From: Gigantopelta aegis
Taxonomy: Eukaryota > Mollusca > Gastropoda > Neomphalida > Peltospiridae
Direction: 5' to 3'
Length of the DNA stretch: 64,000 bases
Assembly: GCF_016097555.1 (NCBI RefSeq)
Contig: NC_054707.1
Location: 51,201,683-51,265,682, forward strand
Under the pieces are notes generated by a model. That model did no database searches. It was not told where the DNA came from and saw nothing but the letters and a program-made list of their open reading frames with translations. The translations under genes and the position numbers were made by a program. Of this stretch, positions 1 through 64,000 are shown in pieces; position 1 is the first letter of the stretch; each line of letters begins with the position of its first letter.

Positions 1-171
1 AGGCAGATATCACAACGTTCAAAGGGAAACGCAAAGAATCTAAACAGGTTATCCAATTACGAGTGGTAGATCAGGACAGTGATCAAACCTGCGTTGAACG
101 GACACGTTTAATCGTTGGCGATTGGTTTAACAATACCCCCCAGCATACTCTGACGTACGTGTACCAACGGC

Positions 172-465
172 CACGTTTTGATGCGACCATAGGTGTAAGG
201 GCTCCCATATTTTGTAGGGAGCAGACTGGGATTTGCCCGAATTCAGCGAAAATACCCCAATCTGGATAACATTTATTCAAATTAACATTACTACAAAACA
301 GCTATGTAGGGTTGCAAACGAATCACTACGCATTTGTACAGGGAATACAAGTAATATTGAGGGTAGAATTATGAAAATACATGGTAAAAAGGTCTCAGGT
401 TAGCACATTTTGCCCGAATATCTGTATCATTTTTGCCCGAATGTGGGGTTTTGCAGCAGCATGTC
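172..465 (+). repeat. Dispersed repeat family R1, copy 1
   Basis: This stretch aligns by eye with 42672-43016 in the same orientation and with 25343-25500 in reverse complement. Shared landmarks are an ATAGGTGTA-GGGCTCCC start, a CCCCAATCTGGATAACA segment, ACAGCTATGTAGGGTTGC, and a repeated TTTTGCCCGAAT-type motif. No coding signature or terminal inverted repeat was found, so its class is unknown. The small reading frames across it are not credible genes. Confidence 0.7.
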
Positions 466-760
466 TTGTACGCTTATGGATGCGACCTTTTTATGTCTTA
501 GTTAAGGAGCCGGCGAAAGTCGACACCTGCGACTATGACAGGCGTGCGCTCAAGAGCCTACCTTCCATATACGCAGGTACGCAGCTGCGTACCACCTAAA
601 TTACAAATATTTATATTATATATTATTTTATTAAAATATCTGATGTAAATGCGTGTATGCTCTATGCCAATAGCGCTTTATTCTATCGCCAAAAACGTCT
701 GCGTACCACCTGAACATCCCAAGCTAGGTCCCTGGCGCTACAACTACTGACTCTGAATGT
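466..760. other. No recognised feature
   Basis: Low-information sequence with an AT-rich block near 600-650. I see no gene, RNA or clear repeat boundary here. Confidence 0.5.
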
Positions 761-768
761 GCACGTTA

Positions 769-812
769 ATACCTACCTACCTACCTACCTACATACCTAC
801 CTACCTACCTAT
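769..812 (+). repeat. (TACC)n microsatellite
   Basis: About ten CTAC/TACC tetranucleotide repeats with one CATA interruption. Confidence 0.95.
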
Positions 813-896
813 TTGATGCGACTCTACCGGCCTCACTGGTGTCGTGGTACTGAATTCGCAGCCCGTTCGGGAGTTATCACCCCACCTCACCCCACC

Positions 897-1046
<150 letters not shown>

Positions 1047-1059
1047 TCTGTGTCTCATA

Positions 1060-1678
1060 GAAACTTAACATAACAGATGTTGTGTGCTAGTAACTTGACA
1101 AGAGTAGTTCATTAAAATAGCTTTTAACCCTTCACTACTTTACCATATTCTTCTAATGTTAATTAGAATACTATTTGTAATTTCAATAACAATCACGTGC
1201 TCGTGAAAACACGTTGACGTATTAATTGGTGCATGTATAGCGGATGATTTATAAATAATGTTAAAATTACTGCAGTCAATAATATACATCATAAAGGTGA
1301 AGAAAAAACATGGTCCCGCCTTAACACAACACGCGGCATCGAATAAGCCTAGGGGCAGTTTCGTGTACTTTGTAGGAAGAACTGATAAGATATAATTGCA
1401 GTCAGAACCGGTAAAACCACCTCCTGGAAGACAAAAGTTTCCTAAAGTGCACAATTATCTCTGACGTTAGTAGATCCAAACGAACCCAACAACGTAAATC
1501 CAGTTGTTGAGCTAAGCCTTTAAATACATGAACAGACCAAGAAACAAATAAAAAAGTTGGATAATTATTACAATATTCTTTGACCCTAATTTGTTAAAAG
1601 TGAAAGATTTAAATTTAATATTTGAAAACAAAGTTCTTGAACTAGTTTCGTATAATTCTGTCTGCATTGACGACTAAC
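1060..1678 (+). other. Upstream region of the lectin gene
   Basis: Non-coding sequence before the start codon at 1679. It must hold the promoter and 5' UTR if the gene starts nearby. A TTTAAATA string near 1518 is TATA-like but cannot be assigned as functional from sequence alone. No repeat family was recognised. Confidence 0.3.
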
Positions 1679-15024
<13,346 letters not shown>

Positions 15025-15141
15025 CACACTGAATCACTACCAGATAATCTACCTGTAACATTGATTCAGTCTTGTGTAGTTTAACCACTAACACTGTTCT
15101 ATTAGATGTTTAACCAGATCCATTCAAGCATACCTGATGTT

Positions 15142-15157
15142 ATTAAAACATATTAAA
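15142..15157 (+). terminator. Candidate polyadenylation signals
   Basis: Two ATTAAA hexamers at 15142 and 15152, about 120 bp after the lectin stop codon. ATTAAA is the commonest variant of the AATAAA signal. There is no direct proof of use. Confidence 0.45.
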
Positions 15158-15159
15158 GA

Positions 15160-16730
15160 TAAAATGTATTAAAATCTAACAGACTGTAGCTCTTGTTTTT
15201 TTCTTCTTTTTTTTCATTTTATACATTACATTGACACAATCGATGTATGAAGCATTACAAATACCGACATGAAATCGGTCATGTCTGGCCACAGATCACA
15301 GTTATCTTCCCATTTGGTTGTCGAAAATCAGGAAATTTGTCCGCACAAGTAGTCTGCTGTTTGACTGTGACTATTTCATGGCAGACAGCTTTGAAGCGGC
15401 AACTATTTGACTGGAGTTAACAGGGGAGAGCATGTAGTTTGTAAACATGTGTCACTTGTTGACATTGAAGACTTGTTTGTGGTAATTCCGGCCCATGCAC
15501 AAGTAGTGCTTTTTGTGTAAAATGTGTGTACTCCGGCCAGGTTTAGTGGGTGTGTTTGTTTAAACCAATATCCTGGGAGAAAGAGCTGGACAACAGGGGT
15601 TGCCCTTTTCAGGGTATGTTTCCCCTAGGCAGGCAAAGGTACATACAAAAATCCATGGGCCTGCTGATATTAATAAAAAATGTTATAGCTACTAACGCTA
15701 TATAGAAACATTGTGGTCTGTGGCCGTCTGATGGCGCTCTCGGACATTTTGTAACACATCCGGTTTTACACCGAGACTGTATTGTGTTGCGCCTCCGTGT
15801 TCGTTCAAAACACTGCATGGCAGTTTCAAAATTCAATCGAGTGATCCTAAAACGTTGGCGTTAATTTGATATATTTTGACGGACCAATAGTAAGCCAAGT
15901 TCAGATTGCTGAGAATCTTTCATCAAAACAATTCAACCACTGAGACACACAACAGTACACTCTGTATTAAGGCAACGACATACCATACGATTGTCTCGCA
16001 CAATAATAGCCGACTGTCACAGGACAAACACAACGATTTCATCAGATGCTATATGCAATCGACTACTCTCGTATTGTGTGCCTTTGCCTTTACACATGGC
16101 GCTGTTGGCGAGATAGAGTGTTTAAAACATGCAGACAAAACAAAGAAACAAAACCCGAAACTAACAACACTTCCCCTTCCCTCCCCGCCCCCCCCCCTCC
16201 CCCGCCCCTTCAAAAAAACAAAAAAGAAGAAGAAAAGAAGAAAAGAAGCAACAAAAACAGCAACAAGAAAACAACAAAAAACAAGCATCCGTGTTTATAC
16301 AAAATTAAAACAACCGAAATAACGTAAATAAGCACTACTCTGATCTAAATACTTTTTATCGAAATAATCAAAGATGGAGTTTAGTAAAAAAAAAAAAAAA
16401 AAACCCTAATAAAAACGATTAAAAAGTTGGGGTTTTTTTTTTCGTTTTTCGTGAAATATACTCTTTAAAAAGTAAAGGAACTCAAACAAGAATTTACAAT
16501 TGCCAAAATTGTAAGGTATATTAGCTGTGGGGAATGGTTATATGATAATAGTGAATTAATTGGGCAAACATTACAAGCGGTAGTTCAGTATTACAGTAGA
16601 TTTTTTATGACCACCAAAGATCTTGAAGGACGACTGGGGTCAGAAGTGAAATTTGAAAGTTGACGTTTTTGATCAGTAGTGGGCGATACCTCCACGATGT
16701 GTCAGACGAGGCATACTGCGTATGAGTCTC
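15160..16730. other. Intergenic, nothing recognised
   Basis: Between the lectin gene and the solo LTR. It includes C-rich and A-rich low-complexity patches near 16170-16260 and 16385-16445. The small frames at 15906-16327 are compositional and have no recognisable domain. Confidence 0.5.
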
Positions 16731-17855
16731 TGTCACGGGGATCCTATAATACCCGTAACTGAATAAAACACGATTATCCAAATATCTCTCCTAACTGTTT
16801 ATCTATTAGATCTCTCTGTATCGGGCAGTCCAATACCCGAGTGGATCGTCTCTAGGTATAATCTGAGATAGATCTTATATATATATATATATATATATAT
16901 AGCACGTTTAGTTCACACAACAAAACACAATACACTTTGGAATCTGTATTAACCTTACGCTGACAAATATATTTGCCGCAGTTAATTACTTACAACAACA
17001 ATAATAATAACAACCCAGAACTGATCACTTAATTAGTTAATCACTAGGTGTCTAGTTTACACAATATTCTAATCACTTCACCGTGATACAACACACACAC
17101 GTGTTATAATTGAGAAACGCTGCCAGGGGAACTTAATTAATAAAGGAATTACAACTCTATTCCTAACTGGTTAATTTTTAATTAACCCTTAACTACTCAT
17201 TCAGTAACCTGTAATACAGAAATAATACTGGTACATATCACCATAAAGACAATAACCTACAGTTTACCTACGTCCTCTAGGATGACTGGTTAAGCTTTAA
17301 TAATTTTAGAACAGTGAAGCCTACAGTTTACTTTGTCAGATTACCGGAAACACTGTCTAAATAATATTGGTATAATACAGTATTAAAATATTTAAAGTCA
17401 CATCAATCACATCAAGGTTATACAACAGAGCAGAAAAATATATTTACCACGTCCGGACTGAACTTATATAGATCGTTCAGTGGACGACGTCCGTTTCCCC
17501 TGGATACTTCCAATGTTTCTCCCCGATATATCTAAAATCCTATCTATTTATTACAAAAATCCGAATATCGCCTGGGGGCACATCGCGGTACTCCACCTAT
17601 CATGTGAATTTTCCACAGCGACCAAGACGACATTTTTTTCTTAGATGACCAGACTTACTGTCGCCATTCCGCTAGGAATACAAGGTCGTAAAACAGAACT
17701 GGCACTGGCCACATGGCCTCCACACCTGGTCTGGGTGTGTATTGGGAACAGCTCGACCACCGTCGCGCGGGGGTATTACGTAACCCAGCCGCACACGGCC
17801 CTTTAAAACAATTAACATCGCAACAGGCGAAAAGATAAGAGCATGTTCCGTCACA
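16731..17855 (-). mobile_element. Solo LTR, copy 1
   Basis: Read on the minus strand it starts TGTGACGGAAC and ends CCCGTGACA, so it has the 5'-TG...CA-3' ends of an LTR. GTCTC at 16726-16730 and 17856-17860 is a 5-bp target duplication. It is the reverse complement of 22447-23544 along most of its length, for example TTCCAAAGTGTATTGTGTTT. No internal retroelement genes are adjacent. Confidence 0.85.
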
Positions 17856-17871
17856 GTCTCCCAATGGTCAT

Positions 17872-18827
17872 TTAAGGGAGTCTGTTCCACTCCTCTTGCA
17901 GCGCTTGACCAAATTCCGCTAACGTGGTCGGCGGCCTTTGACGTTGACGCACACGTCTCCCTATCATGTCCAAGACGTGTTCAATGGCGGAAAGGTCTGG
18001 GCTCATTGCTGGCCATGGCATTCGATAGATGCTGTGCTGCTGGAGGTGAGCATTGACGATTCGTGCACGGTGAGCACGGGCATTGTTGTCCTGAAAAATA
18101 AAATGTCGACCCACACGCCTAGCAAACGGGACGACAAAGGGTTTCAGTATGTTGTCCCGGTAGTACTGCCCAGTGACCCTTCCTTGCACAATATGGGGGG
18201 GGGGGGGGTGTTTCTGTCAGTCATAGTGATACCACCCCACACCATAACCGATCCACAGCCAAATCTGTAATGAAATCGCAAGTGACGTTGGCGTGCCGTT
18301 CATTTCGTCGTCGCCAGACCCCACCACGCCTGTCAAAGAAGTCCAAAGTGAATAGGGAGTCATCTGAAAACATGACGTGACCAGCGACGAATACCCCATT
18401 TCTGACGCTCCCTACACCCTTCACATCTGTAGGCAATGTGACGATTTGTCAAGGTAGGCACAACCCGGGGCCGTCGAGCATGAAGGTGGGTTGCATGAAT
18501 ACGATTTCTAATCGTCTGACCCGTAACTCGGACACCAATAGCCTGATGCAGGTTTGCATCAATTTGACTTGCCGTTTGAGCTCGATTTCTTAGAGCCTGG
18601 TTACGGATGAATCGATCGTGTACTCCTGTCGTTGCCCTGGGACGACCTGAACGGGGTCGATCGTCAACATTTTGGGTTTGTTGGTACCTGTTCCATAGTC
18701 TGCTAATCACTAACTTCGAAACATTAAAGGTGTTGGCCACTTCACGCTGACGTCTGCCCGTTTGTAGCATGACAATAGCCCGTAGACGCTCATCGCGTTG
18801 CATACGCCGCATCGCAAATTCAAACAA
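17872..18827 (-). pseudogene. Tc1/mariner-like transposase, decayed
   Basis: The minus strand from 18827 gives an N-terminal DNA-binding region (RDERLRAIVMLQTG, FNVSKLVISRLW, GRPRATT) and then shifts frame near 18410. The catalytic core shows FSDDSLF (first Asp), IFQDNNARAHRAR and SPDLSAIEHVLDMI (Glu). In relatives the central motif is usually QDDNAR or QQDNAR, so the second catalytic Asp appears replaced by Asn. Two frameshifts, one at a G run near 18195, add to the damage. It ends EEWNRLP, as in related transposases. It starts 16 bp after the solo LTR, with no functional link implied. Confidence 0.88.
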
Positions 18828-19139
18828 TAAAAATTACTAAAAACAAAACAATATCAACTGTGTGATCAACAGAATGAAAAAGATTGACAGAAATAATGTT
18901 CCACAGTGTTTAATCGACCTTCCTGGGAATTGTCAAAATCGAGAATGACACCCACGCACATGTACGTGGCCATTGCGTGATGCACGTGCAAACTATGGAA
19001 TGTGTTTCGGTTTGTTGATAAACAGTCCTGAACGTTCTTTACTAGGAAGTCTGTGGTCAAAACGTATGTTCGGTGTAATAGTTGATATTAACATTAATAT
19101 TTCAGGTTCCCCTATGGAATGGAGTGTAAAAAATTTCTG
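18828..19139. other. Flank of the Tc1 remnant
   Basis: Probably includes the element's 5' leader. No inverted terminus was identified and no gene was supported. Confidence 0.4.
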
Positions 19140-19470
19140 TTCTGGTTGTTTGTTTTGTTTAAGTACACCACCAGAGCATAGTGACTTGTTAATCTTCGGC
19201 TATTGGATGTCAAACATTTGGTAATTCTGACACGTAGTCTTCAGAGTAACACCAGTACATTGTTTTCCATTAGTAGCAGGGTATTTCATATGCACTTACC
19301 ACAGACAGGACAGCACATACAACGGTCGTTACTATACCAGTCGTGGATCACTGGTTGGTATGGGAAAAAGCCCAATCACATAATGGGTCCACCGAAAGGG
19401 TTCGGTCCTGCGATTGAAGTACCTCAGTCGAGCACTCTACCGACTGAGCTAGATCCCGCCTCCTTTCTGT
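19140..19470 (-). mobile_element. tRNA-derived SINE, head B, tail B
   Basis: The minus-strand head GATCTAGCTCAGTCGGTAG carries a canonical A box. The body passes through AACCAGTGATCCACGAC-like text, and the tail has GGTAATT / GTCAAACATTTGG / ATCCAATAGCCGA ending in GTACTTAAACAAAAC. Confidence 0.85.
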
Positions 19471-19492
19471 TCTGTAGACACCTCTGTTTCAG

Positions 19493-19690
19493 AAAGAAAT
19501 CTTTTATTTAACGACGCACTCAACACATTTTATTTACGATTATATGGCGTCAGACATATGATTAAGGACAACACATATATTGACAGAGGAAATTCGCTGT
19601 AGCCACTTCATGGGCTACTCTTTTCGATTAGCAGCAAGGGTTCTTTTACATTCATCATCCCACAGACAGGGTAATACATACCACGGCCTT
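19493..19690 (-). mobile_element. SINE fragment, tail A, head missing
   Basis: It has tail and body only: AACGACGCACTCAACACA, GGCGTCAGACATATG, GCCACTTCATGGGCTACTC, and it stops after CCACGGCCTTTG where the LINE 3' tail begins. Confidence 0.85.
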
Positions 19691-22116
19691 TGAATGAATG
19701 AATGAATGAATGTTTAACGACACCCCAGCACGAAAAATACATCGGCTATTGGGTGTCAAACTATGGTAAATGCAAACAGTAAGTGATGATTAACATCAAT
19801 CTAAAAATTCAACAGTTAAATTAAAACACAGTGTAAAGAACTGTGCCAAAAATACAAATATCACAGATATATAAAATTAAAATTTATAGTAAAAGTCAGT
19901 ATCACGTAAATATTGTAAGATAATTTCTTGATGGAATCGAAATGATTCCATTACATTTCTTTGTCTAAATAAATATTTTCGAATTGCTGACAAATGCTTA
20001 CACTCCACCAACTTATGCTTACACTCCACCAAAATGTGTCGCACCGTCAGAAGACACTGACAGTGCTCACACTGAGGTGGAAGATCTTTCTTCAAGATAA
20101 ATGAATGGGTCAAGTAAGTATGACCGATGCGGGCACGACACAAGACTATATCATCCTTCCTGCACTGTCTCCCAAGACCGGCTTGATGGCATGAAGCTTG
20201 TTCGCAACCGCACCGTCCCAATCACGTTGCCAAGTCAAAAAGATAAATTGGTTGATACTATATTTAAAATCAGTATACGGTACACCAACCCTGGCATGAG
20301 GCAAATCCAAAGCAGACTTGGCAGCAGAATCTGCCTTTTCATTACCCCTAATACCAACATGGCTGGGCACCCAACAAAATACAACATCTTTATTGACAAT
20401 AGATAAAAAGACACACTTTCGTATACCATCCCAATTAAGGGATGGTCCAGCTTCATATTGTGCAAATCTTGGAGACACGAAAGTGAGTCGGTAAAAATAA
20501 TAAATTTGGACGCACTAGAATCCTTGATTTCTTCCAAGGCTTTAATGACTGCCCAAACTTCAGCACTTAATATTGATGCTGAGTCAGGCAGTCTCATGGA
20601 AATGATAGTATCTGATGCAAAAACTGTAGCACAAGCCACAAAATTCCCATCCCGTGATCCATTTGTATAAACAGGAATGTAATCACGGTACCTGTCTTGA
20701 ATTTCCATGAACAATTGTTTATATACCACAGCATCTGTACGATCTTTCTTCAGATGCGCAAGATGAAACACAATTTTAGGTGGTGTAATACACCAAGGTG
20801 GTAAAACAAAATATGAAGGAGTTTCCAAAGTGTCAGTTAAATCAATGTTGGAAAGCGACAAAAAACCCAACAACGTTGAATGCGAAGACCAAATGTACGA
20901 ATAGCATTCGGCCTTGCATCAAACAACTTCATATATTTGTTGTTAAACACTGCATCATGTGTAGGATGTTTTGGTAAAGATTTAATCTTGGTGGCATACT
21001 GCAGAGAAAGCTTTGCACGTCTAGCACCTAAACGTACAAGCTCTCTACAGGAGATGTACCTGGTTGTGTATAGGATCTAGCATATGCAAGTAAGACTTGC
21101 ATGCCGACCCATACACAATGTATCCATAATCAATTTTTGATCTAACTAAAGATCTATACAAACGGAGCATAACCTTCCGGTCTGTTCCCCATTCCGTATT
21201 ACCAATAATTTAAAAAATATTTAGAGCTTTTAAGCCCTTCTTTTTAAAGTATTTGAGATGGGGCACACCACCAGAAATTTAGTCTCCTCCACAACTGGAA
21301 TTGGATTTTTGTCCAAAAACAACTGTGGATCTAAATGGAGACCTCTTTTCTGGCAGATATGCATACAAACCGTCTTTGCCTTTGAGAATCTAAAGCCATT
21401 GTCAGTTGCCCATTGATAAAGTTTTTTCAAACAAAGCTGCAATGAACATTCAATGATACTCATATTGGACGATCTGTAACAAATCTGAAAATCATCGACA
21501 TATAATCAGCAATCCACACCAGGTGTTAAACACTGGGTGATGCTGTTAATTTTCACAGAAAATAAAGTTACAGACAGGATACTACCTTGAGGCACACCCA
21601 TCTCCTGTGGGTGAATGTCGGACAAAGTCGACCCCACCCGGACTTTAAAAGATCTATCTTTTAAAAATTGAGAAATAAAAACAGGAAGTCGACCTCTTAA
21701 GCCCATGCCATGGAGGTCGTTTAAAATCCCATACTTCCACGTGGTATCGTAAGCTTTCTCCGAATAAAAACCCCTACTGAAACCAAGTGCTGATTATGGA
21801 TGAAAGCTTCCCTAAAAACGTTTCAAATCTAACAAGATGATCAACCGTGCTACGTCTAGATCTGAACCCACGTTGCACGTTAGTAAGCAATTTGTGAGAT
21901 TCAAGATACCAGACAAGTCTACGATTGATCATTCGATCCATGGTTTTACAAATGCAACTTGTCAAAGCGATAGGGCGATAACTAGTAGGATTAGTTGGAT
22001 CCTTACCAGGCTTGGGAATAGGAATGATAATAGCTTTCCTCCAATCAGAAGGAAAGTCTTCAGAAATCCAGATGTTATTAAAAATATTCAAAAGAACCAT
22101 CAAAGATGATTCAGGT
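19691..22116 (-). pseudogene. RNase H-bearing LINE (family L2w), 5' truncated and decayed
   Basis: On the minus strand, 22110-21240 gives reverse transcriptase: IPIPKPGKDP, SYRPIALTS, QRGFRSRRSTVDHL, MGVPQGSILS and LYVDDF near 21495, with a TGA stop two codons before LYVDDF. 20700-20300 gives RNase H: VYTNGSRDG (the usual first Asp is Asn), LSAEVWAV, IFTDSLSCL, VPSHVGIRGNEKADS. 20140-19980 gives a CEHCQC...HILVECKH zinc-like end that contains an in-frame short duplication (LVECKH twice). The 3' end is a CATT repeat near 19690. Frameshifts occur near 21740, 20450 and 20160. The domain order suits the Jockey/I-type group. A second, internally deleted copy is at 34081-34526 plus 39678-41230. Confidence 0.9.
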
Positions 22117-22256
22117 ACCTCGGCCTTTGATAAACCAGTCGTGGTGCACTGGCTGGAACGAGAAATAGCTCAATTGGCGCACCGACGGGGATCGATCCCA
22201 GACCTACCGCGCATCGCGCGAGTGCTTTACCATTGGGCTACGTCTCGTCCCCCCTG
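22117..22256 (-). mobile_element. SINE fragment, head B only
   Basis: The minus strand has a GACGTAGCCCAATGGTAAAG head and body up to AGGCCGAGGTACC. The tail is absent, and it abuts the truncated LINE 5' end. Confidence 0.75.
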
Positions 22257-22265
22257 TTTTGTTTA

Positions 22266-23605
22266 TGTCTTTGTAAGGCTGGTAGGTATAGGATTCGCAT
22301 CCCGGTACCGACTCCCACCCAGAGTGAGTTTTAACTACTCAATAGGTAGGTGTAAGACCTCTACACCCTCTTCTCTCTCACTAACCACTAACAACTAACC
22401 CACTGTCCTGGATAGACAGCCCAGATAACTAAGGTGTGTGCCCAGGTGTGACGGTACTCTGCGCGACGGCCGTGTGCAGTTTCTAATACACACCCATCCA
22501 GGTGCGGAGGCCATGTGGCCAGTAGTTACGTAATACCTCCGCGCGACCATGGAATCTCTAGCGAACTGGCGACATTAAGTCTGACGATCTGAGAAAAAAT
22601 ATACCGCTTGGTCGCGGTGGAAATAGCACTTGTAGGGATTCGGTGCCGCGATGTACCCCCAGATATTCGCTGTCTCTGAGAGTTTTGAATAAATAGCTAG
22701 GATTTAGATATATCGAGGAGAAACATTTGGAAGTATCCAGGGGAACGGTCGTCGTCCACTGAACGATCTATATTAGTTCAGACGGGACTTTGGTAAATAT
22801 ATTTTTCTGCTCTGTTGTATAACCTTGATGTGATTGATGTGACCTTAAATATTTTAATACTGTATTATACCAATATTATTTAGACGGTGCTGCCGGTCAT
22901 CTGACGCAGTAATCTGTAGGCTCACTGTCCTAAATAATTATAAAAAGCTTAACCAGTCATCCTAGAGGACCTAGGTAAACTGTAGGTTATTGTCTTTATT
23001 GTGATAGGTACCAGTATTAATTCTGTGTTACAAGGTTACTGAATGAGTAGTTACGGGTTAATTAAAAATTAACCAGTAAGGAATAGAGTTGGAATTCCTT
23101 TATTAATTAAGTTCCCCTGGAAGCGTTTCTCCATTATCACACGTGTGTGTGTTAGCGTTTCTCAATTATCACACGTGTGGGTGTTGTGTCACGGTGAAGT
23201 GATTAGCATATTGTGTAAACTAGACACCTAGAGATTAACTAATTAAGTGATCAGTTCTGGGTTGTTATTATTTGTTGTTGTTAATTAACTACTGCGGCAG
23301 TACATTTGTCAGCGTAGGTTAATACAGATTCCAAAGTGTATTGTGTTTTTGTTGTGTTTTCTAGTGAACTAAACGTGCTATATAATATATACTTTATATA
23401 AGATCTTATCTCTGATCATACCTAGACGAACCACATTAGGGTATAACCGCCCGTTACAGAGAGATCTAATAGATATACAGTTAGGAGAGATATTTGGACA
23501 ATAGTGTTTCATTCAGTTACGGGTATTATAGAATCCCCGTGACACCAGGACAGCATGCTTGAACCTTAATTGGATATAAGCACGAAAATAAGTTGAAATG
23601 AAATG
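22266..23605 (+). mobile_element. tRNA-derived SINE, tail C, split by a solo LTR
   Basis: 22266-22446 and 23545-23605 join at CCAGG to give the same body and tail as 7127-7399, including CACTGTCCTGGATAGACAG and CATGCTTGAACCTTAATTGG. The first bases of the head are missing or diverged. Confidence 0.88.
22447..23544 (+). mobile_element. Solo LTR, copy 2
   Basis: It starts TGTGACGGTACTC and ends CCCCGTGACA, and is 1,098 bp long. CCAGG at 22442-22446 and 23545-23549 is the target duplication, confirmed by the unsplit SINE at 7127-7399, which has a single CCAGG. The LTR contains a short internal duplication of CACACGTGTG near 23138-23180. No coding part of the retroelement is next to it. Confidence 0.88.
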
Positions 23606-24289
23606 ACATTTATGTCTTAACTAATGTTTTTAATATAAACTGCACAAAAAGTAGAACATTATTTCCAAAACAGTTTACGCCAAGTCCAGCACGTTTGGTG
23701 TGGAGATGAATGGAATATAAGTTTTAAAAACTCATTATTGTAAAATTATATAAACCTAGTTATATGTGTTCTTCAGTTTATTCAATCGTTTCTCACAAAC
23801 GTTTACTTTATTTATTTATTGAAAACCGAGACGATAAAAAACACATTGCCACCTCCTTATATAGTGCACTAACAGCACCCCCAACCAAACACGCAAATTA
23901 CCAACCTTTATGTACTTCGACCAACGAGAAAATAATTACTTTCTAATTCGTTCCTCAAACGAAAGAAACAATGTTTGTACAATGTAGTGCCGAATTCTTT
24001 TGTATACTAGTATATACATTATACGCAAGGAAATATGTTTCCATCAATTCGTAAGTCACGTAAGTCAGTCATCTGTAGAAGTCATCTGTAGATGAATCAA
24101 TACAGAAGCGCTTTCCAGCAACATCTATTATTTTCAACAAAAGCGAAATGAAAAGAAGAATCAATCATTAATGCATCTCTAATATTTCTAGGAGCAAAAA
24201 ACCCCACATTATATAAAGACTTACTGATAACTGACGACATAATTACACATCCTTTTTACCCAAGTCAGTTATCTGCAGCTAAATCAACA
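23606..24289. other. Intergenic, nothing recognised
   Basis: AT-rich sequence with a small direct repeat of GTCATCTGTAGA near 24068-24090. No gene was supported. Confidence 0.45.
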
Positions 24290-25335
24290 CACTGGAAGGA
24301 AGGAATATTTTAATTAACAACGCACTGAATCTAAAACACTTAAATCTTTACGTCAGTGGTCCTTACAAAAGCCAGTACTGCTTTGTCAATTGCAGATTTA
24401 ATTTGTTTTGGTGAATTTAATATATTTCTGGACGTAAGTTATATATTAAAAGAGTTGACTGGTGTTTATAAAATCGTCAGAAATATATCATGTTTTGTGC
24501 ATTTTAAAAGAGAATGAGAAACATCTTCCATTTTTCCACATTTACTGCAATTAGGCGAGTCTTCCAACTTCAATTTATATATAATAGACACCAGAGCTGT
24601 CGTGTTAGGATTTTTGTATTTTTAATATTAGTGAATGTCAGCCCAGGAACATGTACAACAGGTTTAAGACTGAAGTGTCATGTTCTAGTCCTGTGGTTCC
24701 AATCGTCTTGCCAAATAGAATATATATTTTTGGAATGGCCACACTAATTACTTCTGATGGCCCTATCTTCAGGCCGCATGGAACAAGGAATGTTTGGAAA
24801 AACGATCGGCGGCTTCATTCCCTGGGATGGCTATATGGGCTGGAACCCATTCGAGAACAGTTGTGTGCCCCAAGAGACTGAGCTCATTATAGATAATATA
24901 TATTTTATTTGTTAGGTCTTGTCTTTGAGAAACTTTAGATTCTAATGATTGCAAGGAGCTCAAACTGTCTGGAAAATTACAAATTTTTGTTTCAAATTAA
25001 TGTAATTACTTTTAATCCAAACTAAAGAAAGGAGTATTGAAGTAATTCGGTAGCATAGACAGATAGGTTGTTTGTTAATCTGGCATGTCCTGGGGTAAGG
25101 TTGGAAGAAATACCGCCATTAACAATAAAAGCCATGCCGGTTTTGCCAGAAACAGTGTCCTTCAAGCGATTTGTGTAAATATGTACACAATCATTGTACC
25201 AGTTACCACAGGCTGCAGTAAAAATAATGTTTTTAAAGGGAGGATATTCTGTTTTACTGACGTCTTCCCCAATTCCATAAGGAATTTCAACATGCATTTC
25301 CCTCTTTTTACTCAAAATATTAATTGTCATCCATG
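24290..25335 (-). pseudogene. LINE fragment (family L3w), RNase H and 3' end
   Basis: On the minus strand, 25330-25022 gives RNase H text (CVHIYTNRLKD, SGKTGMAFIV, LSVYATELL) and 24963-24769 the later part (LEWVPAHIAIPGNEAADR). The catalytic Asp of the usual YTDGS motif is Asn. 24760-24480 retains a CGKCG-like zinc region in pieces. The 3' end near 24295 has GGTCCTTA-like, CAGTGCGTTGTTAATTAAAA and TTCC repeats. It is a different family from L2w, and multiple frameshifts leave no product. Confidence 0.8.
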
Positions 25336-25342
25336 TAAAAAT

Positions 25343-25500
25343 AAGCAGTGATTGTTAGCAACCCTACATAGCTGTTTGACAGTAATGCTACAAATTATAT
25401 GAATAAATGTTGTTATCCAGATTCGGGGATTTTCGTTTAATTCGGAGCCTGGCCCCTACAAAAAATGGTACCCTTATGCCTATGCTCGTAAGATTTTACA
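25343..25500 (-). repeat. Dispersed repeat family R1, copy 3 (partial)
   Basis: The reverse complement contains CCCGAATCTGGATAAC, ACAGCTATGTAGGGTTGC and ATAGGCATAAGGGT, matching 172-330. Confidence 0.75.
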
Positions 25501-27065
25501 GGCAACTGACTAGTACCACGTCCCTAATGCTTAGCTCAGCTGCCAAGTGTCACGACAAAGTTGGCCAACTTTGTGCTCTGACGACTTCTACGACTGTCGA
25601 TTTTTGTCCTATAACCCAATAGTTATTAATTTGAGCGCACCCATCGTAAGTCAAGGGAGTTGGGGAAAATTGCAACGCAACCGTCGAGTTGGCCAACATT
25701 GTCATAACAGCTGACAGTCTGAGCCTAAAATAAGACATCACACGACCATTTGTCGCGTCGTTATTTCTTGTGGCAGTCGTTACTTGTAGCAGCTTAATAA
25801 AGTCCAGTTTAGGAAACAGGTCCCCACTCATTAATAATAATACCCCAAACTTCTGAAATACCTTTTACAATCTTTCCTTGATGAAATATTGAAATACGTT
25901 ATTGGTTTGAAGTCACTCGTTAGTTTTAGTACTAATAGCAACCATGCAAGGGGTTAACTGGCACTTGTATAACAGGGAAATGAGGCGGTGGTCTTTCTTA
26001 AGGGTGACTAACAAAAAATGTGTTGGTCAACCTCTGTCGATTGTTTTCAAGACAGTTGTCAAGGGAAAATACTCCCTAAAACAAGCGGTCACGTGGCCGT
26101 CTCGATATTGTTGTAGTTTTCATAGGATATATTATGACATTGAAATTGGGTTCATTTGCACTGAATAATTAATGCTGATGTGCAACCATAAATTATATTG
26201 CATAACGCGATAAGGAAATTTGGCTCAGTGAGAGGTAACGTTTCAAAATGTGCAGTTATACAGATGTATTGCACAATTTTGTCAATGGGAAAACAACCTA
26301 AGCGTGGTATAATATTTAATGGTCTGCCCTGGTCACCTTTAAAATCCTTCATTTCTAAAGTGGATCTTCAGTTTTCTGCAAAAAACCCCACTCTTCTAAA
26401 CCCACCAAATAAAAGTTGCAGTAGGGGAGCATAATAGGCACCTCTTAACAATGCCAGAAGTAACTACTGAACACTCTCCGAAGTGGTCAGACCAAGCCCA
26501 CAGCTACAAGGCTGATGGGAAATGTCAGGTATGTGGCACGGATAGACACAAGAGACCTGTCGCGGTTGGAGAGACAAGGACTGGCATGTGGAGGTGGACA
26601 GCAAAAGAAGTTGAAAGATTGGGAGAGTTGCCAGATCGGGAAGAAATGAGATGGAGTAAAAGGAAAGGGGGCAATGGGATAAAAAAAAAGAAAAAAAAGA
26701 AAAAAAGTTGCAGCTTCTGACAACTAAGTTCTAGAATGTCATTAAACGGAATATCCTATATGGAAATTCACGATCCATTCCCCGTCTTTTCATTCTGACT
26801 ACACCCTTCCCTCCCTCCCTTTTTTCCCTCTACCCATTTCAGTACGTGCTTTAGACGTCCGATATATACTGAACCAAACAAGAAAGTTCCGGTACATTTG
26901 ACAGCAGATATTTGGAAAGGTTAAAAACAAACCAAAATAGGTTTATATTTATATTGAAACAATGTTCTAAGGTGCATTTGTTGGAAAAGAAATATGGCCC
27001 GAAATTTACAATACAAGGAAGAATTTATTGATAAAATGTGGTAAGATCATAAACAAAAATCACAC
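25501..27065. other. Intergenic, no gene supported
   Basis: The frame at 26451-26720 (+) starts MPEVTTEHSPKW, contains KCQVCG and ends in a poly-Lys tract from an A-rich run. It has no recognised domain and no splice context. The remainder is unremarkable. Confidence 0.4.
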
Positions 27066-27440
27066 ATTAAAGGGACATTCCTGAGTTTTCTGCATTGTAA
27101 GATGTTTCCGGATAATAAAGTATTTCTACGATTAAACTTACATATTAAATATATTTTCTTGTTTAGGATATCAGTGTCTGTATATTCAATGTGTTTCTGG
27201 TTGTCTTAATATTTGTAAGAAGCCCAAACTGGATTTTGTCTTCAAATAATTTCGTATTTTGAAAATAAAATGAAAATTAACCTAGTACAAATATTAGAAC
27301 GATCAGAAACACGTTTAATATACAGCCACTACTATGTTATGCAGTAAAATATAATTGATATGTAATTACAATCGTTAAAAACTCTCTGTTAGTCGATAAC
27401 ATCTAAAAAATTGCAGCAAACTCAGGATTGTCCCTTTAAT
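27066..27440. mobile_element. Palindromic MITE, AAAGGGACATTCC family, copy 1
   Basis: The ends TTAAAGGGACATTCCTGAG and ...GGATTGTCCCTTTAA fold onto each other, and the arms extend through GCTGCA/TGCAGC, CTACGATTAAAC and AATATTTGTAAGAAGCCC. Other copies: 29828-30186, 44019-44172 (half), 48372-48763, 60670-61066. Confidence 0.9.
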
Positions 27441-27603
27441 ATCGGGTGTGACCTCCTCGCGAATTGACGACTGCGTTGTATCGCCGCCGCATGGAACTGA
27501 CAAGTGTGTTGATTTCTGCCTGTGTAATGTTGTTTCATTCCTCAAGTAAAGCTGGATTTATGCTTTTGACGCCGTCACCCGCCGTAATACACTAGCATAC
27601 GGC

Positions 27604-27850
27604 ATGGGTGTCGATCGGTGGGGGACAGGGGGGACGCGTCTCCCTCACTTTTCAACGCCGGGGGACAATCTATATAAATGCCCCCCCCCCCCCTTTTTCG
27701 TTTAGTAAAAGCAACAACAACACCACCACCAACACAACAACAAATTTAAAAAAAAGAAGTTTAACCACTAATGTACACACACACACACACACTAACACGT
27801 CCCCCCCCCCCCCCCCCCCCCCAACTTTTAAAGCCGGATTGACGCCCATG
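27604..27850. mobile_element. MITE with 9-bp target duplication
   Basis: The ends ATGGGTGTCGATC and GATTGACGCCCAT pair. GCATACGGC occurs at 27595-27603 and 27851-27859. The unfilled site is visible in the second Harbinger copy near 28632. The core has poly-C runs and a CA run. A 9-bp duplication suits Mutator-like elements. Confidence 0.75.
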
Positions 27851-28047
27851 GCATACGGCCGCAGCCGGTGACTGCCGGCGTTCACCAGCGCATAGGTTTA
27901 TACTTTAAACGTCAGCGAGCACTCGCTGTAAACCGGCGCATGTCGGCATAGAAATTTCCAGATTTCAATTGTGTTGAACGTTCATGATGTGCGCTTGCAA
28001 ATACCACATTACACCGGCAATTCAGCCAATCAGCAGTAGCCACATCA

Positions 28048-28330
28048 TTCCACAACACATATTTTACTCATTCTCTGATTGGGTTTTTCTCCATCCCAAC
28101 CATTGCTCCACAATTGGACAAATGCCCTGGTATGTTTTATCCTGTCTGTGGGATGATGCATATAAAATATCCCTTGCTACTAATGGACAAATGTAGCGGA
28201 TTTCCCCTGAAACTATGTCAGAATAACCATTATGTTTGACGTCCAATAGCCGATGATTAAACAGTCAATGTGCTATAGTGGCGTCGTTAAATAAAAACAA
28301 ACTTTATTTTTAATTATAACTGCTGCATTA
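28048..28330 (+). mobile_element. SINE fragment, tail B/A hybrid, inside Harbinger copy 1
   Basis: Body CCATTGCTCCACAATTGG, CCTGTCTGTGGGATG and AAATATCCCTTGCTAC. Tail TTTGACGTCCAATAGCCGATG then GTGGCGTCGTTAAATAAA. The head is missing. Confidence 0.8.
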
Positions 28331-28612
28331 GCATTTATGTCAGCCATTTTAAAATCTGATAAAATAAAATATCTACGTGGAGCCTTGAAAATAGGTCGGC
28401 GCTGGGAGCGTTGGTTTACACTTGGGACAATGACGCTAAACGCGCGGTCATGTCTGCCGGCAGTCGCCAACTGACACCGCCAACCGGCGTAGCGTATGCT
28501 AGCGAATTACGTCGGGTGACGGCGTCAAAAGTATAAATCCAGCTTAATGCTCGTCGAAGTTCATTGACGTTCGACGGCTGGTTGGGTCGACGCCTGTCTA
28601 GTCTATCTCAGA

Positions 28613-28960
28613 CCCGCCGTAATACTCTAGTATACGCCCGCAGCCGGCGGCTGCCGGCGTTCGCCAGCGCATAGGTTTATACTTGAAACGCCAGCGAGTA
28701 CTTGCCGTAAACCGGCCTAGCCACATCATTCCACAACACATACAACAGGGAGTGCACGACATTGGTTCGACAGACATGGAAAACATGCAAAACATAGATG
28801 AGAGGTTAATCAGTGACGTTCAAACGTTTAAGTGTTTGTACGTCCCGACTCGGTCCGATTTTAAAGACCAAATGAAGAAGGAAAATGCCTGGCGAGCCAT
28901 TGGCGAGGTGTTGGGCCGAGATTCTGGGAGATGTTCTATGATTTAAAATTAATGGACTCG
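28613..28960 (+). mobile_element. PIF/Harbinger-type element, copy 2 (truncated, with a coding exon)
   Basis: It begins at ACCCGCCGTAATACTCTAG, about 28 bp inside the terminal repeat of copy 1, and shares CATAGGTTTATACTT and AGCCACATCATTCCACAAC with it. It then continues into a MADF coding exon that copy 1 lacks. The other end is lost. Confidence 0.75.
28776..28946 (+). pseudogene. MADF (Myb-like) domain fragment of a Harbinger element
   Basis: The ORF starts MENMQNIDERLISDVQTF and continues LYVPTRSDFKDQMKKENAW then RAIGEVLGRD, the pattern of a MADF domain: a leading acidic/hydrophobic helix, L-Y-x(5)-F-K-D, and A-W-x-x-I. PIF/Harbinger transposons carry a second gene of this type that helps the transposase bind DNA. 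Only the first ~50 residues are present before the frame stops at 28944. I infer a truncated accessory gene rather than a host regulator because it sits in transposon terminal sequence. Confidence 0.65.
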
Positions 28961-29024
28961 ACTGTACTAACCTCCTTGGTTTACTCACTCTGATTGGTCT
29001 CCCGCCCCTCCCACCTCCCACCTC

Positions 29025-29095
29025 CCGTTACAACCATTGTTCCACAACTGGACAAAACCCGTGGTATGTTTTATCTTGTCTGTGTGACGCGGAAC
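29025..29095 (+). mobile_element. SINE core fragment
   Basis: Short match GTTACAACCATTGTTCCACA and GTGGTATGTTTTATCTTGTC to the SINE body. Confidence 0.65.
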
Positions 29096-29278
29096 ATGTT
29101 GAGTAATGTCTGCACGTGCAAATCACCTTTCACGTTGTCGCTTTGTTCCACTGCACACACGGTGAGTAAAATCGATAAATTCTGACACTCAATTTGACAG
29201 GAGAACATTTGTAATTAATGTTCAATGTTAACGGATTTCTCATATTTTTTTTACATATTATGTCTAAACATCGGAGAG

Positions 29279-29303
29279 TAAAAAAAAAAAAAAAAAAAAA
29301 AAA
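29279..29303 (+). repeat. Poly(A) run
   Basis: Homopolymer of about 25 A between unique AT-rich sequences. Confidence 0.9.
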
Positions 29304-29362
29304 ATATATTTTAAAAATATTTTCTTGGGGGGAGGGGGTATATTTTATCACTACTAAATATA

Positions 29363-29680
29363 ATGGGGCGGGACGTAGCTCAGTGGTACAGCGCTCGCTC
29401 GATGCGCGGTCGGTCTGGGATCGATCCCCGTCGGTGGACCCATTGGGCTATTTCTCGTCACAGCCAGTGCACCACGACTGGTATATCAAAGGCGGTGGTA
29501 TGTGCTATCCTGTCTGTGGGATGGTGCATATAAAAGATCCCTTGCTGCTAATCGAAAAGAGTAGCCCATGAAGTGGCGACAGCGGGTTTCCTCTCTCAAT
29601 ATCTGTGTGGTCCTTAACCATATATGTCTGACGCCATATAACCGTAACTGAGTGCGTCGTTAAATAAAACATTGTTTTAT
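29363..29680 (+). mobile_element. tRNA-derived SINE, head B, tail A
   Basis: The head GGGCGGGACGTAGCTCAGTG has a canonical A box, and GGGATCGATCCCC is the B box. The body has GTGCACCACGACTGG and AAAAGATCCCTTGCTGC. The tail has TGTCTGACGCCATATAACCG and GTGCGTCGTTAAATAAAAC. It combines the head of one type with the tail of another. Confidence 0.92.
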
Positions 29681-29827
29681 TTTTATCTCGGTGGTTGTTT
29701 ATTGGTTTTGTTCTTGGCATATCGCAAAAACCAATATTTTAAATCATTTAATTTTTTTTTTTAACAATGTTGTTATATATTTTAACCAGTACAGGTCAGA
29801 GCTAGCCCAAAACCCTAACCTGTAGGT

Positions 29828-30186
29828 TTAAAGGGACATTCCTGAGTTTGCTGCATTGTAAGATGTTTCCGACTAATAAACTGTTTCTACGATTAAACTT
29901 GCATAATAAATATATTTTCTTGTTTACAATATCAGTGTATGTATATTCAATGTGTTTCTGACATGCTCAATATTTGTAAGAAGCCCAAACAGGACAAAAT
30001 ATTTTTTAGGAAATAAAATGAAATTTAGCCTAGTACAGATATTAGAACAATCAGAAACATGTTTAATATACAGCCACTAATAACTTACGCAGAAAAATAT
30101 ATTTGATATGTAATTATAATCGTTAAAAAGTATCTGTTAGTCGATAACATCTTAAAAATTGCAGCAAACTCGGGAATGTCCCTTGG
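29828..30186. mobile_element. Palindromic MITE, AAAGGGACATTCC family, copy 2
   Basis: Full palindrome from TTTAAAGGGACATTCC to CGGGAATGTCCCTT with the family core. Confidence 0.9.
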
Positions 30187-30236
30187 TGGGTATACCATTG
30201 TTCGTGGCATCAAGAGGATCCTTAAAATTGCAGTGC

Positions 30237-30568
30237 TGGGCCCAATTTCACAAAACATCGTACGCCTAGTTTTGCACGTAAACGTACATCTACGACTAAA
30301 ACACAATTCTTCTTATTATTATAGTACAAGAAATATAGTTTGAAGTACACATATTTCATTTTCTTTTGTCCTTAAAATGTTCCGTAATGATGTAATTTGC
30401 TGCGTGAAATAGATGTCAAACACGTGTAAATGTATGACTGGTATAACTGCTAGTCGAAGACGTAAACTTACGATGTTTTGTGAAATAGATGTCAAACACG
30501 TGTAAATGTATTACTGGTATTACTGCTAGTCGCAGACGTAAACTTACGATGTTTTGTGAAATGGGCCC
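30237..30568. mobile_element. MITE with GGGCCCAATTTCACAAAAC ends
   Basis: The left end GGGCCCAATTTCACAAAAC and right end GTTTTGTGAAATGGGCCC are inverted repeats followed by CGTAAGTTTACG-type sequence. The right subterminal ~72 bp, from GTGAAATAGATGTC to CTTACGATGTTTT, is present twice in tandem. Confidence 0.85.
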
Positions 30569-30689
30569 CTGATCATTTAAAACTTTAGAACGACGATCGT
30601 ACATTTAATTTAATTTTAAAACACCAATTTTTCGATTAAAGCTCACTAACTAACCCCTTAAAACCACAACACTTTTGTCCGACTCCACT

Positions 30690-30785
30690 CTTTAGCCTCG
30701 AGAAGCAGGCCATGCTGCTGGGCTGTGTCCCCGGGACAGCGTGCTTAAACCTTAATTGGATATAGGCACATCAAATGCTATTTAA
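30690..30785 (+). mobile_element. SINE tail C fragment
   Basis: CCGGGACAGCGTGCTTAAAC and CTTAATTGGATATAGGCAC match the tail of 7127-7399. Head and body are missing. Confidence 0.7.
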
Positions 30786-31064
30786 AAGTAAAGTAATTCG
30801 ATTTCCACGTAAAACAGTTATTTCACGAGTTATTTCCCTTTAACTGCATTACCTTCAACACGCAAATCGCAATAGGTAACTAAGATAAGGTTAATATCCT
30901 TCACTTTACCATTATTTGTCTAGTGCTACAGAGCTGGTATTACAAAAAAAAAAAATCTGTTTTGTATGTTGTTCTGCATATGAAATAGTCATACAAACAA
31001 AAACTCACAACTGTTAATCAGAAAGATAAGCCTAGGTGTGTTTACATGTAAAATGTGTGTCTTT

Positions 31065-31955
31065 TCAATACACAGGTGTGTCTGTATAATAAACAAGGGT
31101 GACTATTCAATAAACAGATCTAGCTGTACAATAAACACGTGTGGCTAGTCAATAAATATTTTTGATTATACAATGAACAGATCGGATTATATGATAAACA
31201 CGTATGACTATACAATAAACATTCGTCACTATAAACAGATGCGACTATACAAAACACACGCGTGCCTATAGATACAATAAACAGGTGTCACTAAAACCAG
31301 GCGCGACTATACAAAACAAACGTGTAACAATACAATAAACTGGTGCGACTATACAAAACACGTGTGACTATACAATAAACAGGTGCGACTATATAAAACA
31401 CACGTGTAACAATACAATAAACAGGTGCGGCTATACAAAACACGTGTGACTATACAATAAATAGGAGTCACCATAAACAGGTGCGACTATACAAAACACA
31501 CGTATGACAATACAATAAACAGGTGCGACTAAACAAAACACACGTGCGACTATATCATAAACAGGTGCGTTATACAAAACACGTGCAACTATATAATAAA
31601 CATTTGTAACTATACAATAAACATGTGCGACTATACAATAAACATTCGCGACTGTATAATGAACATTTGTAACTATTCAATAAACATGTGCAATTATACA
31701 ATACCAAGGGGACTATAAATAAGCATTTGTGACTGTACAATGAACATTTGTAACTATTCAATAAACATGTGTAACTACCGGTATACGATACCAGGGGGAC
31801 TATAAATAAACATTTGTGACTGTACAATAAACAGTTGTAACTATTCAATAAACACGTGTGACTATACCGTACCAGGGGGAACTATACAATAAACATGTAT
31901 GACTATACAATAAACATATGTAACTATAAACAGGAGCGACTATACAAAACACGTG
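31065..31955 (+). repeat. Minisatellite, ~20-40 bp irregular units
   Basis: Irregular tandem repeats of GACTATACAATAAACA with ACGTGTG, GGTGCG or TTTGTAA spacers. It has about 40 units and several higher-order blocks, such as ACCAGGGGGACTATAAATAA appearing twice. Minus-strand frames through it only reflect the period. Confidence 0.95.
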
Positions 31956-31957
31956 TG

Positions 31958-32205
31958 GATTTCAAACATTTGGTCATTCTGACAATCTTCGAGAGGAAAT
32001 CCGTTACAGTTTTTTAATGAGTAGCAAGGGATCTTTTATATGCACCATTCCTTTACAGGATAGCACATACCACGGCCTTTGATATACCAATCGTGACTGG
32101 CTGGATCGAGAAATAGCCCAAAGGACCCATGACGAGGATCGACACCAGACCGACCACGCACCAGACGAGCGCTATACCTCTGTGATACATCCCGCCCCAT
32201 ATATG
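31958..32205 (-). mobile_element. SINE, head B, tail B, partly degraded
   Basis: The minus-strand head is GGGGCGGGATGTATCACAG. The body includes AAAGGCCGTGGTATGTGC and AAAAGATCCCTTGCTAC, and it ends in a CAAATGTTTGAAATCC tail. Confidence 0.8.
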
Positions 32206-32730
32206 AAGACAGACACAAAATAACAATTGTTTAAAATGTGTTGAGATGTCGTTAAACAAAATTATATTCCCTTTCTTTCCTGTACGCGTAGTATTAATAC
32301 CACGGCTGATTAAGTACAACGTAAAGGTCTTAACGGTGAGCTGGCTTTTATTGCAGCTATAGCATAGGTCTGCGAGAACTCTCATTGGAGGTTGTATTAT
32401 ACCAAATAAAATGTCATAGGCGGTAATGTTAACGTATGTGGCTAAAATACTATGTGTAATATATCAACCAAATTATGACCCATAAATATCCCAAATTATG
32501 ACCCATAAATATGAATAGTACAGCCTAAAGTTTCAACTGAAAAACGTGGAACTTTTCATGGCTCGTTTGCGTTATAACCGGATGTGTTTACAACACCTTT
32601 AGTTTCGCACAGGATTGTAGTACTTACTAGTGGTTTTACAGGTACCCCATACACATTTCAAGCAGAAAGCTACTTAACATAGTGGTAGTAGATAAAATAA
32701 AGCTGCATACAATTATTGCTCAGACAAACC

Positions 32731-33118
32731 GGCCTCGGTGGCGTCGTGGTTAGGCCATCGGTCTACAGGTTGGTAGGTACTGGGTTCGGATCCCAGTCGA
32801 GGCATGGGATTTTTAATCCAGATACCGACTCCAAACCCTGAGTAAGTGCTCCACAAGGCTCAATGGGTAGGTATAAACCACTTGCACCGACCAGTGATCC
32901 ATAACTGGTTCAACAAAGGCCATGGTTTGTGCTATCCTGCCTGTGGGAAGCGCAAATAAAAGATCCCTTGCTGCTAATCGGAAAGAGTAGCCCATGTAGT
33001 GGCGACAGCGCGTTTCCTCTCAAAATATGTGTGGTGCTTAACCATATGTCTGACGCCATATAACCGTAAATAAAATGTGTTGAGTGCGTCGTTAAATAAA
33101 ACATTTCTTTCTTTCTTT
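32731..33118 (+). mobile_element. tRNA-derived SINE, head A, tail A, full length
   Basis: Head GGCCTCGGTGGCGTCGTGG; B box GGTTCGGATCCCAG; body and tail as in 11497-11881; ends in a TTTC repeat. Confidence 0.92.
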
Positions 33119-34080
33119 GCTCAGACAAAATTTGTTTTGACAACAAATACTGTCTGATTTATCACCAATGATTGGACTATCAAATGTTGGGTGCAATTCG
33201 CACTTTGACCAAGCCGGATGTTATTTGGTATAGTGCTACCTGAATGTTCTGTCTTCACGAAATATTGAAGTTCATCTAAGCCTGACACGTGCTAAGAGGG
33301 AAAGCAATATCGAGACACGGTTTCATTCGACCAGTAATGATTAGCTTCCCTCCAATAACACTGGCAATGAATTACCGCAGTTCGTGCTCATCTCCCGAAT
33401 CAGTTTATGTATCTTAATAAAGTGACCAAATTAATAATCCTTTTGTGGCGGAGTTTCTTCAGAATCCTATCGCTAGCATATTAGCTTTTATAAATAATAA
33501 TCTATTTACGTACACTCAAACGAATTCTGTGGGAGGTACTCAATGTATCACCACGAACTAGTTCAAGTTTTAAGCTCTTCAAACTTGAAGTTAAACGACT
33601 GATGAGAAAAGGCGATTCATGGTTCAAATCTCATTCAGGTTTGATCTCCGTCCTCGAACTGAAAGATCTTACATCATGTGGAATTGTTTCTGGCGTGATC
33701 GACATCAGGGTCGAATCCAGGATTTTGTAAAGCGTGGGTGGTGGGAGGGGTCACGAACGCTTAAAAAGGGCATGTGTGTTCGCCGAAAGCAAATGAGCCG
33801 AGTTCCTACACGGAGCGAGATCTGTAAGAAGGTTCTGGCGAAATCTGCCACAGAAATGTTTGAAATACAGGTGCCCAGAAACACGCTCAGTGTTATATAT
33901 ATATTGTGGATGATGAATTAAAAAAATAAGTAAATGAAAAGGGCACTTCTGGATCCGTTATAGGACCGTTCAGTGTAAACAAAGTTTATATGAACGTAGT
34001 CAATTAGTTCTGCCCACTAAGGTCGACATCAGTCACTTTGCGCACCCTTGTTTTGGCTTTGTACACAATAACAATAGAAT
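33119..34080. other. Intergenic, nothing recognised
   Basis: The frame at 33619-33921 has no domain and I do not call it. The text AGGGTCGAATCCAGGATTTT may be a dispersed repeat, but no second copy is in the window. Confidence 0.4.
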
Positions 34081-34526
34081 AGAATAGATGTTTAACGACA
34101 CCCTAGCACACACAAAAAAATACATCGGCTATTGTGCGTCAAACTATGGTAAATGCAAACAGTAAGTGATGAACATCATCAAGATAAAAAATCAAGAGTT
34201 AAATAAAAACAGTGTAAAGAACTGTGCAAAAATACACACATCACAGATAGATAAAATAAAAATTTAGAATAAAAGTCAGTATCACGTAAACACTGTTGCA
34301 GACGAGTGCTGCACACATGCTGAAACTGAACCCAATTTGCCCTCACCAAATTCCACCTTTGAACCCTTTCAACTGATGGAGGTCCATCATTCTCCAAAAT
34401 AATGGGAAAGCGGTCACTACTACAAGAGTTTGGACCAACTTTCCAGGAGAAATCAACAAAAAGTGAAGGACTACAAAGGGTTACATCGATGAAAGTGAAA
34501 GAACCACTTGCAGCATGAAGATATGT
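34081..34526 (-). pseudogene. LINE L2w copy 2, 3' part (endonuclease fused to 3' tail)
   Basis: The minus strand from 34526 continues the endonuclease begun at 39678: TYLHAASGSFTFIDVT, FSWKVGPNSCSSDRFPI, RANWVQFQHVC. Near 34291 it jumps straight to the L2w C-terminus CLRDTDFYSKF and 3' UTR, so reverse transcriptase and RNase H are deleted. The 3' tail is a TATTC repeat at 34070-34090. Confidence 0.85.
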
Positions 34527-35042
34527 TAATCTCGATTGAGATTCAAAACTTCTACTGGCGTCGTTTGAATCTCGACGGCGAGTAAATAAATCAGCACTGG
34601 AAATTTTACAGGACGGATTCTGACACTAATATCGAACGTTCGTAAAAATCCAAACACCTGTTGTCGGCAAATATATGTTCCTCCAACATGATCGTTTTTT
34701 TACATACCTGACAATGTCAAGATTAGTAAATTTCCAAGCTTTTAATCCTTCTGACGTTCAAAGTGACTCCATTTTTTTAAAAATGGCTGAATATCATTCT
34801 ATAGTCTGTTCTAAAGATTTGTATTATTACTGTGTACATTCCACCTTTATTGGCGGTCCATTTATTCTAGTGAAATTGTATGTTTTGACTTGCATCTTAT
34901 TTGAGTCACTTTACATTAATGCTAAACATTAAATAAATTTATATAAGTAACTGGAAAAAAAAAAATATATAGTCATTTATTAGTAGTTGGACTATCACAT
35001 AGTGAAAATATATACAATTAAAAACACACATTTTTATATATT

Positions 35043-35086
<44 letters not shown>

Positions 35087-35270
35087 CGCATAAATATGAA
35101 CAAAGCTAAAAATGTGTTTTTAATGGGACAAAGAAATAGATATTATTAGACACCAATAATACAAATAAAAATATTAACATGTATAATACATGTATCAAAA
35201 TGTAACTGAAACTTAGTTTTTAAAAATACATGGGTTACACCCAATAGCCTCTGCTACACCACCCCACACC
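34527..35270 (+). repeat. Left inverted arm
   Basis: It pairs with 38900-39677 along its length, including CGAACGTTCGTAAAAATCC, TAGTAGTTGGACTATCACAT and the GT/GC run at 35049-35090. Short indels only. Confidence 0.9.
35049..35090 (+). repeat. (GT)n(GC)n microsatellite in left arm
   Basis: GT run followed by a CG run. The matching (GC)n(AC)n run in the right arm is at 39092-39140. Confidence 0.95.
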
Positions 35271-35590
35271 CTACATCTCCCCCCATTGCTATAAATGCAT
35301 ATAAACACCAATAATGCAAATAAAATAATTAACATGTATAATACATGTATCAAAATGTAACTGAAACTTAGTTTTTGAAAAATACATGGGTTACACCCAA
35401 CAGCCTCTGCTACACCACCCCACCCCCTACATCTCCCCCTTAGCTATAAATGCATATAAACACCAATAATGCAAATACCAAAAATATTAACATGTATAAT
35501 TAAAAATGTAACTGAAACTTAGTTTTTAAAAAATACATGGGTTACACCCAACAGCCTCTGCTACACCACCCCACCCCTACATCTCTCTCC
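35145..35590 (+). repeat. Three tandem ~180-bp copies at the inner end of the left arm
   Basis: Each copy runs from ACACCAATAATNCAAAT through AACATGTATAAT, GTAACTGAAACTTAG and ATACATGGGTTACACCCAA to a C-rich end, starting near 35150, 35305 and 35458. The right arm has one copy. Confidence 0.9.
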
Positions 35591-35613
35591 CCCCCCCCCC
35601 CCCCCCCCCCCCA
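35588..35613 (+). repeat. Poly(C) run
   Basis: About 24 C residues at the inner end of the left arm. Confidence 0.95.
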
Positions 35614-35707
35614 TATGCATTACATGGATAATATCAGTAAGTATAACGAAAATGCCTGCCTAGCTTGCCTGCGAGTATATTAGTGACTGCCTGTCACCTA
35701 TATCCGA

Positions 35708-36055
35708 CCGGTCTCGGTGGCGCAGTGGTTAAGCCATCGGTCTCCAGACTGGTAGGTACTGGGTTCGTATCCTAGTCAAGGCATGGTACTTTTAATCCAG
35801 ATACCGACGCCAAACCCTGAGCGAGTGCTCCGCAAGGCTCAATAGCTAGGTGTAACCCTCTTGCACCGACCAGTGTTCCATAACTGGTTCAACAAAGGCC
35901 AGGGTTTGTGCTATCCTGTCTATGGGAAACTGCATATAAAAGATCCCTTGCTACTTATCGAAAAAGAGTAGCCACAGTGCGGCGGTAGCAGGTTTCCTCT
36001 CTTCTACTAACATTAATAGCATGCTTGAACCTTAATTGGATGTAAGGACGAAAAT
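35708..36055 (+). mobile_element. tRNA-derived SINE, head A, tail C
   Basis: Head CGGTCTCGGTGGCGCAGTGG, body as in 32731-33118, but the tail is GCATGCTTGAACCTTAATTG, the type C end. Confidence 0.88.
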
Positions 36056-36204
36056 AAATATAATCAACCAACCATTACTATTTTGTTCTCAGTAGTAATA
36101 CAATATATTATGGAGCCATCCATGGATCTTAATTACTTTGTACTTCGCTTCATATTCACTTATTTTTATATAAGCAAAATTTGTTTGATCTACCGCTCCA
36201 TTTA

Positions 36205-36425
36205 TAATGTGTGGAACGGGATGTACTTAGTGGTAGCGCGTCTGGCTGACGCGCAGTACGTTGTCGGATCCATTTTCTTACTGAATATCTTAGGCAATTT
36301 CCTGTTCAATAAAGGCTGTGGTATGTGCTGTCCCATCTATGGGAATGTGCATACATACGAACAATTGCTGCTAATAGAAAAATAGTAGCCTACTTGGCGG
36401 CAGAGGTTTTTTTTTTGTAGATCTA
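36205..36425 (+). mobile_element. SINE, head B, degraded
   Basis: Head ACGGGATGTACTTAGTGGT, body GGCTGTGGTATGTGCTGTCC and TTGCTGCTAATAGAAAA. The tail is not clear. Confidence 0.75.
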
Positions 36426-36747
36426 GTATAAAAAATACAGTATGCTTGACATTTAATATCAGAAACCTTTTAATAATTATAATTTCAGATATAAAACGTG
36501 AACGATATTCAGTTATCTTTATATCACCAGAGACGGCAATATCGAAATACTGGCGGAAATTGTTCTTATCCGAAGATTTGAAGTCAAAACTATATTTGCT
36601 GGCATGCGATGAATCACACTGTATTTCAGAATGGTATTATAATTGTAATATAACTGCTTTTTGTGGGTTTTTTTGTCATTCAGTAGTAGATTGTCCAGCT
36701 GAGGTGCAATAGGTAATTTAATCGACGCCCTATGTAGACACACTATC

Positions 36748-36973
36748 TGTCGTGATAAGTATAAATTATTATCGCCTTGGCATTAACGCTGGTGTAGGCA
36801 AGGCGTGAGCTATAAATGATCTTCCTCTGAATGTGCACGTCAAATCCAAAAAAAGAAGTATGTCGTGATAAGTATAAATTATTATCGCCTTGGCATTAAC
36901 GCTGGTGTAGGCAAGGCGTGAGCTATAAATGATCTTCCTCTGAATGTGCACGTCAAATCCAAAAAAAGAAGTA
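36748..36973 (+). repeat. Perfect 113-bp tandem duplication
   Basis: 36748-36860 and 36861-36973 are identical by eye, starting TGTCGTGATAAGTATAAA and containing GGCAAGGCGTGAGCTATAAA. It lies in the first visible intron of the helicase pseudogene. Confidence 0.95.
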
Positions 36974-37474
36974 AGCACTGCTAGTCAACACTGACAGTGA
37001 CACTTCTAAACACAATGCTGCTAATGTTGCCGCTGCTGCAACCAAAGTATAAACTAGGCTAAAACCAAAATTTTAAACAGAGCGTGCTAGTGAGTGAGTG
37101 AATGTTGTTTGTATTAAAATCATGTTCTAGACAAACGTAGAGCTCATATGAAATGGTCATAATAATTTATTATTTGAAGCAAAAATGGAAGGAGTAGCTG
37201 AGATTGTTTGTGTTCAATTGCCAGTTTCATGCCGTTATTTATTATCACGTCCTACCTTAAGGGGAGAAGACTTCAGACCAGTTTACAAAGAGGTAATGAA
37301 TTTGAGAAGCTTAATAGATTCACCGGTATTAGCAGTCACTGCTACATGTGATGAAAAGGTGCGAAAAGACATTTTCACAACCCTTTGCTTAAGAGAGAAT
37401 GACACATTGACTGTCGCAGTGGTACCAGATAGGTTGGTAAAATGATTCAATAGTAGATATGACAGAATATTAAA

Positions 37475-37508
37475 AGTTATATTATATATTATATATATAT
37501 ATATATAT
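37475..37508. repeat. Short (AT)n run
   Basis: ATATTATATATTATATAT-type run in a helicase intron. Confidence 0.85.
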
Positions 37509-38899
37509 CGGTAGAAACTAGAATTCCACTTTCTGCAGGTAGAATCTTAGATCCTACCAGTAGATCAGATAAAAAAAACCCACATATGAAAACAAAAAAA
37601 CAATACTGATATATTGCTATATAGATTTATAGTGGCACATGTAATTCTTTTTTTGTCAGTTGGAAAATGTGAATAGTTCAGTGTTTACTGTATTAATTGT
37701 ATAGCTGTATTTATGATGCTGTTTTGTTATAATGTATTGTTTTGTTATAATGTATGACATTAAAATACCTTCATCAAGATACCATGTAATACTAATAGTT
37801 TAATTCTGAGATTGTACCGGATTTCAATTTCAACCACGACACATGTCTATATATACACACACTTATCGGTTACATAATTGACAGTTATAAATATATTTTC
37901 TATTTTGTATTATTTGTTTTTGCAGAGCAAACATTTTTCTGGATGTTCGTAGTTCTAAACAAGACTATGAAACTGATCTAGACTGGTTGTTTAAGTACAT
38001 TTTAAAAAGACAGAAAGAAGCCATTAAAATGATAGTGTATTGCAGGTATTATATTCTTTGGAAAAAATGTTAACATATTATAAAAAGTACCTACTTGTCA
38101 TTGGAGAAAACAAGAATCCTTAAATTATATTCGTCTTACGTTATAAGTGACAAAGATATTTAATTTTTGGTTTAAAATTGTTCAAATATCATATTGTAGC
38201 CTGTGATAATAGAGACTACCTAAGGCCAAATATAGTATGTTTGGCCACTCACATAGACACACATAACGTGTGAACTAGTAATTGACTGAATCTGTTTGTT
38301 TCATTTTTAGGACTGTGAGCAATGCTGCCATGCTGTACAACCACATAAAAGACTTGCTTGTTATTAGAGGAATTCAACATAGCCTTGTGAACATGTTTCA
38401 TAAATCCATAGATTTACATCTGAAAAAATATTAGATAATTTCATAAACAGGGACAGTACATTAAGGGTTTTATTTTCTACAATAGCCTTTGGGATGGGGA
38501 TACAAATTCCAGATGTAACAGTTATTATTCATTGGGGGTCCCAAAATCCATTTTAAGCTACTGGCAAGAGGTTGGGACGGCAGGGAGGGACGGCCATCAA
38601 GCATATGCAATTTGCTATGCTTATGGCCGTAGCATGGATGAAATACGTCCGAAAGTATGATTGCAGTGTGTAAGGGTGTGATAGCGGCCGAAAAGTGTGC
38701 ACGAATGGAAGTTCTGCGAGCGTTGTCTGTTAAAGGAATGGATGCCATAGAACTGCAAACAGCTGGTACATGTGATGGGAAATGTATGACAAAGTGTGCA
38801 TGTTGCCTTTGTGTTTGTTGTAGTGTGTGTTTCGATAAGTATGCTTGTGTAAATAAATATGTATCCATATGGAAAAAGATAGGATTGGGCGATTGAAGA

Positions 38900-39097
38900 A
38901 AAATGTAGGGGATGGGGTGGTGTAGCAGAGGCTGTTGGGTGTAACCCATGTATTTTTCAAAAACTAAGTTTCAGTTACATTTTGATACATGTATTATACA
39001 TGTTAATATTTTTATTTGTATTATTGGTGTCTGATAATATCTATTTCTTTGTCCCATGAAAAGCACATTTTTAGCTTTGTTCATATTTATGCGCGCG

Positions 39098-39145
<48 letters not shown>

Positions 39146-39677
39146 AATATATAAAAATGTAATAAAAATGTGTGCTTTTAATTGTATATATTTTCACTAT
39201 GTGATAGTCCAACTACTAATAAATGACTATATATATATTATTTTTTCTCCAGTTATTTATATAAATTTATTTAATGTTTAGCATTAATGCAAAGTGACTC
39301 ATATAAGATGCAAGTCAAAACATACAATTTCAGTAGAAAAATATGGACTGCCAATAAAGGTGGAATGTACACAATAATAATAACAATCTTTAGAACAGAC
39401 TATAGGATGATATTCAGTCATTTAAAAAAAAAATGGAGTCACTTTGAACGTCAGAAGGATTAAAAGCTTGGAAATTTACTAATCTTGACATTGTCAGGTA
39501 TGTAAAAAACGATCATGTTAGAGGAACATATATTTGCCGACAACAGGTGTTTGGATTTTTACGAACGTTCGATATTAGTGTCAGAATCCGTCCTGTAAAA
39601 TTTCCAGTGCTGATTTATTTACTCGCCGTCGAGATTCAAACGACGCCAGTAGAAGTTTTGAATCTTAATCGAGATTA
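38900..39677 (-). repeat. Right inverted arm
   Basis: Reverse complement of 34527-35270. It starts beyond the helicase stop codon at ATGTAGGGGATGGGGTGG and ends GAGATTA at 39677. Confidence 0.9.
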
Positions 39678-41230
39678 GAAGATATGTATTACTTTAATCA
39701 TTGAATAAAAGTAAGTCATTTTTGAGAATTAAGTCTTCCAATTGTTTTCCTCTAATATTAATATCCTCGCACCCCCACAAAGTGTGGTGAGCATTAAAAT
39801 CCTCCATAATAATAAAGGGAGTAGGGAGCTGGTCAATAAGATCTTGAAGATCCCTTGGTTTACAATTTAAATGGCTACGCGGTGGCAAGTAAACTGAACA
39901 TAGAGTAATAGTTTTATGAGCTGTAACGTTTACAGCCACAGCTGGTAAATTAGTATGCAATGTCACTATACTCTGATGAATGTTGTCATTAACAAGAATT
40001 GAAACACATTCAGATTATCTATTTTCAGTTTCATGAAACCTATCACAGAGGTTAAATCCTCTTATAGTAATATAACCTGTGTCCTCCAAGAAAGTTTCTT
40101 GAAGACACACTGCAATAGGATTATGTTTTTGAATTAAAAGGCTTAGTTAATAAAATTGGGCCTTAAAACCACGGCTCTTTCACCGAATGACTGATTAATT
40201 ATTAGGCGGAAGCACGGGAGTTATCTTTGGCTTATGAGAATTGTGTGGTTGAGAACAATCGTCTGGCACTATATCAATTTTATCATCCAAATCAGCCAAA
40301 GCTTCAAAAAGATTGTTGGTCGGAACCAACTGTTTTTCATATTTCTTCAGTCGTCCCGAAGAAGAATCCTTTTTGTGTTTCTTAGTGTCTTTTCGTGGCG
40401 GAGGCTTACTGGGACCTGGCTCCCCAGAAGATGAGCCTCTTGGTGGATTTCCAGAATCCAAAGACACCTGGGCAGATTTTGACATTTTGTTATTAGCAGC
40501 TTTTGTAGTTTGCTTTTGAACCTGTTCAAGATCAGAAATCTTCTGAAATTTATCCTCACTGTTTGGCCAAGTCAAGTCAGTTTGAATAGCTACACTGGTT
40601 GTAGAAACCTTCACAGCTGTGGCATACGATCTACCTGGTGCCAAATTAGTGGAAGTATCTACAATGTATCTAGCATCAGTAAAAGACAGGTGCTTTTCTA
40701 CTTTCACCTGCTGTACCTGTTGTTCCGCTTTCCACTTTGGGCACTATCGCGACAAGGGTACATGCAGCTGCGGAAAACCTCCAGACAATCATGCCAGGGA
40801 TACATAGTATATACTCAGGCAATAAAAAAGAATAAATCACTTGATTGACCCTAGCTACCGCCCCAAGAGCAACAAATACAAATGGTCATTCAAACAATGT
40901 TTGTTCTTGGCTAATGTAACAAAACAAAGGGTTGTATGCTTTAGAGCTTAACATGACCAGCCGATTGATCAGGTCGGGCCTTCCTGACCACCCGTCTGTT
41001 TGAACTCCGGGCCAAATTAAAGTGATGTATTGTCAGAAGTCATGCCCGCAGGTATGCCCCAACCAGGATCCCATCATCCATCTTCACGAGTTGCACCTTA
41101 CGGCCAACAAGGTGCCTCAAAAGGGGAGTTGTACTGTATTAGCCATTCTCAACGAGAATGTTTCAGCCCTGCACCATGGTGAGGTTACAGTACATCCAGG
41201 GTTACACAATAACAATAAAATATCTTACCA
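39678..41230 (-). pseudogene. LINE L2w copy 2, 5' part (ORF1 and endonuclease N-terminus)
   Basis: On the minus strand, ~40850-40190 gives a gag-like ORF1: CPKWKAEQQVQQVKVEKHL, FTDARYIVDT, SYATAVK, SVAIQTDLTW and a basic RKDTKKHKK tract. The CPKW...EAR region follows zinc knuckles in Jockey-type ORF1; the knuckles themselves are stop-ridden here. 39966-39694 gives the endonuclease start: LCSVYLPPRS and IIMEDFNAHHTLWGC (usually GDFNAHH; Gly is Glu here). Sequence to ~41230 is probably the LINE 5' UTR. The coding text resumes at 34526 on the far side of the inserted 5.15-kb element. Confidence 0.8.
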
Positions 41231-42116
41231 TGATTTCACTTCAAATCCTTATTTCGTAATTAGTACAATTTTTTAATAGCAAGATTTATTAGAAGTATAT
41301 GGACTGTAGCATTGATATTTCACACCCATGTCTATAAGGATATTTTTCTACCTTCAGTATTAATTGTGGGCCCATAGAACGAATATTGTTAAAATAGCAA
41401 CAGATTCAAAATTGTATGTAAAACAAAAGCGACGATTGCTCTTCTTGCCTTACTGTCTAGCGTCGCATTTTTTAACTTTCAAGTCGATTTTTATTTTAAC
41501 AATATTTGACATATGAGCCTAAACTTTTCACTGAAGGTGGTAAATATCCATATGGTAATGAGTGTGAAATTACTTTTGTTTTTTAAAACTATATTCAGTA
41601 GGGTTGTCGTTTTTTCGAGCCACCCAATATATCGCGTGTGTATGCTAAGCTGACAAGGTGGTAGGTTAAAGTAATAAAATAATTGAATTGAACTGAATTA
41701 GTTAATGCCTTTATTTAGCCATAATTCATCGACATATGACTACACATATGACTACATTGATTACGCTGGGAATTCAACATGTCCTTAAGTCCCAAATGTC
41801 GATACTAAAGCTTGTATTCCTATTGACGGCTCAACCACGATTCATCGTTCAGATTGAAGCTCGCTTTGAAAGAGGATCTGTTGTTCACAGTAACAATTCA
41901 GCTTTGATCTCCGCTCATAATCGCTTTGAATAGAAGGATTTTGAGGTCGTTTCTTACATAATCGACGGCTCATGAAATGTAATATGAATCATACTGAAGA
42001 TGAGTTTTAGTTAAATCTTCAGTATTCACGATACTAAAGTTTAACAAAGAAATGTATTTAAAAAAGCCCCACTTTTTGCACCCCAATTTTTTTCTAACTA
42101 ATACAGCTAGCGCTCT
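41231..42116. other. Intergenic, nothing recognised
   Basis: AT-rich sequence with a short CATATGACTACA duplication at 41732-41756. No gene or repeat family was recognised. Confidence 0.4.
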
Positions 42117-42440
42117 TGTCTGTTAGAAGGAAATGTTTTATTTAACGACGCACTCAACACACTTTATTTACTGTTATATGGCGTCGGACCACACACAGAT
42201 ATTGAGAGAAAACCCGCTGTCGCCACGTCATGGGCTGCTGTTTTCGATTAGCAGCAACAGATATTTTACATGCATCATCACACATACAGGATAGTACATA
42301 CCACGGCCTTTATTACACCAGTTGTGGAGCACTGACGGGAACGAGAAATAGCCCATGGGCCCACCGATGGGAATCGATCCTAGATCGATCGTGCATCAGG
42401 CGAGCTCTGTACCACTGAGCTACGTCTCGCCCTCTTGTCT
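42117..42440 (-). mobile_element. tRNA-derived SINE, head B, tail A
   Basis: Minus-strand head GGGCGAGACGTAGCTCAGTG; B box near GGATCGATTCCC; body AAAGGCCGTGGTATGTAC; tail GGCGTCGTT-like and TGCGTCGTTAAATAAAACA. Confidence 0.9.
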
Positions 42441-42671
42441 TTTGGAGGCAATTAAATAATGAGATAAATAACCATGTCAAATACTTACTATGGGCGAACA
42501 AAATAAGAGACAAACAAATTATCTCTATGATGTTTCCATTGTTCCTTATATCAATGTATTTTATTTGTTATAAGTTGTAACAACTTAACGCTGTAATGAA
42601 CTTGTACTTGTAAATCTAAATCTAAACTTAGTTCAAGGGTCTCTTATATTTAAACCTCCGACATAAAATCC

Positions 42672-43016
42672 AACATACGGTCTAATCATAGGCGTACGGG
42701 CTCCCATTTGTGTGTGCGTGTGTGTGTGTGTTTGTGGGGGTAGGTGGGTGGGGGGTGGGTGGGTGGGTGGGGGTGAGGGGGGCGCTGTCTTTTGCTCAAA
42801 TTTATCGTAAATGCCTGAATCTGGATAAGAACATTTAGTCATATTTGCATTGTTATCAAACAGCTATATAGGGTTGCAGTAAACCATTATTAATTTTTAC
42901 ATGGATTACAAGTAATTTTGTGTGTAGAATGATGGAAATATATGGTGAAAAGGCCAGCTCATTTTGGACGAATATCTCTAACATTTTTGCCAGAATTTGA
43001 GGATTTTCTCCAGCAC
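42672..43016 (+). repeat. Dispersed repeat family R1, copy 2
   Basis: Matches 172-465, with a GT/GGGTGG low-complexity insertion at 42712-42780. Confidence 0.75.
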
Positions 43017-43019
43017 GGA

Positions 43020-43068
43020 GGGGCGTGGGTGTGTGGGTGTGGGTGTGGGTGTGGGTGTGGGGTATTTG
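43020..43068 (+). repeat. (GGTGTG)n repeat
   Basis: About seven imperfect GGGTGT hexamers. Confidence 0.9.
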
Positions 43069-43239
43069 GTGGGTTCAATTGTTATGGGTATGATTAATCG
43101 TTATCGTTTCAACCACAATCCACAAATCAAACCTTTTCAGGTTGAGAATCATCTGAGCAGAGTTTACTTCAAGATTTCAGCCTCCCATATTTAAACACAG
43201 ACGAAAAATAGAAGCTGTTTGTTATATAATTACATAACC

Positions 43240-43590
43240 GGCCTCGGTGGCGTCGTGGTTAGGCCATCGGTCTACAGGCTGGTAGGTACTGGGTTCGGAT
43301 CCAGTCAAGGCATGGGATTTTTAATCCAGATACCGACTCCAAACCCTGAGTGAGTGCTCCACAAGGTTCAATGGGTAGGTGTAAACCACTTGCACCGACC
43401 AGTGATCCATAACTGGTTTAACAAAGGCCATGGTTTGTGCTATCCTGTCTGTGGGAAGTGCAAATAAAAGATCCCTTGCTGTCTGTTGTAAAAGAGTGTC
43501 AGAATGACCATATGTTTGACGTCCAATAGCCGATGATAAGATAAAAAATCAATGTGCTCTAGTGGCGTCGTTAAATAAAACAAACTTTAC
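43240..43590 (+). mobile_element. tRNA-derived SINE, head A, tail B
   Basis: Head GGCCTCGGTGGCGTCGTGG, body to AAAAGATCCCTTGCTG, then the type B tail GTTTGACGTCCAATAGCCGA and GTGGCGTCGTTAAATAAAAC. The head/tail pairing differs from 32731-33118. Confidence 0.9.
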
Positions 43591-44018
43591 TTTTATATAA
43601 TTACAATACACGCGCTGGATACAATACCCGTAGATATAATGTTTCTAATAGTAAACGAGAACCCAGTCTTTCTACATACGTAGGTTGAAATAGAATGAAT
43701 GTTAAAAAAAATAAAAATAATAACAAACAATATATATACCATCGATGCCGGCATTAATACATAGTAAACACGAACATAAAACAAACGAAAAAAATAAAAA
43801 ATAAAGTATAACAAAGAAATTACATGTATAATGTTTCATTCATTAAAGGAGTTTGATACATATACAACTGACTCATGAACTTTTATACATTAGGTGTAAA
43901 CGATCTGTCATAAAAAAATTTTTAATCCATTATTGAAAAAAACCTTCATGTCAAAAACGCCTACTTAACATTTCCCTTTTTGTCTTAAATTAATTGATTT
44001 TAAGAAGATCTGAATGCG
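43591..44018. other. Intergenic, nothing recognised
   Basis: AT-rich sequence between a SINE and a MITE half. The minus-strand frame at 43593-43814 is compositional. Confidence 0.4.
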
Positions 44019-44172
44019 TTAAAGGGACATTCCTGAGTTTGCTGCACTGTAAGATGTTTCCGATTAATGAACTATATCTACGATTAAACTTACATATTAA
44101 ATATATTTTCTTGTTTAGAATATCATTGTCTATGTATTCAATGTGTTTCAAATCATCTTAATATTTGTAATA
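44019..44172. mobile_element. MITE half, AAAGGGACATTCC family, copy 3
   Basis: Left half only, from GTTAAAGGGACATTCCTGAG to AATATTTGTAA, then replaced by a pyrimidine repeat. Confidence 0.85.
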
Positions 44173-44194
44173 TCTTCCTCCCTCACCCCTGTCT

Positions 44195-44278
44195 CCACCA
44201 CTCTCTTTCTTTTTCTTTCTATATTTCTTTCTTTGTCTTTCTGTCTTTCTGTCTGTCTGTCTGTCTATCTGTCTGGAC
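44195..44278 (+). repeat. (CTTT)n / (CTGT)n microsatellite
   Basis: TTTCTTTC run followed by CTGTCTGT tetranucleotides. Confidence 0.95.
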
Positions 44279-44384
44279 CAAGTGTCTGTCGAAATAACAG
44301 TATTTACACATCAATAGCTCTAATATAAATTGTGCTTTAATATTCCTTTCGCGTAAGGGTGGGGCGGGGGTCGAGGAAGAAGAC

Positions 44385-44680
44385 GTTTGTTTTGTTTAAA
44401 TACATCACTAGAGCACATTGATTTATCAACCATTGGATGTCAAACATTTGGTAATTATGACACGTAGTCATCAGAGAAAACCCGTTACATGTTTCCACTA
44501 GCAGCAAAGGATCTTTTATATGCACTTTTCCACTGACAGGGAAGCACATACCACGGCCTTTGATATACCAGTTGTGGTGCACTGGTAGGAACGAGATAAA
44601 ACCCAATCAATTAAATGGATCCACCGAAGTGCTTCGATCTTGCGATTTATAGACTGAGCTGAATCCCGCACCCACACTTG
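44385..44680 (-). mobile_element. tRNA-derived SINE, head B, tail B
   Basis: The minus-strand body contains CAACTGGTATATCAAAGG and AAAAGATCCTTTGCTGC. The tail has GTCAAAC-side text CCAAATGTTTGACATCC and TGATGTATTTAAACAAAAC. Confidence 0.87.
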
Positions 44681-45899
44681 GAATCTTTCTTACAAACTAT
44701 ACTAGATGCATAAAACAAAAACCAACCCTTAACAAAACCCCCACAACAACTCCAAACCACACGCTCCAAAACAACCCATCCCCCACTGCCCCCCGCGCCC
44801 AATAAATCAAACCCGCCCTACTGCCGTCCTTTCCACACTGAACACCCTGCATACATGATTGTATGTGATTATTATATATAACCTTCATGTTTATTATACC
44901 TATAGACAGTAACAGATCAATATGGAGTCCCAACCTGTTCGCCCTCCCCATTCTTAAAAAAAGACACGTTTATAATGTTTTCTTCAAAGGTTCGTGTTTT
45001 ACATCCACATCATCACATCCTGGATCCGCTCCTGACGAACATGTGTCTTATCTTAGTCAAGGATGAAACGTGCATTGTAAGTTACCAAGACTACGGGAGA
45101 ACAAGTTCCGAATTCTTCATGACATTTTATTTACATTAATATGACCCGAGCGAGATATTACACTCTTAATTCCATCTGTCGTATCACGGTAACATAAACT
45201 TTGTCGGTTATGTTTATGTAAGAAAGTAACAATCAAAACGAGCTGAGAAAAATATGAGCTTACTATATTAAGCGACTGCAGAGCTTTGATTTTTAAATAT
45301 TAGAAAATAATTAGAAATTTCCTTTGCAGTCTGTTAAGTTTATTATCATTCTTGAAAGTATATAGCAGAGAACGGGTTGTGTTTAATAGAGATTTGTAAA
45401 TCGGAAAAACATATAAACTGTATTAAGAATGAATTCACCACCGATGTTCAATTTACACTGCTACGGAAATTGATTTATCAAAGGTAGGTACGGTTTTTTG
45501 TTATCAATATAGTTCAAAATCATTAGTCCATAAATAATTTTATTAATGTAATACTTGCACGTTACACTGGCATCGACGTTTCTTAAATATCTAATCATCT
45601 AAAATGTTATTACACTGTTCAGATAAGGCGTCAATTTATTTATAACATTAAAGACATCTGACCGTGGCAAAATCGTTAAAATCGGGTATTCCTAGATCCA
45701 ATGTTGGTTTTATTTGTTTGTTTACATGGTACTATTATTACAGCATGCAACATGTCGAAATGTCACTGACACTTTATTTGAATCGGGTAGAGATAAAGAA
45801 AACAATATTTTCTGAACAAATTCATAATCTTTTAAATAAAATCTGAAAGTTAAATATATACATTACTGTAAAATTTTACATAATTTATTAACAGGTTCT
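44681..45899. other. Intergenic, mostly unique, no gene supported
   Basis: No SINE, LINE or MITE was recognised in 44.7-45.9 kb, which is unusual for this window. No ORF with a recognisable domain was seen. It could be regulatory or intronic sequence of a gene outside the window. Confidence 0.4.
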
Positions 45900-46134
45900 A
45901 AGAAGTATGATCAGATTTTAACGGTGTGATCTTTTTAAAGAGCTGGACTGTAACCATAGATACAAGGAAACGTGAATAATGCTGGATTGATTTGAAATCT
46001 GGCTCTGTGACAAGACTGTAGACTGACTATTTGAAAAGCCACGTCTGATGGGAAGAGAACTGAGTCTGTGATCAGCGCCGAAATCTACACAACCACGTGC
46101 CTACTCCAGCAGACGTTGCCGGAACTAATGGCAG
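45900..46134 (+). other. Candidate first exon (weak)
   Basis: GAACTAATGGCAG|GTAAGATATT at 46121-46144 places an ATG four coding bases before a consensus donor, after ~230 bp that is less AT-rich than its flanks. This would be a 5' UTR exon with start codon 46128. No downstream exon was identified, so the call is speculative. Confidence 0.2.
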
Positions 46135-48371
46135 GTAAGATATTAAACATTGTCTTAATAACTTCCGGACACAGTAAACAGCGCTATCGATTTTAGTAAC
46201 TTTTTTTTTATCTGGATGTATTAAGACAAAAAGGTAAATGATTTCTAAACTAACATGAAAGATAAAATGTCCTAAGTATAAGTATTTATAACGGACAGTT
46301 TACTCTGTTTTGGACAAATATTATTGAATTAAAATACAAAGAATATTTGTTGAAGTGATTCCCAATATGATGTAGATAATAGCCGATCAGTCAACACTTG
46401 ACACCGTTTTCCATATGTACGGTTCTTGACGGGGAAAAACGAGACGCTTTCTTAAGAAAACAACCATCGCATCGATCTTTTTATGTACTCGTTTTCCGCA
46501 TTCCGCGCCAGAAACCGTAAACATGGAAAATGGTTCTTAGTCAGTTACTCACCCCCACCTGTCAGCTACAAACATGTATTGTCGACTAGTCAAAATAATA
46601 AAAGAAATATTTAATAAACTAAACAATAAACGTTGATAATGTTCAATTATTATTCCCGATTCAAGTAAAACTCTAACACTTAGGTCTCACTACACAGTTC
46701 ACTTCCAGGTGAGAGTTCATATTTGTATGTTCCTTATATAATATCAGAACTACCAAAAAGGTGACACGTTACCATGTAGTGGCTATTTGTTTGATGCCCA
46801 TCTGTTACGGGGAGTAACAATGGCATAATATGCAGTTTTACTGAATGGTATGGTGCATCTATCTTTGAGTATATTGTTCAGAGTTCATAAGTTACACTGG
46901 TCTAGTATGGCTTTTCATGGTGTAAATGTACCTCAAATTATCAAATGTGACTTAAAACCAAGTTTGACAAAATCTGTTAATAGACCTTAAAGTCTCACTA
47001 CACAGTTCACTTCCGGGTGAGAGTTAATTCACCTAATTGTGACATATGTTGTGGTTCACATATTCACTTCTAGTAATTTGGGAAGAATCAAAACAACTTG
47101 TAGTTTTAATGGTAAGCCCTCTGGCTGGATTTTGCCCACGTTATTTTGTAATATTGTGCATCGACGTTTTGGGACATTGGTGTATAGCGGAAGAGACAGC
47201 CGGAGTGGACCGGTACTACAGCCAGATGCGGTTATATAGCAATAACAACAACAAAAAACTGAGACAAAAATGTTCTGAATTTTGGAGTGAAAATAAATGC
47301 TTATAATAATGCATGCTCACAATGGTGTATGTTTTAGTTCCAACGAGAACCCGTTGTATTGGCAATCGTCATTTGAAGTTGGGCAATTTAATATGGATGT
47401 CAATGGCAGATGACATGTGTGTAGTAAGACCTTAGACTTCTTTCTTTGTTTATGCAAGTATGAAGCGAAATAATGTTGTGTAAACTTTGTTATGACTCAG
47501 TTACGCAACAGGGCTGCCCAAAAGTGCATCTTTGGTCTAGCCGTAGAAAACTTTTATTACTAATATTTTATTACATATTTTAGTCAGGTGCGGCCCAGTA
47601 TTTCCCTAGCCATCACACTAACAATGATCCCACTTTCAAATATATTCCGCTACTTCTGTGCTTTTCTTTCTTCTTTTTTAGTTATAGATTTACATTTACA
47701 TGTACAGGTATCTGATTACTTCATCATTAGGCTGCATCTATTACTGATTGTGCGTAAAATATATTTAACCTTCACATATCAGGATTTGAAACTTCTCATT
47801 GGCGAAAGACGAAAACAGGTTTTTTTATACCATATAAGTAACATGTGACCATTAACAGCACTCATGGTGATACATTTATGCGATCCCGGAACTGGGTTTT
47901 TGTTTTTAATTTTATTTTACCAAGAGGACATGGCATGCTACGAACGATGTATTTATCTTTAAAGACTGTCGTCATTTGTTCACAAAGTCATTATACATTT
48001 AATATTAATATAATCTGAAGAAGCACCGGTCAGAAATAACCGTCTCAAGCGAGTCCACGAGTAGTACGTTATGCAGGTTTAAAAACAAATAAATTATAGT
48101 CTCTCTAAATTACACTAGAACTGAAACTGTATATCTTTAGTTCGACGTGTTTCTTAAATAACATTTACATTCCCCAGATTGTAGTATTTGTATTATGTTC
48201 CAATTCCTGGCCACTCTTTCTTATGTGCAAAATATCACAATATTCATTCATTTATTTATTCATTCATTCATTAAAATTTTCACAACTATGGATTTTCGAG
48301 TTGGAATAACAGGCTGATTTCTTGTGTAACATTATTTACGTACACGAGACAATAAACATTTGCAAACATCA
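46135..48371. other. Mostly unique sequence; one direct repeat pair
   Basis: TCTCACTACACAGTTCACTT with GGTGAGAGTT occurs at ~46684 and ~46991, about 307 bp apart. The frames at 47039-47306 and 47588-47848 have no recognised domain. No other feature was supported. Confidence 0.45.
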
Positions 48372-48763
48372 TTAAAGGGACATTCCCGAGTTTGCTGCAT
48401 TGTAAGACATTTTCGAGTAATAAAATATTTCTACGATTAAATTTACACATTAAATGTATTTTGTTGTTTAGAATATCAGTGTCTGTATATTCAATGTGTT
48501 TCTGGTCGTCTTAATATCTGTAAGAAGCCCAAATTGGATTTTGTCTTCAAATAATTTCGTACGTACGAAACAATATTTTTTAGGAAATTAAAATGAAAAT
48601 TAACCTAGTACAAATATTAGAATGATCAGACATACGTTTAATATACAGCCACTAATATTCTAAACAAGAAAATATATTTAATATGTAAGTTTAATCGTAG
48701 AAATATTTTATTAGTCGATAACATCTTAAAACATTGCAGCAAACTCAGGAATGTCCCTTTAAA
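48372..48763. mobile_element. Palindromic MITE, AAAGGGACATTCC family, copy 4
   Basis: Complete palindrome TTAAAGGGACATTCCCGAG ... CTCAGGAATGTCCCTTTAA, with AAGAAGCCCAAATTGGATTT in one arm. Confidence 0.92.
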
Positions 48764-49400
48764 CAACTCAGGTATGTTCAGTGACACTTTACGTTTTAAT
48801 AGTCGTTTTTCTTTCTTTTTTTCTTTCTTTTTTTATTTGAAGAAAAAATCTCTTACATTGAAACGGTATCAGCAGACCGTTTTCAATTGTTGTCGATAAC
48901 AGCTGGCACAGATGTTTCTGGTCTCAACCAAGTGTTCTTATTTTAAAATTAAGATCCCCTCTCGTTCTCAGTTATGTATACATTGCTAAAGTATCAGAAA
49001 TAGCTGAAGACCGTATTACTCGACCCCAACACAACGGCCACCACACAAAATCTGAGCTTTACGCCGCCTAACTACAAACTCATTATTAAGCATGTACACG
49101 TACGATTTTAACTTCAAAATGTTTTGACAGCTTTGGACAGGACAGGACATAGGGTTTAACGTGCACGTTCAGAACAAGCTGTTGTAGTGCACGCCTGTCA
49201 TGGGCGAATGTGTTGGCTCCCAACAGGAATGACAGCTTTTATCAAACAGTCAAAGACATATATTCATGATTAATAGTTATATGGTATAAAATCAGGGACA
49301 CAATCAAATATTACATTTTTACAGACTATACATAAACGTCAAAAACATGGCAATAATAAGTCATATCCCACAAGACAGAATTAAAGGTCTATTTTGACAA
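48764..49400. other. Intergenic, nothing recognised
   Basis: A CTTT-rich patch near 48808-48835; otherwise nothing recognised. Confidence 0.4.
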
Positions 49401-49725
49401 CTTTGTTCACTTTCTCCATAGGTGTATTTGCAAGCCAAGGTACCATTCCGTATAGTATAATGTTGAATGCCATAATACTAAGAAATGATTTCTTCTGTGC
49501 CAAATGATATGGCGTTCTTTACAATCGGTATAAATGAACATGCCCTGGAATTACTGAGAAGCTGTGATATGTAAATACCAAATGGTAGAAGAGAAGAAAT
49601 ATTGCATCCCATAAGGGGACAATTGAATGTTGCAAAGTTGAAGTCATCTTTCTGTCATATAGCTACGTTTGGAGCCTATTGTCGTTTTGAATCATTATGC
49701 ATAGATCGAAGTTTGACAATGAGTT
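49401..49725 (-). pseudogene. Retroelement reverse-transcriptase C-terminal fragment
   Basis: On the minus strand, pieces in shifting frames read LYDRK-DDFNF, CNISSLLPFGIYISQ and RACSFIPIV. This matches the other fragment at 57560-57791 and resembles the YDKRDDF...YGVYISQL..RAC segment I recall from reverse-transcriptase-related retroelement proteins in marine invertebrates. At least two frameshifts. The family was not identified. Confidence 0.55.
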
Positions 49726-49728
49726 TAA

Positions 49729-49919
49729 ACTGTCGTAACTAGGATTTTTTTGTCTGGGGGTGGGGTGGGGTGGGGGGCAACTGAGTAGTTAATAGTCTAA
49801 AACTCCTTAAACAGTTAAGAAGAGAATTTTCTTTAAGTTTCTATAATGCTTTCCGGATTTGTTTTGGGGCAACTGCCCCCCTTGCCCCCCCCCCCCCCCC
49901 CCGCTAGCTACGGCCCTGG
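49729..49919. mobile_element. MITE, CAGGGCCGTAGCT family, copy 3
   Basis: The right end CTAGCTACGGCCCTG is intact and the left end is diverged (CTGTCGTAACTAGG). The core is shared with 7400-7520. Contains G-rich and poly-C runs. Confidence 0.75.
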
Positions 49920-51241
49920 TTTATACATTTTGTAGTTTCATTTATTTCATTTTGTGGGTAAATCAGTGGAAGGAACACAATCTGACTGGCAGTAATATGT
50001 GAAACTATCTATTTGTACAAATACTATTGTCTATTAGTGTACATTTGTCGTGCAATATATACTAGAAGTAACAACTGGTATATAGTTCGATAAAAGTAAA
50101 TGCAACCTGTAATGTCTGTGGAAATGAAGGTCGGTAAGAAACAAAACATTCCAATAATATCTTAAATGTCATATGGCAACGCGTTTTCTTGTAGGTAGAT
50201 TAAACACAAGGTGCCACACCTTTTTCTCCATGGACACGAACATGTTCCCAGCAGCATCTTTGTTAAGTTTCAACATCTCAGTGTTGTGTGTGGGAAACAC
50301 GAATATAACTAAGATTTTGCGAGATTAATTTATTCACTATTAGTAACTAGCCACATGAATTTCAAGGAAGCCTAATATGCACGGAATGACCGATCGCGTT
50401 TCTTTGGCCTTGATAGATAGTGAAACCGTCAGATGGATCAGCTACTTGTTTACATTTGCTAAGTTTTTTTGCCAGTGGCGTAGTGTATATAACAAAATGT
50501 TTATGCATATATTCCTCCTATGCCGTTGTATAACGGCCCGAGTGTAAATAAAGTATTGTCTTGTCTTGTCGGTGGTGGTGGTGGTTGGGGGGGGGGGGGG
50601 GGGGGGGGGCATGCCCCAAGTTAAACCTTTAATTTTTTTTAAAACAACAACTATATTTTATAAAATCATCTCAAAACACCTGTTATTAAAAGATAGTGTG
50701 GGTGGGAACCCCAATATAAAAGTTGCCCCCCTCCAATATAAACTCCTTTAAAGTCCTTTTTGTGGCTGTGCAAGAAGGGTGTGTTGTCCAGTGTGTGTGT
50801 GTGTGTGGGGTGGGGTGGGGTGGGGTGGGGGTGGTGGTCTCTTCGGGATTGGCTACCTTCCTATAGACGAGGCGCTAGATAGAGAATCATAGAACCAACC
50901 ACTGTCTTGCCACTATTTTGTCTTGATTGCAGATAACGGTTTTCTCGTTCAGATTTATATAAGCAATCTATTTTAATCAGAGTGCCACAACGGAACGTTT
51001 TTCTTTTATTATTAAAAACCCAACCCCAAAACAAAACATTACTGATTTAACAAGGTTTTATTTGTTATCTTAAACGTTTTTCATTGAATATTTCCATTAG
51101 TTTGTAACATTCTCACCTAATATAACCGACTCGTCTGGTACTGACCCCCGAGTCATTCCCACTGTTTATATATTTTATGTCATTTTGTAACTTATACATT
51201 AAACCGTTATACTTATACATTGTAACTTATACATTAAACAT
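49920..51241. other. Intergenic with G-rich tracts
   Basis: Poly-G at 50585-50609 and GGGGT repeats at 50806-50832. No gene was supported. CAACTGTTTACATTAAAC-type short repeats near 51180-51240 are minor. Confidence 0.45.
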
Positions 51242-51634
51242 TAGACCCTAGTTTTTAAATACTAAGGTATATTTTTCACCTAGACCCTGGTTTCAACCCG
51301 TAAAAATGGACACTAATTTTGGTCAATTTACAAACCTGTAACGAATTTGGATATAGCAGAGTGAAATAAGAGTCTGTGACATTGACATACCGTTAAAAAT
51401 AGACTAAAACGCGACTCTATAACTGTTATTTCTTAGACGCACGTGCGTTTTTTAAAATATAAAAAATGCATTTTGTGGTATTAGAAACACCAGGATGACC
51501 AGACACACTTCGGTTGTACGGAAATGGATAATCTAAACAATAAAATATAAGTAATGTTTGATCTCAGTGATCATAAACAGCTATAATAGTGAAAAATATG
51601 CCTTAATGTTTAAAAATTAGGGTCTGTCCCTTTA
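51242..51634. mobile_element. MITE with AAAGGGACAGACC ends, copy 2
   Basis: Inverted relative to 3739-4116. The left ~45 bp repeat the terminal sequence (TTAGACCCTAGTTTTTAAAT, then CTAGACCCTGGTTTCAACCC). The right end is AATTAGGGTCTGTCCCTTT. Confidence 0.75.
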
Positions 51635-52689
51635 AATCCGGCGTTCAACGTGCAGGTGTGACACCAAGAACGAACTCCATCCCTGCCGATAAAGACGTTG
51701 GTATCTAATTAATGATTTTCTGCCAGTAACGCTGCTGTTATCAGAAGGTGTGTTTGACCGTATCAGATCATCTTTCAACATCAAAGTACAAGCACAGAGT
51801 TGCTTTGTTTGGATGTATACAGCCACTAACGCGGACTGGGCTTAGTAGATTAAGAGTTAATAGCATCCATCAGCTGAAACTCAGGAATGAAATACTGATT
51901 GGAAACCTTGTTGCCTAAAACATGATAGTATGCTACGAAATATATGAACCGTTGTAATTATGAAACAAATATTATTTGATATAAATGGAATATTGTTTAA
52001 AATGTATGTGTGAACGCAATTTTTTCATAAACACTTCGGTATGTGATTTAGTTAAACTGGTATAACTAAAGCAGTTTAAATGTAAGTGTGAATGCAGACT
52101 GGTTTAGGTAAACTAGTACAAGGCGGAAGTGACCGTAACGTCACAGTCAGAATAAGCAGTAAGTGCGTTAGCAACGGTCTAACAGACGCATAGTCCATTG
52201 TTGTTTTGATGTCTTGCCCAAGTTTGGATAACTACACTTCCATCTTATGCCGGTATAGCTCGTCATTTCCAACCAAAAGTGTTTTAACTAAACCAATCTA
52301 GTTAAAAGCATACTGTCACGGATTTAAGGATCTTATTTCTCTAAAAATGGATAATAAATAAAAATTACATTAAATGTTGGAAACCAAATCTAGCTTATCG
52401 CATCACCTCATGAAATCCATGTCATCCCTCTCCGCAATTTTAGTTTTTGAATTATGGACCATTGCCATAATTCAATTATTTTTACAAAATGACATTAATA
52501 AATGGAGCATGGTGGTTATGAAGATGGTTGAATAAAATACATTAAGGGACAAATCAAATTATTTTAACCCAGTTTAAGCTTTGTAAATATGAACACAGCT
52601 TATCTACTGTCTTTAACCGTGGATAATACATGTAGAAACAAATGGAACAGTTTTTGATCACGGGACAAAAACACAGAACAAAAGTGAAA
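51635..52689. other. Intergenic, nothing firm
   Basis: Possible degenerate palindrome around 52025-52310 (TTAAACTGGTATAACTAAAG against CTAAACCAATCTAGTTAAAA), not strong enough to call. No gene. Confidence 0.35.
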
Positions 52690-52773
52690 TATATCCCTGC
52701 ACAGTGCAGAGTCGAAAGGGTATTTAGAAACAATAGTGGTTGATTCCATGAATCTCTATCCAGTGCCTCGTCT
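52690..52773 (+). repeat. Dispersed repeat R2, copy 2, left half
   Basis: GCACAGTGCAGAGTCGAAAG through CAGTGCCTCGTCT matches 2393-2445. Continues at 57104 after the inserted element. Confidence 0.75.
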
Positions 52774-53643
52774 GTTGAGGCCCATTTTGTAATAAACGAC
52801 CCATTTTGTAATATGTACCCATTTTGTAATAAAAAACGACCCATTCTGTAATAAACGTAGGTACCCATTTTGTAATAAAATCGGACCCATTTTGTAATAA
52901 TAAATAGGTGCCCATTTTGTAATAAAAAAAATGCCCATTCTGTAGTAAAGGCTTAAAACGTCAGATTACAACATAGGTGTAGGCCTTTGTTTAATATATA
53001 CAAAGTGAAATAATATTAAACTTTGTGTTTAGATTTATTTCGATGGTCGATGGTTCGCCTGGGATACGAAATTTCTAACGCTAACCCTATAAATATACAT
53101 TGTTTTCTTGTTCCAACCAGTGCTATTCGGTTGGGGTATGAAGAACCAAGTATGTTCTACAGCTGTGTATCAAAAATAGTAGCTTGTGTGGGTAGTCTGT
53201 ATCATAATTATCGGAACAGCAACAGCTGATTAAAATACTTTGTGATGTTAAAGAAGCATACATTAAAGATTTAATTAATATTGATAAGTGTATTAGTTTG
53301 GCATAAAAATTATAAGTTAAGGCACTCTCTTGTCTAAAAGCATACTAGTTGTCACTTTTCTTTTATACTGTTTGTGAATGTAATACTTTTATGCATGTAG
53401 GTAACATTTAGTTTATATATTTCATTGTATTATTACCTAACATGAAAACCAAAAGCGTGTAATTGATGAATATAATAATTGATTCTCTTGTGCGTTTATA
53501 CATACTGTGTATATATGCTGTGCTAATAAGCTTACTAATATGGAGAATAGTGGTACTTTCGGTGATCATATCACCCTGCAGCGAGCTGCGCAATTGTTCT
53601 TTGTGAACATTTTAATATTTTCTAGTCTGGACCTCATGCATCT

Positions 53644-54270
53644 CCCTCAACTTATTTTAATCCAGCATTGCCAACACTCGTTCTTGGTCATATTGCTGAA
53701 GGTCACGGGGAACATTACGTCAGTTTAAGTAATTCAGCCGAAATAGTTCATGGCACTATACATCGTTTACAGTCTGACGATGATTCTATATGAGATGATG
53801 ATCACGAGTATCCTTCTCTTGTAACACATTCCACACCAGTAACTGACGGTGATACGGAATGTCTAATTAGCAACACCGGTATAATTAATGCATCTAACAA
53901 AGGGGAGTGCGGTGACGGACAGGCTTTACCAAACGAGATTTTTAAGGAAATCATTAGATGGTGTATGTATGATGACTGTCACATGCTCGGAACGTTTAAT
54001 AGGGTATCCACAGGACTTAGAAAACTGACAGAATCTTTCTTACCAGAAATACATATTGACGATTTCTTAGCTGAACGACTGCGTTTATGTGGCGCACTTG
54101 AAAAAGTTATAAGTGTTCAGAAATTAATTAGAATTTCGGGTAAAAACAGTGGTATTGGCCTGAGAATACGACAGTTATTCTCACAACACCGCAGATGGTA
54201 CAGTGCCTGGTTGGTTGTTTCCGCGTTATATTTTGGGAAATTTATCATAAACGATATATTTTGGAAATGA
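53644..54270 (+). pseudogene. Unrecognised decayed ORF carried by the 4.33-kb element
   Basis: One frame runs 53644-54270 with a single TGA stop near 53790. Before the stop it reads NPALPTLVLGHIAEGHG and EIVHGTIHRLQSDDDS; after it, ALPNEIFKEIIRWC, MLGTFNRVSTGLRKL, LPEIHIDDF, RRWYSAWLVVSALYFG and a terminal FIINDIFWK. The LPNEIFKEI...FNRVSTGLRKL stretch is loosely F-box-like (LPxEI then hydrophobic/basic helices), but the match is weak. It is the only long coding-like frame in the element. Upstream frames at 53507-53728 may be an earlier part after a frameshift. I do not recognise the family. Confidence 0.5.
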
Positions 54271-54442
54271 TCGAATTTCTTACATTTTTAAATTCATATT
54301 ATTCATCATATGGTGGTTACGATCACTAATCATTATTCTATCTCGGCAGTCCTCTAACGACATCCTGCTTCTGCATAATAATAATGTTAGAATAAGTTGT
54401 ATTAGGAAAAGAAAATTATAAATTTTACGCAACCAAACGGAC

Positions 54443-54473
<31 letters not shown>

Positions 54474-54518
54474 GTCTCTGTTTCTGTCTCTGTCTCTGTC
54501 TCTCGCTGTCTCTGTCTC

Positions 54519-54602
<84 letters not shown>

Positions 54603-54640
54603 TCCCCCTCCCTCCCTCCTCCTCTCTCTCTCTCTGTGTT
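54443..54640. repeat. (CT)n / (TCTG)n microsatellite
   Basis: CT and TCTG repeats of about 195 bp. Frames on either strand are low complexity. Confidence 0.97.
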
Positions 54641-54659
54641 TGTGTGTCTGTTGTTTTGT

Positions 54660-55430
<771 letters not shown>

Positions 55431-55938
55431 TTTTTTCCAGTTCTTTTCAAAACATACGTTTATTTTTCAGTGAATTCATACATATATAATAATATTTTGT
55501 GTTGACTTCAGGAGGAAGTACCTGTACATGCTTATAATTTATGTAAGAAATAAACCGGTTTTGATACACAATGTTCCTTATCGAAATATTATTAGCACAT
55601 TTATGAATTAACTTAAATAGTTCCTATTGTCATGCATAAGGGATAGTTCATGTTCAGTTGCTACGATTTAACATTTCCTGACACTTCTAGTGTCTCACAT
55701 GGTATATTTTTAATCTATGGGATCGTTCAGTTAGTTGTGTAGCAATTTATTCAAATACATCAAATCTTATTCAAAATTCTGTAATATTATTACAGTGTAT
55801 ATATTTAAAATGTTCATATTTATGGGATTATTAGCAAATGTACATAGAAGTTTAGAAAGAAATATATATATATATACCTAATATTGCCGGTAACCATAAC
55901 AAAAGAAGAATAAGAATAAGAAAGGCAAGTGTGGGTAG

Positions 55939-55989
<51 letters not shown>

Positions 55990-56399
55990 TTCAAGACCGC
56001 ATATGAGCACATAGTCAGGCGGCAAACTAAAGTACAGTGTAAGCGGTAAATCGGTTAATGGACAGTACCTGTACACAATAATTGTAGATTAACTTCCACA
56101 ACCATCGGCTGAATGATCACATGTGTTTCATGTGTATTGTTCACTTTCTCGTGGTGGGTGGGGGATGGGGTAGGGCGGCTGGGGTGTGTGCGGAGGGAGT
56201 GTCAGTGGGAAGTCACTTTTGACGGATACTAGTTTGAGTGTATTTCAGCTTAAGTAGTTGTTGATTAAACCCACTGTTTTCATTCAGCTGCTACGGCTTT
56301 TACAACACATTCATGTAGGTTACTTTCTCTTACACATATCTACACTTAGATTATAATGTAACAGTCGTGGCGTAATATGGGGGGGGGGGGGGGGGGGGA
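55431..56399. other. Interior of the 4.33-kb element, nothing recognised
   Basis: AT-rich, with a G-rich stretch near 56150-56200 and a poly-G run at 56380-56397. No gene was supported. Confidence 0.45.
55937..55987. repeat. (AT)n microsatellite
   Basis: Pure TA run of about 50 bp. Confidence 0.97.
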
Positions 56400-56740
56400 G
56401 AAGGAACTGGTTGGAACGGCAAAAAGCCCAATTGATGTGTTCACCGAGGAGGTTCTATCCTGTTACCCAAGTCCCCCAGGCGAACGTTCAACCGATTAAG
56501 CTAGATCCCGCCCCGATCATGATAGATAATACCACACGATGGGTTACGAAAAACAGCAAGGATATTTTATATGCACTTTTCCATAGTCAGGATAGTACAT
56601 ACCAGGGCTTTTAGTATACCAGTTTTAGGGTACTGGTTGGAACAGACAAAAACCCCAATTTGTGTGTCCACAGAAGTTCGATCCTGCGACACAAGCACCT
56701 CAAGCGAGCGGTCTGGAGTAATGGATGAACGGAAAAACTG
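56400..56740 (-). mobile_element. Two adjoining SINE fragments
   Basis: 56400-56515 is a head B fragment (minus-strand GGGCGGGATCTAGCTTAATC). 56550-56740 is a second head/body with ATATAAAATATCCTTGCTG and CTCAAGCGAGCGGTCTGG. Tails missing. Confidence 0.75.
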
Positions 56741-57103
56741 AATAGGTTCACTTACAGAATAAAACTTAAGACATATTCGTACCCCTGACGAACTCCCAAC
56801 CACTGAAAAAAAATCTAAACACAAAGTTTAAAATTATTTCAATTTGTATATATTTAACATCTATGTCGTATTCTGACGTTTTAAGCCTTTATTACAGAAT
56901 GGGCATTTTTTTTATTACAAAATGGGTACCTATTTTTTATTACAAAATGGGTCCGATTTTATTACAAAATGGGTACGTACGTTTATTACAGAATGGGTCG
57001 TTTTTTATTACAAAATGGGCACTTATTACAAAATGGGTCGTTTTTTATTACAAAATGGGTACATATTACAAAATTGGTCGTTTATTACAAAATGGGCCTC
57101 AAC

Positions 57104-57420
57104 ACTCGTCTATAGAAAGACAGCCACTGCCGGAGAGATCCGTTACTGGACACTACTTCCGTTTGACTGCCAACCATGACTAGTTAACTAAATTAAAACT
57201 AGAACATGACAGAACTCATTACAATAAATACAGCAGTGATAATATGCACTTATGAATCACGTTCAAAACAGTGATGATATCTGGTGTTCGCGAAATATGA
57301 GCATATCCTGCCTCACCGGTGACACCCGTCATAAATACTGCCACCACAGCTGTAAAGTCCGCCACTTCATCTAAAACGATGCAAAAATAAATGTGCAAGA
57401 GTTTCAAAAAAGAAATGAAA
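57104..57420 (+). repeat. Dispersed repeat R2, copy 2, right half
   Basis: CTCGTCTATAGAAAGACAGCC through ATATGAGCATATCCTGCC to GTGCAAGAGTTT matches 2435-2880 minus its MITE. Confidence 0.75.
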
Positions 57421-57517
57421 AGATATGCACAAGTTCAAAATATGGAATAGCATCAGCCATCATTTTGGTCAGTGATGCATCGTATTTAGTAAATATAGCC
57501 TCCAAATTTCTATTATA

Positions 57518-57556
57518 GATGGCCGATGGCCTAACCCCGACGCCACCGAGACCGGT
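57518..57556 (-). mobile_element. SINE head A fragment
   Basis: Minus strand CCGGTCTCGGTGGCGTCGGG then GGTTAGGCCATCGG. No body. Confidence 0.7.
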
Positions 57557-57559
57557 TTT

Positions 57560-57791
57560 GTGATATGTAGACGCCAAAAGCTGAAGCAGAAGATATATCT
57601 TTCTGCATAAAGGAAAAAATTACTATTGGAAAGTTGAAGTCATCCCTTTTGTCATACAGATTAGTTAGGAGACTAGTGCCGCTTTGAATGTCAGTGCATA
57701 TATCGAAGTATGTAACTGATTTAATACCAAACATGTCCAGGGTGCCGCTAGAATTAGGATGGAAATTGTGGTGTGGAAGTAAGATAGTCAA
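57560..57791 (-). pseudogene. Retroelement reverse-transcriptase C-terminal fragment
   Basis: The minus-strand frame reads LDMFGIKSVTYFDICTDIQ, then LYDKRDDFNFPIVIFSF and SASAFGVYISQNRS, and is cut by the SINE head. Same family as 49401-49725 and better preserved. It resembles the C-terminal part of reverse-transcriptase-related retroelement proteins, but the family was not identified. Confidence 0.65.
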
Positions 57792-57879
57792 AGTTGGCGA
57801 CTGTTATCTTGAAAAATAATTGCTTGACCCGTTTTATTTAAGGCCAGTGTTTTAATCAGTTGCTACTATATTTATAATT

Positions 57880-58080
57880 CAAAGACTACTGGCTGAATTT
57901 GCTGCATCCACACAGGCTACTCGTTTTGATATGCAGCAAGTCCTTGTCACTAGTAAACGTACATACTTTGTTTTTAATATATCAGTCGTGGAGCACTGGC
58001 TGGAAAGAGGAAATTTACTTCATCTACTTGGGGGACCCAATTGAGACTCTTCGCAGCCAAGGTGGACCCTCTATTACCGA
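57880..58080 (-). mobile_element. Degraded SINE
   Basis: TCAGTCGTGGAGCACTGGCT, GGAAAGAGGAAAT and GGGGGACCCAATTGAGAC correspond to the SINE body and B-type head, heavily mutated. Confidence 0.6.
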
Positions 58081-58084
58081 ATGT

Positions 58085-58396
58085 TTAAAATGATTTAAAT
58101 TTGTAAATATATATTTAATACCTTTAGGCTTTGACATATTCCAACGTCTTAAAGCATTTATTACAGAATGGGTATTTTTTTAATTACAAAATGAGCACCT
58201 ATTTTTTAAATTACAAAATGGGTCGTTTTTTATTATAGAATGGACACCTATGTTTATTACAGAATGGGTCGTTTTTTATTATAAAATGGGTACTTATTAC
58301 AAAATGGGTAGTTTTTTTTAATTACAACATGGGTCGTTTTTATTACAAAATGGGTACATATTACAAAATGGGTCGTTTATTACAAAATGGGACGAG
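58085..58396 (+). mobile_element. Solo terminus of the motif-array element
   Basis: Same terminal array as 56840-57103: GTAAATATATATTTAATACC, CAACGTCTTAAAGCATTTAT, then eight to ten TTATTACAAAATGGG units. No opposite terminus lies nearby. Confidence 0.8.
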
Positions 58397-59624
58397 CTAG
58401 CTGCAAAAACAAGGTATTGTGGGTCAGGTTAGGATACCGTGTAGATCAAATTATTTCTATCTGGAAGAAATGGCGTTTTCTGGCGTCTAGACCACACATC
58501 TATGCCACAAAACATAAGCCACGTATTGCTTGAAGGTTTTGTTGAAAATACACGGTAAAACACTGTTGTATGCAAGCTTCGATGCAGGTCGATGCCAAGG
58601 GAGTCTACAGAGATTTCTGTTTTCCCGTGGTTGAATCAGTGCAATAAAAACAGAGGAGACGTAATTCCTTAATTTCTTCAAAATTAGGAAATTATTTTAA
58701 CCGATTATTCCATAGGGTTCATGTGTGTTTATTCTTTTCATTTGAACTGCGTGTATTTTTTAATATTGCTTCCTACGGCTGTCTGTGGAATTCATTACTG
58801 AAGGCATCTGCTTCATTAAACAAAAAATAAGAATTTTCCGCAACTTAATTCTTTGTCAAAGCAAATACAAATTTAGTTAAAGAAACATTGCAGATGGTCA
58901 GTTTTGAGGGCAGTGGTGTTTCGCAGGCCACCACTTTCATAATACCAGTTATCAGTGGAAATAATTACTCCATAGTGTATTTAGGGCTATTCCTGACGAC
59001 AGTTACATTACAAATGTACCTTTTATCCGAAGATTAAGCAAATCAAGAGAGTTTATCAGATCTTAGATAACTGTAATGTGACATCAGGCTTGACGTCGTT
59101 ATGATTTTTTTATGAAGCAAATAAAATAAACATCGACCGAATTCTCATTTGATACTGTCATATTAGCTCTTTAGTATCACATTATCGACATCATCTCAAT
59201 GCCGTTATTGTTTTATTACATCATTTAAAGACTAGACAGCGCAAAACAGTTTTTCGACCATTACAGCTTTAACTGATAACATACAGATTATCTATACTTT
59301 GTCGCTTAAATGATCAATTGTGGGGAATTCTATATCGTTCTGTTGTTTGTAGTGTTTCAAAATCAATGTTGTGCTCAGCAGTTAAGGTACGCACCTCAAA
59401 AAAGAGAGAGCGGTTTTAAGAATTACATCCTCCCACAGATATAGTTTAGAAATAAATATGCCTGATGCTTCATGAACAAAACTCTGCCAATTTATCCAAA
59501 ATGCGGAACATTCGTTTATCAAAGATTATTTTGCTGTGTTCATCTACCTAAGTAATTATAAATTGTTTTTTAATATATTTTATTTATATACTGATGGAAC
59601 GAAATTTAATTCACTACAGTTCAA
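58397..59624. other. Intergenic, nothing recognised
   Basis: AT-rich, no repeat family or domain recognised. The frame at 58487-58681 (minus) is not credible as a gene. Confidence 0.45.
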
Positions 59625-59860
59625 GTTTGTTTTGTTTAACGACACCACTAGAGCACATTGATTTATTAATCATCGGCTATTGGATGTCAAACATTTGGTA
59701 ATTCTGACTCATTAGAGGAAACCTGCAACATTTTCATTTTTTAATGCAGCAAGGAAACTTTTACATGCAATTTCCCACAGATAGGAAAGCACATACCACG
59801 ACCTTTTACCAGCTATGGTGCACTGGTTGGAACGAGAAAAAAAAACAATCAGTTGAATGA
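59625..59860 (-). mobile_element. SINE, tail B, head degraded
   Basis: TTGTTTAACGACACCACTAG, TCATCGGCTATTGGATGTC and ACATTTGGTAATTCTGAC (tail), then CAGCAAGGAAACTTTTACAT (body). The head is lost after CTGGTTGGAACGAG. Confidence 0.87.
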
Positions 59861-60477
59861 CAATTCCGTCCAGAGACGTAGTTTGAGTTTGAGTGGTTTA
59901 TTGTCAATAACACGGTTAACGTCTTGATACTGCGTGACAGTCGTCTGGTGGCAGTCAGTATTGCAGTTTACTATTTATGTGTTCCCTTATTTCTCTCCAT
60001 CATAAAACCACATTGTACAATTTTGCAACAAAAAGTAAATAATTACTGCCAACGAAAATGCAATGCTGCAATCGTCATACATCATAATTATAACGAAAGC
60101 CTCCCCTCCCCTCACACCCGTCCCCATTTACCGAGTACAGCTCGTAAACAAAACGACCTGAGAAAGAAGACAGCGAAAAAGTAATTAAAAGGAACAACTG
60201 GATAATTAAGGATTCAAACTGAAATTCGCCGCGGTTGCCCTCAATTACAGGGCGGATGTCGACAGGAAACTCTATGGCCTGTCAATTAATTTTTGGTCTG
60301 CGTACTTTCGACCCCCAGTTGGAATATGGTGTAGTGTGCTGTAGTGTAGTATGGTGTGGTGTGTTGACCTTTTATCCAACTACATGTAAGGTTTAATCGC
60401 ACTTTGATCTGATGAACTTCTGTCACCTGTCATTAGCACAGTTTCGTGGGTTAGTATCTATAATATAATGTAATATA
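59861..60477. other. Intergenic, nothing recognised
   Basis: The frame at 59924-60184 has no known domain. A GTGTAGTGTGCTGTAGTG repeat lies near 60332-60362. Confidence 0.4.
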
Positions 60478-60657
60478 TAATATCATATAATATCACATCA
60501 CATCACATCACATCACATCATATATCATATCATATCATATCATATCATATCATATCATATCATATCATATCATATCATATCATATCATATCACATCATAT
60601 ATATATATGATGTGATATAATATAATATAATATAATATAATATAATATAATATAATA
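60466..60657. repeat. Pentanucleotide satellites (CATCA/CATAT, then TATAA)
   Basis: Successive blocks of CATCA, CATAT and, after a short junction, TATAA pentamers spanning about 190 bp. Confidence 0.96.
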
Positions 60658-60669
60658 CGCAAGGCCTTT

Positions 60670-61066
60670 TTAAAGGGACATTCCTGAGTTTGCTGCAATT
60701 TTTAAGATGTTATCGACTAATAGAGAGATTTTAACGATTGGAATGACATATCAAATATATTTTTCAGCATAAAATATTAGTGGCTGTATATTAAACGTAT
60801 TTCTGATCGTTTTAAAAAAAAAAAAATCTTTTTTTTTTCTTTTTTTGTTTTTGTTTTTGTTTTCTTTTGTTTTACGTATGAAATTATTTGAAAACAAAAT
60901 CCAGTTTGGGCTTCTTACAAATATTAAGACGACCAGAAACGCATTGAATATACAAACACTGATGGTCTAAACAAGAAAATATATTTAATATGTAAGTTTA
61001 ATCGTAGAACTATTTTATTAGTCGGAAACATCTTACAATGCAGTAAACTCAGAAATGTCCCTTTAA
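60670..61066. mobile_element. Palindromic MITE, AAAGGGACATTCC family, copy 5
   Basis: Complete copy TTTAAAGGGACATTCCTGAG ... CAGAAATGTCCCTTTAA with a T-rich insertion near 60820-60870. Confidence 0.9.
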
Positions 61067-61425
61067 CACTTTCCAATCCTTCTGACCATTTATCCTCTTT
61101 TGATCTGCACTGCCGACAGCCTTCTTTGTACTTTCTCGATGCCACACCTCGCAAGGATCTCGACTACCTTACACACATCGTGCTAAATATTGCTTACAAA
61201 GTTAATTATATAAATAAAACCACCATGGTCGCGGCCATCTTTGACTTTACACAGAAGTAGCTACAGTCGTGGCTAATGAGGAACGCCTATTTACACGGCG
61301 GTCGTAATGTTTAGGGAAAGCCGAATGTAAGGCCATCACACCCCATGGGTTATATCTAGTGAACGAACTAATACTCGGTTGCCACGCGGTGCACTTTCAT
61401 GCATCATACATCTTCCCGTGTACAA
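61067..61425. other. Intergenic, nothing recognised
   Basis: No gene or repeat was supported in this interval. Confidence 0.4.
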
Positions 61426-61429
61426 GTAA

Positions 61430-61825
61430 TTTAGCTCAGTCAGTTGGATGCTTTCCTGAGGTGCTTGCGTCGCAGAATCCATTCAACTGATTGTTTTTTT
61501 TTCGTTACAACCAGTGCACCACAACTGGTCAAAGGCCGTGGTATGTGATTTCCTTTCTATGGGAAAGTTCATATAAAAGATCCCTTGCTGCTAATGGAAA
61601 CATGCAGCGGGTTTCCTCTGACTACGACTGATATATCAAAGACTGTGGTATGTACTATTCTGTCTGTGGGATGGTGCATATAAAAGATCCCTTGCTGCTA
61701 ATGGAAAAATATATTGGGTTTCCTCTCTAAGACTATATGTGAAAATGACCAAATGTTTGACATCCAATAGCCGATGATTAATTAATCAATGTGCTCTAGC
61801 GGTGTCGTTAAACAAAACACATTTT
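61430..61825 (+). mobile_element. tRNA-derived SINE, head B, body duplicated, tail B
   Basis: The head AATTTAGCTCAGTCAGTTGG is followed by two consecutive copies of the body: AAAGGCCGTGGTATGTG to AAAAGATCCCTTGCTGC, then AAAGACTGTGGTATGTAC to the same. The tail is TTTGACATCCAATAGCCGAT and GGTGTCGTTAAACAAAAC. Confidence 0.88.
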
Positions 61826-62104
61826 AACTTATACAAGTATAGCAAAAAACACATGCCACCTTTGATATACTGGTCATGGGGAATTGGTTGGATCAGGAAA
61901 TACCTCCGTAGATTTAACACTGACGTTGTACATCTGAGCCATGTCTCAAGCGATCTTCACCTGGATGATATCTGCTTTGATGTGTCTAATATTGTGTTGT
62001 TTCGATAAAATAATACTATATTGCCGGGATTCGAACCTGCTGCCGTTTGACTGTTCGTGACGGTACGGTAACCGCACGTCCAAAACGAACGAACATAAAT
62101 ATGA
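61826..62104. other. Nothing firm; tRNA-like B box
   Basis: The complement of 62028-62045 contains GGTTCGAATCCC. No tRNA acceptor, D or anticodon arm could be folded around it, so it is not called a tRNA gene. Confidence 0.4.
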
Positions 62105-64000
62105 ATGTTCACTGATTAAAATACGCCTGCTTAAAATACATCTGTACTGCTAAACCATTGAAAATATGTCCACTATCTTTCATTAAAATACATCTGTACT
62201 GCTAAACCATTGAAATCTGCCCACTACCTGTCATTAAAATACAGCTGTACTGCTAAACCATTGGAAATCTGCCCACTACCTTTCATTAAAATACATCTGT
62301 ACTGCTAAACCATTGAAAATCTGCCCACTACCTTTCATTAAAACACACCTGCACTGCTAAACCGTTGAATATATGCCACCTACCTGTCATTAAAATACAT
62401 CTGTACTGCTAAACCATTGAAAATATGCCCACTACCAGTCATTAAAATACATCTGTACTGCTAAACCATTGAAAATATGCCCACTACCTTTCATTAAAAT
62501 ACATCTGTACTGCTAAACCATTGAAAATCTGCCCACTACGTGTCATTAAAATACACCTGTACGGCTAAACCATTGAAAATCGGCCCACTACCTTTCATTA
62601 AAATACACCTGTACTGCTAAACCATTGGAAATCTGTTCACTACCTGTCATTAAAATACATCTATACTGCTAAACCATTGAAAATCTGCCCACTACCTTTC
62701 ATTAAAATACAGCTGTACTAGTAAACCATTGAAAATCTGCCCACTACCTTTCATTAAAATACAGCTGTACTGGTAAACCATTGAAAATCTGCCCACTACC
62801 TTTCATTAAAATACACCTGTACTGGTAAACCATTGAAAATCTGCCCACTACTTGTCATTAAAATACACATGTACTGCTAAACCATTGGAAATCTGCCCAC
62901 TACCTTTCATTAAAATACATCTGTACTGCTAAACCATTGAAAATCGGCCTACTACCTGTCATTAAAATACATCTGTACTGCTAAACCATTGAAAATCTGT
63001 AGACTATCTGTCATTAAAATACGTCTGTACTGCTAAACCATTGGAAATCTGCCCACTACCCGTCATTAAACACCTACACCATTGGAAATCTGTACTGCTA
63101 AACCATTGGAAATCTGCCCACTACCTTTCATTAAAATACATCTGTACTGCTAAACCATTGAAAATCTGCCCACTACCTTTCACTAAAACACACCTGCACT
63201 GCTAAACCGTTGAATATATGCCACCTACCTGTCATTAAAATACATCTGTACTGCTAAACCATTGAAAATATGCCCACTACCAGTCATTAAAATACATCTG
63301 TACTGCTAAACCATTGAAAATATGCCCACTACCTTTCATTAAAATACATCTGTACTGCTAAACCATTGAAAATCTGCCCACTACGTGTCATTAAAATACA
63401 CCTGTACGGCTAAACCATTGAAAATCGGCCCACTACCTTTCATTAAAATACACCTGTACTGCTAAACCATTGGAAATCTGTTCACTACCTGTCATTAAAA
63501 TACATCTATACTGCTAAACCATTGAAAATCTGCCCACTACCTTTCATTAAAATACAGCTGTACTAGTAAACCATTGAAAATCTGCCCACTACCTTTCATT
63601 AAAATACAGCTGTACTGGTAAACCATTGAAAATCTGCCCACTACCTTTCATTAAAATACACCTGTACTGGTAAACCATTGAAAATCTGCCCACTACTTGT
63701 CATTAAAATACACATGTACTGCTAAACCATTGGAAATCTGCGCACTACCTTTCATTAAAATACATCTGTACTGCTAAACCATTGAAAATCGGCCTACTAC
63801 CTGTCATTAAAATACATCTGTACTGCTAAACCATTGAAAATCTGTAGACTATCTGTCATTAAAATACGTCTGTACTGCTAAACCATGGAAAATCTGCCCA
63901 CTACCCGTCATTAAATACACCTGTACTGCTAAACCATTGGAAATCTGCCCACTACCTTTCATTAAAATACAGCTGTACTGCTAAACCATTGAAAATCTGC
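62105..64000 (+). repeat. 52-bp satellite with 845-bp higher-order period
   Basis: About 36 tandem units of CATTAAAATACATCTGTACT-GCTAAACCATTGAAAATC-TGCCCACTACCT run to the window end. Variant units recur in the same order 845 bp apart: the AAACACACCTGCACTGC variant at 62341 and 63186, the CTGTACTAGTAAACC variant and the CTGTAGACTATCTG variant likewise. An irregular short unit at 63064-63110 marks the boundary. Confidence 0.96.

Follow-up and report, generated by a model that had tools for sequence, protein, structure and literature searches.

A 5.15-kb element in a 64,000-nucleotide stretch of Gigantopelta aegis DNA (the window; positions are counted from its first letter) belongs to a young, multi-copy, foldback-shaped family of the Mutator type (MULE-like) and contains the broken C-terminal half of a RecQ-like protein. 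Its inverted arms, the 9-10 bp target duplications and the recurrence of the same RecQ border elsewhere in the genome are all observed features. We consider it probable that the window element is a non-autonomous, internally deleted MULE-like copy, derived from a longer ancestor that had a RecQ gene whose 3′ end directly adjoined the right arm. Being defective, the window copy would depend on another element's enzyme for its movement.

The original prediction held that the element at 34527-39677 has inverted arms of ~750 bp and a perfect 10-bp target duplication, and that its removal restores the endonuclease frame of a LINE; each of these claims was confirmed, with the borders listed in the table. 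Alignment of the two arms gave 726 identical columns, 23 mismatches and 27 gap columns (726 of 749 ungapped columns, or 97% identity between the two arms), with one mismatch in the outermost 150 columns, and the arms account for 1.5 kb of the element. The termini are TAA..TTA; the left arm begins TAATCTCGATTGAGATTC, and the palindrome at its tip, AATCTCGATTGAGATT, is imperfect in the right arm. The duplication GAAGATATGT is perfect over 10 bp at both borders, and a chance control yielded 9-mer matches in 0 of 200,000 random pairs drawn from the two 1-kb flanks. When the flanks were joined to reconstruct the empty site, a single LINE endonuclease frame ran across the junction. The right-hand LINE piece matched Pfam Exo_endo_phos_2 (2.5e-15), and this LINE copy had already decayed, with an in-frame stop beside the junction.

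The interior had been described as encoding only a RecQ-like helicase. It is RecQ-like, and a six-frame Pfam search of the interior and left arm found no other protein domain, but what is left is a C-terminal half with three frame breaks. The spliced reading matched Helicase_C (2.7e-9), DEAD (2.7e-4, below that family's curated cut-off) and human WRN (7.9e-32), and its three introns, as read from the sequence, are GT-AG and all in phase 2. Everything 5′ of 36489, including motif I, is missing, and two tRNA-type SINE copies occupy the place of the N-terminal half. The motif-VI arginine is replaced by T. Measured against copy L025, exon 4 has three deletions, of 4, 1 and 4 bp, and the 1-bp deletion is also present in another copy, J. 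The stop codon precedes the right arm by 6 bp, with the natural 3′ end of the gene at the arm. The SINE region (35590-35973) was found again in 6 of 12 other two-ended copies compared; the window SINE differs by 15% from a consensus built on few copies, which is too weak for dating. The original prediction does not mention the tandem repeats (155-bp unit) present where the left arm ends internally; one copy of the unit lies in the right arm. An Rfam scan returned nothing at gathering thresholds.

Table. Features of the element and its insertion site (window positions).
Feature	Position	Strand	Basis or remark
Left 10-bp target duplication, GAAGATATGT	34517..34526	.	read directly
Left inverted arm	34527..35276	+	outer ~270 bp common to nearly all sampled copies
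Terminal palindrome, left-arm tip	34528..34543	+	outer 80 nt folded as DNA, z -3.2
155-bp tandem repeat, 2.8 copies	35150..35585	+	repeat analysis; at/beyond inner end of left arm
tRNA-type SINE copy	35706..36065	+	ARAGORN tRNA-like head 35711-35783; ends by eye
Second SINE-like copy, partial, more diverged	36304..36390	+	77% to first SINE
Helicase exon 1 of those left (DESH box, CISEW)	36489..36633	+	protein comparison
Perfect 113-bp tandem duplication, first helicase intron	36748..36973	+	repeat analysis
Helicase exon 2 of those left	37262..37432	+	protein comparison
Helicase exon 3 of those left	37926..38045	+	borders by reading; region also in copy C7:15545909-15546263
Helicase last exon, to stop codon	38311..38896	+	three frame-breaking deletions; Cys-rich tail
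Right inverted arm	38903..39677	-	inner edge 6 bp past helicase stop codon
Right 10-bp target duplication, GAAGATATGT	39678..39687	.	read directly

In the 1.15 Gb genome the first 300 bp of the arm have at least 40 long matches, including the window's two ends (40 of 85 candidates scored). Target duplications were compared in 15 two-ended copies: eight have an unshifted, perfect 9-bp duplication, that of the window copy is 10 bp long, L022 and L029 show one mismatch in 9 bp, L023 and L040 have imperfect duplications, and L049 and L028 have none. Over the outer 270 bp, 38 of 42 aligned ends lie 0-3.3% from the consensus; this alignment left out L028, L050, L042 (which overlaps L027) and the right ends of copies that are one-ended or heavily truncated, L029 and L040 among them. 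In L022 and L026 the element consists mostly of arm-derived sequence. At arm position ~278, insertions of at least two unrelated kinds were seen in L024, L027, L049, L050 and L052, and perhaps in L026 and L037.

A search with the last RecQ exon as DNA produced 15 matches at 11 genome places (12 of 12 candidates scored), all 11 of which adjoin a family arm. Other copies of the arms do flank the same RecQ-like gene, and the original prediction's own refuting test left its mobile element standing. The border between RecQ and arm is the same in 10 of these places, the other (L051) being a fragment set against an arm fragment. Every RecQ copy found is truncated at its 5′ side and the truncations are nested, the start points in window coordinates being 36489 (the window copy), 37706, 38198, 38304, a point between 38061 and 38304, 38335 (n=3), 38627 and 38793 (n=2). 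After the window copy, the one that extends furthest 5′ lies within C7:15,544,000-15,552,000. RecQ DNA was found in six of the 33 arm-bearing places read, in one of the six only after L053 was added; the 33 are the window and 32 stretches, among them one overlapping pair and one pair that resembles a single insertion in duplicate, and one-ended places were read for 10 kb at most. Copies with RecQ are a minority. Between six RecQ copies (15 pairs) dN/dS was 0.44-3.41. These differences look neutral and therefore give no sign of selection on the helicase during the family's spread; the same pattern would result if a single master copy had produced a burst of copies that then decayed.

In agreement with the original prediction, no transposase was detected in the window copy by six-frame Pfam search of the interior and left arm. 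L048, at 9.1 kb the longest of the two-ended copies read and one with a perfect 9-bp duplication, was considered as a full-length copy and rejected: no transposase was seen in its interior, and no Pfam match was obtained in six frames over locus 1001-8700. Copy J (C1:44144139 onward) was also rejected as full-length: a LINE is nested in it, of RecQ it keeps only the final part, and its right arm breaks off after 40 bp. Among the copies read, none was full-length. MULE transposases are plentiful in the genome: at least 150 matches exceed the cut-off, with 150 of the 346 candidates scored. A MULE match is located at C1:44,165,416, at a distance of 9.6 kb from the RecQ of copy J. Only one of the 150 is less than 20 kb away from a sampled arm (that of L050); it sits in a different, nested element with its own ends at arm position ~278 and was not accepted as the family's own. 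Nor were the Tc1-like transposase frames recognized by eye in L051, which we assign to a nested element, since the duplications that Tc1-type elements make are TA (excerpts of PMC8277862 and PMC10045372). At C7:1384135-1389759, a RecQ gene outside the family lies 4.6 kb upstream of a MULE transposase on the same strand. This gene has the third best non-family score and is 41-45% identical to the helicase over two stretches of >100 residues. About 0.05 RecQ/MULE pairs at ≤5.5 kb are expected by chance for the 150 scored transposases, and roughly double should every one of the 346 candidates be real. We regard this locus as a candidate relative and as a lead to a possible element with two genes, a MULE transposase and a RecQ helicase.

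To look for a source of the helicase, the genome was searched with exons 1-3 as DNA (19 of 19 candidates scored, 17 being short AT-rich matches). Apart from those, exons 1-2 found only the window copy, and exon 3 found the window copy and one other element copy. With the helicase as protein (85 of 85 candidates scored), matches of ≥63% identity were all at the 11 element places, and the remainder, at 24-50% identity, fell at about 33 distant RecQ-like places. No free-standing, near-identical RecQ gene was found in these DNA and protein searches, in which nothing outside the family exceeded 50% identity. The best human RecQ scored 114 bits against the helicase, compared with 198 bits for human WRN against E. 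coli RecQ; the helicase, being more distant from human RecQs than WRN is from the bacterial protein, is therefore not a fresh copy of a conserved repair gene. On the human RecQ and genome protein comparisons, we rejected a recent capture from among the conserved host RecQ genes, WRN or BLM for example. In viral contigs the helicase protein gave two pattern matches, neither a relative, and the arm pattern gave none; in prokaryote genome contigs the helicase matched 12 bacterial loci at 25-33%. The original prediction had left the choice between an element's own RecQ gene and a captured one. This choice is narrowed because high-identity RecQ was found only inside the family and at a fixed position: a one-off capture in the window copy is excluded, and an old, amplified capture stays in contention.

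The family's duplications fall within the 8-11 bp of Mutator elements, and its arms, conserved over the outer ~270 bp, are long terminal inverted repeats of the kind expected there. Autonomous Mutator elements encode a DDE transposase with a MULE domain. The TAA termini depart from the G/C-rich first three bases of MULE termini, a feature of most arthropod MULEs that is reported as a trend, not a rule. Arms that form much of the element, together with tandem repeats, are foldback characters. MuDR/IS256-type elements are said to make duplications of 4-10 bp, and foldback elements with such arms are, in the published excerpts, mostly assigned to Mutator. Tetris of Drosophila virilis (arms up to 1,735 bp, internal tandem repeats of ~220 bp; excerpt of PMC4079207) and FB4 (arms of ~700 bp; excerpt of PMC8277862) resemble the window family in their long arms, variable interior, lack of an assigned transposase and 8-10 bp duplications. 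The Tetris repeats are ~220 bp against 155 bp here, the excerpts mention no helicase, and the captured gene of the Pack form Ssk-FB4 differs from RecQ. According to an excerpt of PMC5225508, Muta1 and other insect MULEs mostly have long TIRs and 8-9 bp duplications, and their non-autonomous derivatives have mixed interiors that include host gene fragments; their transposase is known and no helicase is mentioned there, whereas the window family carries RecQ. Fanzor1 carriers combine MuDR-type ends, 9-bp duplications, no transposase and one non-transposase gene (excerpt of PMC3627910), that gene being Fanzor1 rather than RecQ. RecQ helicases are carried, as in the window family, by other DNA transposons: KolobokH, in which the gene lies downstream of the transposase and which is reported from fungi only, and Kolobok-1_CCri (excerpt of PMC9587614), and Academ (excerpt of PMC3627910), whose AcademH group is found in animals and fungi, per the title of a cited paper. 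We found no published case of a RecQ helicase in a Mutator-type element in the literature searched. The earlier suggestion of an undescribed system nevertheless goes too far, because 9-bp duplications and foldback arms fit Mutator and RecQ is known in KolobokH and Academ.

How the helicase came to be in the family can be explained in more than one way. A serious contender, to which we give less than even credence, is an amplified capture, a multi-copy 'Pack-MULE', in which a non-coding foldback or MULE acquired the 3′ portion of a RecQ-like host gene beside its right arm and then multiplied, the helicase never having had a part in transposition. The gene is carried by a minority of copies only, its introns are of host style, all copies of it that were found are truncated, and the six copies read differ neutrally; the ~33 other RecQ-like places could have included the source, and flies are known to have foldback Pack-MULEs whose arms measure ~700 bp and whose duplications are 9-10 bp long (Ssk-FB4, excerpt of PMC8277862). 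Against this, the genome searches gave no source gene of more than 50% identity, even though 38 of the 42 aligned ends lie within 3.3% of the consensus, and the four exons of the window copy end exactly at a natural stop, 6 bp from the arm. We propose only tentatively, and with some doubt, that there is an animal Mutator lineage encoding a MULE transposase and a dedicated RecQ helicase, of which the window copy is a deletion derivative. The missing transposase, the TAA termini, the many copies without RecQ and the neutral RecQ differences speak against the reading we prefer, that of an internally deleted MULE-like copy of a RecQ-bearing ancestor.

It is improbable that the family is a non-Mutator transposon with an unfamiliar transposase, merely sharing the 9-10 bp duplication length. 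In its favour, the analysis saw no family transposase, MULEs do not usually have TAA termini, and the published RecQ genes are, in the excerpts, so far in Academ and Kolobok elements. However, Kolobok elements have 4-bp TTAA duplications and RR..YY termini, where the window family has 9-10 bp and TAA..TTA, and KolobokH is matched only in its RecQ gene, here in broken form. Academ target duplications, those of AcademH included, are also short, at 3-4 bp, and differ in length from those of the window family. Duplications of the family's length are ascribed to MuDR/IS256-type elements, such foldbacks are mostly placed in Mutator, and the genome is rich in MULE transposases. That the arms are an assembly artefact, as the original prediction had considered, or a chance inverted repeat has next to no probability: chimeric reads can yield long inverted arms, but other copies, located on several chromosome-scale contigs, have perfect 9-bp duplications that differ from one another, and the LINE frame broken by the element continues when the flanks are joined.

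For the reading we prefer, a non-autonomous copy of a RecQ-bearing ancestor, the following model can be put forward. A transposase supplied in trans by a relative would bind the outer ~270 bp of the arms, excise the element and insert it via staggered cuts 9 bp apart (10 bp in the window). Gap repair after excision may repeatedly delete the interior from the 5′ side. Most speculatively, the helicase of the full-length ancestor might have been a working accessory protein, for example one that unwinds DNA or restarts its synthesis at the hairpin-prone arms in transposition or gap repair.

If a Mutator element with RecQ is real, this would be the third superfamily, after Kolobok and Academ, to have taken up RecQ, and it would appear that a 3′-5′ DNA helicase has repeatedly assisted cut-and-paste transposition or the repair of excision gaps. 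If amplified capture is the explanation instead, the family would be a multi-copy, Pack-MULE-like case in an animal.

The two arms of the window copy share 726 identical alignment columns (23 mismatches, 27 gap columns), and the copy is bordered on both sides by a perfect 10-bp repeat. Joining its flanks yields a single continuous LINE endonuclease frame, although the interrupted LINE itself has a stop codon next to the join. The inverted arms, target duplication and restored frame of the original prediction are thereby confirmed. A palindrome forms the tip of the left arm and is foldable as single-stranded DNA (z -3.2). Because the poly-C and SINE head in the copy's interior recurs in both orientations in six other two-ended copies, we regard it as probably an independent dispersed repeat; the perfect duplication in the first RecQ intron points to a very recent origin, or else to an effect of the assembly.

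Features of the window, of the nested element in stretch L050 and of a RecQ-MULE pair on contig C7
Feature	Coordinates	Remarks
Window copy	34527-39677
Two Tc1-like transposase remnants	4720-5808 and 17875-18833, minus strand	Pfam DDE_3, HTH_Tnp_Tc3_2
Minisatellite	12412-13303	tandem array coding repeated peptide LLYGHQSDTEMVSDVLKT, several frames
155-bp tandem repeat	inner end of left arm	2.8 copies; 1 in right arm
Poly-C and SINE head	35590-35973	91-96% in L023, L024, L027, L029, L040, L051
113-bp tandem duplication	36748-36973	first RecQ intron
RecQ stop codon	38894-38896	six bases to arm inner edge at 38903
Different element in arm	L050:609-3420 (C7:16692970-16695781)	at arm ~278; intact 429-aa frame, Pfam MULE 8.3e-10
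Distant RecQ gene	C7:1384135-1384871	41-45% identity
Same gene with MULE transposase	C7:1384135-1389759	same strand; RecQ 4.6 kb upstream

The spliced interior corresponds to the C-terminal half of a RecQ-type helicase by Pfam (Helicase_C over the cut-off, DEAD below it) and by protein comparison (7.9e-32 against human WRN), with three GT-AG introns, all phase 2, read by eye from the sequence. What we take to be motif I is absent, as is all sequence before it. Compared with L025, another family copy, the last exon has three deletions, of 4, 1 and 4 bp, and the arginine of the presumed motif VI is T; the 1-bp loss is common to copy J (C1:44144139 onward, L045 plus its continuation L053). L025, for its part, is short of 2 bp close to its end; the window copy, J, L021 and L037 retain them. 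In six frames the interior matches Helicase_C only, and the left arm only Mucin (E 0.81, far below the cut-off). An interior with nothing except a RecQ-like helicase, as originally predicted, holds for the Pfam matches, but the gene is a C-terminal half with frame-breaking losses.

Further copies, sought by the element's ends as the original prediction proposed, exist in the host genome (1.149 Gb, 5216 contigs): with 40 of 85 candidates scored, the arm's first 300 bp gave at least 43 matches, of which at least 40 are long. We fetched 32 arm-bearing stretches, L042 overlapping L027. L045 (C1:44143839) and L047 (C1:43975392), ~170 kb apart, have similar arms and a common left flank, and so look like one insertion duplicated by segmental duplication. 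At both places a further, distant RecQ-like match lies 7-15 kb upstream. Duplications of the anticipated 9-10 bp recur, being perfect at 9 bp without shift in 8 of 15 two-ended copies (L021, L024, L025, L026, L027, L037, L048, L051), perfect at 10 bp in the window copy, with one mismatch in nine in L022 and L029 and imperfect in L023 and L040; none was found at the ends of L049 and L028. The outer 270 bp lie within 3.3% of consensus in 38 of 42 aligned arm ends, and the other four (6.3, 8.9, 26.9 and 29.0%) each retain <250 bp of arm.

RecQ last-exon DNA gave 15 matches at 11 places, window included (12 of 12 candidates scored), all beside the arm, so the same gene does accompany other arm copies. 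Six places lie in the window or in arm-bearing stretches that we read (L021, L025, L037, L051 and L045 + L053); for the other five we fetched 480 bases downstream of RecQ, which start with the arm's inner edge in every case. The arm amounts to 46 bp at one of these (L057), and 40 bp of right arm remain in J. At the L025 border ~16 bases of arm edge precede ~80 bases of other sequence and then arm, while the L051 fragment lacks the last ~70 bp of RecQ and adjoins an arm fragment. The left limits of RecQ are nested, in window coordinates at 36489 (window), 37706, 38198, 38304 (L025), a 38061-38304 bracket (C9:40721513), 38335 (three copies), 38627 and 38793 (two). L021 and L037, both among the stretches read, have exactly the same junction at 38335, and the three copies with this limit suggest one amplified deletion derivative. 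Exon 1-3 DNA occurs in the window only, plus a copy at C7:15545909 for exon 3 (19 of 19 candidates scored); 17 other matches are short and AT-rich. A protein search returned 64 matches (85 of 85 candidates scored), those of ≥63% identity all at the 11 places and the rest, at 24-50%, at ~33 places (for example C3:31649328, C6:22462422, C6:61116958, C8:79620344 and C15:32738490), nine of which match mainly residues ~186-250, at 42-48%. Vertebrates have five RecQ genes; the host genome has far more RecQ-like places.

Could the element helicase be a copied repair gene? It scores 114 bits against human WRN, 103 against RECQ5, 96 against E. coli RecQ, 92 against RECQ1 and 86 against BLM, whereas the same segment of WRN scores 198 against E. 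coli RecQ, 184 against RECQ1, 168 against BLM and 161 against RECQ5. We therefore reject a recent copy of a conserved repair gene such as WRN or BLM; by these comparisons the helicase is a deep branch or fast-evolving, a distance for which a few percent of decay after insertion cannot account. Across 15 pairs of six RecQ copies dN/dS was 0.44-3.41, giving no indication of constraint after their separation, a measure that says nothing on the ancestor.

As originally reported, the window copy yielded no transposase in six-frame Pfam, nor did L048, and none belonging to the family was seen by eye in long ORFs of eight two-ended copies, 16 one-ended stretches and J. Scoring of 150 of 346 candidates gave at least 150 MULE transposase matches above the cut-off in the genome; two of these 150 lie <30 kb from a sampled arm. 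That of L050 was rejected as the family's own, since the nested element in which it sits has separate ends. Arm position ~278, around CCTATAG, is an insertion hot spot: a ~450-bp relative of the L050 insertion lies there in L024, L027 and L049, an unrelated 2.5-kb insertion in L052, and perhaps others in L026 and L037. The second transposase (C1:44165416) is 21 kb from the left arm of J and 9.6 kb from its RecQ, past the broken right arm. For the C7 pair, chance alone predicts 0.05 RecQ-MULE pairs within 5.5 kb among the 150 scored transposases, more if unscored candidates count. This lead is weakened by three similar-scoring transposases (C4:89998992, C3:58756440, C3:46872430), with no RecQ match within 30 kb.

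In the available portions of published accounts, RecQ is carried by KolobokH and Kolobok-1_CCri (PMC9587614) and by Academ (PMC3627910), Academ/Kolobok helicases occur in fungi (PMC10799480), subtelomeric RecQ genes in a fungus (PMC4522978), and Fanzor1 in MuDR-like elements without transposase and with 9-bp duplications (PMC3627910). Tetris (PMC4079207), Ssk-FB4 (PMC8277862), Muta1 (PMC5225508), arthropod MULEs (PMC13359780) and transposon target-duplication lengths (PMC10045372) served for comparison; the part seen of an RNase H-like survey (PMC3985635) held nothing relevant. Among the matches listed in the open-licence literature, judged mostly by their listing entries, we recognised no RecQ helicase in a Mutator-type element.

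These data support a family with ends of cut-and-paste type, 9-10 bp duplications, recent spread and repeated internal deletion. A transposase supplied in trans would bind within the outer ~270 bp of the arms, internal deletions would arise by interrupted gap repair, and the helicase might, speculatively, help at hairpin-prone ends. The family is real, young and Mutator-type, non-autonomous as far as seen, and its RecQ cargo holds a fixed place. Between a host RecQ fragment picked up and then multiplied, and a resident gene carried by a longer ancestor of the family, we lean to the resident gene.
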